NCBI GenBank assembly: GCA_016839055.1 | Contig: JAEKNX010000017.1 | Coordinates: 1-64,000, forward strand | DNA from: Spirochaetales bacterium | GTDB lineage: Bacteria; Spirochaetota; Spirochaetia; UBA9216 | Reading direction: 5' to 3' | Length of the DNA stretch: 64,000 bases | Part shown: piece after piece, positions 1 through 64,000 of the stretch | Numbering within the stretch: position 1 is the first letter of the stretch | Layout: each line of letters begins with the position of its first letter | Made by a program: the position numbers and the translations under genes | The notes under the pieces: model-generated | Databases searched by the model: none | What the model saw: only the letters and a program-made list of their open reading frames with translations | What the model was told of the DNA's origin: nothing

Positions 1-127
1 TTCGAGTTGCTGTTAAGCAGTTTGTCTCATCGACTGTGATAAGGAATATAATGAAATAGCCCCGCTCTGTCAACGGAATCTGAAATAATAATTCGTTTTT
101 TTCACCGAATTATTATGCCTCTTGCAA

Positions 128-325
128 TCAGCATTTCCCAATCCAGATTACAGGCTCTGAATACAAATTATCCAGCATAAAACCATTGATTTCCTGCCTG
201 TCAACAGGCTTACCATCATCATGTCTGTCGTGAATTTCAAGCTCATAAAAAGCAAATCCACCCTTCTCTTCTATATATCCCCAAGCTGATCGCCTATATC
301 CATGCCGCTCTCTGGCGAAAATATA
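128..325 (-). pseudogene. C-terminal fragment of an unrecognised protein
   Basis: Open frame of 65 codons on the minus strand without a start codon, ending in TGA at 128-130; an in-frame stop (326-328) bounds it upstream. The translation reads like real protein (GGFAFYELEIHDRHDDG, then FMLDNLYSEPVIWIGKC at the end) but I do not recognise the family. It stops being open about 20 bases before repeat element A (347-427), so it may be a gene tail cut by that element. The remaining sequence 1-127 shows only an AT-rich hairpin (87-95 with 106-114). Confidence 0.3.
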
Positions 326-346
326 CTAAGCATATGATGAATGCAA

Positions 347-427
347 ACCGGACTGTCCGGGGGTATCGCGGAAACAAAGACATAGCCTTTGTTTCCGCCG
401 CCTGCGCGCCCCTCCCATTCCTAACGC
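347..427 (+). repeat. Dispersed hairpin repeat, copy A
   Basis: Ends in CCGCCTGCGCGCCCCTCCC...CCTAACGC, the same right end as copies B (54503-54615) and C (61897-62025). Immediately before this end is a perfect 11-bp hairpin (369-379 pairs with 387-397; arm CGGAAACAAAG, 7-base loop). The GGGCGTT left end seen in B and C is not recognisable here, so the copy is probably truncated on the left. Confidence 0.6.
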
Positions 428-440
428 GGAAGAAATGCTG

Positions 441-1274
441 TTATCGTGATTTTTTCGTCTTAAGAAGGCTGCCTATCTGTCTAATACGGTTAGGATGAAT
501 GAAGATAATCAAAAAACCGCCTACGATGTTGCCAATTGTTACAGGCAGAATATTGCCCCAGATAGCCATATGCCCCGCGAATGAGGCACCCTCAACAAAT
601 AAGCCTATAGGAATTAAAAACATATTTGCAATACAGTGCTCAAATCCAATGGCAACAAAGGCCATAACAGGAACTATACAGCAGATAATCTTGGCAGTTA
701 TGTCCTTGGCCATAGCAGCCATGATAACGGCAATTACAACGAGCATATTACAGAAGATTCCCCGAATAACAGCAGAGCCGAATGAAAGCGAGAGTTTCTT
801 TCCCGCCACAGCTACCACAAGAGCTCCCATCCCCTCTATCTCGGCAACACCACCGAAGGCGCCGGTCGATTCACCGAAATAGCCGGCACGGTAGACAAGA
901 TACGTATAGGCCATAGCTCCAATAAAATTACCCAGGTAAACGAAGATCCAGTTGGTTATAAGCTTTCGAACGCTATAGCGTCTGCTCACAGCCCCTACAA
1001 GCATCAGCACATTGCCGGTAAAAAGTTCGGCGCCCGCAATGACTACCAGGATCAGCCCAACGGAGAAAACCGCCCCACCGACAATCTTACCCGCGCCCTC
1101 GTTAAGGGCCACGAGAAACAGATGCCCGCCAATGCTAACATACAAACCTGCAAGAATGCCCAGCAGCAGCAGCTGCCACGGCTTCGTATTAGCCTTCTTT
1201 ATACCCAGCTTGGAAATTGTCTTACCTAATTCCTCGAAAGTTAATTTTGGATCATAGGATCTCATATCACTCAT
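441..1274 (-). CDS. Formate/nitrite transporter (FNT) family channel
   Basis: Inner-membrane channel for small anions such as formate, nitrite or hydrosulfide; the exact substrate cannot be read from sequence. About 277 residues with six hydrophobic segments. Both family signatures are visible: GAELFTGN in the second membrane region and GIFCNMLVVIA in the fourth. I start at ATG 1274 (MSDMRSYDP) because GGGGA lies eight bases upstream and the family normally begins near this point; the open frame runs 44 codons further up to 1406 but that extension has no family character. It stands alone, with no formate or nitrite enzyme next to it. Confidence 0.9.
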   Translation of the reverse strand: MSDMRSYDPKLTFEELGKTISKLGIKKANTKPWQLLLLGILAGLYVSIGGHLFLVALNEGAGKIVGGAVFSVGLILVVIAGAELFTGNVLMLVGAVSRRYSVRKLITNWIFVYLGNFIGAMAYTYLVYRAGYFGESTGAFGGVAEIEGMGALVVAVAGKKLSLSFGSAVIRGIFCNMLVVIAVIMAAMAKDITAKIICCIVPVMAFVAIGFEHCIANMFLIPIGLFVEGASFAGHMAIWGNILPVTIGNIVGGFLIIFIHPNRIRQIGSLLKTKKSR

Positions 1275-1724
1275 GTTTGTTCCCCATTTGTTGATTTTAT
1301 TTATGAACTTAAGAATACCGATCTCAGTATCCACAACCCCTGAATCAGGAAGCCGACATAAAAACTCTTTCCAGTTATCATCGTCATTAAAGACGGCGGA
1401 TAACACCTTTTCCGCCGGTCTCTACAATGAACCCTCTTATAACAGAGCCATCATTACCGCCAGCGAGCCTTTTCATGAATCCATTCTCAGCATAAAAAGG
1501 TAAACTGTCAATATTAAAGTTATAAAGAAGCAAAAACTCTATTAAAACACCATCTACAAAGTCGCTGCAAAACAGCCCGCAGCTTAAATAATATTAAAGC
1601 TTTTCGTATGAAAAAGAAAGAGAACACCTCTTCAGAAAAAAGTCAGATATATATCAGCCCTATATCACCCCGCGAACAGGTACTCGCTTTAAAGTTTTAA
1701 TTATTCACAAAGGGAGGGGCTCTG
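1275..1724. other. Divergent intergenic region, no gene recognised
   Basis: About 450 bases between the FNT gene and the chemotaxis receptor, presumably holding both promoters. Short open frames exist on both strands (for example the upstream extension of the FNT frame to 1406) but none has a ribosome site or a recognisable product. Confidence 0.5.
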
Positions 1725-3524
1725 ATGAAGTCTTTCAAATTCAAACTAATAATTCTGTTTATTATTATGACTGTTTCCGGAGCGGTGCTCTCCGGACTTC
1801 TTGTTTACAGAGACTACATAAAATATATAGACGATTCCGTCGCAGAAAAATTGGAGATCGCCGCCTATGCGGCCGAGGTTGCCCTGGATTATTCAAAAAT
1901 ACATGAACTTTTACAGCCGGGGGCTCAAGAATCGGAATATTATCAGGATGGAATCAATAAACTAAGCAGGCTTAATGCGAGAATAGGTTCTGAATACATC
2001 TATTGTGTCCTGAAAGACGAGTCAGGTGACTTTATCTTTGGATTTGACAGCGGCTCAGTTGATGATCCTCCTGAGGATGACAGTTTTCTCGGGGCGGTTG
2101 AGGATTGGGATAATCTTCTCGTCGCCTGGGACAGCGGTGAACTTGTGATCGACCAGGAATACTTCTCAGATGAATGGGGAACATTCCGTTCCTCCTGCCT
2201 GCCTCTCATAGATGAACAGGGGAATGTATTTGCTGCAATCGGAGTCGATATAGCCGCAAGTTTTATAGAATCGCTGAAGTTAAAGACCAGTATCGTGCTG
2301 ATAATGTCCATCCTCATTGCCGCGGCACTTGCAGCCTTGATAGCAGTTATGTCAGCTAAAAAAATAGTACGGCCTATCTCGATTACATCAGAAGCACTGG
2401 CCGATATTGCAGCCGGACAGGGGGACCTCACCAGGAGGCTTGAGCGGATTTCCAATGATGAAATTGGGACTATGGCTGACAACTACAATGGTTTTGTTGA
2501 GACGATGTCTGATATCATCCAGCGGATTATTAATGCCGAGAAGGACCTTAATGCGGGCGGCCTCGAACTATCTGCCGGGATGGGGCAGACCGCAGTCTCA
2601 CTGATCCAGATTAATACAACTATATTAAAAATTAAAGAGCAGCTCGAAATTCAAACGGACAGGTTGAAGCACTTTTTCACTGCCCTTGGTGCAAACGGGA
2701 AAAGTATTAACGGGCTGAACGTCAGTATCGATGATCAGGCTGCCAGTCTTGAAGAATCCTCGGCCGCAATAGAGGAAATGCTGAGTAATATCAAATCAGT
2801 TACAGCCGTTGTCGGCCGGTCGGATGACCTCTTCAGAGAACTTAAAACTGCATCTGACAAAGGTATGAGTCTGATTGAGACAGTAAGTAGTCAAACCGGA
2901 AGCATAGCAGGCCAGTCAGAGAGCCTACAGCAGGCTAATTCGGTTATTGCAGGAATTGCATCTCAAACAAATCTTCTTGCCATGAATGCCGCAATTGAAG
3001 CCGCTCATGCCGGAAACGCAGGGAAAGGATTCAGCGTAGTATCGGATGAAATTCGGAAACTCGCCGAGGAAAGCTCTCATCAGTCAAAATCAATAGGAGC
3101 ATCACTTAAGACTGTGATAAATTCAATTGAAAACATTGTAAGTTCAACAAGTGAGGCAGAAAAAGCCTTTGTTAAGGTTATCAATCTAGTCGATGCCCTT
3201 ATCCCCTCCTCCGCTCAGATCTCCGGTGCCATGGAAGAACAGAATGCCGGAAGCAGTCAGATTCTCGAAGCTCTTGACTCGTTGAAGAACATAACAGTAG
3301 ATGTACAGCAGAGAGCCTCAGAGATGATGGATAACGGAGTAGTACTCAAAGGGCTGATGAGTGAAATTAATAATATTAATTCTGATATATCTACAAGCAT
3401 GAATGAAATAGAAAATGGCGCGGGTGAGATAAGCTCAGCTGCCGATCTGACCACAAAAATCGCTAACAGGCACAGGCAGAGCATCACTGTTTTATCGAAG
3501 CAGACATCAATGTTTAAAATTTAA
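1725..3524 (+). CDS. Methyl-accepting chemotaxis protein
   Basis: Membrane chemoreceptor of 599 residues that signals to CheA/CheW. Order of parts: membrane helix at about residues 7-27, a periplasmic sensor of roughly 160 residues of Cache/PDC type by size and position, second membrane helix about 190-211, a HAMP domain to about 265, then the coiled-coil signalling domain. The hairpin tip ([20 protein letters not shown], near residue 413) is the most conserved part of the family and is intact. A strong ribosome site (AAAGGGAGGGG) precedes the ATG. The ligand is unknown; there are no chemotaxis genes beside it. Confidence 0.95.
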
Positions 3525-3662
3525 AGAATACGGATGACAACATCCTTTACCAGGAAATTGATAGTTCTGGCTTCTTAATTATCTTTAGCCCGCACTTTAT
3601 TCCGCACTTTTATTGCTCAGCTCTGTCTCTTTCGACTATAATTATCCTTGGAAGGAGTTCAG

Positions 3663-4406
3663 ATGGACACTATCGGAGTAATCGGCGCAATGCCGGAAGA
3701 GATGGAACTACTAAAACTCAAGCTGGGTAAGTTTGAAACTTACAGCCGGGGCGGAAACACCTTTTTCATCGGTGAACTCCATAATTCCCGAATCATCCTG
3801 TTACAAAGCGGTATAGGCAAGGTCAATGCTGCAATCGGAACAACCTTGATGATTTCCCATTACAATCCAATATGCATAATCAATACAGGCTCGGCCGGAG
3901 CAGTCTTTAAAGATCTGAAAATAGGAGACGTGGTTATCTCCTCCGATGTCGTTCATCACGATGTGGATGTTACAGCCTTCGGATACCAGTTCGGCCAGGT
4001 TCCGCAGATGCCTCACGCCTTCCTTCCGGGCGACGATCTGGTGGCCATGGCTGAGGCAGCAGGGAAAAAGCTGGATGGAATACATGTTCGGCAGGCAGGA
4101 ATTGCAACGGGAGACTCATTCATGAATGATCCTGAGAAAATAACGTTCATAAGGAAGCACTTTCCAACTGCAGCGGCCGTGGAGATGGAAGCGGCAGCCA
4201 TTGCACAGACCTGCCATCAGTTCAGCAAACCCTTTGTAATCATTCGATCAATATCTGATAATGCTGACAATGAAGCTACTGTTTCCTTCGACGCCTTCAT
4301 AAAAACCGCTGCCGATAATTCGGCAAAGATGGTACTTGAGATAATTCACAGCCTTAGAGATTATGTGGACGAGAAAGAACGTCGGCGTATAAAGGAAGCC
4401 TTATAG
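3663..4406 (+). CDS. mtnN: 5'-methylthioadenosine/S-adenosylhomocysteine nucleosidase
   Basis: Hydrolyses methylthioadenosine and S-adenosylhomocysteine to adenine plus the thio-sugar in the methionine salvage and activated-methyl cycle. The 247-residue protein has the usual family length and landmarks: GAMPEEM at the N-terminus (catalytic Glu), SGIGKVNAA, NTGSAG, AVEMEAAAIAQ and SISDNAD (catalytic Asp). I chose ATG 3663 rather than the in-frame TTG at 3648 because GGAAGGAG sits five bases before 3663 and would lie inside the longer version. Monocistronic. Confidence 0.95.
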   Translation: MDTIGVIGAMPEEMELLKLKLGKFETYSRGGNTFFIGELHNSRIILLQSGIGKVNAAIGTTLMISHYNPICIINTGSAGAVFKDLKIGDVVISSDVVHHDVDVTAFGYQFGQVPQMPHAFLPGDDLVAMAEAAGKKLDGIHVRQAGIATGDSFMNDPEKITFIRKHFPTAAAVEMEAAAIAQTCHQFSKPFVIIRSISDNADNEATVSFDAFIKTAADNSAKMVLEIIHSLRDYVDEKERRRIKEAL

Positions 4407-4869
4407 GCATAATAAGCGGGCTTCAAAGGCAGCCGTCTTGACTCATGATATTATCCTGAGCTTCTTTTAAAAAAACATTAAAAAAGTATAATTATCTTAG
4501 CAGACAACCCCGGTTTTACTTTAGGAACCTGAAATAGTTAATAAAGCCTGATTTGAAGATATATCATTCCTACACTTTCAATAATAGCACCATATTTGCA
4601 GAAGCATATCCTAAAAAATGCCTAAATGATTGCTCGAGGAAGCCGGGATTAATGAATATTAAAGACTGTGTACAGGGGGCCATATTTATAAATGAAAAGC
4701 TGAAATATCAAACAGTTATTCAACCCGGCGCCGGACACAAGGGGTACAGGCCCTCATTGGTTTTTTTTGGATTGAAGGAAAAGATGACTTTTTTATAGTA
4801 TAACGTGACAAGCTCCGTTTCATAATATATTATTTTAAATAAAACAACATGTCCTAACGGAGGATTATT
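4407..4869. other. Intergenic region without supported gene
   Basis: 463 bases. A TTG-started open frame of 81 codons (4553-4798) has no ribosome site and no recognisable character, so I do not call it. The end of the stretch holds GGAGG (4859-4863), which is the ribosome site of the following lipoprotein gene. Confidence 0.5.
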
Positions 4870-5949
4870 TTGAAAAAATGTTCACTTATTCTTATGAGTC
4901 TTGGGTTTCTATTTACCACTCTTGTTCTCTCCTGCGAAAATGGTGAGACAATACCGCCGAACCTTTCTCTGCTTTTTGGCATCACCATTGACGAGGTTGA
5001 GTATATTAATAATGAAACCTACAATTTCAGCCTGATTGAAGCCGAGATCGGCAGTAAAACGTTCACTCTGACCCTTGCAAATACCGGCGATACCGATATT
5101 ACGATTACTGCAGTTGAACTATCGAATTCTACTAACTATTCGATATCTATCCCTGAGCTTCCTTACACCGCAGCCCCAGCAGGAATAGTCGAAGCATCGG
5201 TAACATTCAGCCCCAAGGCATCGGGCGTGCTGCCCGCGACTGTGAGCATAACCCTTACAGGTTTCACCGACCCCTTCGTCCTCAACCTTACCGGAGAGGG
5301 AAATTATCCGCCTACTGTCAAATTCGGAATAGCGGTCACAGGAGCGAAAAATGTGGAATCCAATGGATTTTACGCGCGGAATGGATTTTTGCAGTGCGGA
5401 GATACTCTAAGACCACAGTATGATAAAACCGGGAGTCCTAATTATTACTGTTATATCTACAATGCTTCAGATTATTATTTTTGGTGCCTTGATGATTCAC
5501 TGGATGCTGATTATGACACACCACCGGAATATTATTATGAATATGAATATGACAATTCTGAGTATATGCCAATTGTTCCGCCGGCAAGCGTCTGGACGCT
5601 TGGTACGGCTACCGGCAGTCTTCCCGTACTTACCCTCCACGACATCACCGGCGAATACGGTATAGTTAATGAGGAACTAACAGCCAACTATTTCTACAGC
5701 GATGTGGACAATGACACCGAGAATACGGCGGCGGTAACCTACCAGTGGTATAGCTGCACTACCATAGATGGGACCTACGAAGCCATAGCCGGGGAGACGG
5801 CCAAAACCTGTACCCCAGAGACTCCTGGTGTTTTTCTAAAAGTTGAAGTCACCCCATATGCCGCAACAGGAATTACGGCCGGCAAGGCAGCACTCAGCAG
5901 TCCGACAGTTGAGATTATGCCGCCACCTCAACAAAACCCCAATCAATGA
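4870..5949 (+). CDS. Lipoprotein with Ig-like (choice-of-anchor D type) domains
   Basis: Surface or periplasmic lipoprotein of 359 residues, function unknown. The signal peptide ends in the lipobox LVLSC with the lipidated Cys at residue 22. Residues about 40-145 form a beta domain with the pattern FTLTLANTGDTDITITAVEL ... LTGEG, typical of the HYDIN/choice-of-anchor D group. A Tyr/Asp-rich linker follows, then an Ig-like C-terminus (YQWYSC ... VEVTPYA). The start is a TTG with GGAGG eight bases upstream; no ATG fits. A strong terminator follows the stop codon. Confidence 0.8.
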   Translation: MKKCSLILMSLGFLFTTLVLSCENGETIPPNLSLLFGITIDEVEYINNETYNFSLIEAEIGSKTFTLTLANTGDTDITITAVELSNSTNYSISIPELPYTAAPAGIVEASVTFSPKASGVLPATVSITLTGFTDPFVLNLTGEGNYPPTVKFGIAVTGAKNVESNGFYARNGFLQCGDTLRPQYDKTGSPNYYCYIYNASDYYFWCLDDSLDADYDTPPEYYYEYEYDNSEYMPIVPPASVWTLGTATGSLPVLTLHDITGEYGIVNEELTANYFYSDVDNDTENTAAVTYQWYSCTTIDGTYEAIAGETAKTCTPETPGVFLKVEVTPYAATGITAGKAALSSPTVEIMPPPQQNPNQ

Positions 5950-6001
5950 CAAACTTCATAGAAGCGGATTTGTATTAACCGCTAATATCAATTGCCTATA
6001 C

Positions 6002-6034
6002 AGCGGCTTCGCCTAATTCGAAGCCGCTTTTTTT
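6002..6034 (+). terminator. Rho-independent terminator of the lipoprotein gene
   Basis: Perfect 10-bp stem AGCGGCTTCG / CGAAGCCGCT around a 7-base loop, followed by a run of T. It lies 52 bases after the lipoprotein stop codon. Confidence 0.95.
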
Positions 6035-6064
6035 ATTAATCAAACAGCATCAGTCGGTCCAGGT

Positions 6065-6190
6065 TCAAGTCAATAATCCTGACACGCTCTCTTCCTGGCA
6101 GGCTTTTTCCATTCTGTGATTGCCGTCGATTAGATTATATGAACCAGGCGATATTTCAGCTGATATAACAGGAGAAAAAGGACACCTCAA
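6065..6190 (-). pseudogene. Remnant of a ParB-nuclease-like protein
   Basis: On the minus strand this stretch encodes ...PVISAEISPGSYNLIDG followed by NHRMEKA and ends in TGA at 6065-6067. The core YNLIDGNHRMEKA resembles the ParB/sulfiredoxin-like motif (LIDGxHRxEA). There is no start codon and the rest of the domain is missing, so this is a gene tail only. Confidence 0.4.
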
Positions 6191-6225
6191 CAAGAATATT
6201 ACCCGGCTAAAGCCTTTTAAATAAA

Positions 6226-7389
6226 CTAGAAGTTTCTAATTAGCGACGCGACAGACTCGCGCATTGCTGTCTGCTCTACCTGAAAAAATACATAGTCACC
6301 GTCGGCTGTGGTTTCTTCACCGGCATAGAACATCTGACTGTGCAGCAGCAGAAAATCTCCAATATATTCAAATAAATCCGCCCGTGCTGATGAGCCGGCC
6401 GGTATTTCTCCGCCGGACTCAAGCAGCATTATAAGCTGAACTCCGGCATAAGCTTTAAACAGATGAGCAGTTACGCCCCCCTCCCTCTCCATCTCGGGCA
6501 GAGTTGAAGATAGTACTCCGAACACAAAACTGTTGTCATCCTCCCAGTCGGCAAGCAGTCCGGCAGGCGCAGCAGACGAGGGCTCTGCTGTCTCCGAATT
6601 TTCAGCCGTCTGTTTCAAAGACGTATCCGGCTGTGATTTCATCAATTGGGGGTAGATTACAAAGTAACCAACCAGCAATACGGTAGTAATCAAGGTGATT
6701 ATCGAAATTCTTCGGACATGCTTTTTCATCACACCTGAAATACGGATTTCGGCCTGCACGGCAAGACCTTCGCCAACAGCGGCAGGAATGTTTGAAACAC
6801 CCTTCTGCAGCAGTTCGTTGAAAAAATCCCGGATATTCTGCGGAGAAATGAGTATAAAACCGCCCGCGTCGGTACGAAGCAAAATCAGCTCCGCCCGCGG
6901 CCTAACCGAATAGTCCGTAATGTTTGTTGCATACCCGCGGCGAATTTCGGTGCCGGTTACCGGAATTGACAGATAACGGACAACATCGCCTGCCCGGCGG
7001 GTTGATTTATACCATGAGCTGATATCCATCTGCCGTTCCGAATCAACGGTTGATTTGTAGAGTTCTTCCATAAACCTGCGGCTTTCATCCTTCGACAACA
7101 GCGCCGCGGATGCTATATCTTTGAATCTGAGAACCTTTTCGGAAAATGCAGTTTTAAGAAGTACTTTCTCATCGCCTAAACCATATTTCCTCCCCCAGGC
7201 GGCCGCGGAAGGAATAATAAACGCATAAAACAGAACTCCCAAACCGATAACAGCTATCCCCTGAGCAGTAAGCCCGAAGATAATCGGAAGAAAACCGGCG
7301 AGGATAAATATACCGAAAACAATAAGAAAAGGACGGACCTGACGGAACCCCCGCTGCGGAGAAAACCATCTGTAAATATCTCTGTTCAT
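6226..7389 (-). CDS. Membrane protein of unknown function
   Basis: 387 residues. I do not recognise the family. Two adjacent hydrophobic segments lie near residues 18-60, then a soluble region of about 160 residues, a third membrane segment near 225-245, an acidic Ser/Ala-rich linker (about 255-280) and a second soluble domain. A TATAAT hexamer ends only six bases before the ATG, so the transcript may be leaderless or nearly so. It lies 83 bases downstream of the MFS-HEAT gene on the same strand and could also be transcribed with it. Confidence 0.65.
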   Translation of the reverse strand: MNRDIYRWFSPQRGFRQVRPFLIVFGIFILAGFLPIIFGLTAQGIAVIGLGVLFYAFIIPSAAAWGRKYGLGDEKVLLKTAFSEKVLRFKDIASAALLSKDESRRFMEELYKSTVDSERQMDISSWYKSTRRAGDVVRYLSIPVTGTEIRRGYATNITDYSVRPRAELILLRTDAGGFILISPQNIRDFFNELLQKGVSNIPAAVGEGLAVQAEIRISGVMKKHVRRISIITLITTVLLVGYFVIYPQLMKSQPDTSLKQTAENSETAEPSSAAPAGLLADWEDDNSFVFGVLSSTLPEMEREGGVTAHLFKAYAGVQLIMLLESGGEIPAGSSARADLFEYIGDFLLLHSQMFYAGEETTADGDYVFFQVEQTAMRESVASLIRNF

Positions 7390-7472
7390 GCTTAAATTAT
7401 ATCATGAATTCGGCTTATTACCGCTTTAATAGCCATACAATGCGAAACGCTATCCAGGAAGCCTGCCCGGCA

Positions 7473-9647
7473 TTAACCGGAGACCTTCAGCAGCTGAAAA
7501 GTAAAATATACCGCGGCCAGGGCATCATCATAGCCGCTGCGCTCTGCCGGGTAAGACAGAAGGCTGTTCTTCATTTCCTGAAAATATGAGGGCACTTCGC
7601 GGCCGCTGATAATTTCCTTGCACCTTTCCCATATCCTGGCCAGTTCATCGTCCCTGAACCAAACTTGAAAATCATGATGTGACTCGTAAAAAAGCTCTTC
7701 TCCGCGGGCCTCATCAAGAAAATCGCTGAGGCCGGACCCCCTCTTCATATTTCTGATCTGAAAAATATCGGCCAGCGGAGGATCCATTTCAAGCAGACTG
7801 GCATGGAGGCTGTAGACAGTCTGGCTGACAGCGCTGCCTTCTCCGGCTTTCTCCACACTAAAAAGTCCGGACAAATATGAGCCTGCCTTATCCATGTGTT
7901 TCAGCGCAATTATATAATTCATCCGGTTCCAGATCCCGGCCGCCCGGGAGGCCTGCTGTGCAACCTTTTGGAGAGGATAAACACATCCTATTCTTCCCAG
8001 TGATTTAGCCGCGTTTGATGCGGCGGCGGGGTCATCTCCATCGAGGATGGAGATGAGCAGCTTCTCAGTTTTATCACCAGGATATGCCCCAAGCGCAAAT
8101 ATCGCCTTCAGCCTGTGGTATGAACCGGCATCGGAAGCCTCTCTGAGAAGATCAGGCAGAAGAGCCGGTCTGGGATTCGAAAAAAGCGATGTAATCAGCT
8201 GGCCCTTATCGGTCAACAGTGGATTAAAAAGTATTGATCTTATTTCCTCTGTTGCCATCCTTGAATTGTTTTTTCCGATATTCAAGAGAATTGTCTGACG
8301 ATCCATCCGGTTTTCAGTAGTGTACAGCCTGCCTATTTTCTGATAAGTGGTAAGGTTTGTCGGAGAAAATATGATGGCTGCAGCCTCTCCGGGCGACAGG
8401 CTGCCTTTTTCACGAATCTTCAGGGTCAGAATCAGTGAAATAAAGCATAAGATAAAAGCCAGTAAAAATGTATACGAGTATCCGTTGCTGACAAAGAAAA
8501 AAGGCCTTGCTGATGAAAGATCAGCAAGGCGTCCCCCGGCGTATCCGAAGAGAAGCGCTACAAAGGCGATAGAGAAATTGATCATGCTTGAAAAACCTAC
8601 AGTGTCCCCCTCGGGAAGACTCTCCACTATCAGCCTGTTAACAAGAAGATCATTAGCCCTGAGGAAAAAAGTGGTAATGAACATGAATATGAAGTATATA
8701 AAGACAGCTGTCCCTGATGATACCAGCACCCAGATAATGGAATTTACTGCAAGCAGCGATATAACCCATATTAAAAGCGGACGGCTGCCCAGTCGGTCCC
8801 CGAAACTTCGGGCGAAAAACGCCGAGGCAATTGTAGAAATTCCAGCGGCCAGGGTCAGAAGAAATATCATGCTCGTTGAGAATCCGGCATCCCGGCTCAA
8901 TAGCGGAATAATGAAACTGAAAAGTACTAATTGAGCCGTATTCAGCCATGCAAGAAAAATTCTAAGTCGGATCTCCCTTTCTCTCAGGGAATCACGGAGC
9001 ACAATAAAAACATTCCGGCCTTTTGTATATTTAATTTTTTCACGGCAGGGTATTTTCCTTATTTCAAAGGCTGCGACGGTATTTAATACCACCCCGGCTA
9101 TTTCAAGAAAGAGCAGTCCTGTAATTCCGGTCAGCTGTTTCAGAGAAGTTACTAAAAAGCTGATGCCTCTCGACAATGTATTTGAGAGCTGAAATCGGAG
9201 GGAAGAGGCTGAGAGAATTGTTCCTCTGGTGCGGCTGCTCGAAATCATTCGTATAAGAGGCTGATAAATTGCAGCCCCCACTATCCTTGCCGTGCAGAAC
9301 ATTGTATATACAACAAGAATCAGCCAGACTGCATATCTTCCCTGAATAAAAAACAGGGCTATATACGCAAGGCAGATAATTCCCCGGATCAGCCAGGACA
9401 GATACTGAAGGCTTACTATATTCTTACCGGCAAAAATCCTCGGAACCATTGATAAAAAGACGCCTGCAAAATATATTACTGATGAGAGATAACCGAGCTG
9501 CGTATTTGTTGCTCCAAAGTAGACGGCAAGAAGAATTACCGGAGTGTCGCCCAGAAAGTTGAATCCCAGCCCGTTAAAAAACTGAAACCGGTAATGATGT
9601 TTTATTCCTTTTATTTTCTCTTCAGCTGACAGAAACGGGCTGCTCAT
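7473..9647 (-). CDS. MFS transporter fused to a C-terminal HEAT-like domain
   Basis: 724 residues, nearly twice the usual MFS size. Residues about 1-410 hold roughly twelve hydrophobic segments of a major facilitator transporter, including a charged cytoplasmic loop around SSSRTRGTILSAS. Residues about 430-720 are soluble and helical, with short repeats of HEAT type (for example LLISILDGDDPAAASNAAKS, LGRIGCVYPLQKVAQQ). The substrate is unknown. The HEAT part presumably lies in the cytoplasm and could act as a partner-binding or regulatory domain (inference). Confidence 0.8.
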   Translation of the reverse strand: MSSPFLSAEEKIKGIKHHYRFQFFNGLGFNFLGDTPVILLAVYFGATNTQLGYLSSVIYFAGVFLSMVPRIFAGKNIVSLQYLSWLIRGIICLAYIALFFIQGRYAVWLILVVYTMFCTARIVGAAIYQPLIRMISSSRTRGTILSASSLRFQLSNTLSRGISFLVTSLKQLTGITGLLFLEIAGVVLNTVAAFEIRKIPCREKIKYTKGRNVFIVLRDSLREREIRLRIFLAWLNTAQLVLFSFIIPLLSRDAGFSTSMIFLLTLAAGISTIASAFFARSFGDRLGSRPLLIWVISLLAVNSIIWVLVSSGTAVFIYFIFMFITTFFLRANDLLVNRLIVESLPEGDTVGFSSMINFSIAFVALLFGYAGGRLADLSSARPFFFVSNGYSYTFLLAFILCFISLILTLKIREKGSLSPGEAAAIIFSPTNLTTYQKIGRLYTTENRMDRQTILLNIGKNNSRMATEEIRSILFNPLLTDKGQLITSLFSNPRPALLPDLLREASDAGSYHRLKAIFALGAYPGDKTEKLLISILDGDDPAAASNAAKSLGRIGCVYPLQKVAQQASRAAGIWNRMNYIIALKHMDKAGSYLSGLFSVEKAGEGSAVSQTVYSLHASLLEMDPPLADIFQIRNMKRGSGLSDFLDEARGEELFYESHHDFQVWFRDDELARIWERCKEIISGREVPSYFQEMKNSLLSYPAERSGYDDALAAVYFTFQLLKVSG

Positions 9648-9760
9648 GTGTCAAGCATAACTCCATATGAGTAAAATGTCACCGGGGTAATTATAATTAC
9701 TTATCAGCTGCTTTAGCCTCGGTTCATTTTATGGCTTGAATGGCCAGTCCAAGTGAAAAG

Positions 9761-10930
9761 TTATTCAAGAAACTTCTTCAGAAAAGAAAAATTGATAAAT
9801 TCCTGCTCCAAGCGCAATCCGGATAGAATTACATCATTCTTCAAATCGGCATAAAGGGCGGCTTCTTCCTTTGTCAGGTTTGGAAGCGCCTCTGCCGCTA
9901 CTTGTTTCGGTTCTGCTCCCCAGTGAGCCCTGTGGTTCATCAAGGTTTCTCTGTCCATCAGAAAAGAACGGACCCGTGGGAAGATTCCCCGGAATTGACT
10001 TAGTATTGCAAACCCGTGGGTATCAATATCACCCCAATACCAGAGCTCTTTTTCATTGAGCCAATGTGCGGCAGCGAGTTCGTTAAAGTTATACCCTCTG
10101 CCGAAAATCAGCAGAGAATCATCGGCATCAGGAAATGATAGTGCGGTAATATCATTCTCGACAATGAAAACACACTTTAAATCAGGCTTCCACCTGGCAA
10201 ACTCAGTGGCTGGAACCGTCATGTCGGAAAAACCATTAATCGTCCGGCCAGGAGCAAGAATCCTGAACCTGACTAAGCCCGGACGCTGCAGAAATCCATA
10301 CCGAGGCTCGAATTTTGCTACGCCCTGATAACGCTCATCAATAAACTGAGGTTCCAGGATAATATCCAGCCACTGCGACAGAAGTTTTCTGTTTTTTTCG
10401 ATGAATTTTGTATCAACTCCGGGGAGAGAAAGCTGTCTGAGATAAATTCCAGGCCTCGGATTATTCTTTATCCACAAGACAATCGACAAGAGCCTGTCAA
10501 GCTGTCCGGAGCATCCGATTAAGTCGAAGGGATGAGCACCGGCCCAGACTGAAAGCTGAGGATAAGAAGCGGAAATGTGTCTTAACGAGGTTTCGAAGCG
10601 CCTTAATTCGGCTTTTTTTCCTGTAAAATCAGCAAGTTGAGGCAGATCATCAAAAACAACTCTATTAGGAATTGAGTTGCGGCCAAGCTGCCGGTGGTTG
10701 ATATTTCTCCATTCAAGCCTGATTCCGGCTTTTTCACATCCGGCCTTTATTTCCTGAACCCAGATGCGAACCTCATTAAAGCGCTCGGACAACTGTAGAG
10801 GCGCAGGACTTTTCAGAGAAAACTCGAAGGGGAACAGCACGTCCCCCGTCACTAATGCCCTAAGAAAACCCCCCTTCTCCCATTTAGCAGTTAAATCGAC
10901 CCTCACCTGCTTTAAACTTGTTAGAGTCAT
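9761..10930 (-). CDS. jetD: Wadjet defence nuclease JetD (DUF3322/DUF2220)
   Basis: Nuclease subunit of the Wadjet system, which recognises small circular DNA through loop extrusion by JetABC and then cleaves it. 389 residues: N-terminal DUF3322 arm-like domain to about residue 190, then the Toprim-like DUF2220 domain related to topoisomerase VI subunit A. The predicted metal-binding acidic residues are visible: the Glu in FIVENDITAL (near residue 256) and the two Asp in YWGDIDTHG (near 300). Its ATG overlaps the jetC stop codon (ATGA), so it is translationally coupled as the last gene of the operon. Confidence 0.93.
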   Translation of the reverse strand: MTLTSLKQVRVDLTAKWEKGGFLRALVTGDVLFPFEFSLKSPAPLQLSERFNEVRIWVQEIKAGCEKAGIRLEWRNINHRQLGRNSIPNRVVFDDLPQLADFTGKKAELRRFETSLRHISASYPQLSVWAGAHPFDLIGCSGQLDRLLSIVLWIKNNPRPGIYLRQLSLPGVDTKFIEKNRKLLSQWLDIILEPQFIDERYQGVAKFEPRYGFLQRPGLVRFRILAPGRTINGFSDMTVPATEFARWKPDLKCVFIVENDITALSFPDADDSLLIFGRGYNFNELAAAHWLNEKELWYWGDIDTHGFAILSQFRGIFPRVRSFLMDRETLMNHRAHWGAEPKQVAAEALPNLTKEEAALYADLKNDVILSGLRLEQEFINFSFLKKFLE

Positions 10931-13900
10931 ATTGGCGCATTCTCATTTTCCACTTTTTCGGAGCGGTATTGCTCGATGGTAATGGAGCGCAGCAGCGACT
11001 TCATCCCTTCTTCGTTGTGAACAAAGCCGACGGTTGAAACGTAGGGCTCGATAATATTAATCTTCTGCAAGGGCGTAATGAGAAGAAACTGAAGGTTCAG
11101 CTGTTTAAACAATTCAAGCCCGTAACGGGTAGATTCGTCCGAGCCCCTTCCGAAGGCTTCATCAATCACGACAAACCGGAAGCTGCGTGATCTAACCTCT
11201 CCCCATTCCAGTCCGAACTGATAGGCAAGACTGGCCGCAAGAATGGTGTAGGCAAGCTTTTCCTTTTGTCCGCCCGATTTACCGCCTGAATCAGTATAAT
11301 GCTCGTACTCGCTGTCATCTTCCAGCCAGCGCTCTGATGCTGCAAAAGCAAACCAGGTTCGGACATCGGTTACCTTGACAGTCCATTTCCGGTCCATCTC
11401 GGAGGTGCCTTCCCGCCCCTTGAACCTGTCGACAATGGCCTTTACCTGAATAAATTTATCTTCGGTATATTGCTCCGAAGCTATACCATTGAGGCTGCCT
11501 TCGGTACAGCTTTTGAGCTCCTGCCTGAATCCCCTAATCTCGGAATCGCTTGACTGAAGAGCCTCAAGTTTTATATAACGGCCCTTATTATATTCGATAG
11601 CCGACATTGACTTGTTAATTAGCGATACTCTCTCCTCAATCTGCCGGTGTTCCTTATTCAGCTGAGCCTGAAAGCCTGCGATACCTCTTATGGTGTTCTC
11701 GTTTAGCTGCTTCTTAAACCTTGCCTCGAATTTCGGCAGATCATCGGCCTCAAGCTGCCGCAGCAATGCAATGTATTCCGGGCCGGAAGCCAGTGAAGTA
11801 TCAAAATCCCTGGTCTCAGAGGGATAATCCTTGCGGAATTCGGTCATTACCGAAATTATCTTCTCTGATAGATTTTTAATCCGTTTATACAGCGCATCGA
11901 TCCTCGACTGAAGGCTCTCGCGGACCTGTTGCTGCTGTTTATCACAGTTTTCAAGGGTCAGCCTGACCTCTCCGAATACTTCGACAACGACAAGATCTAC
12001 GAGTTTCCGAAGCTCAGCCTCAGAAAGCTCCGCCCCGGCAGCGGCGGCCATCTCGTCTTCGAGCATTTTTCTATGGTTACTGCAGCGCTCCTCAAGCTTT
12101 GCTGTTTGTTCTTTAAGGCCGTCAAGCTCCGCTTCCGCAGCATCAATATCAGCCTCAAGCCTGCTCAGGCTGTCGTATAGCGTCTTGAGCCTGTCTGATG
12201 ATTTCTCGAGTTTGGATATCTCTTTCATCAGATGTTCAATCCGCTTTGCCGCAGGCTGCCAGTTTATATTGTCCCAATCACTGAAGAAACCAATCTTGTT
12301 AAGCCCGGTCTTTTCCGTCTCAAGGACTTCAGTTTCATCATGTATTTTCGACAGGTGATCTGCTATCTCAGCCATCGATTCTTCTAACTCTTGTCTTGCC
12401 TTGTTGAGTGCGCTTATTTTAGCCAGGTTACTCCAGCCTAGAACCCAGCGGCTTCTGTCGTTAATATCATGGCGATCGTCTTTCTCATGTCTTGAAGCCG
12501 AGCCTTTCACCTGCCCAAACCGCGTCAGCCCCTTTTTCACCTTTCTGAACATCTCAATATCATCACAGCAGATATAATCAAAACGTTCTCTAAGCTGCTG
12601 TTCAAGCCAATCTCTAAACGGCGAATCTGTTTTCACCTGAACCTTGGCAAGCAGGCTGTTTACAATTATGTCACGTACAAAACATGAATCATTATACGTA
12701 ACTTTATAGTACACGAGCCTTCCGCGTAAATTTGTCTTGTCGACCCATTCTGAGACCTCTGCGTAACGGTCGGCAGGAACAAGAAGTGATAGGGCAAAAT
12801 TATGAAGCACGCGTTCAACCGCGCCTGCCCAGCCGGCATCCTCTTCTTTGACGGCTATCAATTCCCCGGCAAACGGAATTTCGTTCTCGGCAAGCCCTAT
12901 GGCATCACAGAGCCTGCTTCGTATTCTTATCTGCTTCAGCTCAATATTGCTCTTCCTCTTCTTTAGTGAATCTATCTCGGCACAGAGGTCATCGTGACCT
13001 CTCTTGATTTTCTCAAAGGCAACCGATTGTTCGGTTCTATTGTTCTGAAGCACATCGCTTTTAGCCTGAATATCCTCTATCCTTGCGGCGGCTGTGTTTC
13101 TGTTATCAATAAAATCGTCTGCATTCCTGACCTTTTTAAGACCGAGAGCACTGCAGAGACCCTGATATTCTTCAAAGCTTTTAAGCCGCCGTTCTTTCTC
13201 CGATTCAATGCCGGCGGCCTCGCTCTTCATTGCTTCAAGTCTGTCACCGCCGTTTTCAGCAATTGCCTGCTTCAGCCGGTCACGCTCGCCCCTCATTGAA
13301 GCACGGTTCGAGCTAATTCCATCCGCTTTCAGTTTGAGTTTATCAATTACCATCTGCTGCTGTTCAATCCTAACAGAAAGCAGCCCAGCTTTTTCAAGCG
13401 CAAAATAGGGCCTAAGCACGTCCCGGCACCCCAGCAGCATACTATTTTCCACCTCAAGCTTTTCATTCTTTTTCATGTTATCTGCAAGGGGCAATAGTCT
13501 TTCAATCTGCGTCCTGGCTTTTAACACGGCCTCATGAGCCCTGCTTAGATCATCAAAATGATTGATAAGCTCCTCAATCCTCGGAACGGTATCGAAGGCA
13601 TCAAGCATATTTTCACGGACAAAACCTGTCAGGTTGCCTATGGCCTTTAGCGATACGGTCTGATGAAAAAGCTCCAGGGCCTGATTACTCTGAAGACCGA
13701 AGCGGCGCCTGAATGCACCGCCATATGGAGGAAATGTCTCAAACGGAGGTTCAATCTGCGGCAGGTTCCGAAGTCTCTTTCGCAGTACTGAAATATCTGA
13801 ACCGAAGCCCGAAAAATGCTCCTGGATTGAAAGTTCGCGGTCGCCAACAATATAAAACCGTGCCGGCTGCCCTAAGGCTTCCTTCTGCCAGAAAACCTGA

Positions 13901-14310
13901 GCAAGACTTACAGTCTGCCTAAAACCTTCATTACTAAAAACTCCAAGGATAACCGAATAGGCGTTCCTGTCACGCAGAGCAACAGGCTTTGCAGAAAACC
14001 CGCCGTCGCTCCGCTCAGATTTATAATAACCAAGCACATAAGACTTGAGACTTCTTTCCTTATGTTCGGCGCCGGCCGCCTTGTTGTAGGAAACCCTGTT
14101 TGCCGGAACCAGCAGTGTTGTCACAGCATCAACCAGGGTAGATTTCCCTGAACCTATATCTCCGGTAAGAAGCCCGTTGCGGCCTTCCAGCGGGAGCTCC
14201 CAGATTCTCTCGTCAAAAGTTCCCCAGTTATAAACCTCCAGCCTTTTCAGCCTGAATCCGGCAAGCTTATCGTCGCTCGAGAACTCAAACATTCCGTCCA
14301 AATCACTCAT
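10927..14310 (-). CDS. jetC: Wadjet SMC-like ATPase JetC
   Basis: MukB/SMC-like motor that extrudes DNA loops. About 1127 residues: Walker A GDIGSGKST at residues 50-58, long coiled coils either side of a central hinge region, the ABC signature KSGGQKEKLAY near 1005 and Walker B RFVVIDEAFGRG near 1043. I start at ATG 14310 (MSDLDGMFEF) rather than 14352, because GGAGG lies seven bases upstream and this gives the ATGAGTGA overlap with the jetB stop that is typical of the operon. All catalytic motifs look intact. Confidence 0.95.
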   Translation of the reverse strand: MSDLDGMFEFSSDDKLAGFRLKRLEVYNWGTFDERIWELPLEGRNGLLTGDIGSGKSTLVDAVTTLLVPANRVSYNKAAGAEHKERSLKSYVLGYYKSERSDGGFSAKPVALRDRNAYSVILGVFSNEGFRQTVSLAQVFWQKEALGQPARFYIVGDRELSIQEHFSGFGSDISVLRKRLRNLPQIEPPFETFPPYGGAFRRRFGLQSNQALELFHQTVSLKAIGNLTGFVRENMLDAFDTVPRIEELINHFDDLSRAHEAVLKARTQIERLLPLADNMKKNEKLEVENSMLLGCRDVLRPYFALEKAGLLSVRIEQQQMVIDKLKLKADGISSNRASMRGERDRLKQAIAENGGDRLEAMKSEAAGIESEKERRLKSFEEYQGLCSALGLKKVRNADDFIDNRNTAAARIEDIQAKSDVLQNNRTEQSVAFEKIKRGHDDLCAEIDSLKKRKSNIELKQIRIRSRLCDAIGLAENEIPFAGELIAVKEEDAGWAGAVERVLHNFALSLLVPADRYAEVSEWVDKTNLRGRLVYYKVTYNDSCFVRDIIVNSLLAKVQVKTDSPFRDWLEQQLRERFDYICCDDIEMFRKVKKGLTRFGQVKGSASRHEKDDRHDINDRSRWVLGWSNLAKISALNKARQELEESMAEIADHLSKIHDETEVLETEKTGLNKIGFFSDWDNINWQPAAKRIEHLMKEISKLEKSSDRLKTLYDSLSRLEADIDAAEAELDGLKEQTAKLEERCSNHRKMLEDEMAAAAGAELSEAELRKLVDLVVVEVFGEVRLTLENCDKQQQQVRESLQSRIDALYKRIKNLSEKIISVMTEFRKDYPSETRDFDTSLASGPEYIALLRQLEADDLPKFEARFKKQLNENTIRGIAGFQAQLNKEHRQIEERVSLINKSMSAIEYNKGRYIKLEALQSSDSEIRGFRQELKSCTEGSLNGIASEQYTEDKFIQVKAIVDRFKGREGTSEMDRKWTVKVTDVRTWFAFAASERWLEDDSEYEHYTDSGGKSGGQKEKLAYTILAASLAYQFGLEWGEVRSRSFRFVVIDEAFGRGSDESTRYGLELFKQLNLQFLLITPLQKINIIEPYVSTVGFVHNEEGMKSLLRSITIEQYRSEKVENENAPI

Positions 14311-14908
14311 CGACGTCCTCCGCATCGCGATGCTCAGCACCGGAATACTCAAGATAATTATTCAACCTCTGATCAAACTCATTAAGCCACTGGGCATCAA
14401 CAAAGGCCTTAATAATTCTTTTAACCTCTATTTTTTCCTTTCGCTCTCCGAGAAAACGGATAAAACCGAGTTCAAGGGCTTTCTGCAGAGCCGCGTCAAT
14501 CCTGTGTGTAAACTTCACCTCGTTACTCCCCGACACAAAAAAGGTGCCCATCATCCCGACAACTTCCTCTTTATCGATAATCAACCTTTCTTCGCTGCTT
14601 GAAGCATCGTGCTCGGTAAGTCTTCGGCGAAGCTGAGCCAGGAGCAGACTGACCGGATATGAGAGTTGTCTGCGTACTATCAGCTGCGGCAGTTCGCCAT
14701 CTTCATCGCTCCGTTCCCGGTTTTTTAAAAATCCAAAACCCTCATCTTCATGAAGAATCAATTCAAGTCCTATCACTGACAGATAATCCTGTACCGGCCC
14801 CTGATAATCGACAAGCTCCTGCCACTTTTTCACATCATCTTCCCTGTAAACTACTCCCTTAAGCAGGGTAACAAGCAGCACAGGAAGCCGGTCTCCGAAT
14901 TCAGCCAT
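14303..14908 (-). CDS. jetB: Wadjet KITE subunit JetB (DUF4194)
   Basis: 201-residue MukE-like winged-helix subunit that bridges the JetA kleisin and the JetC motor. The DUF4194 pattern is clear: LLKGVVYREDD near the start, then VKKWQELVDYQGPVQDYLSV and LVRRQLSYPVSLLLAQLRRR-like segments. Its ATG overlaps the jetA stop by eight bases (ATGGCTGA) with GAGGA upstream. Gene order A-B-C-D and family assignment match type I Wadjet. Confidence 0.93.
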   Translation of the reverse strand: MAEFGDRLPVLLVTLLKGVVYREDDVKKWQELVDYQGPVQDYLSVIGLELILHEDEGFGFLKNRERSDEDGELPQLIVRRQLSYPVSLLLAQLRRRLTEHDASSSEERLIIDKEEVVGMMGTFFVSGSNEVKFTHRIDAALQKALELGFIRFLGERKEKIEVKRIIKAFVDAQWLNEFDQRLNNYLEYSGAEHRDAEDVDE

Positions 14909-16367
14909 CGTCGGTCATCCTCTTCTGAAATATTATTTTGGGCATATCAGCAGTTCTAACAATACCGCCTCCATCGCTCCATGAAACAGATTCGTGTTCT
15001 TCTTCATTTATAAAAGAATGCGCATCATCTTCGGCAATAGTAAAATAAGTAACAAGCTCAGCGAGTCCCTCTTCAAGCGGACAACGGGTGAGCAGCGTGC
15101 CGAGGCTAATCTGTGACTGCGCTCTCAGCTCATTGTCAATGTTCCGCTTTAGTTTTTCTTTATCAACAACAGTCTGGTTAAAGAGAGCCGAAGAATCAAT
15201 TTCAACCTCACCTACAGATGGAATCATGCTGTCTAATACTATCTTTAAGGGCGGAGAAAACAGAGGCCTCTCCATCGGAAGATTAAACGAAGGTTTAAAG
15301 CCGCTTATCATCATAAATTTATTATCAGAAGGCGGATCATCCCGAAGGCCCAGTGCATTCCGGTCAATACCGTCCAGGAGTTTAGTTATTCGCTTGTTCT
15401 CATAGTAACTCTTATCATCTAAAAACCTTCGCAGCTGTCTCGATAACCGCGCAACCATCTTCTGTGTCTGCTCTCCGGCATTGATCCAGTCAAAGTGGAC
15501 CCGCTTCAACCTGATATCGTCGGTTAAATCTTCCAGCTCATCCAGTTCAAAAACCCTGTCAAGAAGCATCGTAAACTCTTCCTGACTATCGGACGACATA
15601 ATAAAATCCCAAAACGCCCTAAAACTCTGTCCCTGCTCAGTCTGCTCGATATCATCATGTTCGCCAAAAATAGTTGAAAGAAGCTCTCCTTTATCGCCGG
15701 TCCAGGAGGCTATCTGTTCCCGGACATTGTGATCGAGTTCCCTGAAATTCTGTTCAACCATCCTGAAGTCACCCAGCAGCTCACGTGCCGTCCGGCTGAA
15801 CTGGATAAACCTCTCACGGACCTCACGTTTATTTAACATCGGAACATCACCCGCTTCTATGGCCTTAATCTGTTCATTAAGCTCTCGTTTCTGCTCACGC
15901 AGGTTATCTATCCGCTTCTTTTCATCCTGTTCCACCCCATAAACAATCTGCCTGAGCAGATCAAAACCGGCAAATAGCCGGCTCTCGGTTCCTACAAACT
16001 GCTGCTTTTCGAAAATAGCATCCATCCACTGCAGAGCCTTCTCGGTGGCCGGAGTAAGATCATAGGACGGTTCATCCGAGCCCTGAGGATAAAACTTCCG
16101 CAGCCATCCCCGGTTGTTATCAGCCCATTCATCCAGATAATCAGCTGCATTGCGCGGAAATTCCTGCTCGGCCCCGCCGGAAGTCAGCGAGTAGATATAA
16201 TCTTCAAGCCTCATTACCAGCTCGGATTCATAAATACTGCGACTATTATTCTCTCTGAAAACCAAATCAAGAAAACCAGCTATAAAGGGCCCATTCTCTG
16301 CCGTCATCAGCCTCCAGGAAGGATGGCTTTTCCGCATGTTTTTTAAATCAAAATAGTTCAAAGACAT
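14901..16367 (-). CDS. jetA: Wadjet kleisin subunit JetA (DUF3375)
   Basis: 488 residues, first gene of the operon. The DUF3375 N-terminus (KSHPSWRLMTAENGPFIAGF) is characteristic of type I JetA, the MukF-like kleisin that links the JetC heads with JetB. The middle is largely helical coiled coil and the C-terminal part contains a winged-helix-like region before an acidic tail. AGAGGA lies about a dozen bases before the ATG. The operon promoter must lie in 16368-16615. No broken frames were seen in any of the four genes. Confidence 0.93.
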   Translation of the reverse strand: MSLNYFDLKNMRKSHPSWRLMTAENGPFIAGFLDLVFRENNSRSIYESELVMRLEDYIYSLTSGGAEQEFPRNAADYLDEWADNNRGWLRKFYPQGSDEPSYDLTPATEKALQWMDAIFEKQQFVGTESRLFAGFDLLRQIVYGVEQDEKKRIDNLREQKRELNEQIKAIEAGDVPMLNKREVRERFIQFSRTARELLGDFRMVEQNFRELDHNVREQIASWTGDKGELLSTIFGEHDDIEQTEQGQSFRAFWDFIMSSDSQEEFTMLLDRVFELDELEDLTDDIRLKRVHFDWINAGEQTQKMVARLSRQLRRFLDDKSYYENKRITKLLDGIDRNALGLRDDPPSDNKFMMISGFKPSFNLPMERPLFSPPLKIVLDSMIPSVGEVEIDSSALFNQTVVDKEKLKRNIDNELRAQSQISLGTLLTRCPLEEGLAELVTYFTIAEDDAHSFINEEEHESVSWSDGGGIVRTADMPKIIFQKRMTDDG

Positions 16368-16615
16368 GGAATCATTTTATCCTCTTTCATATTCTTCGAA
16401 AAGTATTAAATATATTTTAATTATGGTTGAGTGCGAAGTTTAATGTATCTGCTGAGATTCGGTGGTAAATGTATCGATCAAATTCTTTAAAGCCGGGTCT
16501 TCAGATTCAATCATAAAAACATTTAAATAATCCATCATGTGGGAATGTTTTTATCGGGTTATGCCGGGACAATCAGGAGATATCGGATTCCTGATTTGAT
16601 TCGAAGCAGGTTCTA

Positions 16616-17167
16616 CTATAAGTTCCATGCATCTCCTACTTTCTCTCCCAATATATGATAATTGTTTTCCGGCATTGTTACCAAAAGTGCCCTTATCTTA
16701 TTATCATCCAATTTATTCTCTGTAATGTATTTCTCCTCCGAATATATCCCCTTCACCTCACCAATAAAAATAGTGTGTTTTAAAATTTGAATGGTTTTGT
16801 ATAAAACACATTCTAGTGAAACTGAACATTCTTCAATCATTGGAGCAGAATCCAAATTACCATTAAAAATCCTAAACACTGATGCTTTATCGGTTAATCT
16901 ACCCGAGGTAGTACCACAATGATCAACTTTGGAAACAATACTATCACCTGGAATATTTATACTAAATTCTTTTTTTTCTTGAATACCCGTATTTGTATAG
17001 TGATTAGCCAATGCAACGGCAATTAATGGTGGCGTACTTTCAACTCTTGTAATCCATGCAGCCGTCATGAAAGTTGGTTTTTCAGCTACTATAGCTCCAA
17101 CTAAAACGACAGGCATCGGGAATCCGAACGATTTCACATTATCGAGTTTTATTTTATTCATAATCAT
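16616..17167 (-). CDS. Flavin reductase-like domain protein
   Basis: 183 residues of the flavin reductase/FMN-binding split-barrel family. Family landmarks: FPMPVVLVGAIVAEKPTFMT near the N-terminus, WITRVESTPPLIAVALANHY, FSINIPG and later HTIFIGEVKGIY. It probably binds FMN and reduces it or an unknown substrate with NAD(P)H; a specific partner is not identifiable. It is separated from the upstream sugar operon by a strong terminator (17212-17250) and so has its own promoter. Start at 17167 or the next Met two codons on is uncertain. Confidence 0.85.
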   Translation of the reverse strand: MIMNKIKLDNVKSFGFPMPVVLVGAIVAEKPTFMTAAWITRVESTPPLIAVALANHYTNTGIQEKKEFSINIPGDSIVSKVDHCGTTSGRLTDKASVFRIFNGNLDSAPMIEECSVSLECVLYKTIQILKHTIFIGEVKGIYSEEKYITENKLDDNKIRALLVTMPENNYHILGEKVGDAWNL

Positions 17168-17211
17168 TTTATTTGTTTTCTCTAAATTAATATTGAAATT
17201 ATAAGAACAGT

Positions 17212-17250
17212 AAAAAAACTTCTTCCACCCTGTATGAAGAATGGAAGAAG
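17212..17250 (-). terminator. Terminator of the polyol/sugar ABC operon
   Basis: On the minus strand: stem CTTCTTCCA / TGGAAGAAG (9 bp, perfect) with a 14-base loop followed by seven T. It lies just beyond the stop codon of the binding-protein gene. Confidence 0.93.
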
Positions 17251-17261
17251 CAATTTATTGT

Positions 17262-18806
17262 TCAATCCACTTTATCACCAAGAACTTGCTTGAAAACATC
17301 TGCCGTTTGATCCATTGCCTCTTTGGCTGTCATCTCTCCGGAAATTGCATTGCTGATGCTTAAGACTATAGCTTCAACTAATTCTTCCTGTTCAGGAAAA
17401 GTCGGTTTTGGAACTAATGTTACCTCAGTTGTGTTTGTAGCGGGATTTATTGCTTCCATATATCTCCTTGGAACACCCCATCCGGTTGCATCACCTTTTT
17501 CGCGTATCCCAAGAACCTCAGCACCTCTTGTTTTCAGATAAACTGCTGTTGGCGTATACGGCAATTTAGCAATATCGGCATCATCATACACAGAACGTAC
17601 CGCAGATTGTCCGCCAATTTCCATCTGCTTTTTCTGAGTTAAATCTCCCATTGCCCATTGAATAAACAACCAGGCTAATTCAGGTTTATTTGATTTCTTT
17701 GGAATTAAATAGCTCCAGCCCTCAACCTGTACGGCTTTTTCAACTTCAATAGGCGGGCCGGAATATGCAATTTTCCCAGCAACCAATGATTCTTTTGGAT
17801 TCTCAACAGCCCCAACTGCATCATCCCATTCAATACCCATAACTGCTATATCCTGCTGCATCGCTGCCTGGGATTCATCCCATCCGAATGTTAATACACC
17901 TGGAGGACAAAAAGGAACTAAAGATTTATAATATTCCATTGCTTTAACTGCTTCCCTGGAATTAATCCCAATTTTTCCGTAATCAGAGCCTTTTTCTATA
18001 TACAATTCCCTTCCACCGAAAGGATACAGAAAGTTAAGGAAGTCATACCATGACGAAACATGTCTTTTCCCCTGAATTGTATTTCCATAGAAATTTCTAT
18101 CAAGAACTTTACCGGCAAGTTTCTCACCCTTTTCTCTCGTGAAAAACTCAGCCACATCGTAATATTCTTTCATTGTTACCGGTGGATTAGGCAGATCGTA
18201 TCCATAGGCACGCTTGAAAGCCGCTATTTCTGATGCTTCTTCAAAAATATCATAGCGGTACCATAGGTACATTGTAATAAAATGAAATGGTAAGCCATAA
18301 GCTTTGTTGTTATACCATGACACTTCATGCCAATAGTATTCATCAAGCAGAGCACCGCCTTCAATGTTGAAGTCAGGATCTCTTAATTTATTATTATTAA
18401 GAAATTCACCTAAAGGCAATATCCAGTCATTCTCAACATAAGCGCCTAATTGTCTATGCGGACTTATAATAAGATCATAGATTCGTGTTCCGCCTACAAA
18501 ATCAGCCATAGTCTTTTCAATAACCTCGGCCTGACCATATTGCTCGATCTCTACTTTAACACCGGTGATGGCTTCAAATTCTTCTTTAACATCAGCCAAA
18601 GCTTCGAGCGGCGGTAACGCCTCTCCAATGAATCTTAATGTCTCGCCCTTCCAGGGAGCAGCAGCTTCAGCCAAAGTCCAGCCGTCTTTGAAGGTTATTT
18701 CTGCAGAACTTGCCGCAGACTCCTTATTTCCACCGGCAAATACTCCAACAACAGAGAACAGCATCATGATGATACATACTGCTAATCGAACTTTCGATTC
18801 CTTCAT
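17262..18806 (-). CDS. Extracellular solute-binding protein, family 1 (polyol/sugar ABC transporter)
   Basis: 514-residue periplasmic binding protein, last gene of the operon. The signal peptide ends near VGVFAGGNKES, a form common in spirochaete binding proteins. The body has the family-1 fold pattern (EFEAITGVKVEIEQYGQAEV near the start, and YLIPKKSNKPELAWLFIQWA late in the protein). Unlike many CUT1 systems, it comes last, after the ATPases, as in the GlpSTPQV glycerol transporter layout. Substrate unknown; context suggests a sugar alcohol or related compound. Confidence 0.88.
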   Translation of the reverse strand: MKESKVRLAVCIIMMLFSVVGVFAGGNKESAASSAEITFKDGWTLAEAAAPWKGETLRFIGEALPPLEALADVKEEFEAITGVKVEIEQYGQAEVIEKTMADFVGGTRIYDLIISPHRQLGAYVENDWILPLGEFLNNNKLRDPDFNIEGGALLDEYYWHEVSWYNNKAYGLPFHFITMYLWYRYDIFEEASEIAAFKRAYGYDLPNPPVTMKEYYDVAEFFTREKGEKLAGKVLDRNFYGNTIQGKRHVSSWYDFLNFLYPFGGRELYIEKGSDYGKIGINSREAVKAMEYYKSLVPFCPPGVLTFGWDESQAAMQQDIAVMGIEWDDAVGAVENPKESLVAGKIAYSGPPIEVEKAVQVEGWSYLIPKKSNKPELAWLFIQWAMGDLTQKKQMEIGGQSAVRSVYDDADIAKLPYTPTAVYLKTRGAEVLGIREKGDATGWGVPRRYMEAINPATNTTEVTLVPKPTFPEQEELVEAIVLSISNAISGEMTAKEAMDQTADVFKQVLGDKVD

Positions 18807-18827
18807 AATAATTCTCCTCCTAAACTT

Positions 18828-19946
18828 TTAAGGGATTAAATTTTCCCCTGATTCACAATCAAAAAGATAAGGATTTTGACTCTCCCATTTGAGCCAGATC
18901 TGATTTCCAGTTTCAATCATTTTGTCACGATCTAGTTCATGTACCACAACAAGCTTCAACTCGTCATGAACAGCTGTAATAACAACCTTTTCTCCGTTAA
19001 TTTGATAAAAATCAACTATACACTCAAGGTAACCTTCTTCCTGTTTCTTCTCAAAGGAGATTTCCAGGTCTGAGTACCTGATTCCAAAAATTACTTTATT
19101 ACTTATTTTATTTTCTTCTATTACCTTGCATATTTTGGGCGGAATTTTAAAATTAACATTTCCTTTCTGCAGATAAAGTGAATTGCCCTTTCTCTCAATC
19201 TCTGCTTCTATAAAGGTAATTTTTGGTTCGCCTATCGAAGAGGCGACAAAGGTGTTTATAGGATTAAAGTACAGTTCTTTAGGTGTTCCGATCTGCTGTA
19301 TTCTCCCTTTATCCAATACTGCTATTCGATCAGCCATCGCAACTGCTTCTGATTGATCAGGTGTAGCAAATATTGCAGGAACTCCCTGTTCTTGCTGAAG
19401 TCGCTTCAGTTCTCGCCGCATCTGGTGCCTCAATTTCGCATCAAGATGGGCAATGGGTTCATCAAGCAAATAAACATTGGGTCGACGAATCAGAGTTCGC
19501 CCAAGCGAAACTCTCTGCCTCTGGCCTCCGGATAGTTCCTTAGGATATCTATCCAGAAGCGGATCAATTTGAAGCAATTTAGCCATGTCTCTTACCATTT
19601 TGTCTTTTTCGCTATCAGATAAATCCTTCTTCCTTACAGGAGCATCAAGTGGGAACCGAATATTTTGATATACGGTACGGTTCGGATACAAGGCATAAGA
19701 CTCAAATGCGACAGCAACATTTCGCTCGCCCGGTTTTAAATTATTTACTTTTTTATTTCCTATGAAAATATCCCCTTCGGTTATAGGAGTAATTCCGGCG
19801 ATTAAATTGAATATCGTAGATTTTCCTGCACCAGATGGACCGAGTAAGAAGAAAAACTCCCCTTCTCTTGTCTCAAAACTCACATTATCCACCGCTGTGA
19901 TACCACCAAAAGTTTTTGTTAAATTGGAGATTCTTACTTCTGCCAT
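18828..19946 (-). CDS. ABC transporter ATPase, second of a pair (CUT1 type, altered H-loop)
   Basis: 372 residues. Walker A GPSGAGKST, signature LSGGQRQR and Walker B VYLLDEPIAHLD are intact, followed by the CUT1 regulatory TOBE-like domain. Two deviations are visible: the Q-loop Gln is Glu (FESYALYP) and the switch His of the H-loop is Pro (FATPDQSEA instead of THDQxEA). It therefore probably forms a functionally asymmetric heterodimer with the ATPase encoded just upstream, whose stop codon its ATG overlaps by one base. Confidence 0.9.
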   Translation of the reverse strand: MAEVRISNLTKTFGGITAVDNVSFETREGEFFFLLGPSGAGKSTIFNLIAGITPITEGDIFIGNKKVNNLKPGERNVAVAFESYALYPNRTVYQNIRFPLDAPVRKKDLSDSEKDKMVRDMAKLLQIDPLLDRYPKELSGGQRQRVSLGRTLIRRPNVYLLDEPIAHLDAKLRHQMRRELKRLQQEQGVPAIFATPDQSEAVAMADRIAVLDKGRIQQIGTPKELYFNPINTFVASSIGEPKITFIEAEIERKGNSLYLQKGNVNFKIPPKICKVIEENKISNKVIFGIRYSDLEISFEKKQEEGYLECIVDFYQINGEKVVITAVHDELKLVVVHELDRDKMIETGNQIWLKWESQNPYLFDCESGENLIP

Positions 19947-21037
19947 TATTTACTCCCCAAGCTCAGATTTTTCTCAGTTTCAGGATTGAAAAAATTCAGT
20001 TTATGATGATCTAACTGGAACCAGATAGACTGGTTCATCTCAAGATGTTCGATCATTCCCGTTGACACAAGAAGATTCTGACTTCCCAATTTGACTGTTA
20101 TTATTTGTTCTTCATTTCGAGGTTCAATAAATACCACCTCTCCTTTTATTGAGTTAATCGTATTTTCCGGAACAAAAGCTACATGAGTGTCTCTAATTCC
20201 CACAACAACTTTCTCAAGTCCTTTCTCTTTTATGGAACTCATAATTTCGTCCGGAATATATAAATTATTGTTTTCAAAAAATAAATTATTTTTATGCATT
20301 TCACATGGCAGGAAGTTCATCGGCGGTTCACCAATGAACCCTCCGACAAAAATATTTGAAGGATGTTCAAATACATCACTTGCACTTTCAAACTGTTGCA
20401 ACACTCCGAAATTCATGATAGCAATCCTATCAGCCATAACCATGGCTTCAATCTGGTCATGGGTTACATAGATGGTTGTTACGCCAATTTTTCGCTGCAA
20501 TTTTTTCAAATCCTCTCTCATTCTTGCTTTCAGTTCCTCTTCAAGATGTGAAATTGGTTCATCTAAAAGAAGTACTTGCGGATTCCTTACCAAGGCCCTG
20601 GCAACACCGGTTCTCTGTTGCGCTCCTCCGCTTAGATCTTTTACACTCTCATTCAAAATAGAGCGAATTCCCATAAGTTCGGCTGCTTCAATGACTTTCT
20701 CTCTCACGATTTCGTCTTTTACTTTTCTTATTCTTAACGGGAATGCTATATTCTCACCAACGCTCAGATGTGGATACAACGCATAGTTTTCAAATGCCAT
20801 GGCAATATCCCTTTCTTTCGGCGTCAGAGTGTTTACAACACGATCTCCAATAATTAAATCTCCACCAGTAATATTTTCCAGTCCTGCTATCATCCTTAAA
20901 GTTGTTGATTTTCCACAACCGGATGGACCTAAAAGACATACAAATTCACCATCATTTATTGATAAATCAATATCATCAACTGCCAGAACATTATTCTTAT
21001 ACACTTTGCGAATGCTCTTAAGTATTACTTCGGCCAT
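19946..21037 (-). CDS. ABC transporter ATPase, first of a pair (CUT1 type)
   Basis: 363 residues with Walker A GPSGCGKST, signature LSGGAQQR, Walker B VLLLDEPISHL and an intact H-loop (YVTHDQIEA). The D-loop is unusual (SHLEEEL where SNLDAKL is the norm), and the Q-loop has Glu (FENYALYP). A C-terminal TOBE-like domain follows. The gene overlaps the small membrane protein gene upstream by 20 bases. Having two different ATPases for one importer is the pattern of glycerol-type GlpS/GlpT. Confidence 0.9.
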   Translation of the reverse strand: MAEVILKSIRKVYKNNVLAVDDIDLSINDGEFVCLLGPSGCGKSTTLRMIAGLENITGGDLIIGDRVVNTLTPKERDIAMAFENYALYPHLSVGENIAFPLRIRKVKDEIVREKVIEAAELMGIRSILNESVKDLSGGAQQRTGVARALVRNPQVLLLDEPISHLEEELKARMREDLKKLQRKIGVTTIYVTHDQIEAMVMADRIAIMNFGVLQQFESASDVFEHPSNIFVGGFIGEPPMNFLPCEMHKNNLFFENNNLYIPDEIMSSIKEKGLEKVVVGIRDTHVAFVPENTINSIKGEVVFIEPRNEEQIITVKLGSQNLLVSTGMIEHLEMNQSIWFQLDHHKLNFFNPETEKNLSLGSK

Positions 21038-21305
21038 CTTGCTCCCTCTTTTTTCCTGGACGGGTCTTTATATATTCTCTCCAGATAAGAAATACAATTA
21101 CAACCCAGACGATAAGTGAAAACTCCACACTAATTCCTATTCTTTCAAAAGTGAACAACCATAATAACGCTAAAAGGATCTCGGAAAGAATTGTATAGAA
21201 AACACAATCGCCCAATTCAACTTCCTGCCCCCAGATAAATTTATATAATGCTTTACCTATTGAATCATGCTTTCTTTTTTTAAAATCCATCGTGCTATTT
21301 TCCAC
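21018..21305 (-). CDS. Small membrane protein of the ABC operon (DUF2160-like)
   Basis: 95 residues with two hydrophobic segments (about 35-52 and 59-76) and a basic C-terminus. Glycerol-type ABC operons carry a small DUF2160 membrane protein beside the permeases, and the spacing here (GD..F...L ... WLF ... VWVVIVFLIW) resembles it. I assign it by position and pattern, not by strong similarity. Its role in that family is not known. Confidence 0.65.
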   Translation of the reverse strand: MENSTMDFKKRKHDSIGKALYKFIWGQEVELGDCVFYTILSEILLALLWLFTFERIGISVEFSLIVWVVIVFLIWREYIKTRPGKKREQDGRSNT

Positions 21306-21309
21306 TTGC

Positions 21310-22164
21310 TTACCCCTTTACTGCGCCCATTGAAAGACCTCTGATCAGATGTTTTTGAAGTATTATGGCTAAAATAATAATTGGTAGAGTTACAACTCCT
21401 GAGGCTGCGCATAATTGCCCCCAGAACGTTCCATGGGGCGTAATCAACCCGCTGAAACTTGCTGGCAAAGTGCGAGCTGCATGCCCGCCAAGAATTAAGG
21501 AAAAAAGCAACTCATTCCATGAGAAGATGAATGAAATCAATGCAGTCGAAACAACCGCTGGCTTTACAATAGGGAAAATCACATGCCAGAAAGCGCCCCA
21601 TTCAGAATAACCGTCCACAAGGGCGGCATTGTCCAGATCAACCGGAATATCATCGAAAAAGGCTCTCATTACATATATTACTAATGCGACAATAAAGGTG
21701 CAGTGTGCGAGCACAAGCCCCGGGGTTTTACCGAGAAGTCCCAGCTTGCTGAACATTATATAAAGCGGTAAGGCCTCAGCAACTCCGGGACACATTCTTG
21801 TCGTCAGGAAGTAAAAATATAGATGTTTTTTCCCGTAAATATGATAGCGGCTAAAAGCATAACCTGCAGGTATCCCTACCAATAAGCATAAAATTACTGC
21901 AAAGACTGCTGTAAGTACGGAATTCTTAAGATACAGGATGAATCCGTTTTCAATAAATACCTTAGGAAAGTTTTCAAGAGTCGGTTTGAAGAAGAATTTT
22001 GGCGTTGTAGAGAGGATATCTGTACGAACCTTGAATCCCGAGAGGAAGGTCCATAAATATGGCAACAATGCTATCAGACACGCTATGATGATGATTGTTA
22101 TTTCAATTGTAGTAACTGTCCATTTTAATTTATTACTATTCAGCATAATAATCTCCTTTTTCAA
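21310..22164 (-). CDS. ABC transporter permease (MalG/GlpQ type)
   Basis: 284 residues, six hydrophobic segments. The EAA loop that contacts the ATPase is visible as DNAALVDGYSEWGAFWHVIFP. Start overlaps the upstream permease stop by four bases. An alternative start eight codons in (MLNSNKLKW) also exists; the upstream GGAG fits the first ATG. Confidence 0.9.
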   Translation of the reverse strand: MKKEIIMLNSNKLKWTVTTIEITIIIIACLIALLPYLWTFLSGFKVRTDILSTTPKFFFKPTLENFPKVFIENGFILYLKNSVLTAVFAVILCLLVGIPAGYAFSRYHIYGKKHLYFYFLTTRMCPGVAEALPLYIMFSKLGLLGKTPGLVLAHCTFIVALVIYVMRAFFDDIPVDLDNAALVDGYSEWGAFWHVIFPIVKPAVVSTALISFIFSWNELLFSLILGGHAARTLPASFSGLITPHGTFWGQLCAASGVVTLPIIILAIILQKHLIRGLSMGAVKG

Positions 22165-23039
22165 TTAATCTTTTTTTCAGGTGGGATAACCAGGTGAAAA
22201 AATACCAAGGTAATTAAATAGCTCACTAAAAATAAAATCATTACTACGGCCGAGCCATAACCAATATGCCAGTACTTAAAATTAACTCGATATCCGTAAA
22301 TACTTAAAGCCTCCGTAGACATTCCAGGGCCTCCGGTTGTCATCATCCAGATCTTATCAAATATTTTATAGGCATCAGTAAATCTTAACAAAAATGCTAC
22401 GGTAAAAATCGGCCTTAATGACGGGAGTGTAACTCGTCTGAACGTTTGAATAACACTTGCCCCGTCAACTTGCGCAGCTTCCAAAGGTTCTTTCGGCTGG
22501 CCAAGAAGTCCGGCTAAAAATAATAAGAATAGGAAGGGAGTCCATTGCCATATGTCGATAGCTATTATTGTACCCAATGCAGTCTGAGAACTGCCCAAAA
22601 GACCGTCTTTGGCAAATCCGATATTTTTTAGAAAAATTCCAACAATGCCAAAGTTTGGATTCAGATTCAATCGCCAAATAAGCCCGACGACAGTCGGAGA
22701 AATGATCATAGGAATTAATAGTATTGGAACTACAAATTTTTGAGTAAAAACATGCCGTGCAACCAGTACAGCAAGTGTGAGGCCTAAAAGCAATTCGCAG
22801 GGAAGAGATACCGCAAGAAATTTAATTGTAACCCAAATGCTTGTCAGAAATGCCGTATCAGTAAAAACTTGTCTATAATTATCCAAACCGATAAATCCGC
22901 CAGAACCTATTTTCGTATAGCTTAGGCTAAAAAAACTGTTATAAATCATTATCAGCCATGGAGTCAGAGATATAACAAAACATAATATAGTTGCCGGGAG
23001 AATCCAGGCATTCCATCCTTGCCATTTACTTTGACGCAT
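22161..23039 (-). CDS. ABC transporter permease (MalF/GlpP type)
   Basis: 292 residues with about six hydrophobic segments and the EAA-loop motif EAAQVDGASVIQTFRRVTLP. Pairs with the following permease to form the membrane pore of the polyol/sugar importer. Confidence 0.9.
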   Translation of the reverse strand: MRQSKWQGWNAWILPATILCFVISLTPWLIMIYNSFFSLSYTKIGSGGFIGLDNYRQVFTDTAFLTSIWVTIKFLAVSLPCELLLGLTLAVLVARHVFTQKFVVPILLIPMIISPTVVGLIWRLNLNPNFGIVGIFLKNIGFAKDGLLGSSQTALGTIIAIDIWQWTPFLFLLFLAGLLGQPKEPLEAAQVDGASVIQTFRRVTLPSLRPIFTVAFLLRFTDAYKIFDKIWMMTTGGPGMSTEALSIYGYRVNFKYWHIGYGSAVVMILFLVSYLITLVFFHLVIPPEKKIN

Positions 23040-23054
23040 TATATTCTCCTATCT

Positions 23055-23828
23055 TCAACGTTCAACACGAAGTCCGTGGCCATAACCTAAAGTTTCACCC
23101 TGATCTATGATGACGGCAGAGCCTTTCATTGCACTTGATTCATCTGAAGCAAGAAATGCTACCAGATTCGCAACTTCTTCCGGGGTTGAAATCTGCCCCA
23201 TGCTTTCCAGAACTGCTTCGGGATCATCTTCAAGGCTGAGTTGTCGTTCAAGTAAAGGAGTTACCATGTTCCCGGGGCAGATTACATTTATACGGATATT
23301 ATCTTTTGCATGATCAAGAGCCAATGCCCTGGCAAAGGCTACAACCCCGCCTTTGGATGCAGCATAACTAGTAAACCCGGGATCACAAACATAGGCCCAA
23401 TTTGACCCGGTAAAAACAATTACTCCTTTATCCTGGTTTAACATTTGACTTATTCCATACTTTGCCGTTAGAAAAGCGCCATTCAAATTAACATTGATAA
23501 CCTTTTTCCAATCATCAAATGAAAGCTCTGAAACAAATGTTACCTTATCTATAATTCCTGTATTTATATGCAGAATATCTACAGCTCCAAATGTAGAAAC
23601 GACCTGACTATAAGCTTCAACTACTTCAGTTTCACTTGTTACGTCACAATGTATAAAAAGGCCCTTTGTTCCTTTATTCATACATTCTTTAATAACAGAT
23701 TCTCCTTTTTCATCATCTATGTCAAAAATAGCAACCTTTGCTCCTCCTGAAGCAAATTTCAATGCAGAGGCTCTACCGAGTCCTGAGGCCCCTCCTGTAA
23801 TAACAGCTATCTTCCCCATAAAATCCAT
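23055..23828 (-). CDS. SDR-family dehydrogenase (sugar/polyol)
   Basis: 257-residue classical short-chain dehydrogenase. Cofactor motif TGGASGLGRA near residues 11-20; an acidic residue after the second strand (FDIDDE) predicts NAD rather than NADP. The catalytic Ser (FTGSNW) and YAASK are intact, while the usual NNAG is changed to NTG (HINTGI). Sits between the kinase and the permeases, so it probably oxidises or reduces the imported polyol or its product. Confidence 0.9.
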   Translation of the reverse strand: MDFMGKIAVITGGASGLGRASALKFASGGAKVAIFDIDDEKGESVIKECMNKGTKGLFIHCDVTSETEVVEAYSQVVSTFGAVDILHINTGIIDKVTFVSELSFDDWKKVINVNLNGAFLTAKYGISQMLNQDKGVIVFTGSNWAYVCDPGFTSYAASKGGVVAFARALALDHAKDNIRINVICPGNMVTPLLERQLSLEDDPEAVLESMGQISTPEEVANLVAFLASDESSAMKGSAVIIDQGETLGYGHGLRVER

Positions 23829-23855
23829 AAATTACCTCCAAGTAATATTTACTTA

Positions 23856-25379
23856 TCAATCTCCTGTTTCTTTCGCAAACATCGGTCTCAATGAAGTATA
23901 AAGTTCAAGATATTTCCTATATACATCATCATAAATTCCTTTATTGCTCAGATTTGGTTCGTAACGATTCTTAACACTAACCATTCTCCGGGAGGCCTCT
24001 TTTAAATTTGAAAACATCCCGATTCCTGTTCCTGCTACAATCGCGGCGCCAAGACACGCCTCTTCTTCATTACAAGTGACGACAACCGGTTTCCCTGTAA
24101 CATCTGCTTTCAATTGTCCCCAGAAAGAACTCCTCGCTCCACCGCCCAGGCTGCGTATCTCATTAACAGGAATGCCCATGTCTTCAATAACTTCGATATT
24201 TTTTCTGAGAAGAAATGCTATACTTTCCATTATTGCCCTTGTGAAATGCGCACGTGTATGAGTAAGGGTAAGACCGTAGAATACACCTTTGGCCTTTGGA
24301 TCATTCTCCGGGGCCATGGCACCCTGAAGGTGAGGCAGCATAATCAGTCCTTCCGACCCGGGTGGTACTTTAGCTGCAGCTATGCTCATTAATTCATAAG
24401 CATCTATATCAGAAGCCTCTTCGACAGCCATTTCATTCTCACAGAATCTATCCCGAAACCATTTCAAGACCATTCCCCCGGTCGTGAATGTATGAACCAT
24501 ATATGTATCAGGCATTCCATGATAATGACAGGGCATTCTTTTTTGAGGGTCACAAAAAGGCGTGTCGACAGTTGATACAATTGCCAATGCGGATCCCGTG
24601 CATTCAGAGAAAACTCCTGGTTCTACATTACCCACACCGATGGCCCCAGCCACCTGATCAAGAACACCCGTGCATACTACTGTTAAAGTTGAAAGTCCGG
24701 TTTCAGCAGCAATATTACTTTGCACCCTGCCTATGACATCACCAGATTCACAAATAGCTGGAAGCTGCTCTTCATTTACCCCCAAATAGTCCAGCATTTC
24801 TGTCCAGTATTTCTTTTTGATAATATCCCAATACACTGTTGAACATAATAATGAACCCTCAGCTACAAATTTGCCGGTCAGGCGATAGATGAAATAATCT
24901 TCTATAAGAAGGTATTTATCGACCTTTTTATAAACTTCAGGCTCATTTTTCTTTATCCATAATATCTTAGACGCCGGCCATGTTGGCACAATGCTCACCT
25001 GGCCGGTAATTCCGTAGAGATCACTGTTTTTAAAAGCCAGTTCAAGTTCGGCAGCTTCTTCCTGTGCCCTGTTATCCATCCATACAATTGCGTTTCTCAA
25101 AGGCTGTCCGGACGAATCTACCGGAATGAGTGTCTCTCCCTGAGCAGAGATACCAATAACGCGAATTGAATCAGTATTGACCTTACTCCTTGAAAGAACA
25201 TCATTTACTCCGGAGGTAAAGGCATTCCAGTATGTTTCAATTTCAACTTCAACAGAAAGAGCTGTAGGTGTAAGAAGCGAATATTCTTGATTAGAAGATA
25301 CTACCAAGTCTCCATCTTCATTAAACAAGGCAACTTTTATTGCAGAAGTGCCTAAATCAAGACTTAAAATATACTCCAT
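23856..25379 (-). CDS. FGGY-family carbohydrate kinase (xylulokinase-like)
   Basis: 507 residues. N-terminal ATPase motif LDLGTSAIKVALFNEDG, substrate-region motif ISAQGETLIPVD with WMDNRA, and the C-terminal FGGY signature region (RSLGGGARSSFWGQLKADV). Phosphorylates a sugar or sugar alcohol; xylulokinase-like by overall pattern, but the substrate is not certain. I use ATG 25379, six bases after AGGAG, rather than the TTG one codon earlier. Confidence 0.88.
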   Translation of the reverse strand: MEYILSLDLGTSAIKVALFNEDGDLVVSSNQEYSLLTPTALSVEVEIETYWNAFTSGVNDVLSRSKVNTDSIRVIGISAQGETLIPVDSSGQPLRNAIVWMDNRAQEEAAELELAFKNSDLYGITGQVSIVPTWPASKILWIKKNEPEVYKKVDKYLLIEDYFIYRLTGKFVAEGSLLCSTVYWDIIKKKYWTEMLDYLGVNEEQLPAICESGDVIGRVQSNIAAETGLSTLTVVCTGVLDQVAGAIGVGNVEPGVFSECTGSALAIVSTVDTPFCDPQKRMPCHYHGMPDTYMVHTFTTGGMVLKWFRDRFCENEMAVEEASDIDAYELMSIAAAKVPPGSEGLIMLPHLQGAMAPENDPKAKGVFYGLTLTHTRAHFTRAIMESIAFLLRKNIEVIEDMGIPVNEIRSLGGGARSSFWGQLKADVTGKPVVVTCNEEEACLGAAIVAGTGIGMFSNLKEASRRMVSVKNRYEPNLSNKGIYDDVYRKYLELYTSLRPMFAKETGD

Positions 25380-25397
25380 CAAATACTCCTTCTGTGT

Positions 25398-25733
25398 TTA
25401 TCTCTCAGGCGGTGCCATTGTCCAGGTAATTACTGCTTTTTCATTACCAATATTAATCAGCGTATGTGAGACGCCTTCGGGCATGAGAATACAATCGCCT
25501 TCATTTAATTCGAAATATCGATCCTGCTCTTCAACAAACATCAATACATGACCTCTTGAAACATAAAAAACTTCGTGGGAATCAGGATGGCCAACATCCT
25601 TTGCCCCTCGCTGTCCAGGCAATAATTCAGAAGTACCAAAAACGATCTTATCGGTTTGTAAATACTCGCGGCAATGTTCAACACCTTCCATAAAGTTCCG
25701 TGCATTCTTTTTTTCTACTTTTAACACGTCCAT
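25398..25733 (-). CDS. Cupin-domain protein
   Basis: 111 residues, single cupin barrel: HEVFYVSRGHVLMFVEEQ then ELNEGDCILMPEGVSHTLIN, matching the two cupin motifs with the metal-binding His and Glu. Lies between the TIM-barrel gene and the kinase in the operon; small cupins in such operons are often sugar isomerases or lyases, which is only a possibility here. Confidence 0.85.
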   Translation of the reverse strand: MDVLKVEKKNARNFMEGVEHCREYLQTDKIVFGTSELLPGQRGAKDVGHPDSHEVFYVSRGHVLMFVEEQDRYFELNEGDCILMPEGVSHTLINIGNEKAVITWTMAPPER

Positions 25734-25759
25734 TCTTTCCTCCGATTCTCTAATCAGGC

Positions 25760-26428
25760 TTATTTTTGGAGATAATCATAACTGGCAATTACCTGTTCTC
25801 GGAATGTTCCATTCTTTACAAATTTTTTATCAAAATACGCTGTTCCAATAGTAAATGCCCATGGATTAATTCTCTTCATCACATCAATACGGTCAAAACT
25901 GCTAATGCTGCCTGCTATGACTACCGGAATATCTAAACGCTCGACAATGAGCTCAGAGACCTTCTCGGCATCTGATTCATGCCGGTAAGCTAGCACATCA
26001 ACTCCTTGAACCCCTTTCTGCTGCAGCACGTATGCATCTTCTGTTATCTCTTCCGGAGTGCCTTTAAGAATACTGGGATGACCTTCAATGCGACCGCAAA
26101 AGGGGAAGTATGCTTTTCTGTTTTTCTTTAAATATAAGAAAACCGATTCAAAATAAACTGTACCCATTAAATAATCAAAACCGCATTCCACAGCCAATTT
26201 GGCGCCATCCAGACATTCACTCTCGCTTAAAGACACTATTTCAAGAAAAGTCTCTTTTCCTACGCTTCTCATATTTTCTACGAGAGATTTCATTTCTGTC
26301 TTTGGAAGACCAATATCTTTAAATCCCCAGAATTTAACAGGCAGATCGGCACAGGACTTAAAAACCTCAAGTGCGTTTGATACTGTTTCATCATTATTGG
26401 TTAACATTACTATAAGGTTAGGAATCAT
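25760..26428 (-). CDS. Ribulose-phosphate-binding-barrel-like TIM-barrel protein
   Basis: 222 residues, first gene of the operon. Alternating strands and helices with a C-terminal phosphate-binding pattern (IPVVIAGSISSFDRIDV ... AFTIGTAYF) as in epimerase/aldolase-type barrels. I cannot name the reaction; epimerase or aldolase acting on the phosphorylated sugar is plausible from context. Start at ATG 26428 with AAGGAGA upstream; the in-frame ATG at 26446 would place the ribosome site inside the coding region. Confidence 0.75.
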   Translation of the reverse strand: MIPNLIVMLTNNDETVSNALEVFKSCADLPVKFWGFKDIGLPKTEMKSLVENMRSVGKETFLEIVSLSESECLDGAKLAVECGFDYLMGTVYFESVFLYLKKNRKAYFPFCGRIEGHPSILKGTPEEITEDAYVLQQKGVQGVDVLAYRHESDAEKVSELIVERLDIPVVIAGSISSFDRIDVMKRINPWAFTIGTAYFDKKFVKNGTFREQVIASYDYLQK

Positions 26429-26455
26429 GGATGCTCTCCTTAACATTTATAATTC

Positions 26456-26484
26456 ATTATCATTTGAGATCTTTCTATTGTCAA
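26456..26484 (-). promoter_or_regulatory. Sigma-70-type promoter of the sugar operon
   Basis: On the minus strand TTGACA (26484-26479), a 17-base spacer and GATAAT (26461-26456). Transcription would begin about 20 bases before the ATG at 26428, and the ribosome site sits inside that short leader. Confidence 0.75.
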
Positions 26485-26575
26485 GATTTTTTTTCGTACA
26501 CTAACTATTTCTTGCTGTTTTCATTTCTTACAACAACATTAAAATAGTTTATTCATATCTAATTACATTATTTTC

Positions 26576-26640
26576 TTTCGCATTCTTATCGTATTAATAT
26601 TTTTTAACATATATCGAAATAAATATCGCCATGATTCGCA
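26576..26640. promoter_or_regulatory. Candidate DeoR-type operator region
   Basis: TCG triplets within T/A-rich (T)TTCG or ATATCG words recur at 26578, 26589, 26614, 26626 and 26636, about one helical turn apart; ATATCG is repeated directly at 26611 and 26623. DeoR/GlpR-family repressors often bind such TTCG-like repeats. The position just upstream of the regulator gene fits autoregulation and control of the divergent operon. Confidence 0.35.
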
Positions 26641-26688
26641 AGATATACTATACTTCATTCAGAAAAACCAACCCCGAGAAGGATAAAT

Positions 26689-27492
26689 ATGCAAAAAAAA
26701 CTGACAAAGAGAGAACGGAAAGTTGAAATTCTCAATATGCTAGAAGAACAAGGCTCAGTAGAAGTTACAGTCCTGTCACAATTATTTTCCGTCAGTGAAA
26801 TGAGCGTAAGAAATGACCTAAACGAACTTGCCAACGAGGGTAAACTTCTGAGAAAGCATGGTGGCGCCTATTCCAAAACCAGCATCACCCAAAACAATGA
26901 GATTCCATTAACAGAAAAACAAAAGAAAAATTTTAAAGAAAAAGACATTATCGGCCAGGCTGCCGTATCACTTATCAAGGATGGGGACTCAATAATGCTT
27001 GACGCAGGGACGACTACCGAGCATATTGCACAGCATCTTAATACTACTAATGATTTGACAGTCATTACAAATGGCGTGAATACAATGAATCTGCTCCTGC
27101 ACTACCCGGGAATAACCACCTATACAGTAGGCGGAAAAATGGATAGCAAATCTTTTTCCATTGTAGGAGAGATGGCGGAAAAAGATTTAAAAAACTATAT
27201 AGCAAAAATATCCTTTATTTCAGCAGACGGATTAACAATCGCACATGGACTTACAAATAACAGCCATGAAGCAACAAATATATCAAGAATTCTCATCTCC
27301 AATTCACAACAATGTATTCTTGTTCTCGATGCTGATAAAATAGATGAGCCGGGAATAATATCGTTATGCCCAATTACCGATATAGATATATTATTGACTG
27401 ATGCGCGTGCTCCCGAATCATTTATTAAGCAAGTAGAAAAGATGGGAGTTAAAGTGCTGATTGCTGAAGACATTCTTGCAGACAAAGCATGA
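26689..27492 (+). CDS. DeoR/GlpR-family transcriptional repressor
   Basis: 267 residues. N-terminal helix-turn-helix (RKVEILNMLEEQGSVEVTVL ... SEMSVRNDLNELANEGKLLR) and the C-terminal DeoRC sensor with the phosphosugar-binding signature LDAGTTTEHIA. Such proteins are released from DNA by a phosphorylated sugar, here most likely the product of the FGGY kinase. Encoded divergently from the sugar operon. GAGAAGGA lies upstream of the ATG. Confidence 0.93.
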   Translation: MQKKLTKRERKVEILNMLEEQGSVEVTVLSQLFSVSEMSVRNDLNELANEGKLLRKHGGAYSKTSITQNNEIPLTEKQKKNFKEKDIIGQAAVSLIKDGDSIMLDAGTTTEHIAQHLNTTNDLTVITNGVNTMNLLLHYPGITTYTVGGKMDSKSFSIVGEMAEKDLKNYIAKISFISADGLTIAHGLTNNSHEATNISRILISNSQQCILVLDADKIDEPGIISLCPITDIDILLTDARAPESFIKQVEKMGVKVLIAEDILADKA

Positions 27493-27499
27493 GCTGAAA

Positions 27500-27985
27500 A
27501 TGGCCGGTTTCGAAAATACTGATATAAAAATAGTCTGGCTCGCTGATTATCCCGAATTTATTACATCCGTCTCAGAATGGCTACATACTGAGTTCGGTCG
27601 ATATCATCAAAATAGTACAATTGAAAAGCGCACTAAACGTTTGAAAAAATCCTGTAATAAAACAAAAATTCCCATAACGCTACTTGTTTTACATAAAGGA
27701 ATGCCAATAGGAACTGCCAGTTTAATCGAAAATGACATGGAATCTCACCCTAATTATTCGCCATGGCTGGCAAGTGTTTATACATTATCTGAATATAGGA
27801 ATAATGGTGTTGCGAAATCTCTAATTAAACACATTATAACTTTAGCAGCCAGACTGAATTATGAACAGATTTATTTATTCACAGATAAGTATGCTAATTA
27901 TTATGGAAATTTTGGCTGGCTACCAATCTCTAATGAAATGTACCACGGAGAATCCGTAACACTCATGAGATTATTAATCAGGTGA
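27500..27985 (+). CDS. GNAT-family N-acetyltransferase
   Basis: About 161 residues. The acetyl-CoA-binding segment is visible as WLASVYTLSEYRNNGVAKSL, followed by a helix and the C-terminal YANYYGNFGWLPI typical of the fold. Start taken at ATG 27500, seven bases after the stop of the repressor gene, with which it is probably co-transcribed. Substrate unknown. Confidence 0.8.
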   Translation: MAGFENTDIKIVWLADYPEFITSVSEWLHTEFGRYHQNSTIEKRTKRLKKSCNKTKIPITLLVLHKGMPIGTASLIENDMESHPNYSPWLASVYTLSEYRNNGVAKSLIKHIITLAARLNYEQIYLFTDKYANYYGNFGWLPISNEMYHGESVTLMRLLIR

Positions 27986-28045
27986 TTTATTATGATATTA
28001 TTTTTTAGTAGTTGAATTATCTGAAAAACTTTTCTCTAAAACTTG

Positions 28046-28222
28046 GTGTCAACGTAAGCAGCTTGCAGGTAAATGACAGGCGCTCTGCTCATCCATGAGA
28101 GCGTCTGTTTATGTACATCCATGCTAAAGGCTATAAATTCTTTTAACTCGTCAATAGAACTTAAGCTGCTTTATTATCTGTCTATTCAGGGTTATGAAGT
28201 CAGGTATTTGTTAACTTTGAAA
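28046..28222 (+). pseudogene. GxxExxY-family gene relic 1
   Basis: Degenerate copy of the GxxExxY-type gene seen at 62383-62764. It matches that copy from the CGTAA.CAGCT stretch through a shared palindromic insert (28076-28108) and then, after a gap of roughly 50 bases, from the AGGCTxTAAATTC region to the GTATTTGTTAACTTT region. Frames are broken. The rest of 27986-28500 shows nothing I can support. Confidence 0.65.
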
Positions 28223-28500
28223 GTATAGTTCTTATTTGAATTAATTCTTTAAAAGCTATATATAGTTTGAGTTTTCTATAAAATTTTGCCGCATATTATA
28301 TGCTTTTGTTGATTAACGTGACTAAATCTTCATTAGACCAATTTGAAAATTTATCGGACAATTCATTGATTTTTTTTTGAAACCGGAAGGAAATATAAAG
28401 TTTCTTTTTAATTCAAATAAATCTGCTGATTAACAGTATCCTAAAGATCTTAAGGTGACAATAAAACAACAATAACTGCTGTCATGCTACTATCTTTCGG

Positions 28501-29640
28501 TTATATCCGGAGCAGTCTTCTAAAAAATCGTCCTGCCATGTTAAACCGGCTCAATCCCTTCAGCACAATAGCTTTTTCAGGACAGAGGTAATAGCAGTGG
28601 TAACACTTAAGGCATGCATCAAGGTCTATTTCGGCACCACCGTCAATCCTTATGGCCTGCAGTGGACACCTGAGTGCACAGATGCCGCAGCAGGTGCATT
28701 TACCCTTCTTTGCGAGCGGATATACCGCAACAGCCTGATACAGAAGGACCTTCTCTCGGGGCCGTATTTCAGATTTTTTCGGCAGCTTATAAGGTACCGA
28801 AGGCAGGGTATCAAAATCTCCTGTCATAACTATCTGCTGCGGGTCAGGAAGAAATCTTCTCTTTATTCCTGCCTGCAGAATCTCATAGCCGGCAGGATCA
28901 ACGCCAATCATGCGGGCCGCTAGATAATCAAGGGCGTAACCGTTGTCCGAGACCATAACTATACCGGTATCCTTCGGCCTGCCCGTAGCGGCAGGTCCCG
29001 GGCCTTCGAGTCCCCGAACAGCGTCAAGAACATACAGGTCCGGCCGAACCAGAGCGTAGAGATCTGCTATTTTTTCGGCAAACAGCTCCCGGCTGTAGCC
29101 GCTGGTAAAGTGGTATTCATACTTGGTTCCTCCGGGAATTAAGCCGAAGATATTTTTCACTGTAGCGCTCATGCCGGCAAATGAATGAGTCTTAAGTTTG
29201 CCGGCCGATATTATATAGTCCGCTTCCTGAACACGTTTTGACATAAGAATTTGTTTAAGAACCACACCCTTCGGATTATCTACAAGAACGCCGCCGTCCT
29301 CCTCGAAGGCTACTAGCTCAGCAGAGTATTTCCTCGCTACATCCGCTATTCCCGAAGTACGAAATCCTCTTTGTGTATATCCCCCCTGATAAAAAGCCGA
29401 TGATTCGCCTATTATGATGCTGCATCGGTTATCCGACAGCAGCATGCAGAGAGCATCAATAACAGATGGATGGGTAGTGGTACACTGGACCGGGAAGTTC
29501 TGTGAAACAATATTTGGTTTTACAAGTATACGGGCATCCGACGGAAGGAAAAGTCCGACCTCCGATAGCGCTTCGGAGATAATATCGGCCAGCTTCTTTG
29601 GATCATAACAGGAAGCCTTATTTACCGCTACTTTGGTCAT
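28501..29640 (-). CDS. DUF362 protein with two 4Fe-4S clusters
   Basis: 379 residues. DUF362 domain over about residues 1-290 (ILVKPNIVSQNFPVQCTTTH near the start; KLKTHSFAGMSATVKNIFGL in the middle). At the C-terminus are two ferredoxin motifs, CTCCGICALRCPLQAI and CLKCYHCYYLCPEKAI. Likely a cytoplasmic iron-sulfur redox protein; the partner and reaction are not known for this family. Confidence 0.88.
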   Translation of the reverse strand: MTKVAVNKASCYDPKKLADIISEALSEVGLFLPSDARILVKPNIVSQNFPVQCTTTHPSVIDALCMLLSDNRCSIIIGESSAFYQGGYTQRGFRTSGIADVARKYSAELVAFEEDGGVLVDNPKGVVLKQILMSKRVQEADYIISAGKLKTHSFAGMSATVKNIFGLIPGGTKYEYHFTSGYSRELFAEKIADLYALVRPDLYVLDAVRGLEGPGPAATGRPKDTGIVMVSDNGYALDYLAARMIGVDPAGYEILQAGIKRRFLPDPQQIVMTGDFDTLPSVPYKLPKKSEIRPREKVLLYQAVAVYPLAKKGKCTCCGICALRCPLQAIRIDGGAEIDLDACLKCYHCYYLCPEKAIVLKGLSRFNMAGRFFRRLLRI

Positions 29641-29688
29641 ACATTAATAATAGTTTGCATGCTGCAAGATGGCAATAGTAATCTTTTT

Positions 29689-29791
29689 GGAAGCTCAGCT
29701 GCTGAATTATCTGTCCATTTCTGGTATTAAAGTTGGGTATCTGTTCAACTTCAAGGGTCCTGCTCTTAAATGGCAGCGCATGGTGCTGTGA
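29689..29791 (+). pseudogene. GxxExxY-family gene relic 2 (3' end only)
   Basis: Encodes EAQLLNYLSISGIKVGYLFN followed by FKGPALKWQRMVL and a stop, almost identical to the end of the relic at 62383-62764. Only the last 33 codons remain, directly upstream of the DUF362 gene on the opposite strand. Confidence 0.8.
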
Positions 29792-29869
29792 AATGCTCAA
29801 AAATAAATTATTGATGTGAAGGTCAAATTTCTATGTTATTTTTAAATTATCACATAGAAACGGTTAAAC

Positions 29870-30289
29870 ATGAAAATAAGAGAAATTACTTTAAATGATA
29901 TTGATGATTACACTATTTTAGCAAAACAGCTTGGATACGAGATTGATGAGAAACATTTGATAAATTGCATCAACGACGAGAATGATGCGGAGGCAGTATT
30001 TGTCGCGGATAATGAAACTAAAATTATCGGCTGGGTGGACTGCAGAATCAGCCATTCATATCTGAATAAAGCATATTGTGAGATTGTAGGCCTGATAGTT
30101 GATGAGAATGAAAGAAACAAGGGAATAGGGAAAAGCTTAATAGATCGGGTTGTGATATGGGCTAAAACAATGGGTCTTGGCAGAATAATAGTCCATTCAA
30201 ATGTTAAACGGAAGAGAGCACACAGTTTCTATCTGAAAAACGGATGGGATTTTATTAAGAAATCGATGCTGTTCGGGAAAGATATCTAA
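29870..30289 (+). CDS. GNAT-family N-acetyltransferase
   Basis: 139 residues. Core motif LIVDENERNKGIGKSLIDRV (acetyl-CoA loop) and C-terminal HSFYLKNGWDFIKKSMLFGK are typical of the family. Single gene, substrate unknown. Confidence 0.88.
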   Translation: MKIREITLNDIDDYTILAKQLGYEIDEKHLINCINDENDAEAVFVADNETKIIGWVDCRISHSYLNKAYCEIVGLIVDENERNKGIGKSLIDRVVIWAKTMGLGRIIVHSNVKRKRAHSFYLKNGWDFIKKSMLFGKDI

Positions 30290-30327
30290 GAAGTGTTAAA
30301 AAAGACATTCTCGGTCCCTAAACCTCT

Positions 30328-31122
30328 TCAGACTACATTTTCCGATCTGTAATACAGATACAGGAACCAGACGGAAACCGCGCCGCCTATATGCCATATT
30401 CCATGTCCCTGAATAAGGCTCTCCGGGCTGCATAAAATTTTAAATGCGTCCAATATCCATATACAAAAGGAAATTAGTATTATAAAGAAAGCTAAGAGCA
30501 GATATTTTGATTTGATATCATGCCTTTTCTCTCTTTGGTATCTCAATTCAAGCAATAAAGATAAAATTAAAAAGAAGGCAAAGATATATCTTCTAACCCC
30601 GGGAAAAAATATCAGAACGCATGATAGGACAGTATTTATAATTATGTAGAGCACCGCGGCGTGACTTTCCTTCATACAGCAGCTCCGCAGAATATTATAC
30701 ATAAGGATGAAACTTACAGTAAAATACATTCCAAGCACGTCTATAGTCTGGCCCGCGAAACTTAATGAAGCATGATAAAAGGCACTCCCCAGCCCCGTCA
30801 GGGCCAGAGAGGCTGCAAATACTGCTCCATAAATAAGTTTGGTAGATAACATATTTTTTCTAACGCCGATTTTTACATCACGCCTCACCCGGTTAAAGAT
30901 AATAAAACCCAAAAGGGTAAAGGACAGCGAGCTATAGGTATTAACAGGCTGGCGCAGCAGGCCGTCTCCAGCTTTTTCACAAAAACATCCTATCGTCGAT
31001 GCCGTGCAGCTTGCCGGCCGCCAATCATCCCAGGAGTAATCAAACCTGCTGTTTATTAATACTAAAGCCAGGCATAAAAATGAAAAAATAATCAAAGGTG
31101 TCTTAAGATAATTTTTTTCCAT
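30328..31122 (-). CDS. Ceramidase-like (CREST family) membrane protein
   Basis: 264 residues with about seven hydrophobic segments. The conserved catalytic pattern of the alkaline ceramidase/PAQR superfamily is present: CEKAGDGLLRQPVNTYSSLS, GSAFYHASLSFAGQTIDVLG (Ser, His and Asp) and HGIWHIGGA near the C-terminus (two His). A hydrolase acting on an amide within the membrane is likely; true ceramidase activity is not shown by sequence, as few spirochaetes are known to make ceramides. Confidence 0.8.
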   Translation of the reverse strand: MEKNYLKTPLIIFSFLCLALVLINSRFDYSWDDWRPASCTASTIGCFCEKAGDGLLRQPVNTYSSLSFTLLGFIIFNRVRRDVKIGVRKNMLSTKLIYGAVFAASLALTGLGSAFYHASLSFAGQTIDVLGMYFTVSFILMYNILRSCCMKESHAAVLYIIINTVLSCVLIFFPGVRRYIFAFFLILSLLLELRYQREKRHDIKSKYLLLAFFIILISFCIWILDAFKILCSPESLIQGHGIWHIGGAVSVWFLYLYYRSENVV

Positions 31123-31158
31123 AGAGACTCTCCAAATTGTGAAGGTTCCTTGTTACAG

Positions 31159-31180
31159 CATATCATATCATATCATATCA
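31159..31180. repeat. Short ATATC tandem repeat
   Basis: Four and a half units of the 5-base word ATATC, reaching into the stop codon of the membrane hydrolase gene (31178-31180). Confidence 0.8.
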
Positions 31181-33445
31181 CGGACGAAATCCGATATTAT
31201 CCAGGATTACAACTCCTGATGGAGTTTTATCAAATATAAACCTTATCGATTCAAGAGTACCGGAATCAAATTCGGCATTGTTGTTCACAAACTTTTCAAG
31301 CGGATATTCAAAGGTCTGAAAAACCGGTTCCGACAATTTAGTAGAATACATAAAATCCGCTTTAGCAGTAGGTCCCTCAATCTGGGGCTGAAGCCGGGAG
31401 AATGAAGAAAGGGGAAGCCGGGCCCTCACTCCCGATGCATCCGCAAGCTCAATTGTCAGATCGATTGACTCCCGGCGTGCATCCTCGTTTTCATCATTCG
31501 CGTCGGACAGTGAAAAAACAAGACAACTTTCTTTGTTAACCATAAAGCCGTCATCGGGAAGTTCGATTAGATAGGAGGCCTCTACCATGTTGTTTTCATT
31601 ATCCCAGCCGAGAAAGACTGATTTAGCCTCATAAGTGCCCACCTTCAGTTCGACAACATCCTCTTTCCAAAGGCTCAGGTTTTCGCCCATAAGCCGGCCG
31701 CCTTTTATTGACGTCGAAACGAGATCAATATCTTCTTCAAAGTCACTGATTATTGTTGTTGCCGAATCCTGAAAATTATTAAGGTAGATTGTATCAGGCA
31801 GCCAACCGGAAGCTGTTCGGTAATCTTTGAAAAGAGGAATATAACCCGTCTCGCCTCTTAGCGTCGCCCTGAGGAAGGCTGGAATATAAACCTTTGCTAT
31901 CTGTCTCTGCTCTTGCGGCGGCATTATCTCCTTCTTGTTTAGTAATGTAGATGCGATGATCGGGACATCCCGGTTTCCCCACTCGGTATTGAATTGTCCG
32001 TGATTAGCACCGTAAATATACACAGAAGCCTTAAATTTATCTTCCTGCCCGGTAAAGCTGACCCGTTCATACTGACTTGCCCCTATAAACATAACGAGGT
32101 CCCCGTCATTAGCGCCGTGAAGAACAAGATAGCTGATATCCTCGATGGGAGTACCCACCCCGGTAGGTTTATACATACCGTCGGTGGGAGCTATGGCAAT
32201 TACCGACTTTATATTGAATCCGTAATCAAAAACCTGCCGGGCATCATCGGGATAGAAGGAAAGCATATTGAATGCAGCCGCGACTGCCGCCGCCTCACCT
32301 CCGCGAGAATGCCCGATTAGACCGATGTTGTTCATATCGACCTTCCCGGAAAAAAAACCGTCGAGTGAATTATTCCACTTGCGCCACAGCTTCAAGTGCT
32401 CAAGCAGAATCCATCCTCTTGCATCATTTTCCTCTTTGATCCCGCCCAGAATATTGGACCAGGAATAGTTCAGGAAGTTTTCATCGACCGACGCAAAAAT
32501 AAAACCATTACTTGCCAGAAGTTCACCCAGATAGGCATATCCGGAATCTGAATAATCTTCCATCAGATGATTACCGTGAACGGCAAGCACCAACGGATAA
32601 GGACCGTCACCATCGGGATACCAGACCGAAGCGTTTAGCGGAAGTTCCGTCACGTCGAATTTCCAGAAAAGGGTTCTGGCCCATCCGATGAATCCCTCCC
32701 AGCCATCGATATAAGGCGTTCCGTCAACTGTTTTTGTAACAATATCGGCATCTTCACCGTATTGTTTGCGGCGGTAATCCTCTCCGCTGCCGTAACTGAG
32801 AGAAAGGACCTTATAAGCGCCGGCTTGAGACGGATCCGGGGCATTAATCTTCTCTACTTCTATGCCCGCGGCGGCATTAACCGGTTTATCTACTACAGAT
32901 CCCGGATAAAGCAGATAGAAACTTCCCAGGATCAGGCCCAAGGCTCCAATCACAAGCCCCGAAATAGTAATAATACGTTTTATAAGCGGGCGGTTTCTAT
33001 AACCTGGTCGGAGTATAATATTTAATGCCGCTCCAAAGATAGAAACAATAAACATACCGGCAAAAGCCGTGATAATAACGCCTGTGATAAAGGTCGAAAT
33101 AAACACAATGACAGTAATAAGAATGACAGTTATCCAAAGCCATCTGTAATAGTACGGTATTCCCGCCTGAATTTTCAGAAACAGTACAACAACACCGCTT
33201 GCCGCCGAAAAAACAAAAAGTCCGATAATAATACTGAGCAGGAATCCGGCAAAGCCGTAATCAACAAGCAGAAAGTTTTCAACACATCCGATTATCCACA
33301 ACAGTACCCCGGCGGCGGCAACACCAAATGCCGCCCCCTTCCATGCGGCCGGCCCTGGGGCTGCAGCCGACCTTAATCTTTTAAACAGGCCCAATATTTT
33401 CAATATTAGAATACGCACTTTATCAATCCTCTCTTTTAACAGCAT
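31178..33445 (-). CDS. Membrane-anchored alpha/beta hydrolase
   Basis: 755 residues. Residues about 25-185 hold five or so hydrophobic segments. A hydrolase domain follows with the nucleophile elbow GHSRGGEA (near residue 378) and a probable catalytic His in GANHGQFN (near 480); a Ser-Asp-His hydrolase of the platelet-activating-factor acetylhydrolase/chlorophyllase type is likely. Residues about 560-755 look like a beta-rich domain. The substrate is unknown; the active site is probably extracytoplasmic. Confidence 0.78.
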   Translation of the reverse strand: MLLKERIDKVRILILKILGLFKRLRSAAAPGPAAWKGAAFGVAAAGVLLWIIGCVENFLLVDYGFAGFLLSIIIGLFVFSAASGVVVLFLKIQAGIPYYYRWLWITVILITVIVFISTFITGVIITAFAGMFIVSIFGAALNIILRPGYRNRPLIKRIITISGLVIGALGLILGSFYLLYPGSVVDKPVNAAAGIEVEKINAPDPSQAGAYKVLSLSYGSGEDYRRKQYGEDADIVTKTVDGTPYIDGWEGFIGWARTLFWKFDVTELPLNASVWYPDGDGPYPLVLAVHGNHLMEDYSDSGYAYLGELLASNGFIFASVDENFLNYSWSNILGGIKEENDARGWILLEHLKLWRKWNNSLDGFFSGKVDMNNIGLIGHSRGGEAAAVAAAFNMLSFYPDDARQVFDYGFNIKSVIAIAPTDGMYKPTGVGTPIEDISYLVLHGANDGDLVMFIGASQYERVSFTGQEDKFKASVYIYGANHGQFNTEWGNRDVPIIASTLLNKKEIMPPQEQRQIAKVYIPAFLRATLRGETGYIPLFKDYRTASGWLPDTIYLNNFQDSATTIISDFEEDIDLVSTSIKGGRLMGENLSLWKEDVVELKVGTYEAKSVFLGWDNENNMVEASYLIELPDDGFMVNKESCLVFSLSDANDENEDARRESIDLTIELADASGVRARLPLSSFSRLQPQIEGPTAKADFMYSTKLSEPVFQTFEYPLEKFVNNNAEFDSGTLESIRFIFDKTPSGVVILDNIGFRP

Positions 33446-33544
33446 TATTGAAACACCCTGTATATAATGAGGTTTTTAGTGGAAATGAATATAAGGAGAA
33501 CTCTTGATTTCTCATGTATAAGGAGATCTCCCTATACAAATTTT

Positions 33545-34423
33545 CTACTGTTTATCGGGGACGGATCTAAACAAATTGACTAATTCCATTTTATTTCCTA
33601 TATCCAGTTTTTTGTAGATATTATATACATGGGTTTTAACAGTGGAATAAGATATGAATAGATTATCGGCAATTTGCTGATATGTATATCCTCTGCAGAT
33701 CAAGGCGGAAATCTCCATTTCCCGTTTGGACAGACTGCTGTGTATTTCCTGAGAAAAGATTTCCTGATTATTTTCCAAGCGAAAAGTTCCCGCCAAGACA
33801 ATAATACTTACAGTATTCCATATTAGATAAAACAAACTGGGACTTAGAAAAAGATCGGAATAGAGCATTACCCATAAAACTTCATCAAGAACCAGGACAG
33901 GTGTCAGGATTATCATCAGGCCGTAAATTATAGAAGCTCTTTTATACCAGGATCTTTTTTTCTGATAGCGAATAAGAATTCTGCCTCTTATAAGAATGAT
34001 GAGAAAAAGAGAGTAGAAGAAGATGGAAATGCTCCAGGTTGCATCAATATCTTTTATAAAAAGGTATATAAATATAATACAGCCCGCAATAAATAATATT
34101 GCGACAGTCACTGGTATATAAACACTTTGTTTCGAATAGGGTTTGTGGAGTTCTTCCACGAACAGGATAAGAGATGATAAAAATAGCATCAGAGTTAAGT
34201 AATGTATAACAGTGATTACAACCCCGTTTATATTCTGAAAATTTTGGAGCGTAAAGACAGCCTGTCTAATTACAAGCAAAAAGTGAAGCGGCATGTAAAA
34301 CTTTAATAACCTGTTTTTTGTCCTTCCTGAAACGATAAAACTCACAACCAGAGATGCGACTCCATATGTTATCATCGAAAGATTAACTATCTGAGAAACT
34401 GTCATATTAACGCAATATATCAT
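33545..34423 (-). CDS. LuxR-type regulator with membrane-embedded N-terminus
   Basis: 292 residues. About seven hydrophobic segments occupy residues 1-215; the C-terminus is a LuxR helix-turn-helix (LSKREMEISALICRGYTYQQ ... STVKTHVYNIYKKLDI). It likely senses a signal in or through the membrane and binds DNA at its cytoplasmic end. A second gene of the same design lies at 46197-47111. Confidence 0.85.
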   Translation of the reverse strand: MIYCVNMTVSQIVNLSMITYGVASLVVSFIVSGRTKNRLLKFYMPLHFLLVIRQAVFTLQNFQNINGVVITVIHYLTLMLFLSSLILFVEELHKPYSKQSVYIPVTVAILFIAGCIIFIYLFIKDIDATWSISIFFYSLFLIILIRGRILIRYQKKRSWYKRASIIYGLMIILTPVLVLDEVLWVMLYSDLFLSPSLFYLIWNTVSIIVLAGTFRLENNQEIFSQEIHSSLSKREMEISALICRGYTYQQIADNLFISYSTVKTHVYNIYKKLDIGNKMELVNLFRSVPDKQ

Positions 34424-34631
34424 AAAAAATTATAAAGTACGATGATATTAATATGGCTGGGTGGAACGTACATTAAAGTACACTATAGTTAAAAACCCTT
34501 TCAGGGAATACGAAAGCAGGATTGGAGGTGTTTACCTACGGGAATCAGGTTGAAACAGTATGGTAAAATAAAGTAATATCCCAGTAATTAACCAATCTCC
34601 TGTGAATCTTGAAATAATGAGGAACTTTTAA

Positions 34632-35246
34632 ATGAATGACTTAAAAAATATAGTTTTTGACATCGGCAACGTACTTCTTAACTGGGATCCCCGAGGTCTG
34701 TACAAGGCTATATTTGGCAAGGATGAATTTGAGGAACACCCCCTGATGAAGATCATCGGAAGTAATCTTTGGCTGGAGATGGACCGGGGAACCGCCGGCA
34801 TCGAGGAGACTATTGGTAAACTTGAGCCGTACTACCCTGATTTCATTGATGAGATAGGCCGCTTCATCCGTGAGGTTGCTTCCCACATTAAGCCCATGGA
34901 AGACTCCTTCAAGGTAGCCCGGGAGTGCAAAGAACGGGGAATGAGTGTTTATCTGCTTTCCAATTTCGGGGAAGAGGCGTACAAGGTGATACGCAATAGA
35001 ATTGAGGATTTTGATATCTTCGACGGCGGGGTTATATCCTGGGAGGTCAAGCTTCTAAAACCCGATGCGCGGATCTACGAGTATCTCCTTTCTAAGTACG
35101 ACCTGACGCCTTCGCAGACCCTCTTCATAGATGATTTGGCACCCAACATCGAGGCGGCGGAAAAGCTGGGCATTAAGGGGCTTCACCTTCCGGTGGGCAC
35201 CGATTTGCGATGCGCCTTCGAGGCTCTGACGGTTAAGAGTCATTAA
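34632..35246 (+). CDS. HAD-family phosphatase (YihX-like)
   Basis: 204 residues. Motif I is VFDIGNVLLNWDP (nucleophile Asp followed by the Gly-Asn form normal for this subgroup), motif II YLLSNFGEE, Lys region KLLKPDARIYE and motif IV LFIDDLAPNIEAAE. The subgroup includes YihX sugar-phosphate phosphatase. Solo gene with its own intergenic region upstream. Confidence 0.88.
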   Translation: MNDLKNIVFDIGNVLLNWDPRGLYKAIFGKDEFEEHPLMKIIGSNLWLEMDRGTAGIEETIGKLEPYYPDFIDEIGRFIREVASHIKPMEDSFKVARECKERGMSVYLLSNFGEEAYKVIRNRIEDFDIFDGGVISWEVKLLKPDARIYEYLLSKYDLTPSQTLFIDDLAPNIEAAEKLGIKGLHLPVGTDLRCAFEALTVKSH

Positions 35247-35412
35247 GCCTGATGAAGAGGAAAGTCATAATCAACAAAAGCTGCTACCGCTGCCTTAACA
35301 GAGAACACTCGGCTTACGCCTGAAATATCTGAAAAAAGTGATTTACAGAATCGATTCTTCGACATAAAATGTCCAGAATATAAAATATTATCAGATACAG
35401 GATTTAAATCAA

Positions 35413-37341
35413 ATGACGGAAAACAAGAATAATATCTCTATTTTAAAACTATCGTATTCAGAGCTAAACGGGATAGAAAACGTTATTCCTGAAGATACCA
35501 GGCTAATTCTCGGTTTTATTTCTCCCGATATCGACTTTAGGGAAGCCTCAGCAAGAATAAAAAATATCAGCGGCAATATCCCCCTGATTTTAACCTCAAC
35601 AGCCGGAGAACTCTGCAACATCAGCAACGGCGGCCGGCATCCTCTGTATAATCCGGCTGATGAGAACCGGCAAAGTATTGTTCTTCAATGCTTTTCTTCT
35701 GATATTATCGATGATGTAGATATACATTCAATTGAGCTTTCAGATCCGGGGATGGATCCTGAACAAAGGACGGCACTCATCGAGAAGGAGATTACGAAGC
35801 TGCGACCGTCCTTTCCCCTGAATTATCAGAACTGCGTCGCCTACACGCTGATTGACGGACTTTCCCGAAGTGAAAGCTTCTTTATGGAAGCTGCTTATAA
35901 CTCAGGAAAGCTGCCTTGCCTGCTTATTGGAGGATCAGCAGGCGGTAAACTGGATTTTCAGAATACCTATATTTACAACAATAACGAGGTCGTTCAGAAT
36001 AAGGCCGTTATTACTCTGCTCCGTTTTAAAAGCGATATAAAAATCGGCGTATTTAAATCTCAGAATTTTGAAATAAAGCCTTATTCCTTTACCGTGGCAG
36101 AGGCTGATCCGGCTAATAGATATATTAAGACAGTGGTCAGAAAGGATACCGGGGATATTGTTGATGCAATCTCGGAACTCTGCAGACATTTTAACTGTGC
36201 TGAAGATCAGCTTGAAAAAAACCTGGAATCCTACAGCTTTGCAATAGTTATAAATAACGATATCTATGTAAGATCAATTTCCGGAATCAACTTCAGCAGC
36301 AGGGAAATCCATTTCTACTGCGATCTTGCCTTCGGCGATGAACTTGTACTTGTAAAGCATACTGATTTCCTTTCTTCGATAGAGAAAGACTTTGCCCAAT
36401 TCCGTAAGGGCAAAAGTGGAGAACTCCTCGGCGGACTTTTTAATGACTGCATACTCAGACGGCTTTTTAACCAGAATGAACTGAGCGGGGTTAAACTCTT
36501 CGACAATATACCTGTCGCCGGATTCTCCACCTTCGGAGAACTGCTGGGAGTGAATATCAATCAAACCCTTACTGCCCTGATGTTCTATCGGGTCAAGCCG
36601 GGAGAGAAATTCCATGATGAATATATTGATAATTACATTCAGAAATACTCTGCTTTTAAAGAGTTCTTCTTAAAGAGAACTATTAATCAGATGAAACATA
36701 TCATGAAGATTAAAGACCAGGTCTGGAAGTCAAGCAGGGAAAGCATCGAACTGTTTTCCGAATTTATTGAAAAATCCTCACAAAAGGCAACGGAAAATGA
36801 GACTTTTTTAACAAAAATCAATGAAAATTTCATAGCTCTTCATCATAATATTGATGATTCAAATACAGAGGGAAACAATATCAGCAATGAACTGATAAAG
36901 CTGGAGCAAAGTGCCGGCACAATTGAACAAGTTCTATATAGTATTGTTGACATTGCCGGTCAGATAAATCTTCTAGGCTTAAATGCCTCAATTGAAGCCG
37001 CTCGTGCCGGAAACGCAGGCAAAGGGTTCGGTGTAATAGCTAAGGAGGTTAAATCTCTTGCTGACAAAACGGATCTAAGTGTCAGAGATAGTAAGGAATC
37101 AATAACAAACCTTATAAACAGTATGTCACAGCTGCAGGAACAATGTGATATTATTATCACCTCTCAGGTTAGCGCAAAAAACCTGGGCCGGGATCTGAAT
37201 GATACAATTACCCGCCTGGCCGATAACTCTAAAATAATCGAAAACAGTATTTCAAAGAACGCTGTTGAGGTTAAAGCTTTAATTGATAATCTTGATTCAA
37301 TGCTGAAAACTATCGATATTCTTGCAAGCAGCAGCGTATGA
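35413..37341 (+). CDS. Soluble chemotaxis receptor with FIST sensor domain
   Basis: 642 residues with no membrane segment. N-terminal FIST domain ([16 protein letters not shown] and [14 protein letters not shown] are typical), FIST-C region to about residue 390, then a methyl-accepting signalling domain with the tip [24 protein letters not shown] domains are thought to bind small ligands such as amino acids; here the sensor would respond to a cytoplasmic signal and feed the chemotaxis pathway. Confidence 0.9.
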
Positions 37342-37355
37342 GCTCCCTATCAACC

Positions 37356-38135
37356 TTAAATCCTCGTGCCCATCCGGTTCCCGGAGCTGTATTTTTTCAG
37401 GCCTGCCTGAAACACAACTACCGAAAGAATAATAATTGCGACATCTGCTGAGAGAAGTACCAGGAGTTTCTTCAAATCGAAGGATGCAAAGATCTCTGCC
37501 GGAATCCAGGCCACGAGGGCTGCCGGAATAACCGAGTGAAGAATCCAGGTTGAGGGAGCGGAGAAAATTGATCCCGGATAGAGGATGAACATAATAACCA
37601 TTTCGGTTATAGTCCCTGCAAACTGTTCGGCATTTCCCAGAAAAAAGGTAAGGCTGTGATAAATGATTCTCACCGCCGTAAAAACCACCGCCATCAATAT
37701 TGAAAAAACCAGAAACATAAGTACCTTATGGGGCTCAAAACTCTGGGTCAGAAAATAAAGAACAATACCATAGGTTACGTCCCCCCAGCCGGCAGTATTC
37801 ATCCTGGAGCAAACCAGATTGGGAAGAATAGCCCGGGGCTGAAGCAGATAGACATCGAGCTCACCCTTGTAGATTATAGAGGAGATAAACCGGGAGTTGC
37901 CCATGAAGACTTCAGCCAGACCGTAACCCAAGGCTGCAAGGGCCCAGAGAAACATCACATCCGAGAACCCGTATCCATTGATGTCCCCCCCTATCCTTTT
38001 ATAGAGAATCATCCAGAAAAAAATAAAGGCGCAGTTATTTAGAAACATTCCAAATACCTGAATCAGAAAGGAGGCCCTGTACTCCATTCCCGCCGATAAG
38101 TTAAATACGAAGTACTTCTTTAATAATTTCCACAT
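37356..38135 (-). CDS. ABC-2 family permease
   Basis: 259 residues, about six hydrophobic segments; family pattern of ABC-2 type permeases (DUF990-like) with the loop GELDVYLLQPRAILPNL. Third gene of an exporter operon with the permease upstream (3-base gap) and the ATPase. Confidence 0.82.
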   Translation of the reverse strand: MWKLLKKYFVFNLSAGMEYRASFLIQVFGMFLNNCAFIFFWMILYKRIGGDINGYGFSDVMFLWALAALGYGLAEVFMGNSRFISSIIYKGELDVYLLQPRAILPNLVCSRMNTAGWGDVTYGIVLYFLTQSFEPHKVLMFLVFSILMAVVFTAVRIIYHSLTFFLGNAEQFAGTITEMVIMFILYPGSIFSAPSTWILHSVIPAALVAWIPAEIFASFDLKKLLVLLSADVAIIILSVVVFQAGLKKYSSGNRMGTRI

Positions 38136-38138
38136 ACT

Positions 38139-38930
38139 CTAGCCTCCCTGAACATGGATTTTCTTCAAAGCCGTCCTGAAAATCAGATAAGCTGTAAAAG
38201 CCAGAACTGCAATATAAAAGGCCTGCCCGAAAAGAGCCGTTCTGAAGTTTTCCATGGAAAAATCAACCATGGTAATGGCCGGCCAATAGGCGGAAAAAGC
38301 AAAAGGCGCAGCCTTAGCAGCAGTCTGCAGCCAGTCAGGGAAGAAATCGATGGGCAGGAACATTCCTCCGGCTATAAATATCAGCTTCTGCAGTATCCAG
38401 TAGAAGGGAGTAACCTCCTCCGTCCAGAAAGCCAGCAGTCCTATTATGAGGCCCCACATGATGTTAAGGGTTATTCCGCCTATTATCAGGATGATTCCAA
38501 AAGGCAAGGCACTCCAGTATCCCGGCAGCATTCCTGTAAACAGGAAACACACGATAAATCCCAGCAACATAATGGGTATAACTTTCACGAGACTTTCTCC
38601 AAGAGACCGGGCAACCTTAAAACCGTTATAGGAATAGGGGCGCCCCAGAGCATAGGCTATGGATCCTTCTTTGACCTCTTCCTGAATCTGAATATACACC
38701 CTCGCTTTTGACAGTTCGACAGCCTCGGTAAAAGAGAGATACCAGAGGGTCTGAGTAAGGCTTAGACCTGCAATTAAATTCTGGCCCCGGTATATTACCG
38801 ACCAGAGAGAGAAAAAAACAAAGAGGATTATAACAAAGAAGATATTTCCAATGAGGTAGGCAGGGATGTAGGCAAATTGATCTCTTATGGTGCAGCTGAA
38901 TATCATCCGGTATTTGCGCAGGTGCGTCAT
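38139..38930 (-). CDS. ABC-2 family permease
   Basis: 263 residues, six hydrophobic segments and the cytoplasmic loop EEVKEGSIAYALGRPYSYNG, the counterpart of the loop in the neighbouring permease. Start overlaps the ATPase stop by four bases. The two unlike permeases presumably form the channel together. Confidence 0.82.
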   Translation of the reverse strand: MTHLRKYRMIFSCTIRDQFAYIPAYLIGNIFFVIILFVFFSLWSVIYRGQNLIAGLSLTQTLWYLSFTEAVELSKARVYIQIQEEVKEGSIAYALGRPYSYNGFKVARSLGESLVKVIPIMLLGFIVCFLFTGMLPGYWSALPFGIILIIGGITLNIMWGLIIGLLAFWTEEVTPFYWILQKLIFIAGGMFLPIDFFPDWLQTAAKAAPFAFSAYWPAITMVDFSMENFRTALFGQAFYIAVLAFTAYLIFRTALKKIHVQGG

Positions 38931-39901
38931 ACGCCCCCCTCATAAATCGATGAGATAACCTCATCCATCGGCATGGTTGAGATGCTGATATCACTTATGT
39001 TGTGCCTTGTAACCAGGGCCGACATCACTTTTTTCATTGAAGTAACAGTTAGGTCCACTTCGAGCTTGGCCGAGCAGCCCTTCTCTTTCAGCAGTTCAAC
39101 GCCTTTCATGTTAAGCGCCACCGGTTCTTCAAGCCTTACATTGATTATTCTCTTGTTAAGCAGAGAATATTTCATCTGTTTCACCGAACCGTCCCAGACC
39201 ATCTGCCCCTTGTTAATTACAATAACCCTGCGACAGATCTTCTCGATGTCGCAGGTGTCATGGGACGTAAGAAATACAGTAACCTTGCTGTCCTGGTTTA
39301 TTCTCGTGATAAGCTCACGAATTCTCTGCTTGACCACTACATCAAGACCGATTGTCGGCTCATCGAGAAAGAGGATCTCAGGGCTATGGATGAGAGACGC
39401 GGCTATTTCACACCTGATTCTCTGACCAAGGGATAATTTCCTTACAGCCTGATTAAGAAAGGGGCCAATTTCAAAAACTTGAGTCAGGTAAGCTACCCGC
39501 TTCTTGATCTCAGGGGCGCTCAGATTATAAATACTACCTAAAAGATCAAAAGAATCGGACGGAGGAAGATGATACCATAGCTGACTCTTCTGGCCGAAGA
39601 CGGCACCGATTCGGTAGGCTAGTTTCTTTCTGTCTTTATGGGGGTCCATATTTAGTACGGAAACCCGCCCCTCGTCAGGATAGAGGATACCGGTTATAAG
39701 TTTAATCGTCGTCGATTTTCCTGCGCCGTTGGGACCTATGAAGGCGGTAATCTCCCCTTCTTCAACCGAAAAAGAGATATCATTCACAGCCTCTATAGAC
39801 CTATACTCCGGAGAAAACATGTTTTTCAGGGAACCTTTGAATCCGCTGCCCTTTACCCTGCTTTTAAATGTTTTGCTTAAACCATCTACTTCCAGCACCA
39901 T
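38927..39901 (-). CDS. ABC exporter ATPase (NatA-like)
   Basis: 324 residues. Walker A GPNGAGKST, signature LSLGQRIRCEIAASL, Walker B ILFLDEPTIGLD and H-loop LTSHD are intact; a C-terminal extension of about 90 residues follows. I start at ATG 39901 (MVLEVDGL), seven bases after GGGG; the longer frame to 39925 would run through the hairpin. Preceded by a long hairpin-rich leader. Cargo unknown. Confidence 0.88.
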   Translation of the reverse strand: MVLEVDGLSKTFKSRVKGSGFKGSLKNMFSPEYRSIEAVNDISFSVEEGEITAFIGPNGAGKSTTIKLITGILYPDEGRVSVLNMDPHKDRKKLAYRIGAVFGQKSQLWYHLPPSDSFDLLGSIYNLSAPEIKKRVAYLTQVFEIGPFLNQAVRKLSLGQRIRCEIAASLIHSPEILFLDEPTIGLDVVVKQRIRELITRINQDSKVTVFLTSHDTCDIEKICRRVIVINKGQMVWDGSVKQMKYSLLNKRIINVRLEEPVALNMKGVELLKEKGCSAKLEVDLTVTSMKKVMSALVTRHNISDISISTMPMDEVISSIYEGGV

Positions 39902-39919
39902 AAACAACCCCTTATTTTG

Positions 39920-39960
39920 AGGCAACTCAATAACACGTAATTGTGAATATTGAGTTGCCT
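39920..39960 (-). promoter_or_regulatory. Inverted repeat just upstream of the ABC exporter ribosome site
   Basis: Perfect 13-base inverted repeat (AGGCAACTCAATA / TATTGAGTTGCCT) with a 15-base spacer. In the mRNA it would form a hairpin whose 3' foot is directly before the GGGG ribosome site at 39908-39911; on DNA it could be an operator. Confidence 0.6.
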
Positions 39961-40017
39961 TGGAGTTTATTTATTTCCTTATCAGTCAATAAATAAACAT
40001 CCATTACATCTATTGTA

Positions 40018-40047
40018 GATAGTTAAAAACTGCAGTTTTTAACTATC
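40018..40047. promoter_or_regulatory. 30-base perfect palindrome in the exporter leader
   Basis: Centre CTGCAG at 40030-40035, arms GATAGTTAAAAACTG and its complement, no loop. Either a strong hairpin or a dyad operator. A smaller inverted repeat ATCTA-ttg-TAGAT overlaps its edge (40008-40020). Confidence 0.6.
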
Positions 40048-40052
40048 CTGTA

Positions 40053-40088
40053 TAAAAAAAAGACCCGCCGGTTAAAACCAACGGGTCT
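40053..40088 (-). terminator. Terminator-like hairpin within the exporter leader
   Basis: On the minus strand: stem AGACCCG / CGGGTCT with inner pairing GGTT/AACC, followed by eight T. It lies about 150 bases before the ATPase gene and directly after the 24-codon leader frame, so it could end the upstream transcript or act as an attenuator. Confidence 0.75.
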
Positions 40089-40110
40089 GAAAATACAATG
40101 CTACCGCCGG

Positions 40111-40185
40111 TCAGGTTTTCTCATAGTTAACGAGGACGAGTTTAGGTAGTGCTGAAATAATCTGAAAATTAACTGAAACCGGCAT
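40111..40185 (-). CDS. Possible 24-codon leader peptide
   Basis: ATG at 40185 with TGGAG seven bases upstream; product MPVSVNFQIISALPKLVLVN plus YEKT, stop TGA at 40111-40113. The stop is 23 bases before the terminator hairpin. No known leader peptide is recognised; the frame could be chance, but its placement between a ribosome site and an attenuator-like hairpin is suggestive. Confidence 0.4.
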   Translation of the reverse strand: MPVSVNFQIISALPKLVLVNYEKT

Positions 40186-40340
40186 ATTTACTCCATTTAA
40201 AAGTGCGTTCTTACAACGCTTGAGTTTATAATAAAAAAAGATGTATTTCATGTCAATTGCATTAAAAAAAAAGACGTTATTCAATTGTTTGAATTTTTAA
40301 CCACGGTATCAACTTCACTGACTATATGCTACGTGTAAAA

Positions 40341-40628
40341 TCAGCCAACCTTCTTCTTGCTAAATTCATCTTCGATTTTCTCGGCTAAAAAGACTTTAAG
40401 AAGTGATTGGTAAGGGACGTCACGCTTGTTTGCCAAGATTTTTAAATCGTCAATCAAGTCCTGAGGTAATCGGATAGAAATAGATTTTGTTGTGGGCTTC
40501 AGTTTAGGAAATCGGGCTACTTGGGACTCATCCCAGTCCAAATAGTCCGTTGAATCATGATCTTCCCAGAATTTGCGTTCTTCCATCTCATTTTCAAACT
40601 CAGGAAGTTCTTTTTTGGTTGTCTTCAT
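40341..40628 (-). CDS. brnA: BrnA-type antitoxin
   Basis: 95 residues. C-terminal ribbon-helix-helix-like segment (SISIRLPQDLIDDLKILANK) and acidic N-terminal part (FWEDHDSTDYLDWDES) as in BrnA. Antitoxin of the BrnT ribonuclease and probable autorepressor of the pair. Overlaps the end of brnT by 29 bases. Confidence 0.88.
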   Translation of the reverse strand: MKTTKKELPEFENEMEERKFWEDHDSTDYLDWDESQVARFPKLKPTTKSISIRLPQDLIDDLKILANKRDVPYQSLLKVFLAEKIEDEFSKKKVG

Positions 40629-40905
40629 ATACTCTAATCTCCCTTTTGGTCATCTCTCTGGCAGAGATAACTCGGATTTTATCAGAACGAATAGTAAACG
40701 CGATGAAAAGCAGCCTATCATGATTTGTTTGCCCCAAAGCATAAAACCGCTCTTCTGTTCGAGAGTGCTTACAGTCACGCTTAACCACTAAGGGATGATT
40801 GAAGAAAATCTGCTCAGCCTCAGTATTAAAAACGTTGTGCTTTCCAATATTTTTATAGAAATTATCCTCATCCCAATCGAAACCGACAATATTGGAAAAA
40901 TCCAC
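40600..40905 (-). CDS. brnT: BrnT-type ribonuclease toxin
   Basis: 101 residues. Family opening VGFDWDEDNFYKNIGKHNV and later ERFYALGQTNHDRLLFIAFT, IRVISAREMTKRE. BrnT is a RelE-fold ribonuclease that stops translation and is held by BrnA. I choose the GTG at 40905, five bases after GAGGAGG; the in-frame ATG at 40929 would lie before that ribosome site. Confidence 0.9.
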   Translation of the reverse strand: MDFSNIVGFDWDEDNFYKNIGKHNVFNTEAEQIFFNHPLVVKRDCKHSRTEERFYALGQTNHDRLLFIAFTIRSDKIRVISAREMTKREIRVYEDNQKRTS

Positions 40906-41020
40906 TAAAGCCTCCTCGTTTGTATACAATCATAATATACAACAAAAGGCTGTGATTGAAAAGGTTTAATTTATTATCTTAAATTCTAATTCTGTACTAA
41001 ACTCCGCATTATCCATAATA

Positions 41021-42340
41021 TCAGCTATCCATAAAGCTTATAGAATCGATAGCCCTATCAACCTCGGGAATAGTCTTGAATTTCGGCTTATCAATAAAGA
41101 GCTCTCCATGCATAACCATACTGACCTCCTTGAGGCTTCTGATATCCTCAAGGGGATTCTTTTGGACAACTATCAAATCAGATGCCTTGTCCGCCTCGAG
41201 AGTTCCGGTTACGTCGTCTATTCCCATAATCTCCGCGTTTATCCGGGTGGCGCTGTCGATTGCCCTTTGGGCGGACATTCCTGCGTATTTGATGACAAAC
41301 TCAAGCTCGCGCCAGGTATTGTACTGAGTAACAAATGGAGTTGAAGCATCGGTTCCAAGCCCTACCTTTATCCCGGCCTTTACAGCAGTCTTCATCCCGG
41401 AAATCATCCCCTCATAAACCATTACCGAGTTTTTTATCTGTACATCAGTCATATATGTAATAGACGAATCAAGATTTCCTATGGTTATCGCCGGATAAAG
41501 GGTCGGGATCAGTGATGAGTAGCCGCGCAGAGATTTCGGGTTATGAAGGAAGAGTTCTATCATCTCATCATCTAAACTTGCACCATGCTCGATGGTATCA
41601 ACCCCGGCCTTCAGGGCTATTCTAACCCCTTCAGTGCTCTCCGCATGGGAGGCAACCATTAAGCCCGCCATATGAGCCTCTACGCAGGCGGCTGTCACCT
41701 CTTCGAGACTCATTGTCGGACGACCGGCTTCTCCGAGCTTTAGCGCGTCGGTAACCCCGCCTGTGCTGGCAATCTTTATAACATCTACCTGTTCCTGAAT
41801 ATTCCTCCGCACAGCCCTGCGAACCTCCCAGGGTGAGTCGGCAACTACCCCGAAATTTCGGCCATGGCCGCCGGTTGGGGTAATAATGGGGCCCGAAACA
41901 AGGAGACGGGGTCCAGGCGCCTTACCGCTGTTTACCATATTCCTGAGCTTAATATCCGTATAGAACAGATCACCCATGGACCTGCAGGTAGTTACCCCGG
42001 AGTGCAGCTGAGCGGCCGCATTAGTTTTCATCATCCCAAGTAAGAGCGAACGCCCAATACGGGTCTTAAGGATCTTAAGGAGACGCTCCTGGCTCGCTCC
42101 CGCCGAGCTTGCCTTTGTGCCCTTCCCGGTGAGTGGCAGATGCATATGGGCATTTATCAGGCCCGGCAGTACATACTTTCCGCCCAGGTCTATGGTTTTA
42201 TAACCGGAGGTATCTTTTATATCTTCTGATCTGCCTACCGCAAAGATTTTACCACTTCTTATCAGGAGAGTCATGGCAGGTTGTATGCCCGCCTTCTTGC
42301 CGTCTATAAGATTACAATTTACTAAAGCGTAATTAGCCAT
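41021..42340 (-). CDS. Metal-dependent amidohydrolase
   Basis: About 439 residues of the amidohydrolase superfamily (imidazolonepropionase/prolidase-like). Metal ligands: INAHMHLP (HxH), Lys in DVIKIASTGG, His in VASHAES and IEHGAS, Asp in GLGTDAST. Start at ATG 42340, two bases after the stop of the membrane gene upstream, rather than 42352. The operon with two membrane proteins suggests that the substrate is imported or secreted by them. Confidence 0.88.
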   Translation of the reverse strand: MANYALVNCNLIDGKKAGIQPAMTLLIRSGKIFAVGRSEDIKDTSGYKTIDLGGKYVLPGLINAHMHLPLTGKGTKASSAGASQERLLKILKTRIGRSLLLGMMKTNAAAQLHSGVTTCRSMGDLFYTDIKLRNMVNSGKAPGPRLLVSGPIITPTGGHGRNFGVVADSPWEVRRAVRRNIQEQVDVIKIASTGGVTDALKLGEAGRPTMSLEEVTAACVEAHMAGLMVASHAESTEGVRIALKAGVDTIEHGASLDDEMIELFLHNPKSLRGYSSLIPTLYPAITIGNLDSSITYMTDVQIKNSVMVYEGMISGMKTAVKAGIKVGLGTDASTPFVTQYNTWRELEFVIKYAGMSAQRAIDSATRINAEIMGIDDVTGTLEADKASDLIVVQKNPLEDIRSLKEVSMVMHGELFIDKPKFKTIPEVDRAIDSISFMDS

Positions 42341-42342
42341 TT

Positions 42343-43011
42343 TTAAGCCCATCCTTTTTTATAAAAAATCCGCGCGGAGATTACCGCAATAGCTATTCCA
42401 ACAGGAACAAGAATGCCCATAGCCCCGGCAAGAGACGGAACAAAGGCAAAAAGAAGTATCATAAACAACAGAGGCAGAAGAGCCATCTTTACATGTTTGG
42501 AAACAATCATAACGCAGAATCCCCCAAGCAGGGCTGGAAGGAGGTTATCGAAGGCGGGTTTCAGGAAATCGGTCTGAAGACCAGTCTGGATATCTGTAAG
42601 TAGAAACAGGATCAGAAAAAGGGAAATAACCAGGGTTGTCACTATAGAGGATACGGCAATAGCAATAGTAGAGATAACCTCAGCCTCCTCTGACCCCTTC
42701 TCGGCCCCTGCGGCTTTCATCGCATTTATGGCGCATGGCAGCTTAAGGTTACTGATATTTCCCGTCACAAAGGCCAGGTATGAACCGCCGGTTCCAAGCA
42801 TCGGCATATAGGAAAAGGCTTCAACGGAACCTGCCACCCAGAAGATGAGAATCACGCTTAAAGAGCCCTTCAAAAAAACCTGAAGATTCGGCCATGAATC
42901 AAAGACAATGCAGGTAATAACAGGCACAGAAAACATGAGGATTGCGCCGGCGACCATCCAGCGTCTTCCAATTCCATGCATTCGTTCACGATAGTTTATT
43001 TCAGTTTTCAT
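42343..43011 (-). CDS. Membrane protein of the amidohydrolase operon
   Basis: 222 residues with five or six hydrophobic segments and a short central loop (MKAAGAEKGSEEAEVISTIA). I do not recognise the family. Lies 18 bases after the DUF5058-like gene and two bases before the amidohydrolase, so the three are surely co-transcribed; the two membrane proteins may form one transporter. Confidence 0.7.
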   Translation of the reverse strand: MKTEINYRERMHGIGRRWMVAGAILMFSVPVITCIVFDSWPNLQVFLKGSLSVILIFWVAGSVEAFSYMPMLGTGGSYLAFVTGNISNLKLPCAINAMKAAGAEKGSEEAEVISTIAIAVSSIVTTLVISLFLILFLLTDIQTGLQTDFLKPAFDNLLPALLGGFCVMIVSKHVKMALLPLLFMILLFAFVPSLAGAMGILVPVGIAIAVISARIFYKKGWA

Positions 43012-43029
43012 ATATGCCTCCTAGGCAGG

Positions 43030-43761
43030 TTAACCGGAAATAGAAGAAACCAGGTTTGTGATTGGAATGGATAAAAGCATTGCACCTATCATGCTGATAG
43101 GAAGGGCATAGTTTTCCATTGCATTTGATTTCATATGTTTTGATATAAAGTTACACAGGATCATTATCAGCGCTGAAATAATCACGACAACAACAGGAAT
43201 CCATCCGCCTATTCCGCCTGTAGTCCCGCTGAACTGGGCTCCGAGGAAGGTAGCAATCATCCCGATAAACAGAGATACACCGAAGAGCTCACTCCAGCGT
43301 TTGTTCTTACTCTCAATTTTAGCCATGCCCCGTTCTATCTTCTTTCCAAAGATCGGAACCACAATAAAGGCCGGAAGAGTTCCTATTGTCATCGCCCAAA
43401 GAATGGCACTGAAAACTTCCGGATTGCTAATCTGATCAGACATAGTATAACCATATCCGGAGACAGCTGAGGCTGCGACAGTAGTTTCATAGGCAAGAGA
43501 GCCAACCACTGACAGGCGCAGCCATGGAACCGCCAGCCCCAGGGCTTTTGACAGCACAAGGATTCCCATGGCGATTGATATTGAAGGAATGATTGTGAAA
43601 ACTGCGCTTGATACAACAGTCTTTTTCAGCGTTTCGGTTTTCATTCCCAGTTTCTTTGCTCTTTTCCAGGCAAGTACAGAAAAGTAGATTGATTGAATAA
43701 ATACAAATCCAATCACTACCGCAGCAAGCAGGTATAAAATCCCGCTGTTCGGATTAAGCAT
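43030..43761 (-). CDS. DUF5058-like membrane protein
   Basis: 243 residues, six or seven hydrophobic segments. The opening SGILYLLAAVVIGFVFIQSI and the SLAYETTVAASAVSG segment resemble DUF5058, a family of unknown function; assignment from memory of the pattern. First gene of the operon. Confidence 0.65.
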   Translation of the reverse strand: MLNPNSGILYLLAAVVIGFVFIQSIYFSVLAWKRAKKLGMKTETLKKTVVSSAVFTIIPSISIAMGILVLSKALGLAVPWLRLSVVGSLAYETTVAASAVSGYGYTMSDQISNPEVFSAILWAMTIGTLPAFIVVPIFGKKIERGMAKIESKNKRWSELFGVSLFIGMIATFLGAQFSGTTGGIGGWIPVVVVIISALIMILCNFISKHMKSNAMENYALPISMIGAMLLSIPITNLVSSISG

Positions 43762-44013
43762 CCTTTACCTCTTTTCCCTATAAGAATGGGTTAATAATAA
43801 AAAAGACCGGCAGACCTATAGCTGTGGTTCCAGCCTTTTTTTAAGATATTATGAATAAATATTTATACATCTATTATTATATCGCCAGCAGTATACAACA
43901 GATTTGAGACTTATACGAAACAGTTTTTCTGAAATTAAAAATAAAGCCACTACGGCTTCCATTAGTGAATCAAGGAGCCGGGACTGTTTAGATCCCTTCC
44001 AATATTTTTAATA
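43762..44013 (-). promoter_or_regulatory. Leader of the amidohydrolase operon with T-tailed hairpin
   Basis: On the minus strand a TATAAT lies near 43882-43877, and a GC-rich hairpin (43806-43838, outer pairs GGCTGG / CCGGTC) ends in six T about 40 bases before the first gene. The hairpin has mismatches, so a role as attenuator is only possible. Nothing else seen in this stretch. Confidence 0.35.
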
Positions 44014-44057
44014 AAGTATAAAAGAAAAGGGCTGGCTCATTGCTTATGTTCCAGCCC
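44014..44057 (-). terminator. Terminator of the DUF6326 gene
   Basis: Stem GGGCTGG / CCAGCCC with a 15-base loop; on the minus strand it is followed by TTTTCTTTTAT. Lies 64 bases after the DUF6326 stop codon. Confidence 0.85.
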
Positions 44058-44120
44058 CTTATTTATGTTTTATACAATATTCTGCAGTAAAGCTATCAAA
44101 GAGTATAAAACCGGAACAAG

Positions 44121-44516
44121 CTATTCTTCTTTTTCCTTCCACGTCCATGCAAACCAGATTATCAATAACATACAGGCTACCTCGATTGTTGCGAAGAACA
44201 AATATGATCCACTCGTGTTTCCTCCGCCAATAACCCAAAGAATAGTAATTGCACATGCGACAATGTTCACCCAACGGTTAATTCGGAATTGGAGAATCCT
44301 GGACAGGACGATCATTGCTATAGGAATTTCCACAAGCACTGAAAATACTAGCAGAAACATTGGCATTGGCTCCAGCGCCATCATTTCTTCCAATGCTCCG
44401 GGATTTAGAAAACCAATAATATCCGCAAAAACCATATTAAACATTACGAAAATCCATAAGGTTGAAAGTATAACTTTCATATCTACATTACCTATACAAT
44501 TTCTACTTGTACTCAT
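44121..44516 (-). CDS. DUF6326-type small membrane protein
   Basis: 131 residues with four hydrophobic segments. Family landmarks: LSTLWIFVMFNMVFADIIGF and EIPIAMIVLSRILQFRINRW. Function unknown. AGGAG lies seven bases before the ATG. Confidence 0.8.
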   Translation of the reverse strand: MSTSRNCIGNVDMKVILSTLWIFVMFNMVFADIIGFLNPGALEEMMALEPMPMFLLVFSVLVEIPIAMIVLSRILQFRINRWVNIVACAITILWVIGGGNTSGSYLFFATIEVACMLLIIWFAWTWKEKEE

Positions 44517-44580
44517 TTGTCACTCCTTTAATATACCTAAATAGAATAAAAATGTAATCGAACATACTACAATAAAAGAA

Positions 44581-45129
44581 TCAGCCTGTTGTCTGAAAAA
44601 GTCCCAACGTGAGCATTAAAGTGATCAGGCCGGTTAAAATGTAAAGAATTATCTTTATCTTGTTATTAAAATCACGCATTTCCCATCTTTGAATCAGAAA
44701 AGAGAATAAAGCTGTTTGAAGAACCAGCTCAGGTAGATAGAGAAGATGAAACAAGGGTGGAAGCTTTGTATAGATTACCCCTTCTATCGAACCAGGTGCA
44801 GCTCCAGCTGGTCCAAAGACGGCAAATACCATAATCACAAGCCAAAGCTTAAGCCAATCATTCTTCTTCTCAATAAACACATGAAAAATGGGATACAGTG
44901 CGCCTGCAAACAGAAGTCCTCTGATAAATTGAAATAAAGGACCGGCCATCACTATCAATGAATCACTGTGCTTAAAAAACACCGTTACGATTTCGATAGG
45001 ATGCTGTTCATAGTACCCCAGAGAATGGATCTTCAATGTAAAAGTAAGGAACCCGATGAAAAAATAGGATAGAAACTGGATTACTGAGACCCTTAAGGCA
45101 AAAGTTAAAAAGTTGTTTTTCTGCTTCAT
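44581..45129 (-). CDS. Membrane protein of unknown function
   Basis: 182 residues, about five hydrophobic segments (for example VSVIQFLSYFFIGFLTF and LIQRWEMRDFNNKIKIILYI near the end). Start at ATG 45129 with GGAGG five bases upstream; the longer frame to 45216 has no ribosome site. Sits 64 bases before the DUF6326 gene, likely the same transcript. Not recognised. Confidence 0.72.
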   Translation of the reverse strand: MKQKNNFLTFALRVSVIQFLSYFFIGFLTFTLKIHSLGYYEQHPIEIVTVFFKHSDSLIVMAGPLFQFIRGLLFAGALYPIFHVFIEKKNDWLKLWLVIMVFAVFGPAGAAPGSIEGVIYTKLPPLFHLLYLPELVLQTALFSFLIQRWEMRDFNNKIKIILYILTGLITLMLTLGLFQTTG

Positions 45130-45225
45130 GCAAACCTCCAATTGAAATAAATAGTTAGTATGTTCATTTATCAGGAATTGAACATCTTCATAAATCTCAC
45201 AATAGCCAAAGGTCACAACGAGGGC

Positions 45226-45282
45226 TATACGTATTTCTACTCACATCATAGGTACTCTGATTGTACGTAGAATCACGTATCG
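45226..45282. promoter_or_regulatory. Inverted repeat in divergent promoter region
   Basis: TATACGTATTTCTAC (45226-45240) and GTAGAATCACGTATCG (45267-45282) form an interrupted inverted repeat (two mismatches, 26-base spacer) between a minus-strand membrane gene and the plus-strand flavoprotein gene. A candidate operator for the membrane LuxR regulator at the end of this cluster. Confidence 0.4.
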
Positions 45283-45337
45283 ATTTTATCCTCCGCAGGA
45301 TATACAGCTGTTAATAAGAAAAGACAGGGAGGATTAA

Positions 45338-46165
45338 ATGAAAATATTGGTCATATCGGGGAGTCCCAGAAAAAAAGGCAACACCATGAGCATGGTAAAG
45401 ATTGTGGAGAAAGAGATGATGGAAATTGATGAAAGCATAGAGTTTGAATATATCCATCTTATAGATAAGGACCTCCGTTTCTGCCGCGGTTGTTCTCTAT
45501 GTTTGCGAGAGGGAGGAGATAAGTGCCCACTTAAAGATGATGGACAGCATATTTTAAAAAGCATGCATAATGCTGACGGTATTATTTTTGCGTCACCGGG
45601 ATACTCAGCCATGGTGTCGGGACTGATGAAAAACTTTATTGATCGCTTCATGTATCTGGATCATATTCCCGAACTTATTGCAAAACCGATTCTTATCATT
45701 TCAACCTCCGGTGGGGATGGGGTTATGGGAGCTCCCAATTATATGGCGAAAATGTCCTTTTACTGGTGGGCATGTAATATCATAGATATTATAGGCATCG
45801 GACATGCCTTTTACACCATTAATGATAAAGTTAAACGCCGAACCGAAAAAAAGCTCAGGAAAGCGGCTGAGAAATTATATGATACAGCCCGGTTAAAACC
45901 AGAACCCCGTCCAAGATTTATTCAGTATATGTACTTTGGGTTTAACAGAACCGAATTGGAAATTTCTTCCTCAGTAATGCCCTATCGTACCAGAGTATGG
46001 AAAGAAAATAACTGGTTGAAGATGAATTACTACTACAGCACAGGGGTTAATCCTCTTTTCAAACTAATCGGCGGCATTGTCTTTAGTGCCATGAAAATCT
46101 CATATAGGATTCTTCTTGGAAAAGATGGGGATAAAAAAATTGCTGCCTATGTTCGGGAGAATTGA
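45338..46165 (+). CDS. Iron-sulfur flavoprotein-like NAD(P)H:FMN reductase
   Basis: 275 residues. Flavodoxin-fold FMN site VISGSPRKKGNTMSM; cysteine pattern CRGCSLCLREGGDKC (CX2CX2CX7C) matches the compact 4Fe-4S motif of Isf-type flavoproteins; ASPGYSAMVSGLMKNFIDR follows. The C-terminal 80 residues carry an extra domain (ISYRILLGK...). Probable cytoplasmic electron-transfer enzyme. A GGGAGG site precedes the ATG. Confidence 0.87.
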   Translation: MKILVISGSPRKKGNTMSMVKIVEKEMMEIDESIEFEYIHLIDKDLRFCRGCSLCLREGGDKCPLKDDGQHILKSMHNADGIIFASPGYSAMVSGLMKNFIDRFMYLDHIPELIAKPILIISTSGGDGVMGAPNYMAKMSFYWWACNIIDIIGIGHAFYTINDKVKRRTEKKLRKAAEKLYDTARLKPEPRPRFIQYMYFGFNRTELEISSSVMPYRTRVWKENNWLKMNYYYSTGVNPLFKLIGGIVFSAMKISYRILLGKDGDKKIAAYVREN

Positions 46166-46196
46166 TATATGAACTGGTATCTGTTAATCTGTCATT

Positions 46197-47111
46197 ATGA
46201 ATTCTCTGTTTTTCTGGATGACATTGATTGTTCTGCTCTTATGCACCGGAGGGCTTATAGCGGCATTTATACTTCATTCTCTTCTCAGACTGATTTTCTG
46301 GATGAAAGAATTCATCTATATTCTATTCGGTGCGGTTTTAATCATGATTATGCAACTGTCCGTCATCTTGCCGGCAGTAGTTTCCCCAGTGACAGCGGAC
46401 AAGCTTTATTACAGTATGATTTTACTGAGTGGATTAATAATTGCATGGGGTTATCTGTCTTTCTTCGGTATCTGGAGGGAGGAGCACCCTAGCCGTTTCC
46501 TGAAGGGATTGATCACAGGATGGTCTTTACTTACCGGTCTGACCATCCTTCTTAAATGGTTAGGATGGGATCCGTCGTTTTACCTGGCTCTGAACCCCTT
46601 AACAACAATCCTTCCATCAGCGGTGATTATCTTCAGATATAAAGAACTAAAGCATAAGGAATTTGGAAATTATCTTGTGATCTTCAGCTTGCTCTCTATC
46701 TCTGGATACAGTTTTGAAATTGTCGAATATTTCATTATAAAAAACGGGAATTCCGCAGTTTTATCTCTGCCGACCGGTTTTTTTTCTTTCACCGGCTTCA
46801 GTCTCATTCTGGCTTTATTTGCCCTGTTTTTCAGTTTGAAAACTATATATGAGCTTAAGGGACAATTGAGCAGCAACGTCCCTTCGGAAAAACAGGTCAA
46901 TGATTATTGCATTCGAAACGAACTCACCGCAAGGGAAAGCCAAATTGTTGCAAAGCTTCTGCTGCGCTACACGCATCGTGAGATTGCGGAACAATTAGAG
47001 ATTTCACCCAGAACCGTTGAAAGGCATGTTTACAACCTATATCAAAAAACTGGACTATCCAGCCGTTTTGAGCTATATGATCTGATACGGGTAGAGAGAT
47101 GTTCTGATTAA
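46197..47111 (+). CDS. LuxR-type regulator with membrane-embedded N-terminus
   Basis: 304 residues: about seven hydrophobic segments to residue 225, then a LuxR helix-turn-helix (LTARESQIVAKLLLRYTHRE ... ISPRTVERHVYNLYQK). Same plan as the gene at 33545-34423. Lies 31 bases after the flavoprotein gene and is probably co-transcribed. No clear ribosome site precedes the chosen ATG, so the start is uncertain. Confidence 0.83.
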   Translation: MNSLFFWMTLIVLLLCTGGLIAAFILHSLLRLIFWMKEFIYILFGAVLIMIMQLSVILPAVVSPVTADKLYYSMILLSGLIIAWGYLSFFGIWREEHPSRFLKGLITGWSLLTGLTILLKWLGWDPSFYLALNPLTTILPSAVIIFRYKELKHKEFGNYLVIFSLLSISGYSFEIVEYFIIKNGNSAVLSLPTGFFSFTGFSLILALFALFFSLKTIYELKGQLSSNVPSEKQVNDYCIRNELTARESQIVAKLLLRYTHREIAEQLEISPRTVERHVYNLYQKTGLSSRFELYDLIRVERCSD

Positions 47112-47289
47112 AAGAACTTACGAAAAATATTTGACACTACGAATATTCTTTATTTCTTGCCATGATTCCCCCACCAGGAAAATTCCATCCTAGGCTTTTT
47201 ATAATTCAAAGGAAAATCGGGGGGTTTCCTACAGTCTCAACAGCCGCATGAGCTGCAGATCATACATCGGCGTGATTTTTGCTTTACAA

Positions 47290-47406
47290 AAGATTATTGC
47301 GCTGACTTTTAGCATAATCTAATAAATAACCACCTATACCTTCACCCTGGTTCTCTGGCCTTAAAAAAATTGCTGCAAGGTATTTATCTATCCGAGCAAT
47401 AAATCC
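47290..47406 (-). pseudogene. GNAT acetyltransferase relic (YjaB-like)
   Basis: On the minus strand one frame reads GFIARIDKYLAAIFLRPENQ then GEGIGGYLLDYAKSQRNNLL before a stop, the central acetyl-CoA-binding part of a YjaB-type acetyltransferase. No start codon, and both ends decay into stops. The remainder of 47112-47622 holds nothing else I can support. Confidence 0.6.
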
Positions 47407-47622
47407 TAGTATTATTTCCCCATTTGTTGCTCACAGGATTAATCGTCCAGTCCTCAGTCGGTTATTGTTCAGCTATATGTATCAGTTAGAACAGTCCACG
47501 AACTTACTGCGTTACTACTGTCCTGACTATAGCGCAGTTCAAAATAATTAGAATACATCCGAATACTCCCGTTCCGCTATGTTCTCGACTTTTTGTGAAA
47601 ATTCAATTTGTTGTGCTGCTCA

Positions 47623-48375
47623 TCAATTCAGCAGGTTCCACCAGTCGATCGATTCAAAGACAGTTTTTGCCATATATTGTCCGCCGTGTTGATTAAGGTG
47701 TAATCCGTCAATAATATAAAGCTCTTTCCGGCCGGTAAAAGCCTTATTTAAATCAATCATTTCAATATTCATTTCACTGCAAATTTGTTTCACATCCGGA
47801 ACTATTTCATTCTGAATAACATCACCCTGTATTCTGTATGCGCCTGAATATGCCGGAATTGACGTCATGATAATGACTCTCGGTTTCGACGGAAGATTCA
47901 GATAAGCTGCAACGAGAGCTCTATAATCAATATTGAAAGCCACTCTGTTCCAGTTGAATGTTTTAGAATCATTGGAACCTAGCATGAAAAAAACAATATC
48001 GGGAAAAAAATCGACCGACTTCTCATACTCCGACAGACTAACATAGGGCTTATTAGCCTGCCCCATCACACATGCGCCGGAGACACCGAAATTCTCAACA
48101 ATGTACTTTTCATCCAGCAGCTCATCGAGCTGAGTCGGATAGTTATACATCTTCTTATTCGGCATGAGAAAACCTTCGGTAATGCTATCTCCAATGCAGG
48201 CTACCCTGATTCCATCAGCTGGATATTCAGGGATTGTAGTACAGGAGATAAGGGCTGCAGCAAGCAGACAGATAAGAACCGGGAATACAATGAGTTTCTT
48301 AAAAGCACTTTCTAATCGAGTATTTTCTTTAAGTTTGGAATACAAATTTACATTTTGTTTATCAATTGAATCCAT
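47623..48375 (-). CDS. GDSL/SGNH-family lipoprotein hydrolase
   Basis: 250 residues. Hydrophobic segment followed by lipobox ALISC, then the SGNH blocks: CIGDSITEG (Ser), GVSGACVMG (Gly), MLGSNDSKTF (Asn) and DGLHLNQHG (Asp and His). An esterase or acyl hydrolase anchored in a membrane outside the cytoplasm. An unusually long charged N-terminus (about 25 residues) precedes the hydrophobic segment. AGGTGA lies upstream of the ATG. Confidence 0.87.
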   Translation of the reverse strand: MDSIDKQNVNLYSKLKENTRLESAFKKLIVFPVLICLLAAALISCTTIPEYPADGIRVACIGDSITEGFLMPNKKMYNYPTQLDELLDEKYIVENFGVSGACVMGQANKPYVSLSEYEKSVDFFPDIVFFMLGSNDSKTFNWNRVAFNIDYRALVAAYLNLPSKPRVIIMTSIPAYSGAYRIQGDVIQNEIVPDVKQICSEMNIEMIDLNKAFTGRKELYIIDGLHLNQHGGQYMAKTVFESIDWWNLLN

Positions 48376-48470
48376 ATGATCACCTTTTTTAAATTACATT
48401 TTCTTTATTTCAACCTACAATACATTATCAATATTGTATCTTCGCCCATCGGCCGGACAGGAAGGCTTTG

Positions 48471-48650
48471 ATGAAAAGTATAATCGAAATACTTGGCGGA
48501 GCCTATGTCTTCATGGAAATTTCTTACAATATTCGGAAATGTTTCGAGGATTATCTCACTGATTCCAACAGCACATTTCTTGCGATGTTCAGAGTGCTTG
48601 AGGAACATCTGCCGAATATAATATGCGAAGCTGGCCACAGGCCAATTTGA
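48471..48650 (+). mobile_element. Transposase N-terminal fragment (IS remnant)
   Basis: Reads MKSIIEILGGAYVFMEISYN, then RKCFEDYLTDSNSTFLAMFR and VLEEHLPN, which resembles the N-terminus of ISNCY/IS1182-like transposases (ILGGxQ ... FEEYLT ... RVLEEYLP), from memory. It keeps its own AGGAAGG ribosome site but is cut after 59 codons, and the serine hydrolase remnant begins there. Confidence 0.45.
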
Positions 48651-49549
48651 GTGACGCGATCCGGGGGCAATACCTTGGGATTCACAGCATTCAAATTGCC
48701 CGGAACGGGGTGCTTGTTCTGGATGCCTACTTACCCCCTTTCGAGGAAGGTGAGCGGCTGAGCCTGCGTCACCTGCTGACAATGACTACCGGACTGGATT
48801 CGAGGGATTCCTACCTTTACCGCTGGGCGGGGCTTAACCGGATGCGCGCAACCAGTGACTGGGTAGGACACATCCTTGATCTGCCGATGGCGGCAGAGCC
48901 GGGCAGCAGGTTCGACTACAGTAATATGGCGTCCCACCTGCTTTCGGCGATTATTACAAAAACCACGGGGCTCTCTGCTCTGGCCTTCGGACGGGAGAAC
49001 CTTTTCGGCCCGCTGGGCATCACCGATATCACCTGGCCGACGGACCAGCCGGGGAAGAGCATCGGCAATGCAGAGATGCGGATGAAACCCCGGGATACGG
49101 CCGAAAACAATACCGGATGGGGCAATATGGAGCTTAGGCCTACGGACCTGGCAAAAATTGGACAACTGGTGCTCAATGATGGACTTTGGGAAGGACGGAG
49201 GATAATCTCCGCAGGTTACCTGAAGGCCGCCACCTCTCCCCAGATACATGTGGAAACTGCGCAATTCCACTACGGATTTCAGTGGTGGCTCTTTGAGCCG
49301 GGAATACCGACGGCCCTGGGCTACTGGGGACAGTATCTGATAGTATTCCCCGAGGAGAATCTGGTTGTGGTTTTTACAAGCGACCTGACCGAGCGAAACA
49401 TGGATAAACCCTATATCCTTTTCTCAACCTACATCAGGCCGGCTCTGCTTTCAAAAGATCCCATACCGGAGAACAAGGAGGCTGTTGAGGCTCTCAAATT
49501 GTTTATTCCGTTAAGCTTTGTAATTTTTTTAATCGGTCAACAGTTATGA
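48640..49549 (+). pseudogene. Serine hydrolase (beta-lactamase family) lacking the SxxK site
   Basis: Clear class C beta-lactamase/serine hydrolase pattern (LSLRHLLTMTTGLDS, FDYSNMASHLLSAII, NTGWGNMELRPTDLAKIGQL, YGFQWW). The N-terminus is cut by the transposase fragment. Internally VLVLDAY runs straight into LPPFEEGERLSLRHL, so the stretch with the catalytic SxxK is missing, probably by recombination between two similar VLDAY-like sequences. The C-terminus reads into the antisense of the DUF3781 gene (overlap 49503-49549). Not functional as a hydrolase. Confidence 0.8.
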
Positions 49550-49781
49550 CTCTAAAAGTATTAGAATTAACAGTTACTCTGATATTTATATCTTTGTTTG
49601 TAATATAGTAATTTTTACCGATTCTGGAATAAAACTCTTCAGGGGTGTCACTTAGCACTCTGATTATAAAAGCTTCAATTTGGTTAATTGTAAAATTCAT
49701 ACTCAGTTTCTTATTTATTCTTCCGTAGACGAGTTCAGTATAACAAATGTTCTTAATAATTTCTTTCTTATTATTTATCAT
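49503..49781 (-). CDS. DUF3781 family protein
   Basis: 92 residues. Full-length family pattern: NICYTELVYGRINKKLSMNF, then EEFYSRIGKNYYITNKDINI and NTFRVITVDRL. Function unknown. Lies directly downstream of the broken HAD gene. Confidence 0.85.
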   Translation of the reverse strand: MINNKKEIIKNICYTELVYGRINKKLSMNFTINQIEAFIIRVLSDTPEEFYSRIGKNYYITNKDINIRVTVNSNTFRVITVDRLKKLQSLTE

Positions 49782-49807
49782 AAATCTTCATTACCCCATT
49801 AGCTCAG

Positions 49808-50374
49808 TCAGAGAATCAATTGCGCATTAAGAAAATAATCCTTCGATGGTTTTCAAAAAACGGGAATTGATAATCCGGTTACAGATTCAATCAAACAGAC
49901 AAAGGCTCCGGTATCGATTTGTTTTTTCTTATATTTCAAATAGTAGGTAGACCTTGATGCGGTGATAATTTTTGCTCCTTCGGCAATGTGATCAATCACT
50001 GTTTGTAGGTTATTATATGAGAAATTATTTTTTTCAAAGTCAAGGAGAATAATCAATTCCGGCATATTAGACGAATGAGTTGCGTGTATTTGAGAGATTT
50101 CACTTTCATTCCCGACAACATATACATTATTTATTTTATTTCTTTCTAAATATTTATTTATTGAATCAATTGGAGTATATATAATTTCAGTAGAGACCGT
50201 AATTCCAATGGCTCTAAGCCTTTGAACCTGCAAATCATGCGATTTAATAGAGTTAGTTGCTAATAAAAAATCACTGCCGGTATTCTGAAGAAATTGCATG
50301 AATTGCTTTGAATTATTCAATTCACTGCTGCCATCTAAAATTGTTCCATCAATATCTATAATATAACTTTTCAT
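49808..50374 (-). pseudogene. Truncated HAD-IIA (NagD-like) phosphatase
   Basis: Starts normally (ATG 50374, GGAAG five bases upstream) with motif I YIIDIDGTILDGSSELNNSK and motif II LLATNSIKS. A TGA at 49853-49855 interrupts GLSIPVF-stop-KPSKDYFLN, where the family has GKPSxxYF. The frame continues 14 codons, then stops again, and the magnesium-binding motif IV region is absent. So it has both a nonsense codon and a missing 3' third. Confidence 0.75.
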
Positions 50375-50441
50375 TCTAACTTCCATTATATAGCATCTTT
50401 TCTCTTCATGGTAGAACTCCTATAATTTTTTTAAGTACAGA

Positions 50442-50472
50442 TTGACTTTACCCTCAGGGCAAGGTGTATGCT
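50442..50472 (+). promoter_or_regulatory. MerR-type promoter with 19-base spacer
   Basis: TTGACT (50442-50447) and TATGCT (50467-50472) separated by 19 bases, longer than the normal 17 and typical of promoters untwisted by MerR-family activators. An imperfect dyad ACCCT...AGGT lies in the spacer. It is 32 bases before the MerR gene. Confidence 0.6.
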
Positions 50473-50504
50473 AGGTAGAAGATGCACTGCAGGGGGAATA
50501 CACT

Positions 50505-51338
50505 ATGTTATCTATTGGAGAGTTTTCAAATATATGCAAGGTAACCACAAAGACACTTCGTTATTATGCTGAAATCGGGTTAATTCTGCCTGATGAAATC
50601 AAGCCTGAAACCGGTTATAGATATTATTCTATAAAGCAATTAGAGAAGATGTTATTTATCAACCGACTGAAAGCATATAATTTTTCATTGGAGGAAATTA
50701 AAACAATAATAGAATCGGGGGAATTACAGGATGAAAAACTTTTTAGAGAGTTAAGCAGGAAGAAAGAGGAAATTGAGAAACAATTACAGAAATATGAAAA
50801 AACTATAGAGCAATTAGATAGCGATATATCAAATTTGAAACAAGGCAAATCAATCATGTCATATTTGAAAAACATTGATGTTCAACTTGTAGAAGTTCCT
50901 GATATGAATCTTCTATTCATCCGTAAGACTATTCATGAGGACGAAATTAAAAAAGAATATGGTATCTGCTTTGGTTCATTATTCAGAAAAATTACAGACG
51001 AAAAGTTAACCCAGGCAGCTCCGCCGATGGTGCTTTTTCACAGTGCGGAGTTTAGTTCATTTGGACTTGATACCGAATTTGCAGTCCCTGTAAAAGATTG
51101 GGTTAAGGGCACAAGAGATTTCACCCCGGAACTTTGCCTGAAAACAATACTGCGCGGGCCTTACTGCGACCTGTCCTCTGTATATACAAAACAACGCAAC
51201 TGGGCAGAAAAGGAAGGCTACGAACCAGATGACGCGCTTTATGAGGTATATGTAACCGACCCTTCCCAGGTAACAGATGAAAGTGAGCTTATAACTGAAG
51301 TCTACTATCCTGTTAAAAAGAAATCAGAGGACCTCTGA
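50505..51338 (+). CDS. MerR-family regulator with GyrI-like sensor domain
   Basis: 277 residues. MerR helix-turn-helix (IGEFSNICKVTTKTLRYYAE), coiled-coil (about 75-115), then a GyrI/BmrR-like effector-binding domain (VQLVEVPDMNLLFIRKTI ... EVYVTDPSQV). Probably activates its own operon with the following serine hydrolase on binding a small hydrophobic or cationic compound. First gene of the pair. Confidence 0.92.
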   Translation: MLSIGEFSNICKVTTKTLRYYAEIGLILPDEIKPETGYRYYSIKQLEKMLFINRLKAYNFSLEEIKTIIESGELQDEKLFRELSRKKEEIEKQLQKYEKTIEQLDSDISNLKQGKSIMSYLKNIDVQLVEVPDMNLLFIRKTIHEDEIKKEYGICFGSLFRKITDEKLTQAAPPMVLFHSAEFSSFGLDTEFAVPVKDWVKGTRDFTPELCLKTILRGPYCDLSSVYTKQRNWAEKEGYEPDDALYEVYVTDPSQVTDESELITEVYYPVKKKSEDL

Positions 51339-51356
51339 ATGATTAAGGAGAAAACT

Positions 51357-52340
51357 ATGAGTCAGGCAAAAATTAAAGAATTGGAAAATATAATAAACAA
51401 TGAGTACAGCAACACGGCAGGTATTGTTGTACTCAAAAACGGTAAATCAGTATACGAGAATTATTTTAAGGGCTGCACTTCTGACAGCCGAATCCATATT
51501 TATTCAGTAACCAAAAGCATTATATCTATCCTGATTGGTATTGCCGTGGACAAGGGTTATATCGAAAACATCAACCAGAGGGTAGTAGATTTCTTTCCGG
51601 ATTACAGGGTAAAAAGAGGAGAGAAAACAATACAAAAAATCACGCTAAAAAATCTGCTGACAATGACAGCTCCGTATAAATACAATCTTTCCACACCCTA
51701 CATAAGGTATTTTACAAGTGATGACATGGTAAAATTCTCTCTTGATCTATTAGGAGGAAAGCAGCTGCCCGGCAAGTTCAGATACACTCCCCTGATAGGA
51801 CCGGATATACTATCAGGCATTCTTGTTAAAGCAACCGGGCAATCTGTCTTTGATTTTGCAACAGAAAACTTATTCTCACCACTAGGCATTACTGTTGAGA
51901 GTAATTTAATTTTCAACAGTAAAGAAGAGCAGTTTGCATTTAATAAAGCTACAAACATCAGCGGCTGGGTTAATGATAAAACAGGTGTAAACACAGCAGG
52001 ATGGGGCCTCACCCTATCAGCTGGAGACATGGCAAAGATAGGACAATTATTCTTAAATGACGGGCTGTGGAATGAAAAAGTTATTGTATCGGCAAACTAC
52101 CTGCAGGAGAGCTCAAAGGAGCACAGCCGTTGGGAAAAACAAAACCTGTCATACGGATATTTATGGTGGATTATCGATGCTGACCAGGCGTCCTGTGCGG
52201 CTATGGGTGATGGAGGCAATGTAATCTACTTCAATAAGGAGAAAAATATAGTTATTTCTATTGCCGCTCTCTTCGTAAGAAACCCAAAAGATAGATTAGA
52301 ATTAATAAGAGAGCATATCGAGCCGCTATTTGAGAACTGA
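51357..52340 (+). CDS. Serine hydrolase (beta-lactamase family, class C-like)
   Basis: 327 residues with SVTK as the SxxK site (near residue 55), LKNLLTMTAPY, and a downstream FRYTPLIGPDILSGILVKAT region where class C enzymes carry YxN. Start at ATG 51357 with AAGGAG six bases upstream; an in-frame ATG at 51339 exists. No signal peptide, so a cytoplasmic esterase or amidase is more likely than a periplasmic beta-lactamase. Adjacent to the MerR gene. Confidence 0.87.
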   Translation: MSQAKIKELENIINNEYSNTAGIVVLKNGKSVYENYFKGCTSDSRIHIYSVTKSIISILIGIAVDKGYIENINQRVVDFFPDYRVKRGEKTIQKITLKNLLTMTAPYKYNLSTPYIRYFTSDDMVKFSLDLLGGKQLPGKFRYTPLIGPDILSGILVKATGQSVFDFATENLFSPLGITVESNLIFNSKEEQFAFNKATNISGWVNDKTGVNTAGWGLTLSAGDMAKIGQLFLNDGLWNEKVIVSANYLQESSKEHSRWEKQNLSYGYLWWIIDADQASCAAMGDGGNVIYFNKEKNIVISIAALFVRNPKDRLELIREHIEPLFEN

Positions 52341-52451
52341 AAAGAAAGCATCTCCGAAATAAGAATCACCCAGAAAATGTTACAGGTACCCGGAGTTCGG
52401 ACCAAAGCCAGTCCTTCCCGGAAACCCGCAAAAAAATTGGAATGATATTTT

Positions 52452-53243
52452 CTATCTAACAACTCTTGGAGTGCGTCTTAAATAACGCTCAGTAAAGATA
52501 TCATCATTCATGCCAATATTATATTCAACGCGAGAAAAGGAAAGAACAGTATTACTGCCGGTATCTATATTACTGACCTCAATTTTTGTAATGGTTGGGA
52601 AACCCTGGATAACCTCTGTCTCCAGTGCCTTAACAATACGGTATTTTTGATTCGCCTTGTTATAGTACTCAGCCTTCATTGGAAGAAAGCTGTTTTTATC
52701 AATAACAACGTCATAGTAGGCAAACTCAACACTTTCTTTGTCGACAGGTACGTTTCGAAGAATATAAGAGTTTTCATTCTCCTCAATTATTTCGTGCGTA
52801 TCCACATTTACCACCCTACCGGACAGATCTTCATAAAAGAAATCTGAACCTACAAAACTGTTGCGCACATCTGAAGCTGCTATTCTTTTAACAAGATCTA
52901 AAGCCGGTATATACAACCAGCGATGATCCCCCTGTGTGATATTCGTCTGTACAAGGAGTACCATCTTTCTCACATCCGAAGGTTTCGAAAAATAGAAATA
53001 GTATGACTGTTCTTTATCCTCTACTTTATCTTTACGAAGAAAAACAAAGGTCCTGGTTCTTATTTTTCCATTATTGTCAGTGATAACCATCTCGGCACGT
53101 GTTCTACTGTCATCACCTAAGTAAAAAGCCTGGTGCATGGCCTTTGCAGCGATATCATTCGCTGTAGTCTGTGCAAACAGGCTTGAAGCAAAGGCAATAA
53201 ACATCATTAAAGACAATAAACCTGTTTTCGTTGTTCTGTTCAT
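52452..53243 (-). CDS. LolA-like outer-membrane lipoprotein-sorting family protein
   Basis: 263 residues with a signal peptide (ending near ASSLFAQTT). The pattern MVITDNNGKIRTRTFVFLRK and TNITQGDHRWLYIPALDLVK matches the LolA-like family that binds lipids or lipoproteins in the periplasm, often with RND-type exporters. Here it stands alone. Confidence 0.83.
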   Translation of the reverse strand: MNRTTKTGLLSLMMFIAFASSLFAQTTANDIAAKAMHQAFYLGDDSRTRAEMVITDNNGKIRTRTFVFLRKDKVEDKEQSYYFYFSKPSDVRKMVLLVQTNITQGDHRWLYIPALDLVKRIAASDVRNSFVGSDFFYEDLSGRVVNVDTHEIIEENENSYILRNVPVDKESVEFAYYDVVIDKNSFLPMKAEYYNKANQKYRIVKALETEVIQGFPTITKIEVSNIDTGSNTVLSFSRVEYNIGMNDDIFTERYLRRTPRVVR

Positions 53244-53390
53244 TAAGTATTTCCTTCTTTATTTTTGGATTTTTGAAAAGGGTATCAACTGCAAAAATGT
53301 AACATATACAATTTTGATTGAATAACTCTTTTCTACAATCAATCAGTAAATTCTTAATTTTAATTAAGTTAAGTAACGCACTTTAAACAA

Positions 53391-53675
53391 TTAGCTTCGG
53401 ACTGTCAATGTTAATGACTTTTTATAAACGTCCCCACGAGCACCAGCCTTTAAGACATAGACCATTAAAGCATCGTCTTCAATCACATAAATCACACAGT
53501 AGGAACCTATTCTTATTCTGTATGCGTTTTCTTCTCCGGAAAGTTTTTTATGACCTGAGGGTATAGAATCTGAGGCAAGATTTTCTATAGCTGAAAATAT
53601 CCGCTCCGCATCCTTTTTTCGAAGCGTACTAAGGTACTTGATTACTTTCTTTATAATTTGGACTTTATAAACCAA
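53391..53675 (-). CDS. RelE/ParE-family toxin
   Basis: 94 residues. Typical pattern: KYLSTLRKKDAERIFSAIEN, KKLSGEENAYRIRIGSYCVI and YVLKAGARGDVYK. RelE-fold ribonuclease or gyrase toxin. I start at TTG 53675, overlapping the stop of a truncated antitoxin. The TTG start and the loss of the antitoxin suggest that the toxin is weakly expressed, inactive, or neutralised from elsewhere. Confidence 0.8.
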   Translation of the reverse strand: MVYKVQIIKKVIKYLSTLRKKDAERIFSAIENLASDSIPSGHKKLSGEENAYRIRIGSYCVIYVIEDDALMVYVLKAGARGDVYKKSLTLTVRS

Positions 53676-53718
53676 GCTGTTTTTTCGCCTCAATTAAACC
53701 CTGACATACAGTTGTCAT
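53665..53718 (-). pseudogene. Antitoxin remnant upstream of the RelE-like gene
   Basis: The frame MTTVCQGLIEAKKQLGL-stop keeps only the conserved antitoxin tail (QGLIEAKKQLGL) with the normal overlap into the toxin gene. Everything before is lost, replaced by AT-rich sequence. Confidence 0.6.
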
Positions 53719-53766
53719 ATATAAATAATATAATTATTAAGAAACAATACAACTGGAGGAGAAAAT

Positions 53767-54035
53767 ATGGGATATTATGTTGATCTAAAAAGTAAAAGTA
53801 TTGATGGATATAAAGATATTTTGAAATCAACAGAGCTAATTCCAAGCTGAAAAATACTCTAAAGTTATATGAAATGATTTTGACGGCTGATAAAAGAGAA
53901 TTACTATCAAAGAAAACAGGAATAGATAAAAATGAAATCTTGAAACTTACAAAATTAACCGATCTTTCTCGAATAAGATGGGTTAATCATACATTTGCTT
54001 ATATAACTGTGGAAAACATCTTCTCTTCGCAGTAG
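53767..54035 (+). pseudogene. Broken DUF4332-like gene
   Basis: Strong ribosome site GGAGGAG before ATG 53767. The first 27 codons (MGYYVDLKSKSIDGYKDIL...) end at TGA 53848; the second half continues in another frame (from about 53844: KLKNTLKLYEMILTADKREL...) to 54035. It resembles small DUF4332-type proteins opening MGYYIDL; a small deletion with frameshift explains the break. Confidence 0.6.
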
Positions 54036-54200
54036 TTTTTCATGGGTACGGGGTGCAGCAAGGGCCGACACTCGGGGGGAATTGCAGTCAAATTATGAAT
54101 TGCTGATCGACTATAGTGTTAGGTTTTCCAGTTAAAAAGCAGTATATTATTCAAGAAGCAAAATGATTTTAATTAAATATTTTTAATCAGGAGGAAGGCA

Positions 54201-54413
54201 ATGTCGTTTTTAGAGGGAAAGCCCATTTGGATGCACTGGATATTTTATGTAATTCTCTGCGGTATTATTTTTGGAATCTCTTATGGAATGATCTTTTTAC
54301 TGGCCCTGCGCTGGTGGGTTACAGTACTTGCCATTCTATCTGCCGGAATGATCTGGGGAACAATTGTTTTCAAGCAGGCTTCTCCAGCTGAGCCTGAAGT
54401 TAAGAAAGAGTAA
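54201..54413 (+). CDS. Small two-helix membrane protein
   Basis: 70 residues with two hydrophobic helices (about 12-33 and 37-57) and a charged C-terminus ending PEVKKE. GGAGG lies seven bases before the ATG. Family unknown. Confidence 0.7.
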   Translation: MSFLEGKPIWMHWIFYVILCGIIFGISYGMIFLLALRWWVTVLAILSAGMIWGTIVFKQASPAEPEVKKE

Positions 54414-54502
54414 TTATTAACATCCTCTGTCCTAAACCATCGGCGTTTACTTGCAGAAGTTTCAGAGAAAATGATTACCCAGACAGCCTTGATATTTAAT
54501 TT

Positions 54503-54615
54503 GGGCGTTACCCCGCCCTTCGGGCGCGGTCAGGCCATTCCAGGCTACGCTAACGCTCCGGACTATAACGCTCCGCGTTTTAGTCCGCCTCCGGCGCCTT
54601 GCAAGTCCTTAACGC
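54503..54615 (+). repeat. Dispersed hairpin repeat, copy B
   Basis: Starts GGGCGTTACC and ends CCGCCTCCGGCGCC...CTTAACGC. Contains a 5-bp hairpin at 54514-54526 and a 12-bp hairpin with one T-T mismatch at 54559-54587 (arm CGGACTA-T-AACGC). Two further perfect hairpins follow: 54617-54639 (arm AATGATTTAC) and 54645-54663 (arm GTTTTGC). Confidence 0.75.
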
Positions 54616-54698
54616 TAATGATTTACTTCGTAAATCATTCAGGAGTTTTGCCTTTAGCAAAACATCCATGGAGGCTAATTAGACAGCCCAGCAATTAC

Positions 54699-54755
54699 AT
54701 GGCACATATTTTTTAAGATTTCCGATACGAGTTTTTATATCAGAATTATCAATTG
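54699..54755. repeat. Fragment duplicated from the HNH nuclease gene
   Basis: 57 bases nearly identical (about five differences) to 63485-63541 inside the HNH nuclease gene, in the same orientation. It lies 84 bases after repeat copy B. No open frame; a relic of a second HNH gene copy or of a recombination event. Confidence 0.75.
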
Positions 54756-54764
54756 ATAGGAGAT

Positions 54765-55970
54765 TTAAATATGTGTTACAAGATAAAGCAAAAGGTCTAC
54801 AGCCTTTTCAGCCGATCTCAGAGGCAGATACTCCTGAGCACTGTGAAAGTTATGGGCACCGGTAAAGATGTTTAGAGTCGGCAAGCCTTTCATTCCTAGA
54901 GCCGAACCGTCATAACCGCCGCGCATGGACAGGGGAATTCCTTTAATCTCGAGTGCTTCCATACCCTCACGGACTGTCTTAAGCAGTTTTGGATTTTCAC
55001 TTAAAGCTTTAGCGCAGTCGCCGTATCTTTCTGTATATTCGATAGTACAGTTTTTAAACTTAAGAGCGAGTTCAAACAACATCTTTTTACGGTTTTCATA
55101 GCTCTCTTTATCAAAGTCCCTAACGTGTATTTTGGCTGTTGTTTCCACAGTTGAACCATTTAAGTTACTAAGATAGAAAAAGCCCTCTTTTTTTTCTGTA
55201 TGTTCAGGTCTTTCGGTTTCCGGCAGCCCCTGGATATACTCCTGAGCCTGCAGGATGCTGTTGACCATCTTTCCCTTGGCACTCATGGGATGGGCAGTAA
55301 CACCTCTGAAGGTTACTAGTGCCTCTCCGGCCCACCAGTTCTCAATGACATACTCTCCAATACCGCAGCAGTCCAGACATACACCGTAGCTGCCGCGAAC
55401 CAGACTCATATCTAAGGCCTTAGCACCGACGAGACCTTTTTCTTCATCTGGGACAAAAATAATCTGAATATCTCCGTGAGGAATTTCATCATTATTTTTC
55501 AGATATTTCACAAGTGCCATAACCTCGGCAATGGCTATTTTATCATCGGCTCCCAGAAGGGTATCTCCGGAAGTAACAATAAGGGTATCACCCACATAAT
55601 TACTCAGTTCGCTGTTTTCTGAAACCAAGATGCTGGATTTTTCGTTCAACGAAACGTCACCGCCGGGATAATTTTCAATAATTCTGGCCTTAGTATTTCC
55701 CGGAAGGTCTGCGGCAGTATCAAGGTGCGCAAAAAGAGTAACCTTTTCCAGACTGCTGTTATTACCGGGTAACTGGCCGCCGCAGATGGCATTGTCCAGA
55801 AGAAAGAGCTCTGAAAGACCCAGGTCTGTCATCTCCTGATGCAGAAGCTTTGCAAGGCTATTCTGCCCGGGAGAACTAGGAACTTCTTCATTATCATGAC
55901 TGACCTTTGTGTCGATTTTTGTGTAACGTAAGAAATCTTCCAGTAGGTCTTTATAATTATCGTTTTTCAT
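54765..55970 (-). CDS. pepT: Peptidase T (tripeptide aminopeptidase, M20)
   Basis: 401 residues. Zinc ligands and active-site pattern of M20B: FAHLDTAADLPGN, LGADDKIAIAE, FVPDEEKGLVGAKALD. Releases N-terminal residues from tripeptides in the cytoplasm. Last gene of the oligopeptide-uptake operon, nine bases after the ATPase gene, so imported peptides are cut directly. Confidence 0.93.
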   Translation of the reverse strand: MKNDNYKDLLEDFLRYTKIDTKVSHDNEEVPSSPGQNSLAKLLHQEMTDLGLSELFLLDNAICGGQLPGNNSSLEKVTLFAHLDTAADLPGNTKARIIENYPGGDVSLNEKSSILVSENSELSNYVGDTLIVTSGDTLLGADDKIAIAEVMALVKYLKNNDEIPHGDIQIIFVPDEEKGLVGAKALDMSLVRGSYGVCLDCCGIGEYVIENWWAGEALVTFRGVTAHPMSAKGKMVNSILQAQEYIQGLPETERPEHTEKKEGFFYLSNLNGSTVETTAKIHVRDFDKESYENRKKMLFELALKFKNCTIEYTERYGDCAKALSENPKLLKTVREGMEALEIKGIPLSMRGGYDGSALGMKGLPTLNIFTGAHNFHSAQEYLPLRSAEKAVDLLLYLVTHI

Positions 55971-55979
55971 ATTTCTACC

Positions 55980-56945
55980 CTATCCTATGAGATAACAAGC
56001 TGCAAAATGACCGGGAGCAATTTCCTTTAAAGGAGGTGCTTCACTGCGGCATTGTTCCGTCTTATTAAGAAAACAACGCCCTTCAAACCGGCATCCCGGA
56101 GGAGGATTGATTGGACTGGGGACATCACCCTCGAGAATAATTTTTTTCTGACTGTCTTTTTTGTTAATTACAGAGATGGCAGACAGAAGAGCTTGCGTAT
56201 AAGGGTGGGAAGGATTGGTAAAAATGTTTTTATAATCAGCGATTTCAACAATTTTCCCCAAATACATAACAGCAATACGATCAGAGACATGGTGCACTAC
56301 AGACAGATCATGGGTGATAAACAGATAGGTGAGTTCGAATTCATTCTGAAGATCCTTAAGCAGATTAAGAATCTGAGCCTGAATGCAAACATCGAGTGCA
56401 GAAACCGGTTCATCCAAAACCAGAAATGAAGGATTCAGCGACAGGGCACGTGCAATTCCAATGCGCTGTCGTCTTCCGCCGTCAAGTTCATGGGGATAAG
56501 CATTTATTCGGGAACGGGACAGTCCGACAATATCCATAAGCTCTAGAACTCTATTGTCCTGAGCCTCTCTTGAGAGCTCTTTGGCATTCAGACGCAGAGG
56601 CTCCTGAATGAGATCTTTGACATTCATTCTCGGGTCCAGGGATGAGTAGGGATCCTGAAAAACAATCTGCATGTTTTTTCTTATTTGTTTCAGTCGTTTC
56701 CGGCTGGGGTTAATAATGTCTTCACCATTGGCTTCCATCTTTCCAGATGTAGCCTCAATAAGATTAACAATAACACGTCCCAATGTGGATTTTCCACAGC
56801 CTGACTCACCGACGAGGCCGAGGGTTTCGCCTCTTCTTATGGCCAAATCAACACCGTCTACTGCGTGGACAACACCTTTTTTTGTTTTGAACTCTTTGTA
56901 AAGAGATTCTGTTGTTAATATATAATCATTTTCTTTAATCATCAT
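55980..56945 (-). CDS. dppF: Oligopeptide/dipeptide ABC transporter ATPase (DppF/OppF)
   Basis: 321 residues. Walker A GESGCGKST, Walker B FLVLDEPVSALD, and the C-terminal oligopeptide-type motif PSPINPPPGCRFEGRC. The signature is LDGGRRQRIGIARAL, where LSGGQRQR is the norm: the signature Ser is Asp and Gln is Arg, a change seen in some clostridial and spirochaete homologues (from memory). Overlaps the upstream ATPase gene by four bases. Confidence 0.92.
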   Translation of the reverse strand: MMIKENDYILTTESLYKEFKTKKGVVHAVDGVDLAIRRGETLGLVGESGCGKSTLGRVIVNLIEATSGKMEANGEDIINPSRKRLKQIRKNMQIVFQDPYSSLDPRMNVKDLIQEPLRLNAKELSREAQDNRVLELMDIVGLSRSRINAYPHELDGGRRQRIGIARALSLNPSFLVLDEPVSALDVCIQAQILNLLKDLQNEFELTYLFITHDLSVVHHVSDRIAVMYLGKIVEIADYKNIFTNPSHPYTQALLSAISVINKKDSQKKIILEGDVPSPINPPPGCRFEGRCFLNKTEQCRSEAPPLKEIAPGHFAACYLIG

Positions 56946-57910
56946 GACTTCCTGTAGGGATTAAAACAAGCGAGGGAGTGATTCTTTTCTTCTTCTGAAA
57001 GAACAGGTCTTTCGTTTCGACAACGGTCGATGCAGCGGGAACAACGGGGGGTAAAACTGCAGCCCTTGATATCTTCTGTAGGCTCGGGAGGAAGCCCAGG
57101 CAGTGTTGCCAGTCTTTCTTTTTCTACAGTGACATCGGGGATAGAAGCCAGGAGTCCATGAGTATATGGATGCATGGGATTATCAAACAGCTGGTCCTTT
57201 GTGGCCAGTTCCAGTATTTCTCCGGCATACATAATAGCAATAGTTTCACAAAGCTCGGAAACAATGCCAAGATCATGGGTTATCATTATCAGAGTTGTCC
57301 CATTCTCTTTTATGAGGGTTTTCATCAGTTCCAGAACCTGAGACTGAATGGTAACATCCAGGGCTGTAGTCGGCTCATCGGCAATCAGCAAATTAGGACT
57401 ACAGGCCAAAGCCATGGCAATGACTACCCTCTGTTTCATTCCACCGCTAAACTGATGGGGGTACTCATTACACCTTTCAGCCTGAATACCAACAGAAAGC
57501 AGCTGCTGGAGAGCTAAACGAAGACTATCTTTCTTTGAAAGTTTTTTATCATGTAGTCTTATCATCTCGGCTACCTGTTCATCGACTTTAATTAGAGGAT
57601 TTAAGCTAGTCATGGGGTCCTGAAAAATCATGGCAATCTCTTTGCCTCTGACCGCTTCCAGATCCTTACTGCTTTTTTTCAGTAGGTCATCACCGCGCCA
57701 TTTGATCTCTCCGCCCCGAACTGCAGACTGCTGAGGCGGCAGTAATCCAAGGATACTTAAAGCTGTGGTTGTCTTTCCAGCTCCAGTCTCTCCTACCAAA
57801 CCTATACTATCCCCTTTTTCAAGGGATAAAGTTATACCTCGGAGAGCATGAACATCAGCTTCTTCGGTCAGGTAGTCTATATTAAGATTATTTATTTCTA
57901 ATAAACTCAT
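56942..57910 (-). CDS. dppD: Oligopeptide/dipeptide ABC transporter ATPase (DppD/OppD)
   Basis: 322 residues with Walker A GETGAGKTT, signature FSGGMKQRVVIAMAL, Walker B LLIADEPTTALD and the C-terminal motif GCSFTPRCSRC. Partner of the second ATPase of the operon. Confidence 0.93.
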   Translation of the reverse strand: MSLLEINNLNIDYLTEEADVHALRGITLSLEKGDSIGLVGETGAGKTTTALSILGLLPPQQSAVRGGEIKWRGDDLLKKSSKDLEAVRGKEIAMIFQDPMTSLNPLIKVDEQVAEMIRLHDKKLSKKDSLRLALQQLLSVGIQAERCNEYPHQFSGGMKQRVVIAMALACSPNLLIADEPTTALDVTIQSQVLELMKTLIKENGTTLIMITHDLGIVSELCETIAIMYAGEILELATKDQLFDNPMHPYTHGLLASIPDVTVEKERLATLPGLPPEPTEDIKGCSFTPRCSRCIDRCRNERPVLSEEEKNHSLACFNPYRKS

Positions 57911-57913
57911 TCT

Positions 57914-58762
57914 TTATCTCCTAAGTTTAGGATCCAGCACATCACGCAATCCGTCTCCAAGAAAATTGAGAGACAAAATGGTCAGCATGATTGCAAGACC
58001 GGGGAAAATTGTTAGGTGGGGAAAGTCCCGGATATATTCGCGGCCGGTAGAGAGCATAGCCCCCCACTCAGGGTTGGGTGGTTCAAGGCCCAATCCAATA
58101 AAACTGAGTCCTGCTGCAACTAAAATTGCAAAGGCAACGCCTAGAGTTGACTGAACAATCAGGGGTGCAGCGCAATTGGGCAGTATGTGCTTAAAAATAA
58201 TGTAAAACTTACCGCCCCCGCTGGCAGTGCTTGCTTCAATGTAGTCAAGAGAGCGTATACTTAAGACTCCTGCTCTGACCACACGTGCATACTGCGGAAT
58301 AGCTGCAACTCCTACCGCCAGCATAAGGTTTCCCAAACCGGGGCCTAGAGTGGCCGCAACGGATATAGCAAAAAGAAGCTGGGGAATAGCGAGAAAAACA
58401 TCCATTACACGCATTATGTAATGGTCAGTTCTACCTCCGAAAAACCCGGCTACGGCACCTAAGAATCCACCGAAAACAAGGGCAATTGCTACAGAAATAA
58501 AACCAACCAGTAATGAAATACGGCTGCCGTATATGATGCGGCTAAGTACATCTCTTCCAAATTCATCAGTTCCGAAGGGATGCTCCATCGAGGGAGTTGC
58601 CAGGGTATTAAGAAGGTCCTGCTCGGAAAATGCATAGGGAGCGATGACACCAGCAAAAATAGCAACCAGCAACATAAAACATAAAAAAATCAGCCCGAAA
58701 AATGCTGTCTTACTGCGGCTTAACCGTTTTATAAAGGGTATAAAATTAATTTTCGTACTCAT
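57914..58762 (-). CDS. dppC: Oligopeptide/dipeptide ABC transporter permease (DppC)
   Basis: 282 residues; the EAA loop region SLDYIEASTASGGGKFYIIF and PFGTDEFGRDVLSRIIYGSR before the first inner segments are typical of the C permease. Confidence 0.93.
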   Translation of the reverse strand: MSTKINFIPFIKRLSRSKTAFFGLIFLCFMLLVAIFAGVIAPYAFSEQDLLNTLATPSMEHPFGTDEFGRDVLSRIIYGSRISLLVGFISVAIALVFGGFLGAVAGFFGGRTDHYIMRVMDVFLAIPQLLFAISVAATLGPGLGNLMLAVGVAAIPQYARVVRAGVLSIRSLDYIEASTASGGGKFYIIFKHILPNCAAPLIVQSTLGVAFAILVAAGLSFIGLGLEPPNPEWGAMLSTGREYIRDFPHLTIFPGLAIMLTILSLNFLGDGLRDVLDPKLRR

Positions 58763-58769
58763 AATTATC

Positions 58770-59696
58770 CTACTTGTATTGGCTTTTTATTCTGGGATCC
58801 AGATAGGCATAAAGCAGATCTACTCCAAGGTTCACCAGACAGAAAGCTACAGCAATAAAAAGAACTCCGCCCTGTACCATCGGGTAATCACGCATTTGTA
58901 TGGCAGAAACAAGTAAACGGCCGACACCCGGTATGGAAAAGACAATTTCAGTTAATACGGCACCACCAAGGAGTCTGCCGAACTGGATTCCTGTTATTGT
59001 GATAACAGGGACAAGGGCATTGGGCAGGGCATGTCTGACTATTACATGGCGTTCATTGGCACCCTTTGACCGTGCCGTTCTAACAAAGTCCTGCCTGACT
59101 ATTTCAAGCATACTCGAACGGGTCATTCTGGTAATTACAGCAACACTCTGAGCTGCAAGGGTCGCAGCAGGCATAATCATGGAGATAAAACCGGAGCCGC
59201 CTGACGGGGGTAATATCCTCAGATGCACAGAAAAAAGTAGTATAAGCAGTAGCCCTGACCAAAAGACCGGAATGGAAATTCCTACCATAGCCAGGGATGT
59301 GACAATATTGTCAAATAAAGAGTACTGCCTTATTGAAGAAATAATTCCGAAAGGAATACCCAAAAGCAGGGCTATAGCAATAGACATGGTTGCCAACTGC
59401 AGGGTGTAAGGGAAGGCACTTAGAAGCTCTGAGAATACAGGGCGGTTTGTTGAATATGAACGACCTAAATCTCCAGTCACAGCATTGCCGCAATAACGGA
59501 AAAACTGCAGAAAGAAGTTATCGTTCAGTCCCATTTGATCACGAAGACCCTGAACTGATTCCAATGAGGCTTGTTCTCCCAGAATAATCCTTGCAGGATC
59601 GCCGGGTGTTAAATGAAGCATTGTAAATACAAGAAAGGTCACACCCATAAGGACAGGAATGACTCCCAGGATTCTTTTAAAAGTATATTTTAACAT
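58770..59696 (-). CDS. dppB: Oligopeptide/dipeptide ABC transporter permease (DppB)
   Basis: 308 residues; opening FLVFTMLHLTPGDPARIILG and the EAA loop region DFVRTARSKGANERHVIVRH are characteristic of the B permease. Forms the pore with the C permease. Confidence 0.93.
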   Translation of the reverse strand: MLKYTFKRILGVIPVLMGVTFLVFTMLHLTPGDPARIILGEQASLESVQGLRDQMGLNDNFFLQFFRYCGNAVTGDLGRSYSTNRPVFSELLSAFPYTLQLATMSIAIALLLGIPFGIISSIRQYSLFDNIVTSLAMVGISIPVFWSGLLLILLFSVHLRILPPSGGSGFISMIMPAATLAAQSVAVITRMTRSSMLEIVRQDFVRTARSKGANERHVIVRHALPNALVPVITITGIQFGRLLGGAVLTEIVFSIPGVGRLLVSAIQMRDYPMVQGGVLFIAVAFCLVNLGVDLLYAYLDPRIKSQYK

Positions 59697-59724
59697 TTAG
59701 ATCCGTCTCTTTATATAGAAAATG

Positions 59725-59749
59725 TCCTCCACAGTAAATCTGTGGAGGA
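59725..59749 (-). promoter_or_regulatory. Intergenic hairpin between binding-protein and permease genes
   Basis: Perfect 10-bp stem TCCTCCACAG / CTGTGGAGGA, 5-base loop, without a clear T-run. Such hairpins downstream of binding-protein genes commonly stabilise the upstream message and lower read-through into the permease genes. Confidence 0.6.
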
Positions 59750-59800
59750 AACAATTTCTTAAATTTAACTAAGTTAATAGAGATTAGAAAAAGTAATCTA

Positions 59801-61321
59801 CTACTCTTCCCATCTTAGATTATAAAGCTTGTGGTACATCATAGGACTGGGAACAAAACCCTTCAGATTTTTGCTGTAACCGAAGGCCATTTTTGTGTTA
59901 GCAAGGGGCACCCAGGGTGTTTCTTCAACAATAAGCTGCTGTGCAGATGCAAAGAGCGCAGCTCTTTCTGCTGTATCAGTTGTCAGACGACTGTCATCAA
60001 GGTATTTATCAAATTCAGCATTCTTGAAGCGGGCAAAATTACTGCCGCCTGTTGAATGGAAGGCAGGGTAAAGACCGAGATCGGGATCAAGTGACTGACA
60101 AGTCCAGCCAATGACAAACATTTCATGCTCATCATTTTCGAGCCCCTGAAGATATGCACCCCATTCGAGAACTTCAATCTTCAGATCAATGCCAATCATT
60201 TTAAGCTGTTCTTTGATAATTGTAGCCATATCAACACGTACTTTCTTTGAGTTGGTCCAGACCTTCATTGAAAATCCGTCCGGGTATCCGGCTTCTGCCA
60301 GAAGAGCCTTTCCTTTTTCAACGTTGTACTCGGGTACTGTAAGAGTTTCGTCCGCAAAGTTTACAGCCTGAGATAGAGCGCCTGTTGCAGTAATAGCCTG
60401 TCCTTTAAAAACAGCCAACACATCAGTCTCAATATCAATACCGTATTTAATAGCCTGTCGAACTCTAATGTCATTAAGAGGCGCTACCTGAGTATTAAAT
60501 CCAAGGTAAGTTATAGCGTGTGAAGTTACTTCCGACACAGCTAAATCTTCATTTTTCTCAATACGATTTACTTCGAGTGCAGGCATTTCGTAAGCAAGAT
60601 CAACAGTTCCGGCTTCAAGCTCTACAGTTCTAATGGAAGCTTCAGGAATTACTCTGATTATCATATTTGCAAAATAAGGCTTTTCACCATAAAACTCGTC
60701 GAATCTGGTAAGGGTCATTTCATCGCCCTTCTTCCATTCTGTCAGTTTATAGGGTCCTGTACCTACAGGAGAGAAACCATAATCTGCACCGGCTTCTGTA
60801 ACGGCTTTCTCATTCAGAACAACTCCGCCACCAACATGTGCCATGTTAACTAGGAAGGGGCTGAACGGCTGAGTCAGACTAAAACTGAATGTATAATCAT
60901 CATCCTGTTTGATAGTACTTAAATCAATAGTGTTAATGAGGTGTTTGATGGCAGCACCTTCATTATAAGCTCTTTTCAGGCTGAAAATAGCATCTGAAGC
61001 TTTAAGTTCTTCACCATTGTGAAAAAATACACCTTTTCGGAGTGTAAAACGGTAAGTTTTTTCATCGAGGGTTTCGATCTTTTCAGCTAGCTCACCAATA
61101 ACCTCTCCGTTGTCATCAACTGTAACGAGATTATTGTAAATCTGCTGCATGATGTTTGATGAAGCTACGTCATTGGTCGCATAAGGATCCAGAGTTTTAG
61201 CATCATAGGTTGTTGCGATGATTACTGTGTCTTTTGCTTTTGAAGTTTTCACTTCTTCTTTAGCACATCCAACCATAAATATTGTCAGAGCAAGTACTAA
61301 GAGTGTTAAATATTTTTTCAT
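59801..61321 (-). CDS. Peptide-binding lipoprotein (SBP family 5, DppA/OppA-like)
   Basis: 506 residues. Lipoprotein signal with lipobox FMVGC (Cys 19). Family-5 hallmarks: TLDPYATNDVASSNIMQQIY, ELAEKIETLDEKTYRFTLRK, VGTGPYKLTEWKKGDEMTLT. First gene of the operon; GGAG lies six bases before the ATG, and a candidate promoter (TTGTAA, 17 bases, TAAGGT at 61372-61344) lies upstream. Confidence 0.92.
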   Translation of the reverse strand: MKKYLTLLVLALTIFMVGCAKEEVKTSKAKDTVIIATTYDAKTLDPYATNDVASSNIMQQIYNNLVTVDDNGEVIGELAEKIETLDEKTYRFTLRKGVFFHNGEELKASDAIFSLKRAYNEGAAIKHLINTIDLSTIKQDDDYTFSFSLTQPFSPFLVNMAHVGGGVVLNEKAVTEAGADYGFSPVGTGPYKLTEWKKGDEMTLTRFDEFYGEKPYFANMIIRVIPEASIRTVELEAGTVDLAYEMPALEVNRIEKNEDLAVSEVTSHAITYLGFNTQVAPLNDIRVRQAIKYGIDIETDVLAVFKGQAITATGALSQAVNFADETLTVPEYNVEKGKALLAEAGYPDGFSMKVWTNSKKVRVDMATIIKEQLKMIGIDLKIEVLEWGAYLQGLENDEHEMFVIGWTCQSLDPDLGLYPAFHSTGGSNFARFKNAEFDKYLDDSRLTTDTAERAALFASAQQLIVEETPWVPLANTKMAFGYSKNLKGFVPSPMMYHKLYNLRWEE

Positions 61322-61400
61322 GGATTCTCCTAATTTTTCAGTTACCTTAGCACAGCTATTTTTTAATTACAACAAAATTTTCATGCTTGGAATTTGCCGT

Positions 61401-61712
61401 ATGGAAATCAAAGATTTAAATCTTGATGAAATTACAAAACGCCTCATTGATTTATATAAACCAAACGAGATGTTTCTATACGGTTCCCGCATGAAGAATG
61501 ATTGTTTAAAGCAAATCATGATCTTAAATCCTCCAAAGTACTAATTCAGAACGAAGAGCCGTTGCTTGTATAACAATCTACCATATGGTATCTCTATCCA
61601 GGAGTGAAAAAGAATTCAGCATAGGACTCAGCGGATATCTGGGAGAAGAATTGTTTCACCAGATTGCATACAAAAATGTTAAAACATTTCTATCGAGCAA
61701 GTTTTCTCCATG
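61401..61712 (+). pseudogene. MNT/HEPN (nucleotidyltransferase toxin-antitoxin) relic
   Basis: Opens as MEIKDLNLDEITKRLIDLYK then PNEMFLYGSR, the start of a minimal nucleotidyltransferase antitoxin (the GSR motif is present, the DxD part missing). After a frameshift, NHDLKSSKVLIQNEEPLL and later LFHQIAYKNVKTFLSSKF match the HEPN toxin (DL..AK.LL ... FH.QQ..EK..KAFL). So the fused remains of a MntA-HepT-type pair with the middle deleted. Confidence 0.6.
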
Positions 61713-61896
61713 AGGCAGGATCGCCTAAAGGGTCATAGAACATCCAGAGCTATAATGTCAGCCTGATAACTGGTAGAATTGTAAAACGTGCAGTAAAAAA
61801 TATAAGCTGAATATTCGGATTCAAGATCTTCTCCTTTTCTGTTTTTTCAAAGGTCTTAGTTTATATTATCTATATTTATGGTGTTTTGAGATTTAT

Positions 61897-62025
61897 GGGC
61901 GTTCCCCTTCATACGGCTGAGCTATGCTCTGCCGTCTTTCGGGTCCGGCCATTCCGGGGTTCCGTCAAATAAAAGCCTTTGGCTTTTTATTTGACCGCCT
62001 CCGGCGCCCTCCAAGTCCGTAACGC
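61897..62025 (+). repeat. Dispersed hairpin repeat, copy C
   Basis: Starts GGGCGTTCCCC and ends CCGCCTCCGGCGCCCTCC...CCGTAACGC. Contains a hairpin with one T-T mismatch at 61913-61935 (arm ACGGC-T-GAGC, loop TAT) and a 14-bp hairpin at 61964-61995 (arm GTCAAATAAAAGCC). Downstream, further perfect hairpins occur at 62234-62261 (GTCAAGG), 62307-62329 (TTGATTTGC) and 62334-62352 (AAGTTTCC). Confidence 0.75.
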
Positions 62026-62380
62026 GTACTCAGATATTTTTATTAATTTAAATATCTATGTTTTTCCTCCTGTTATTGTGACAAATGAAATTGGATTAAC
62101 CACGGTAATATGCTGCGGTGTCATGGGGTGCCCACGGAAGTATGGGGCAAGGTTTCGCGGGTGGATCGCGGAAAGAGCTTATTGATTTCACTCCTGTTCT
62201 TCTAATTGTACCGCCTGAATCTGTGCCGTCAAGGTCAAGGCAAGTCCTTCGGAACCTTGACTGCCCATATTCAGGCATGGTTTTAGGGCAGAAAACAGGG
62301 GGTTGATTGATTTGCATTCTGCAAATCAATTTAAAGTTTCCCTTGGAAACTTCTGCTACGCTTTTTGGGATATTTTATTT
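62026..62380. other. Intergenic stretch with hairpins but no gene
   Basis: No supported gene. Holds the three perfect hairpins that follow repeat copy C, and a G-rich part (62110-62170) with a short word shared with copy A (ATCGCGGAAA at 62167-62176 and 365-374). Confidence 0.5.
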
Positions 62381-62382
62381 AG

Positions 62383-62764
62383 GCGGCAGGCAGTGTTCAC
62401 CGTTCGGTCGGTTCGGGTCTGCTTGAATCTGTTTACCAGCAGGCGTTTGGTGTTGAGCTTAAGTTTCTCGGTGTTCCGTTTTCGGCGCAGCATCCATTCA
62501 AGGTTTATCACCGTAAACAGCTGGTTGGTGAGTGACAGGCGCTGCAGCTCATCCATGAGCGCGCCTGTTTATGTACATCCATGTACATCTTTTGCAGACA
62601 TTGTTGTTGATAATAAAATCATTTTAGAGCTGAAGGCTGTTAATTCCTTCAGTCCTGCAATGGAAGCTCAGCTGCTTAATTATCTGTCCATATCAGGCAT
62701 CAAGGTTGGGTATCTGTTCAACTTCAAGGGTGCTGCTCTTAAATGGCAGCGCATGGTGCTGTGA
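62383..62764 (+). pseudogene. GxxExxY-family gene relic 3 (largest copy)
   Basis: First part reads AAGSVHRSVGSGLLESVYQQ, then AFGVELKFLGVPFSAQHPFK and VYHRKQLVGE-stop, the GxxExxY family pattern without its first residues. A 58-base palindromic insert (62533-62590) follows, after which a different frame continues FADIVVDNKIILELKAVNSF ... LKWQRMVL-stop. Without the insert the gene would read through, apart from its missing start. Confidence 0.8.
62535..62588. repeat. Palindromic insert in the GxxExxY relic
   Basis: Arms ACAGGCGC / GCGCCTGT with inner GCTCAT-cc-ATGAGC and a 4-base bulge, followed by ATGTACAT-cc-ATGTACAT. The same insert, with partly compensated arms, occupies the same site in relic 1 at 28076-28108. 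Confidence 0.65.
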
Positions 62765-62780
62765 GAAACCATTTAGGGAA

Positions 62781-63878
62781 TCATACCTCCCACAGGCCGA
62801 AACCCTGGTTGGAGGCAATACGGTAAGCCGGCTGCAGGCACTCTTCAAGGATGTTACGGAAAGATTTCGCGGGGATGTTTTTGTCGATACCTTCGGAGAC
62901 AATAAGAAGGTAATCTTCAAGGACTTTCTTATTGGAGCTATGCTTTGTATGCCATTTGTAACTTCGATACTGAATGTCTGAAAACAACGGGAAGAAGCGC
63001 TCCCATGGCGGAAGCCGGTTGTTCTTGCTGCTGTTTATTTCTCTTGTTGTCGGAACAAGGTTCCAGATTCTGTCATGAAGGACAAAGCTCCAGGGAATAA
63101 AGTGATCTATGCTCAGTTCATCGGGTTTAAGTATCTGATTTGTGAAGATATCAGATTCAGGGTTTGCATCAAGATATGATTTCCAGTAGTTGCGCGCTGA
63201 TGTTAGATTACGCTGCACCGGCACTTCAAGCTTCAGGTGGATGGCCGGAACATTCGGGTTGCGGTTTTGCAGGAAGGCAGTGAGTTTCATCCTCGCCCAG
63301 CCTTCCAGAATCACACGATTAATATAGAAGTATTCCAGCCAGGACGTGTCGATTATCAGCTTTTCATCGTCCGTTATTAAATATGGGACATCAGGATTGT
63401 TTCTTGAGTTCTCGGTTATCAGCTTGTTCTTTTCAGCATCTTTGATTCCGGTCAGTCCGGTAATAAAGGTTGTAAGGAACCGGTATGGCACATATTTTTT
63501 CAGATTCCAGATACGAGTTTTTATATCAGAATTATCGATTACGCTGAGGGTATTTATTATTTCAGCGGTAGTGCTGTTTTTATTAAGGGAAGTATTACTG
63601 ATCACTGCTCTAACACAATTCTCAAGCTGATCAGTTGCGCCGAAGTTCAATTTAAACTCAAGGATGGTATACCAGCTGCTTGCTATCATCCGGGATATGA
63701 CATCTTCAAAATCGATGATTAAAGATTTCTCATCCGGAAAATCTTTTATAATATCAAGCAGACCGAGAAACCAGTACAGCTTATAACTGTTTGTTAAATA
63801 CTGGGGAGATAAGGCCTGCTCAAGCTTTGAAATCGGCAGTGAGGAGTTAGGAAGTGCAGGTGTTGTGATGCTATTCAT
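62781..63878 (-). CDS. HNH endonuclease domain protein
   Basis: About 365 residues. C-terminal HNH motif LSIDHFIPWSFVLHDRIWNL ... EINSSKNNRLPPW with the catalytic His and metal ligands. The N-terminus SPQYLTNSYKLYWFLGLLDI is the usual opening of this group, so I start at 63878 (MNSITTPAL), though no good ribosome site is seen. The frame is open to 63986 and beyond the window edge, so a longer or fused protein is possible. Related to nucleases found with defence genes; role here unknown. Confidence 0.75.
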   Translation of the reverse strand: MNSITTPALPNSSLPISKLEQALSPQYLTNSYKLYWFLGLLDIIKDFPDEKSLIIDFEDVISRMIASSWYTILEFKLNFGATDQLENCVRAVISNTSLNKNSTTAEIINTLSVIDNSDIKTRIWNLKKYVPYRFLTTFITGLTGIKDAEKNKLITENSRNNPDVPYLITDDEKLIIDTSWLEYFYINRVILEGWARMKLTAFLQNRNPNVPAIHLKLEVPVQRNLTSARNYWKSYLDANPESDIFTNQILKPDELSIDHFIPWSFVLHDRIWNLVPTTREINSSKNNRLPPWERFFPLFSDIQYRSYKWHTKHSSNKKVLEDYLLIVSEGIDKNIPAKSFRNILEECLQPAYRIASNQGFGLWEV

Positions 63879-64000
63879 TTTTTCTTCTTCATTACGCGGA
63901 ATGGAAAAGCTCATAACGTTCCGCCAACCTATCACGATCAGGCCATTCCCTGCTCTTCTTTGGTAATATAATTTTATTACCTTCAAATGACTGAAGCCCA

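Follow-up and report, generated by a model that had tools for sequence, protein, structure and literature searches.

The minus-strand segment from 40256 to 40053 of a 64,000-nucleotide stretch of DNA from a Spirochaetales bacterium (contig JAEKNX010000017.1 of GenBank assembly GCA_016839055.1; that whole stretch is referred to here as 'the window') most likely controls a three-gene ABC-2 export operon as a ribosome-mediated transcription attenuator. This segment and its neighbor at 40048-39917 are two separate things, the first most likely an attenuator and the second a copy of a dispersed repeat, and the most likely reading of the sequence comparisons as a whole is that the window leader is an authentic, conserved attenuator, its kind known and its lineage little explored, and that its union with the repeat is accidental. 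Leader-peptide attenuators of exporters are best known from Bacillota; the leaders described here would add a family of such attenuators, together with the exporter that they precede, from a different class (probably Spirochaetia, judging by the distribution of TD-1 RNA), with several of them apparently carried on leaderless mRNAs and with a pump that is possibly drug-inducible. The arrangement also illustrates how a repeat copy that adjoins a genuine regulator may be taken for one of its parts.

Layout of the leader and of the exporter operon

Read 5' to 3' on the minus strand, the locus comprises a promoter, a TGGAG ribosome site, a 24-codon frame, a terminator, three hairpins, an AAGGGG ribosome site, the ATPase gene and two permease genes (Table 1). 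The features named in the original prediction (TGGAG, the frame, a T-tailed hairpin, a palindrome and a 13-base inverted repeat) were all recovered at their predicted positions; the promoter at 40256-40228, the pairings designated 1:2 and 2:3, and a further hairpin at 40002-39962 are additions to that list.

Table 1. Positions of the leader, repeat and exporter features in the window, in minus-strand order.
Feature	Positions	Strand	Remarks
Sigma-70-type promoter, TTGACA-17-TATTAT, near-consensus	40228..40256	-	promoter scan; shuffles
Leader frame, 24 codons plus stop, reads MPVSVNFQIISALPKLVLVNYEKT	40111..40185	-	TGGAG ribosome site from 40195
Region 1, GCCGGTTTCAG, leader codons 1-5	40173..40183	-	pairs with region 2
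Region 2, CTGACCGGCGG, overlaps leader stop codon	40104..40114	-	pairs with region 1 or 3
Region 3, CCGTTGGTT, in terminator 5' arm	40076..40084	-	pairs with region 2 (antiterminator) or terminator 3' half
Intrinsic terminator, region 3:4	40053..40088	-	hairpin 40088-40061, 12 pairs, then 8 T
Three-hairpin repeat copy	39917..40048	-	hairpins 40047-40018, 40002-39962, 39960-39920
Exporter ribosome site, AAGGGG	39913-39908	-	before ATPase
ABC ATPase, 324 aa	38927..39901	-	start codon at 39901; first gene of exporter operon
Permease, ABC2_membrane_6 (PF06182)	38139..38930	-	after ATPase
Second permease, ABC2_membrane_6 (PF06182)	37356..38135	-	third gene of operon

The promoter, the ribosome site and the frame are all present in the window, and a frame at the same place is found in 11 of 29 orthologous loci, the window included. 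None of 400 shuffles of the 100 nucleotides preceding the ATG gave as good a promoter at 20 to 60 nucleotides from that codon. The -10 box ends 42 nucleotides ahead of the ATG; transcription begins about 7 nucleotides behind such a box, and the transcript would start near 40221. A start between 40050 and 39960 had been named in advance as an outcome that would speak against an attenuator, and a scan of the minus strand of that interval against the promoter consensus found nothing resembling a promoter.

Three mutually exclusive pairings (1:2, 2:3 and 3:4) are possible within the leader. Region 1 (GCCGGTTTCAG) pairs with the part of region 2 that reads CTGACCGGC and contains the leader stop codon (TGA, 40113-40111), while region 2, taken as GACCGGCGG, pairs with region 3 (CCGTTGGTT); the frame ends 22 nucleotides ahead of the terminator hairpin. 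In the mechanism that we propose, RNA polymerase would start near 40221, and three outcomes would follow: (i) a ribosome that reads the frame to its stop would cover region 2, so that the 3:4 terminator would fold and the exporter would remain untranscribed; (ii) a ribosome stalled earlier in the frame would cover region 1, leaving region 2 free to pair with region 3, so that no terminator would form and the exporter would be made; and (iii) were the frame left untranslated, 1:2 would pair and termination would occur by default. Upon read-through the three-hairpin repeat would lie within the 5' untranslated region, where it may affect stability or translation. The sequence itself shows the parts, the exclusive pairings and how these are conserved among close relatives, as well as the repeat character of 40048-39917; from this anatomy we infer translation of the frame, the stalling with its cause, and read-through. 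A ribosome-targeting compound would be the likeliest cause of stalling, and is our best guess for the inducer, because the anatomy would measure how far the ribosome advances and the peptides have no run of any one amino acid in common.

Two of the features by which such an attenuator is recognized exist in the window: a terminator ahead of the regulated gene, and an antiterminator that excludes it and has a 5' arm within reach of a ribosome on the frame. Seven terminator-like sites were found in 5 kb (4.5 were expected), and the leader terminator has the most pairs; the 67-nucleotide stretch that includes it has a folding energy of -22.2 kcal/mol (z -3.1), and the fold of the 139-nucleotide leader, at -35.8 kcal/mol (z -3.4), consists of 1:2 together with 3:4. 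A 1:2 pairing as strong arose in 15 of 300 shuffles. As single folds the window pairings are weak, 1:2 being matched by 36 of 200 shuffles and 2:3 by 25 of 200, and the antiterminator is modest, with 40 of 500 shuffles as good when assessed by local folding (which was used against shuffles instead of RNAduplex, the latter being too permissive when the frame is set against the terminator arm). Because the window's own 1:2 and 2:3 folds are weak relative to shuffles, the case for an attenuator rests on comparison.

Immediately upstream of the leader (40341-40929, minus strand) lie genes for a BrnT toxin and a CopG/BrnA-type antitoxin, and convergent with the exporter operon is a gene for a FIST-domain protein fused to a chemotaxis signaling domain (35413-37341, plus strand). 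Relatives of the ATPase in the PDB gave no information on the substrate.

Comparison of orthologous leaders

Among 394 genomes of the class, 29 encode the ATPase at E<=1e-95, one each, and up to about 450 nucleotides upstream of each ortholog were scanned (about 115 in L039 and 327 in L056). A terminator accompanied by an ATG frame of 21 to 40 codons that ends 18 to 30 nucleotides before the hairpin was found in 11 of the 29 (L026, which is the window, L027-L031, L033-L035, L041 and L057), in accordance with the original prediction of a leader frame and attenuator ahead of the exporter; the remaining 18 have no such frame plus terminator within the scanned 450 nucleotides or less. The two closest relatives retain regions 2 and 3, CCTGACCGGCGGTA and TTCAGACCCGTTGG being letter-identical in the window, L027 and L028. 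The frames of these same three loci have diverged, and read MPVSVNFQIISALPKLVLVNYEKT in the window, MKSIISFDFQLLLAPVFHRIT in L027 and MKAMSLIDSKLQYVLYVPVFHRKT in L028. A search for TGACCGGCGGT-N(12-34)-GACCCGTTGG found this pattern in 3 of the 394 genomes, always before this exporter, and the reversed control gave no occurrence.

The antiterminator was compared with 500 shuffles at each leader-type locus, with all counts to be read in the knowledge that related rows are not independent. Shuffles as good numbered 40 in the window, 23 in L027, 16 in L028, 1 in L029, 4 in L030, 332 in L031, 13 in L033, 64 in L034, 269 in L035, 41 in L041 and 271 in L057. At most 41 of 500 shuffles thus matched it in seven of the 11 leaders (under 5% in five), and four lack support, the pairing being no better than shuffles in L031, L035 and L057 and weak in L034.

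In hydrophobicity the 11 leader peptides exceed shuffled codings, of which 2 of 2000 sets scored as high, and their hydrophobic runs are longer (3 of 2000 sets had runs as long). A lack of conservation of the frame among relatives had been put forward as a ground for rejection, and the position of the frame is kept, its peptide letters only within close groups and not across them.

In six of the 11 leaders (L029, L030, L031, L033, L041 and L057) a -10 box ends only 5 to 14 nucleotides ahead of the ATG, at promoter-like sites that 0 to 11 of 400 shuffles equaled. Because transcription would begin about 7 nucleotides behind that box, these six frames probably stand on leaderless or nearly leaderless mRNAs, unlike the window frame, which has a ribosome site. 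The scan found no convincing promoter in L027 or L028, and the sites in L027, L028, L034 and L035 were equaled by 58 to 327 of 400 shuffles.

The view that the leader has no recognized relative holds for Rfam and fails for genomes, where the relatives described above exist. Across window positions 37000-41000, at E-values up to 1, Rfam gave two matches, both far below gathering scores (RsaF and anti-hemB, set aside as chance); no match reached the gathering score in the ten other leader-type loci, and among 22 of the 29 ortholog loci the one match at that level was a group II intron in L038. An ATPase search of named genomes returned two distant loci only, a plasmid search returned matches under 60% identity only, and a search widened to the family and order to which G111 (the genome of L027) belongs yielded no further leader.

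Both of the closest relatives show peculiarities of their own. L027 carries about 130 extra nucleotides between terminator and ATPase (positions 1320-1460 of that locus), for which a repeat search of four genomes returned one match, the stretch itself. L028, from genome G081, has an intact leader, but downstream of its ATPase the first permease is missing and nothing except the end of the second is present; its operon looks degraded or affected by an assembly fault.

What the leader may sense, and alternative readings

Rather than responding to a ribosome inhibitor, the leader might encode an arrest peptide that detects the substrate of the exporter itself, in the style of SpeFL or TnaC. We consider this rather unlikely, and nevertheless a serious rival because of a riboswitch-like motif in a sister clade: a guanidine-I-like motif lies upstream of the ATPase in ten ortholog loci (L042, L043, L044 and L059-L065), at the place that the leader occupies elsewhere, which suggests regulation by substrate; the enrichment of a hydrophobic core in the peptides also favors it. 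Arrest peptides are usually conserved, however, and these peptides are not conserved between groups; furthermore, the ATPases of the riboswitch clade are only about 50% identical to that of the window, so that the substrate may differ.

The guanidine-I-like pattern was drawn by eye from these same ten loci, and neither the window locus nor any of the ten other leader-type loci contains it. The Rfam model of the guanidine-I (ykkC) riboswitch, RF00442, gave matches at E<=0.5 in five of the 11 loci submitted, all below gathering, with a best sister-clade score of 55.9 against a cut-off of 63. L039 combines a terminator with a partial guanidine-I-like motif (by eye) near the end of its examined stretch of about 115 nucleotides, and seven loci (L032, L036, L037, L038, L040, L056 and L058) have neither a leader frame and terminator nor the motif in the scanned stretch. 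A divergent ykkC-like motif stands before PF06182-type exporters in one clade.

In a tree of 34 ATPase rows (the 29 orthologs and five more distant sequences), the ten riboswitch rows cluster together (100/99) with L039 beside them (99/99), and the leader rows are found in other parts of the tree, interspersed with rows that lack both leader and motif. A broader proposal is that the exporter clade has swapped sensors that perform the same task: one branch would use a guanidine-type riboswitch and the other a ribosome-read leader peptide, frequently encoded on an mRNA that is leaderless or almost so, which may be an arrest peptide for the pump's small-molecule substrate; we regard this as decidedly speculative and improbable. 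The window ATPase groups with those of G111 and G081, which belong to another family (100/99), and among the best eight candidates per genome no ATPase at E<=1e-60 was found in four congeners and two other members of the window organism's own family; these two observations suggest that exporter and leader were gained horizontally.

The original prediction had allowed that the hairpin might simply end another transcript. Such a terminator would close the upstream brnTA transcript (or serve nothing), and the 24-codon frame would be there by chance: brnA, which shares the exporter's strand, ends at 40341, about 250 nucleotides ahead of the hairpin, and short frames are common. Opposing this, a strong promoter stands between brnA and the frame, and the combination of frame, spacing and terminator recurs in 11 of 29 orthologs beside different upstream stretches; the terminator is therefore unlikely to belong to an upstream gene, and we hold this reading to be very unlikely. 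When the longest open stretches upstream of the leader loci (stop-to-stop, at least 80 codons, within 1500 nucleotides, and not annotated genes; L035 has none) were compared, the one pair that proved similar at E<=1e-5 was that of L027 and L028, and in L027, L028, L031, L033 and L034 the longest one is on the opposite strand.

An amino-acid attenuator of the trp or his type, in which the ribosome stalls when one charged tRNA runs short, would have a like anatomy of regions 1 to 4; this is most improbable, given that the operon encodes an exporter and that the 11 peptides (by eye) share no regulatory run, runs of three or more being confined to NNNN in L034 and LLL in L027 and L034.

The ribosome-mediated attenuator that we favor has a close counterpart in the bmrB leader of bmrCD. 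BmrCD is another kind of ABC exporter, and ermK is grouped with bmrB as a ribosome-mediated transcription attenuator; the window pump, unlike BmrCD, is of the ABC-2 type (PF06182), and the likeness to bmrB that we draw is one of anatomy. The report on bmrB in Bacillus subtilis describes a short frame, alternative stem-loops and an intrinsic terminator ahead of an ABC exporter, as in the window, and states that translation of the frame is required for lincomycin-induced read-through; the bmrB terminator lies inside a 53-codon frame, whereas that of the window lies 22 nucleotides behind a 24-codon frame, with region 2 on the stop codon (PMC4191407). The toiL uORF of Escherichia coli topAI is likewise reported to be a short frame that senses stalled ribosomes, and differs in that it unmasks a ribosome site and acts through Rho-dependent termination, the window leader having an intrinsic terminator (PMC12121999). 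A survey of premature terminators reports that ABC transporters are the family with the most attenuation candidates (205) and that syntenic genes switch sensing systems (T-box versus leader peptide); the words spirochaet and treponema are absent from its main text (PMC2965389). The available text of a Borrelia 3'-end map discusses uORFs, and nothing on this exporter was found in it (PMC10319736); nor was a description of the leader or the repeat found in the accessible portions of the open-licence literature on leaders, repeats and TD-1, the guanidine riboswitch and the exporter family.

A dispersed three-hairpin repeat ahead of the exporter

The palindrome at 40047-40018 is a perfect one of 30 bases (z -6.3), and the 96-nucleotide stretch at 40010-39915, which includes the inverted repeat (39960-39920) and the hairpin at 40002-39962, has a z of -8.9. 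Parts of 40041-39921 match, at the DNA level, at least ten places in the congener G001 and at least three in G004 among 11 candidates scored per genome (the best match being 82% over 122 nucleotides), and the first 209 bases of the query, on the side of the frame and terminator, match neither genome. By eye, the element begins 10 to 78 nucleotides behind the stop of a same-strand frame in nine of the 13 places listed. An alignment of nine of the 14 copies looked at, including that of the window, gives three hairpins with 95.1% of cells paired, and 13 of its 46 pairs show changes on both sides; none of 500 shuffles was as high, the structure having been derived from the same alignment.

A model built for the element (R1) matched, at E<=0.001, 16 times in the window genome, 25 in G001, 5 in G002, once in G003, 12 in G004, twice in G005, once in G006 and 23 times in G029, or in eight of 31 genomes; the E-values are rough, and some matches represent one element on both strands or tandem copies. 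Tandem copies of the three-hairpin element are seen on contigs 35 and 10 of the window genome (L083 and L087). A transposable element of the MITE kind would have similar copies scattered through the genome, inverted repeats at its ends and a duplicated target; the copies of this repeat are dispersed, and in some of them the ends resemble each other in inverted orientation (by eye).

Run over the 29 ortholog loci, the same model found only the window's own copy. The terminator lies 35 to 58 nucleotides from the ATPase in L028, L029, L030, L031, L034, L035 and L041, 82 in L033, 72 in L057 and 190 in L027; with the 132-bp repeat removed, the distance in the window would be about 30. Because of this distance, and of the absence of the element from the other 28 ortholog loci, the repeat is best read as a later insertion that forms no part of the switch. 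The original prediction had drawn the palindrome and the 13-base repeat into the leader mechanism, and a single composite leader spanning the whole 284-nucleotide region would place all parts on one read-through transcript, with the last hairpin ending 6 nucleotides before the exporter ribosome site; this is scarcely credible given that absence and the recurrence of the element in G001 and G004 without frame and terminator.

Among described elements, TD-1 and TD-2 RNA (RF03155 and RF03162, clan CL00124) are dispersed hairpin elements found in the same bacterial class, and the middle hairpin of the window's repeat (GGATGTTT...AAACTCC) resembles, by eye, a TD-1 hairpin read on the other strand (GCGATGTTT...AAACTCG). 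No match of the repeat to TD-1 exceeded the Rfam cut-off; at E<=0.01 the TD-1 model gave no matches in the window genome (G000) or in G001-G003, one weak match in G004, 8 in G049, 45 in G029 and 48 in G155. The repeat family has relatives in the TD-1-bearing G029 (L074-L079), and one of these R1-type copies, L079, matches TD-1 weakly on the other strand (40.8 bits against a cut-off of 64.5). At L089, a TD-1 match on one strand overlaps a TD-2 match on the other, a hint that what the two models represent may be portions of dispersed DNA repeats.
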